In this document: positions 1-6,299 of the stretch, piece by piece
Layout: each line of letters starts with the position of its first letter
Position numbering within the stretch: position 1 is the first letter of the stretch
NCBI GenBank assembly: GCA_016928395.1
Contig: JAFGKV010000142.1
Coordinates: 1-6,299, forward strand
Source: Candidatus Fermentibacterota bacterium
GTDB lineage: Bacteria; JAFGKV01
Reading direction: 5' to 3'
DNA: 6,299 nucleotides
The notes under the pieces: generated by a model
What the model saw: only the letters and a program-made list of their open reading frames with translations
Told to the model about the DNA's origin: nothing
The model's database searches: none
Made by a program: the position numbers and the translations under genes

Positions 1-95
1 GCTTCCCGCACGGTATACATTGCTACCGGAAGTTACAAGATGTATCGTCCGGGCGAGCCCGGGGCCCCCACTCGTTTGAGAGTACATGCAGAGCC

Positions 96-125
96 CGTAC
101 TCGTACTCGTTTACGTACTCGTTCA
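96..125. repeat. CGTACT-type hexamer tract
   Basis: Five consecutive hexamers: CGTACT, CGTACT, CGTTTA, CGTACT, CGTTCA. This is a short degenerate tandem repeat. It differs in sequence from the CGATAC hexamers a few bases further on, but has the same 6-bp period and the same leading CG. Confidence 0.6.
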
Positions 126-140
126 CGGAACCGCATCTCT

Positions 141-168
141 CGATACCGATAGCGATACCGATAGCGAC
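141..168. repeat. CGATAC/CGATAG hexamer tract
   Basis: CGATAC and CGATAG alternate twice, followed by CGAC, giving a 12-bp higher-order period. The same hexamer type forms the variable core of the repeat units at 1411-1779 and 2823-3182, so this is probably a remnant or seed of the same family. The conserved hairpin arms of the full units are absent here. Confidence 0.65.
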
Positions 169-274
169 CCCGAGATAGGAGAAAGGAGTGAGCTGAGAGA
201 TGCCCGCTGAGAGCCCCTCGCGGAGCGAGACCAGTTCGCCCGAACCCGCGCCTGCCGAGGCTCCTCAGAGGCCT

Positions 275-532
275 TCAACTTTCGCGATATGCATCTCGCC
301 GGTGACCAATCCTCGTCATGAGGATTGTCTCGTTGAGAATGGCGAAGATCACGCGGCACTCGCCGACACGGAACTTCCTCAAGCCGGAGAACCTACCCTT
401 CAGCTCCGGGCAGGCATGCGCCCGCTCCGGGAGCTCCTCGGCCAGCCGCATCAGAACCCTCTCCGCCTCCGCTCTCCCAAGTCGGTTGAGATCCTTGCCG
501 ACGGACTTCTTGAATGAAACCCTACACGCCAA
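275..532 (-). CDS. RelE/ParE-family toxin, apparently orphan
   Basis: An 85-residue protein of the RelE/ParE superfamily, whose members are either ribosome-dependent mRNA interferases (RelE) or gyrase poisons (ParE). The N-terminus (RVSFKKSVGKDLNRL, residues 4-18) matches the usual first strand and helix. The core LRKFRVGECRVIFAI (residues 51-65) and the end RIGHRRDAYR (residues 74-83) are the family's basic strand motifs, with R52, R55, R60 and R78-R79 as candidate RNA- or target-contacting residues. The length is typical. The start is TTG at 532: an in-frame TAG lies just upstream at 538-536, and AAAGAGG at 546-540 sits 7 nt before TTG as a good ribosome binding site. No antitoxin frame lies upstream or downstream on the same strand; the upstream neighbour is the divergent VapBC pair. 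RelE versus ParE cannot be decided from sequence alone. Confidence 0.85.
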   Translation of the reverse strand: MACRVSFKKSVGKDLNRLGRAEAERVLMRLAEELPERAHACPELKGRFSGLRKFRVGECRVIFAILNETILMTRIGHRRDAYRES

Positions 533-547
533 GTTCTAACCTCTTTG

Positions 548-576
548 TTGACACCGGAGGCTGTGTGCGCATACAT
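548..576 (+). promoter_or_regulatory. Putative promoter of the vapBC operon
   Basis: A perfect TTGACA lies at 548-553. At a 16-bp spacing there is CATACA (570-575), which keeps only the ATA core of a -10 box. The -10 region overlaps the palindromic operator candidate at 568-589, an arrangement typical of autorepressed toxin-antitoxin operons. The -35 match is strong and the -10 is weak. Confidence 0.4.
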
Positions 577-589
577 GCATACGTATGCG
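568..589. promoter_or_regulatory. Palindromic operator, probable RHH antitoxin binding site
   Basis: CGCATAC (568-574) and GTATGCG (583-589) form a 7-bp inverted repeat. Inside it, GCATACGTATGC (577-588) is a perfect 12-bp palindrome, and GCATAC recurs directly at 569 and 577, 8 bp apart. Tandem short half-sites overlapping the promoter are the usual binding mode of ribbon-helix-helix antitoxins, which repress their own operon. It also sits upstream of the divergent RelE/ParE toxin gene, so it could affect both directions. Binding is inferred. Confidence 0.55.
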
Positions 590-598
590 GAGGTGATC
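589..598 (+). promoter_or_regulatory. Extended Shine-Dalgarno fixing the vapB start
   Basis: GGAGGTGATC is an unusually complete match to the 16S rRNA 3' end. Its GGAGG core lies 5 nt before the ATG at 599, which fixes that ATG as the start rather than the in-frame TTG at 545. Confidence 0.85.
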
Positions 599-856
599 AT
601 GGATAGGATCTTGTCGCTCAGAGTGAGTGAGGCAACGGCAGGGCAGGTCACGGCCCTGGCCCGCAGGCTCAAAGCATCGAAGAAGCGCGTGATCGAAAGC
701 GCAGTGAGCAGATACGCCGCGGAGGTCGAGGCTGAAACCAGGAGAGATGTGTTCGAGGAGACCTGTGGCGCATGGAGTCGGGAAGAGGATCCCGGCCTAC
801 TGACGGAGGAATCACGGAAGGCATTTCGGGAATCCATGGAGAAGCGCCAGTCATGA
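599..856 (+). CDS. vapB: Ribbon-helix-helix antitoxin (VapB-type)
   Basis: An 85-residue antitoxin expected to dimerise through its N-terminus, bind its own operator and neutralise the PIN toxin with its C-terminus. Residues 2-12 (DRILSLRVSEA) are the RHH beta-strand, and residues 13-45 form the two helices (QVTALARRLKASKKRVIESAVSRY). The tail carries the pattern FEETCGAW...FRESMEKRQ, typical of toxin-wrapping C-termini in this antitoxin group. The start ATG is set by a near-perfect ribosome binding site; an in-frame extension to TTG at 545 would place coding sequence over the promoter and operator and is not supported. The TGA stop overlaps the ATG of the PIN gene (ATGA, 853-856), indicating translational coupling. 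The specific name vapB rests on the PIN partner. Confidence 0.85.
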   Translation: MDRILSLRVSEATAGQVTALARRLKASKKRVIESAVSRYAAEVEAETRRDVFEETCGAWSREEDPGLLTEESRKAFRESMEKRQS

Positions 857-1236
857 GGGCATATGTAGACGCCGATGTTCTGATCTGGCACTTGCGTGGC
901 GATCGCCGGGCTCTGCGGTTCCTCAAACGCATGAGGGACACTGCCGGATGCGAACTATGGATCGGTGCGATGCAGCGTGCGGAGGTTGTGTTCTTCATGC
1001 GGCCAGAGGAAGAAGACTCGACGGTGCTGTTTCTTTCTCAGTTCCGGACGGCTCCGGTCGATCAGACGATCGTCGACCGTGCGGCTACGCTCTACCGCAC
1101 ATGGCATCCGAGCCATGGGATTGATCCGAACGACGCGATCCTGGCGGCCACGACTATCGAGACCGGTGGTCAGATCTACTGCCTGAACACGAAGCATTAC
1201 CCGATGCCTGCGGTTGTCGCCAAGAAAGCCTGGTAG
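853..1236 (+). CDS. vapC: PIN-domain ribonuclease toxin (VapC-type)
   Basis: A 127-residue PIN-domain protein, the usual VapC length. VapC toxins are Mg2+-dependent endoribonucleases that cleave tRNA or rRNA and are blocked by the cognate VapB. Visible acidic active-site positions are D6 and D8 in YVDADVLIWHLRG, E44 in QRAEVVFF and D94 in GIDPNDAILAATT. The last conserved stretch, CLNTKHYPM (residues 110-118), has the LNTKHYP form seen in many PIN toxins, with no acid at the fourth position. The start ATG at 853 overlaps the antitoxin stop by 4 nt; a longer in-frame start at 772 would overlap most of the antitoxin tail and adds no family-like sequence. All canonical N-terminal and central acids are present, so it looks intact and active. 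Confidence 0.92.
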   Translation: MRAYVDADVLIWHLRGDRRALRFLKRMRDTAGCELWIGAMQRAEVVFFMRPEEEDSTVLFLSQFRTAPVDQTIVDRAATLYRTWHPSHGIDPNDAILAATTIETGGQIYCLNTKHYPMPAVVAKKAW

Positions 1237-1380
1237 AATCGCCGAGGACCGGGGGGATGGAAGACTGGCATGATGGAATGATGGCACAGAAGACCATCTA
1301 CCCATCTGGCCAGGCAAAATGGTGGCAGGGATTGTGGATGTGCCCGGGAGAGCATTCGTCCAGCGGCTGGGTCTCTCCTT
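1237..1380. other. Short gene-free gap after vapC
   Basis: Nothing codes here convincingly. 1256-1285 carries a few ATGGAA/GATGG-type short repeats, and 1353-1362 (ATTCGTCCAG) resembles 2742-2750 ahead of repeat cluster B. No terminator-like stem followed by a T run is visible after the vapC stop. Confidence 0.4.
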
Positions 1381-1410
1381 CATCCCATCGCTATCGTAAT
1401 CGCTATCGAA

Positions 1411-1480
1411 CCCGCACGGATCGTGGCCGTCCCGATACCGATGGCGACCCTCGGCGGGCGACCCGAGACGGTCGCCCCGA
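1411..1480 (+). repeat. Degenerate repeat unit A0
   Basis: It begins at the CCCGCACGGATCGTGG block and keeps a few hexamers (CCCGATACCGATGGCGAC) and the GGGCGACC..GGTCGCCCC closing hairpin. It lacks the GTAGGGGCG end and the first hairpin. It is followed by the conserved TTGACCATCG spacer. Unit B0 at 2823-2896 is degenerate in the same way. Confidence 0.7.
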
Positions 1481-1507
1481 CGACGAGTGATTGACCATCG
1501 AACACCC

Positions 1508-1628
1508 GTAGGGGCGGGACACTGTGCCCGCCCGCACGGATCCTGGGTCGATATCGATGCCGATACCGATACCGATAGCGACTCCCCGCCCCGAACCCCC
1601 GCGGGCGACCAGGGACGGTCGCCCCTAC
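1508..1628 (+). repeat. Full repeat unit A1 (121 bp)
   Basis: It is bounded by GTAGGGGCG (1508-1516) and its inverted copy CGCCCCTAC (1620-1628). Hairpin 1 has arms GGGCGGG (1512-1518) and CCCGCCC (1527-1533). Then come CGCACGGATC and six RScGAT-type hexamers, then CCCCGCCCCGAACC. Hairpin 2 has arms GGGCGACC (1603-1610) and GGTCGCCC (1617-1624) with a 6-nt loop. The unit is 121 bp with six hexamers. Confidence 0.85.
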
Positions 1629-1654
1629 GACGAAGGGTTGACCACCGGACCCCC

Positions 1655-1779
1655 GTAGGGGCGGGACGCTGTGCCCGCCCGCACGGATCGTGGGCCGATG
1701 GCGATACCGATGGCGATACCGATGGCGATACCGACTCCCCGCCCCGAACCCCCGCGGGCGACCAGAGGCGGTCGCTTTA
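1655..1779 (+). repeat. Full repeat unit A2, 3' end eroded
   Basis: Same architecture as A1 but with seven hexamers (GCCGAT, GGCGAT, ACCGAT, GGCGAT, ACCGAT, GGCGAT, ACCGAC). The right end reads GGTCGCTTTAG instead of GGTCGCCCCTAC, a 2-bp loss plus substitutions. TTTAGGGTTG merges into the 3' end of the minus-strand HEPN gene, whose stop codon is 1779-1777. Confidence 0.8.
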
Positions 1780-2166
1780 GGGTTGCACAAGCCCCAACTC
1801 AGCCCTCAGGACCTTCCGGACTGCTCGACAGAGTCGTAGTGCGTGTCGAGCGGTGTCGACGTCGGCAGACTCCCCAGGATACCGCACATGAATGGCATAG
1901 GTGCTCAGGGCATGCAGCTCCGGGCGCAGCAGGGCCAAATCCGAATGCACCGGGCGCAGTACATCGAGGAGCACGACAAGGTTGTGCGTCCGATCGAATG
2001 GCACGTCTGCTTCCTGCAGCAGGGCCTTGAGGTACTTCTCCACGCATTGCTGGCAATGGAAGCACACGGCGTCGTAGTTGGGGCATATGCGCGCTCGGAT
2101 CTCCCGACTCGCCGTCGCGAAATCGGCCTCCGCCTTGGATATCCACTCAGTCGTGAGCGGATTCAT
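1777..2166 (-). CDS. HEPN-domain protein, partner of the adjacent nucleotidyltransferase
   Basis: A 129-residue all-helical HEPN protein. WISKAEADFATASRE (residues 8-22), YDAVCFHCQQCVEKYLKALL (31-50), RTHNLVVLLD (59-68) and TYAIHVRYPGE (89-99) are the standard blocks of the family's four-helix core. HEPN proteins paired with minimal nucleotidyltransferases are thought to form toxin-antitoxin modules in which the HEPN partner is the RNase toxin and is AMPylated or bound by the nucleotidyltransferase. No RX4-6H catalytic motif can be found here; the nearest spacing is RPELH (81-85), which is too short. RNase activity is therefore uncertain. The start ATG (2166) overlaps the end of the upstream nucleotidyltransferase gene by 20 nt, implying coupled translation. 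The last codons (CAA CCC TAA) coincide with repeat-derived sequence. Confidence 0.88.
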   Translation of the reverse strand: MNPLTTEWISKAEADFATASREIRARICPNYDAVCFHCQQCVEKYLKALLQEADVPFDRTHNLVVLLDVLRPVHSDLALLRPELHALSTYAIHVRYPGESADVDTARHALRLCRAVRKVLRAELGLVQP

Positions 2167-2467
2167 AGAGCAGCCGCCCTGCCTGCACGATTTGCGTCAG
2201 AAAGTAGTCGTGAAGCGCCAACCGGCGGCGTACCTCCTCCGGTCGTCGAACAATGAGATCCAATGGAATCCGCGGTTTGATGGTGCGCAGCACTTCGACG
2301 CCTTTCTCCACCCCTGATCCCTCAAAAGCCATGACCACAAGCATGTCAACATCCGAGTACTTCGAGGCCGTGCCTGTGGCATGAGATCCGAAGAGGATAA
2401 TGCGTTCGGGCCGAAAAGCTCGAACGATCGAGTCGCACACCTCCTTGATCTCGTGCTCAGCTGCCAT
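2147..2467 (-). CDS. Minimal nucleotidyltransferase (MNT), probable antitoxin of the HEPN pair
   Basis: A 106-residue DNA polymerase beta-like nucleotidyltransferase. The signature GSHATGTASKYSDVD (residues 27-41) fits GSX10DXD exactly, with D39 and D41 as metal ligands. D70 in IPLDLIV is the likely third carboxylate. The end EEVRRRLALHDYFLTQIVQAGRLLYE (residues 77-102) is the usual helical tail. In characterised MntA-HepT systems this enzyme transfers AMP to the HEPN toxin and inactivates it. All catalytic positions are present, so activity is plausible. The start ATG at 2467 is preceded by GGGAG about 8 nt upstream on the minus strand. The frame stays open to 2605, but that N-terminal extension is not family-like. 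It is the first gene of the pair and overlaps the HEPN gene by 20 nt. Confidence 0.88.
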   Translation of the reverse strand: MAAEHEIKEVCDSIVRAFRPERIILFGSHATGTASKYSDVDMLVVMAFEGSGVEKGVEVLRTIKPRIPLDLIVRRPEEVRRRLALHDYFLTQIVQAGRLLYESAHD

Positions 2468-2596
2468 TCCGTGTTCTCCCTGTGTACCGGATTCACACAA
2501 GTGCTTGACTGGTGCAGCATCCCGTGCAGCCATGGTGCTCGAGCCGTGAGATGCCACCGAACTAGATTCAACATGTAAGGTTAGCCGGACTAGACG

Positions 2597-2607
2597 GATT
2601 GTCAATC
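2597..2607. promoter_or_regulatory. Small palindrome over a candidate -35 of the MNT-HEPN operon
   Basis: GATTGTCAATC is a perfect 5-bp inverted repeat around one base. Read on the minus strand it contains TTGACA (2605-2600). A weak -10 candidate, TAACCT, follows 16 bp downstream. Together they would give a leader of roughly 110 nt before the MNT start. The -35 match is exact and the -10 is poor, so this is tentative. Confidence 0.3.
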
Positions 2608-2803
2608 AGTCGAATGGATGCCCGACCCGCTAGATCCAAACCGGAGGACGCCAGGAAGAACACCCGCCGCAGATCGTGGCCCCGCACCGCTGGATGCTGT
2701 CAAGGGCCACGCGGCCACCGCTCGTCCAGCTATCCATTCGTCCAAGAGCTCCACGCTTGTCTTCGAGTACACGGGCCTTTCGGCGGTGCCATCTCGTCTT
2801 CCT
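2608..2803. other. Gene-free spacer before repeat cluster B
   Basis: Open frames exist but none resembles a known or well-formed protein, and none has a convincing start. The segment at 2742-2750 (ATTCGTCCA) resembles 1353-1361 ahead of cluster A, suggesting that the homology between the two clusters extends slightly to their left. Confidence 0.4.
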
Positions 2804-2822
2804 CATCGCTCTCGATATCGAA

Positions 2823-2896
2823 CCCGTAGATCGTGGCCGGCCCGATGGCGATGGCGATAGCGACCCGGCGGGCGACCAGGGACGGTCGCCCCCAAG
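2823..2896 (+). repeat. Degenerate repeat unit B0
   Basis: CCCGTAGATCGTGGCCGGCC, then GATGGCGATGGCGATAGCGAC hexamers in shortened form, then the GGGCGACC..GGTCGCCC hairpin. It lacks the left GTAGGGGCG end and the first hairpin, as does A0. Confidence 0.7.
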
Positions 2897-2921
2897 GCTA
2901 TTGGTTGACCATCGGACACCC

Positions 2922-3036
2922 GTAGGGGCGGGACACTGTGCCCGCCCGCACGGATCGTGGGCCGATGCCGATGCCGATGGCGATAGCGACTCCCCGCCCC
3001 GAACCCCCGCGGGCGACCAGAGACGGTCGCCCCTAC
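2922..3036 (+). repeat. Full repeat unit B1 (115 bp)
   Basis: Same ends (GTAGGGGCG / CGCCCCTAC) and both hairpins as A1, but with five hexamers: GCCGAT three times, GGCGAT, AGCGAC. It is exactly 6 bp shorter than the six-hexamer units. Confidence 0.85.
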
Positions 3037-3061
3037 GAGGAAGGGTTGACCACCGACCCCC

Positions 3062-3182
3062 GTAGGGGCGGGACGCTGTGCCCGCCCGCACGGATCGTGG
3101 GCTGATGCCGATGGCGATACCGATACCGATAGCGACTCCCCGCCCCGAACCCCCGCGGGCGACCAGAGACGGTCGCCCCTAC
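3062..3182 (+). repeat. Full repeat unit B2 (121 bp)
   Basis: Same ends and hairpins, with six hexamers: GCTGAT, GCCGAT, GGCGAT, ACCGAT, ACCGAT, AGCGAC. It is the last unit of cluster B. Confidence 0.85.
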
Positions 3183-3187
3183 GACGA

Positions 3188-3247
3188 AGGGTTGCCGCAC
3201 TCTCAACCCTGAGAAATCTGAACGCGTCCCGCGCCTTCAGGGGCGCG
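3188..3247. other. Two short hairpins right of cluster B
   Basis: AGGGTTG (3188-3194) pairs with CAACCCT (3204-3210) across a 9-nt loop; the left arm is repeat-derived. CGCGCC (3230-3235) pairs with GGCGCG (3242-3247) across 6 nt. Neither is followed by a T run, so I do not call them terminators. Confidence 0.4.
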
Positions 3248-3289
3248 ACTGAACCCAGAACCCTGTTCCCTGTAACCTACTCCCAGCGG

Positions 3290-3610
3290 GCCATGCAGCA
3301 AAATCGGGTGCTGAATCGTTCTGTTGGTGAGAGCGGGATGAGAGACCTCGAAGAGACGAGGGAGCTCAGGCGCCCGGGGGAAGTGACTATGACCAGAGCA
3401 GGGGGTAATCCCGCCGGCCGTGAGAGCCTGTGGACCGGGCTCGACGCGGTAGTGCCCCACGAGAAGAGGGGGCTCGTGGGGCACGCCGCGTTGCGGCCCC
3501 CCGAGGCAGGGCCGCCGGAATTGCCGGAGCACATCACCGCCAGGCGGTCTGCCGCCTGCGATGCCCTGCCCCGTGCCTGGGCCAGGGTTCGGCAGGCACT
3601 GGAGGCATGG
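3290..3610. other. Structured, probably non-coding region of unknown function
   Basis: Stems visible by eye: GCGGGAT (3333-3339) with ATCCCGC (3408-3414); CCTCG (3346-3350) with CGAGG (3357-3361); GAGCC (3424-3428) with GGCTC (3438-3442); a perfect 12-bp stem GTGCCCCACGAG (3452-3463) with CTCGTGGGGCAC (3473-3484) and a 9-nt loop; CAGGCGG (3541-3547) with CCGCCTG (3552-3558); and ATGCC (3561-3565) with GGCAT (3604-3608) enclosing GTGCCTG (3573-3579) with CAGGCAC (3593-3599). Both strands are open over much of it (3293-3640 plus, 3203-3631 minus), but neither translation is recognisable. It could be a structured RNA, a decayed ribozyme or mobile-element remnant, or GC-rich filler. I found no RNase P, tmRNA or group II domain V signature. 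Confidence 0.35.
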
Positions 3611-3784
3611 GAGTCGCCCGGGCACATGCAATCACCATAGATACCTCAGAGTCGACAGTATCGCTGGATTGGATCACCGCCCCGCCCGCGTTCAGTGGCG
3701 GGCCTGTTCTCTTCGCCCCATGGATCGCCCCTTCTCCTACTCCCATGGACAGGCTATCTTATTTGCACGTCACACACCGCATAC

Positions 3785-6136
3785 ATGGGCCCCTCACGGA
3801 GCGAGGAACGCGTGGCAGGTGGGAAGCTCTCCTTCGCAACCATCGATTCGCGGCATGAAGAACTCCTGGCCGGGCTGCCCAAGGCCCCGAAGCCGGCAGC
3901 GCTGAAGCTCATTGCCCACCTCGCCGACCTGCCGGATCTTGTGACGTATCCTCCTGCGCTCTACTACCAGGTCGACACATTGCACAGGCTCGTCGATCTC
4001 GTGTTGGATCCATTCCCCCTCACCAGCAATCTCCCGCTGCTCACGGACCTTCTCTCCCTCCTGGCGGGCCTGCCCGAGCCGATCGCCGCCCGGCTGCCCC
4101 GATTGCCCGAGGCCCGGGCGCGCCTCGGCGCGCTGCGGTGTCTCGAGCTGGCCGCCCAAGACGACTGGGAGGCGGCAAAGCACGCCCTCCCTGCCGGCGC
4201 GGACGTTGGGACCGCCGAATCGCAGGACATGGATCTGTTACTGGGCTCCCTCGGCGTGCTTCTCCGAGGTGGCGGCGCGGTATGGCCTTTTCATGTGCGG
4301 CCCATCCGAACCCTCTCGCCGGGCACCGTGCTCACCGTATTGGTTGATGGTGAGGGTGTTCCTCCGGAGTGCCGCGAAGCATACCTGGCCACGGTGAACG
4401 CTTCAGTCCACCTGAAGCGATGCTCGCAACCGGGGCCGCCCGTGGTGCGCTCCGTCAGCGATCGCGGAGAAGAACTAGTGGTGGGAGAAGACCTCAGGGA
4501 TCTCGTGATCGAGGCGTTGGATCGCACCACGGCTCTGCTGGGCCCCCAAGTGCATGCAAAGCTGCGAACCAGCCAGACGGAGGTCATCCTGGCAATCAGG
4601 CATCCGGCTCCGGTGACGGAGGTGACGGGACGATCCATCCTGCTGCCTCTGATCATCGCTCTGGCCCAGGCCCTGGGTGAACGCCTCAACCTCTCGGCGG
4701 TGGTGCGGGCGGACAGCGGCGTGGTGTGGACAGGGGATGTGGATTCCTACGGGTCGCTGGAGGCCGTGTCGCACATCGAGGAAAAGATCCACCGGGTGGC
4801 ATACTCGCGCTGCAAGGGCTTTGCGTTTCCGGCGCAACAACTGGAGGAAGTAAACGACGCCATCGGCTCAGGCAAAGCCGGAAGGGTTCTCGATGCGATT
4901 CCCGTGACGAACCTGGTGGATCTCCTCGGCCGGGTTTCGGCGGTGTCCATTCAGAGCCGGGGTACTGCCGTTCGCGCCGGCGTGGCGATCAAAAGAAGGG
5001 CCAGGCCGCTGGGGATTGCGGGAGTTGCGGCGGCAGGACTGCTCATCGTGGCTCTGGGCATCGGCCTCCCCCGCATCGCCTCCTGGCTGGACACCACGGT
5101 TGCCTCCGCCGCCTTCACCGAAACCCGCGACAAGATTCAGGTCTTCAATGCCTCCGGCCGCGGGCTGCGGTCGTTCCCCATCGTGCCGACGGAGGGGTTT
5201 CGGGTCTTGGCCATCGACGTCGACCTCGACGGACGTCGCGAGATCTTCTACGGCACGGGAGTCCGCGATTCCGTGCCCGGCACGCTCTTCTGCCTCGACG
5301 ATCACGGCAGAGAACGCTGGAGGTTTCGCGGCGGGTTTCGCGAGGGCGAGCCGAAACCCTACGACCTCCGCAACACATTCAGCGCCGGCGGCCCCTACGT
5401 GCATGATCTGGATCATGACGGGCTCAACGAGGTGGTGGCGGTGTTCAACCATTCGCCCTACTCCCCTGGGCAACTGGCGCTGCTGACTCGCGAGGGCGAG
5501 TACTTGAGCAGCTTCTGGCATCCGGGAGCGCTCTACGGCGCGCCGCTGTCCAATGACATGCATGCCGCCGCCTTCGTTGACATCGACCATGACGGCCTGG
5601 ATGAGATTCTCATCGGGGCCACGAACAACCGGCTCAACATGCCGGTGCTGGCCATTCTGGATCCGCGGTCGATCAGGGGAAAGGGGCCGATGTCCCTCGA
5701 CGATACGACCGGTGCGAGATGGCAGAGCTATGTCGTGTTCCCCGCATGCCCGCCATTCGAGGAGACGGCGTCCACGGTGGCAAGGCTCGCGGTAATGGAG
5801 GTCAAAGCCATCCGGTGGGAAGGGCAGGACGCGCTCCGGGTAAGCTCATCGGGATACGCGCCGGACGGCACGCTCTGCGGGTTCGCCTACCATCTGGACT
5901 ATGATCTGAACCTCTTGTGGTACAATGCCAACGATCAGATCTTGAAGTGGATTCGCCGCGCGCGACGGCGGGGCGAGACCGATGCCGATGTCGACTCCCC
6001 GGAGTTCCGCCGGATGATGACCGACATCCGGATCATCCCGGGAGATCCGGCGCTGCTCGTGCCACCGGAAAAGGGGTTCCGCCTGATTCCGCGGAAGCCC
6101 TCCACGGCTCCTGGCACGGGTTGGGAACCCTCGTGA
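3785..6136 (+). CDS. Lon-like (pseudo)protease domain - TM - FG-GAP/VCBS-like membrane protein
   Basis: 783 residues from ATG 3785. Residues 15-145 are helical and leucine-rich (HEELLAGLPKAPKPAALKL). Residues about 215-385 resemble the Lon (S16) proteolytic domain: VVGEDLRDLVIEALDRTT, then VTGRSILLPLIIALAQALGE spaced like Lon's GPSAG helix (candidate Ser S284), then HIEEKIHRVAYSRCKGFAFP like Lon's GGLKEK...IP, and LDAIPVTNLVDLL like Lon's end. E332 sits at the catalytic Lys position, so peptidase activity is doubtful. A single TM helix (about 409-429), preceded by KRRAR, suggests a cytoplasmic N-terminus and extracytoplasmic C-terminus. Three calcium-type loops follow: DVDLDGRRE (478-486), DLDHDGLNE (541-549), DIDHDGLDE (599-607), typical of FG-GAP/VCBS propeller blades. 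GTG 3812 is an alternative start with GAGG 5 nt upstream; 3785 matches the paralogue's N-terminal length better. The frame opens at 3695. Overall function unknown. Confidence 0.85.
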   Translation: MGPSRSEERVAGGKLSFATIDSRHEELLAGLPKAPKPAALKLIAHLADLPDLVTYPPALYYQVDTLHRLVDLVLDPFPLTSNLPLLTDLLSLLAGLPEPIAARLPRLPEARARLGALRCLELAAQDDWEAAKHALPAGADVGTAESQDMDLLLGSLGVLLRGGGAVWPFHVRPIRTLSPGTVLTVLVDGEGVPPECREAYLATVNASVHLKRCSQPGPPVVRSVSDRGEELVVGEDLRDLVIEALDRTTALLGPQVHAKLRTSQTEVILAIRHPAPVTEVTGRSILLPLIIALAQALGERLNLSAVVRADSGVVWTGDVDSYGSLEAVSHIEEKIHRVAYSRCKGFAFPAQQLEEVNDAIGSGKAGRVLDAIPVTNLVDLLGRVSAVSIQSRGTAVRAGVAIKRRARPLGIAGVAAAGLLIVALGIGLPRIASWLDTTVASAAFTETRDKIQVFNASGRGLRSFPIVPTEGFRVLAIDVDLDGRREIFYGTGVRDSVPGTLFCLDDHGRERWRFRGGFREGEPKPYDLRNTFSAGGPYVHDLDHDGLNEVVAVFNHSPYSPGQLALLTREGEYLSSFWHPGALYGAPLSNDMHAAAFVDIDHDGLDEILIGATNNRLNMPVLAILDPRSIRGKGPMSLDDTTGARWQSYVVFPACPPFEETASTVARLAVMEVKAIRWEGQDALRVSSSGYAPDGTLCGFAYHLDYDLNLLWYNANDQILKWIRRARRRGETDADVDSPEFRRMMTDIRIIPGDPALLVPPEKGFRLIPRKPSTAPGTGWEPS

Positions 6137-6299
6137 GCTCCCCTTCGGACTTCTCCGGTAGCCTTCCGTCCGTTTCGCCGCAAGAGCTTGACGAACTCCA
6201 CGGCGAGCTGCTGGCCGGGCTGGAAAACCTGAGCCCCAAGGCCGCAGCCATCCGCCTCATGGCCTATCTCCGAGGCCTGCCCCCTGTCACGACACACCC
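6133..6299 (+). CDS. Tandem paralogue of the preceding gene, N-terminal fragment
   Basis: It starts at GTG 6133, overlapping the preceding TGA by 4 nt (GTGA), and runs off the window after 55 codons. Residues 23-55 (HGELLAGLENLSPKAAAIRL onward, ending LPPVTTHP) align with residues 24-57 of the upstream protein (HEELLAGLPKAPKPAALKL onward, ending LPDLVTYPP), with about 20 identities and two single-residue gaps. The two genes therefore share at least the N-terminal helical module and are probably a tandem duplication translated by coupling. No clear Shine-Dalgarno precedes the GTG; a small GGGTT/AACCC inverted repeat lies at 6118-6130. Whether the Lon-like, TM and propeller parts are also present lies outside the window. 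Confidence 0.8.
   Translation, partial: MSSPSDFSGSLPSVSPQELDELHGELLAGLENLSPKAAAIRLMAYLRGLPPVTTH

Follow-up and report, generated by a model that had tools for sequence, protein, structure and literature searches.

A Lon-like proteolytic domain joined through one transmembrane helix to an FG-GAP ectodomain in a putative receptor family

Lon-type proteolysis normally means ATP-driven degradation, and the question raised by this locus is what a Lon-like domain might do in a protein that carries a membrane helix and an FG-GAP domain and in which no AAA+ module is found. The window, which is the entire 6299-bp contig C182 from a 4.79-Mb genome bin, contains an ORF at 3695–6136 (+) of up to 813 aa, counted from GTG 3695. 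Its frame is open from 3641, GTG 3695 is the earliest start, and the stop codon occupies 6134–6136. Because homologue alignments begin at about aa 45, a start near 3785–3812, at ATG 3785 or GTG 3812, is more likely than GTG 3695. The preliminary description had given the span as 4415–6136; the gene is indeed there, but 4415 falls inside it and is not its start. Residue numbers of the receptor (Ser314, Lys364, TM 439–457) count from GTG 3695 throughout. The domain order, with coordinates in Table 1, is a helical N-terminal domain, a Lon-like domain, one TM helix, and an FG-GAP ectodomain. The N-terminal domain is helical in the AlphaFold2 (AF2) model and was assigned no known fold, and its profile, A3, matches family members only, bar one weak match. 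A PDB phmmer match of aa 139–193 to designed TIM barrels was judged to be chance, with single stretches at E about 1 or worse.

Table 1. Features of the Lon-receptor gene and of its tandem copy, in window coordinates
Feature	Position	Strand	Basis
Whole gene, Lon-like transmembrane receptor	3785..6136	+	ORF list, translation, homologue alignment
N-terminal helical domain, kept across family	3827..4279	+	Profile A3; AF2 model
Lon (S16) proteolytic-domain-like region, aa ~205–419	4307..4951	+	AF2, Foldseek/VIA, hhalign
Putative catalytic Ser314 codon (TGRS; aligned with Lon GPSAG serine)	4634..4636	+	33/33 conserved
Putative catalytic Lys364 codon (IEEK; aligned with Lon dyad lysine)	4784..4786	+	33/33 conserved
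Single TM helix, aa 439–457, N-in/C-out by charge	5009..5065	+	Hydropathy, charge
Extracytoplasmic FG-GAP beta-propeller-like domain	5102..6064	+	Pfam; beta-rich in AF2 model
DxDxDG loop 1 (DVDLDG), aa 508–513	5216..5233	+	Translation
DxDxDG loop 2 (DLDHDG), aa 571–576	5405..5422	+	Translation
DxDxDG loop 3 (DIDHDG), aa 629–634	5579..5596	+	Translation
Second tandem copy, 5′ part, ends at contig end	6133..6299	+	N-domain profile E 2.8e-9 at 6178–6297; sequence; L019 pair

Does the region of aa ~205–419 belong with the Lon proteolytic domains? Pfam did not detect a Lon domain in the window protein, and direct searches of NCBIfam and of PDB sequences found it barely or not at all; profile–profile and fold comparisons alone were decisive. 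When 33 relatives were compared with 26 Lon proteases, hhalign gave 99.1% (E 5.5e-19) and a score of 127.8, with none of 50 column shuffles scoring above 21, and its alignment set TGRS against the Lon GPSAG motif and the lysine of EEK against that of Lon. With an AF2 model of aa 205–419 made without templates (pTM 0.78), the best Foldseek E was 2.1e-11 and the matches listed were all Lon proteolytic domains or RadA; VIA gave Z up to 17.6 with RadA among the top structure matches, and the full-length AF2 model led to the same structural result. A profile of seven relatives (A2) had Lon proteases as its eight best matches among PDB sequences, at weak E values of 0.18–0.8, and in a profile search of 193 genomes the translated matches outside the family were Lon proteases that carry a GPSAG or a GDSAS motif. 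One relative of the same architecture, L094, passed the Pfam Lon_C cut-off on its own sequence (E 1.9e-7). Judged by profiles and models, the window domain is a member of the Lon proteolytic-domain superfamily. The preliminary description had made the same assignment to Lon S16 for the middle of the protein, and profile, structural and comparative evidence bears it out: its GxS helix is TGRSILLP with Ser314, its KEK-like helix and hydrophobic strand ending in P are EEK (Lys364) followed by GFAFP, and its LDxxPV...LL end is VLDAIPVTNLVDLL. The Foldseek check it had proposed on an AlphaFold model is the one reported above, and neither a model without the Lon fold nor a different family in the profile searches was encountered.

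Few columns are invariant across the family alignment, yet Ser314 and Lys364, which align with the Lon catalytic dyad, are both kept in 33/33 relatives. The window lineage has a divergent GRS motif, and most relatives have a LonB/LonC-like GDS motif. As had been noted at the outset, the window protein has no AAA+ match in Pfam, and a Walker A motif is found in none of the 33 relatives. Judging from these conserved residues, the Lon-type domain is apparently an active protease.

On hydropathy, the strongest hydrophobic segment lies between the Lon domain and the ectodomain in 33/33 relatives, some of which also show a second, lower peak, in most cases close to the GxS helix, and the N-side flank of the TM helix is the more positive one in 32/33. 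Because of this position and this flank charge, the Lon domain is predicted to be cytoplasmic and the FG-GAP domain extracytoplasmic. A single TM helix after the Lon domain and three DxDxDG loops were already part of the preliminary description, and hydropathy and translation agree with both. The linker between the Lon domain and the TM helix has low pLDDT in the AF2 model. Pfam matched the ectodomain with FG-GAP_3 (PF13517; 1.7e-8, 35.4 bits, cut-off 26.9) and FG-GAP (PF01839; 1.6e-5, 25.1 bits, cut-off 22.1), and its repeats and beta content suggest that it would fold as a closed propeller. At L098:4187–6532 (−), a Ser/Thr kinase is followed by a TM segment and an ectodomain with homology to the one in the Lon receptors (27% over 189 aa, E 1e-10), which indicates a modular sensor on which one enzyme may be swapped for another; a kinase on this ectodomain is as expected for a sensor and counts for a receptor reading.

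We find that the architecture is no isolated case, since there are dozens of homologues in several phyla, and the suggested search of other genomes for the same domain order found it in other phyla. This distribution rests on 1560 genome searches. The first relative beyond the window's family of bins is L060 in G173 (24% over 430 aa, E 6e-9), with homology that spans the Lon domain, TM and ectodomain and with a BLAST E of 8e-14 between L018 and L060. Iterated searches added about 45 matches, mostly spanning the same three parts, from many families around G299; those around G240 were weaker. A genome-contig scan returned no match with the single protein and same-family MAGs only with the alignment, and there was no plasmid match; the true range of the architecture is probably larger than found. 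The split between Lon proteases and all family members in a Lon-domain tree is weak (82/51), so the common origin of the family is argued mainly from the BLAST matches over the Lon domain, TM and ectodomain. In the G240 homologue, an in-frame TAA lies inside the ectodomain (L094:5721–5723) and the frame runs on to 6392; sequencing error, decay and a real stop are candidate readings.

The window's own genome has four Lon-receptor copies, which are the window gene, those on C341 and C170, and a fragment on C209. The last 167 bases of the window begin a second copy, whose GTG overlaps the TGA stop of the first gene. A same-genus bin has an orthologous pair in tandem (L019), followed by a polysaccharide deacetylase gene, apparently the one that also lies beside the C209 fragment, and for this reason C182 and C209 are probably neighbors, with the second tandem copy continuing on C209.

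In other phyla the usual gene order is gene1, gene2 (an anti-sigma-like HxxxCxxC protein), the Lon receptor (gene3), and a large secreted protein (gene4). In 13 of the 20 neighborhoods examined, an HxxxCxxC protein is encoded beside the Lon receptor and in the same orientation, and some of those without one end at contig ends or frame breaks. The gap between gene2 and gene3 is usually 3 nt, and the HxxxCxxC motif is invariant in 15/15 aligned proteins, on which Pfam zf-HC2 matches are weak (5/15 members, best 0.002). Usually upstream of gene2, gene1 encodes ~365 aa and belongs to a family of helical-looking proteins (L137–L154, e.g., L140:6837–7919) that has no convincing match in Pfam, NCBIfam or PDB. 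To the eye it is plausible as a divergent sigma factor, an idea left unsupported by these searches and by an hhalign result of 1.1% (E 0.05). At the own-genome copy L018, a sigma-70 ECF gene occupies the gene1 position, and the gene after it encodes a protein homologous to the zinc protein (E 2.5e-5). Within the window lineage L018 is the one copy seen beside such a pair. Neither the window gene nor L016, L020 or the second copies of the tandems has one as a neighbor, and the L010 neighborhood is cut by its contig. Beside the window copy, gene1 and gene2 are absent from the contig. The downstream gene4 product often has propeller repeats, of the FG-GAP kind or another, together with Por_Secre_tail/FlgD_ig ends, and a type-IX-like tail motif is found in 10 of 15 next genes, compared with 2 of the 43 other long ORFs that these loci contain. 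On C341 the gene immediately before the Lon receptor, L016:4526–7363 (+), encodes a secreted FG-GAP protein whose end resembles Por_Secre_tail.

With the domain order, Lon homology, dyad conservation, predicted topology and operon conservation described above, what might such a protein do? The combination of outer sensor, TM helix and ATP-independent protease, encoded beside a protein that resembles an anti-sigma factor, suggests that a signal controls the cleavage of this neighbor, and we give a little under an even chance to a single-pass inner-membrane receptor protease that cleaves a cytosolic regulator such as gene2 to alter transcription. As we infer its catalysis, oligomer, ligand, substrate and output, the beta-propeller-like ectodomain on the outer face would sense an envelope or surface cue, the TM helix would relay the signal inward, and the cytosolic Lon-fold domain with its Ser-Lys dyad would cut a specific cytosolic regulator without ATP. 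The likeliest substrate class would be the HxxxCxxC anti-sigma-like protein, encoded beside most homologues; its cleavage would release the ECF sigma factor in the case of the own-genome paralogue, or the gene1 protein in other phyla, and the factor set free would alter transcription, possibly that of the secreted protein encoded alongside. Because neighboring gene1 and gene2 are absent, the window copy and its tandem twin would act in trans. The preliminary description had proposed a sensor that connects a propeller on the outside with a Lon domain on the inside; its architectural part is supported by profile, structure and comparison, and its sensor part stands as the best reading. Possible, and in our estimation rather doubtful, is that these proteins form a widespread, so far undescribed receptor class with an ATP-independent Lon protease in the place of the kinase, in which the outer propeller would sense the envelope or the co-encoded secreted protein, regulated cleavage of the cytosolic zinc anti-sigma-like protein would reprogram transcription, and the whole would be a transmembrane, non-CRISPR counterpart of CalpL.

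The secreted gene4 directly downstream, with the tail-motif enrichment given above, would also fit a non-signaling, membrane-tethered housekeeping or quality-control protease for membrane or secreted proteins such as gene4, and YlbL is a precedent for a membrane-anchored, AAA+-less Lon-type protease that acts on a membrane protein (PMC6051672). However, the protease side is predicted to be cytosolic and an unfoldase is absent, the zinc-motif gene2 fits regulation better, and the paralogues and the kinase-swapped version fit signaling; we regard a housekeeping role as unlikely. A self-cleaving switch, in which the Lon-like domain would process its own chain and free a cytosolic or outer part of the receptor, draws on the low pLDDT of the linker before the TM helix and on the autoprocessing precedents that exist among Ser-Lys proteases, but the linked gene2 offers an external substrate, and we think self-cleavage quite improbable.

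The Lon-like domain could also be a non-enzymatic scaffold, ring-forming or binding, like the Lon-fold domain of RadA, which stands at the top of the structure matches; the GRS motif is divergent in the window lineage, and conserved residues can serve structure. Against this, the aligned Ser and Lys persist across phyla in an alignment with few invariant columns, and a scaffold seems to us improbable. We know of no Ser-Lys dyad in the RadA Lon-like domain, whereas the Lon-receptor relatives conserve theirs in every case. Where "sensor or scaffold" had been offered, we keep the sensor and, because of the dyad kept in 33/33, favor a protease over a scaffold.

How does the proposed receptor protease compare with known systems? 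Activated CalpL, a Lon protease, cuts the anti-sigma CalpT bound to the ECF sigma CalpS (PMC11417357), and this type III CRISPR-associated trio likewise has a Lon-type protease on a sensor with anti-sigma and ECF sigma partners. CalpL differs in sensing cA4 by a SAVED domain, whereas the window protein combines a TM helix with an FG-GAP ectodomain, and Pfam gave it only FG-GAP/propeller families at E<=1 and no SAVED domain. CalpL-type ECF sigma/anti-sigma linkage is present at L018 and absent beside the window gene, and elsewhere gene1 is not recognizable as a sigma factor. Membrane-anchored Lon-type proteases without AAA+ exist in YlbL (PMC6051672), a TM-PDZ-Lon protein of Bacillus that shares with the window protein the anchor and a Lon-type domain with Ser-Lys dyad but has a PDZ domain, for which the window protein has no Pfam match, and likely acts outside the membrane, whereas here the Lon side is predicted cytosolic and the propeller outside. 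LonC is an example of Lon-type proteolysis that proceeds without ATPase activity (PMC3391209); LonC/MtaLonC resemble the family in lacking ATP-driven unfolding and in the GDS motif common to most relatives, but keep a degenerate AAA+ region and have no TM-propeller fusion. LonA/LonB (MEROPS S16) share the proteolytic-domain fold and dyad, whereas the window protein has neither the AAA+ module of LonA/LonB proteases proper nor a LON N-domain. The RadA/Sms C-terminal Lon-like domain is alike in fold (VIA Z 17.6), but RadA has a RecA-type ATPase and the window protein has no Walker A and no Pfam match for such an ATPase. Transmembrane Ser/Thr receptor kinases such as L098, with its homologous ectodomain, and PknS of the Xanthomonas PknS-EcfK system, which activates an ECF sigma factor (PMC13147305), have the same plan of cytosolic enzyme, TM and outer sensor and differ in that the enzyme is a kinase. 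A 2008 survey of prokaryotic serine proteases lists FG-GAP with trypsin, and AAA+, Sigma54_activat, Mg_chelatase, DnaB_C and PDZ as Lon partners (PMC2605481); we found no description of a Lon domain joined to FG-GAP among open-licence papers. A Lon domain that served a transmembrane receptor as its output on the cytosolic side would represent a signaling principle of its own, with one-step transmembrane control of proteolysis in contrast to the several membrane proteases of classical anti-sigma pathways. The conserved operon, found in several phyla and mostly unannotated by Pfam and NCBIfam, offers ready test systems and suggests that the CRISPR CalpL trio may be one case of a broader Lon/anti-sigma/sigma theme.

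Elsewhere in the window, Pfam identifies a ParE-type toxin gene at 278–532 (−) and, at 545–853 (+), an RHH-like antitoxin candidate that overlaps a PIN-domain gene at 772–1236 (+). A HEPN and nucleotidyltransferase (MNT) pair at 1777–2166 (−) and 2147–2605 (−) has a typical toxin-antitoxin arrangement, and it is flanked by two blocks (1445–1787 and 2859–3207) of an intergenic repeat of ~146 bp that is GC-rich and contains CCGATA/CCGATG runs.
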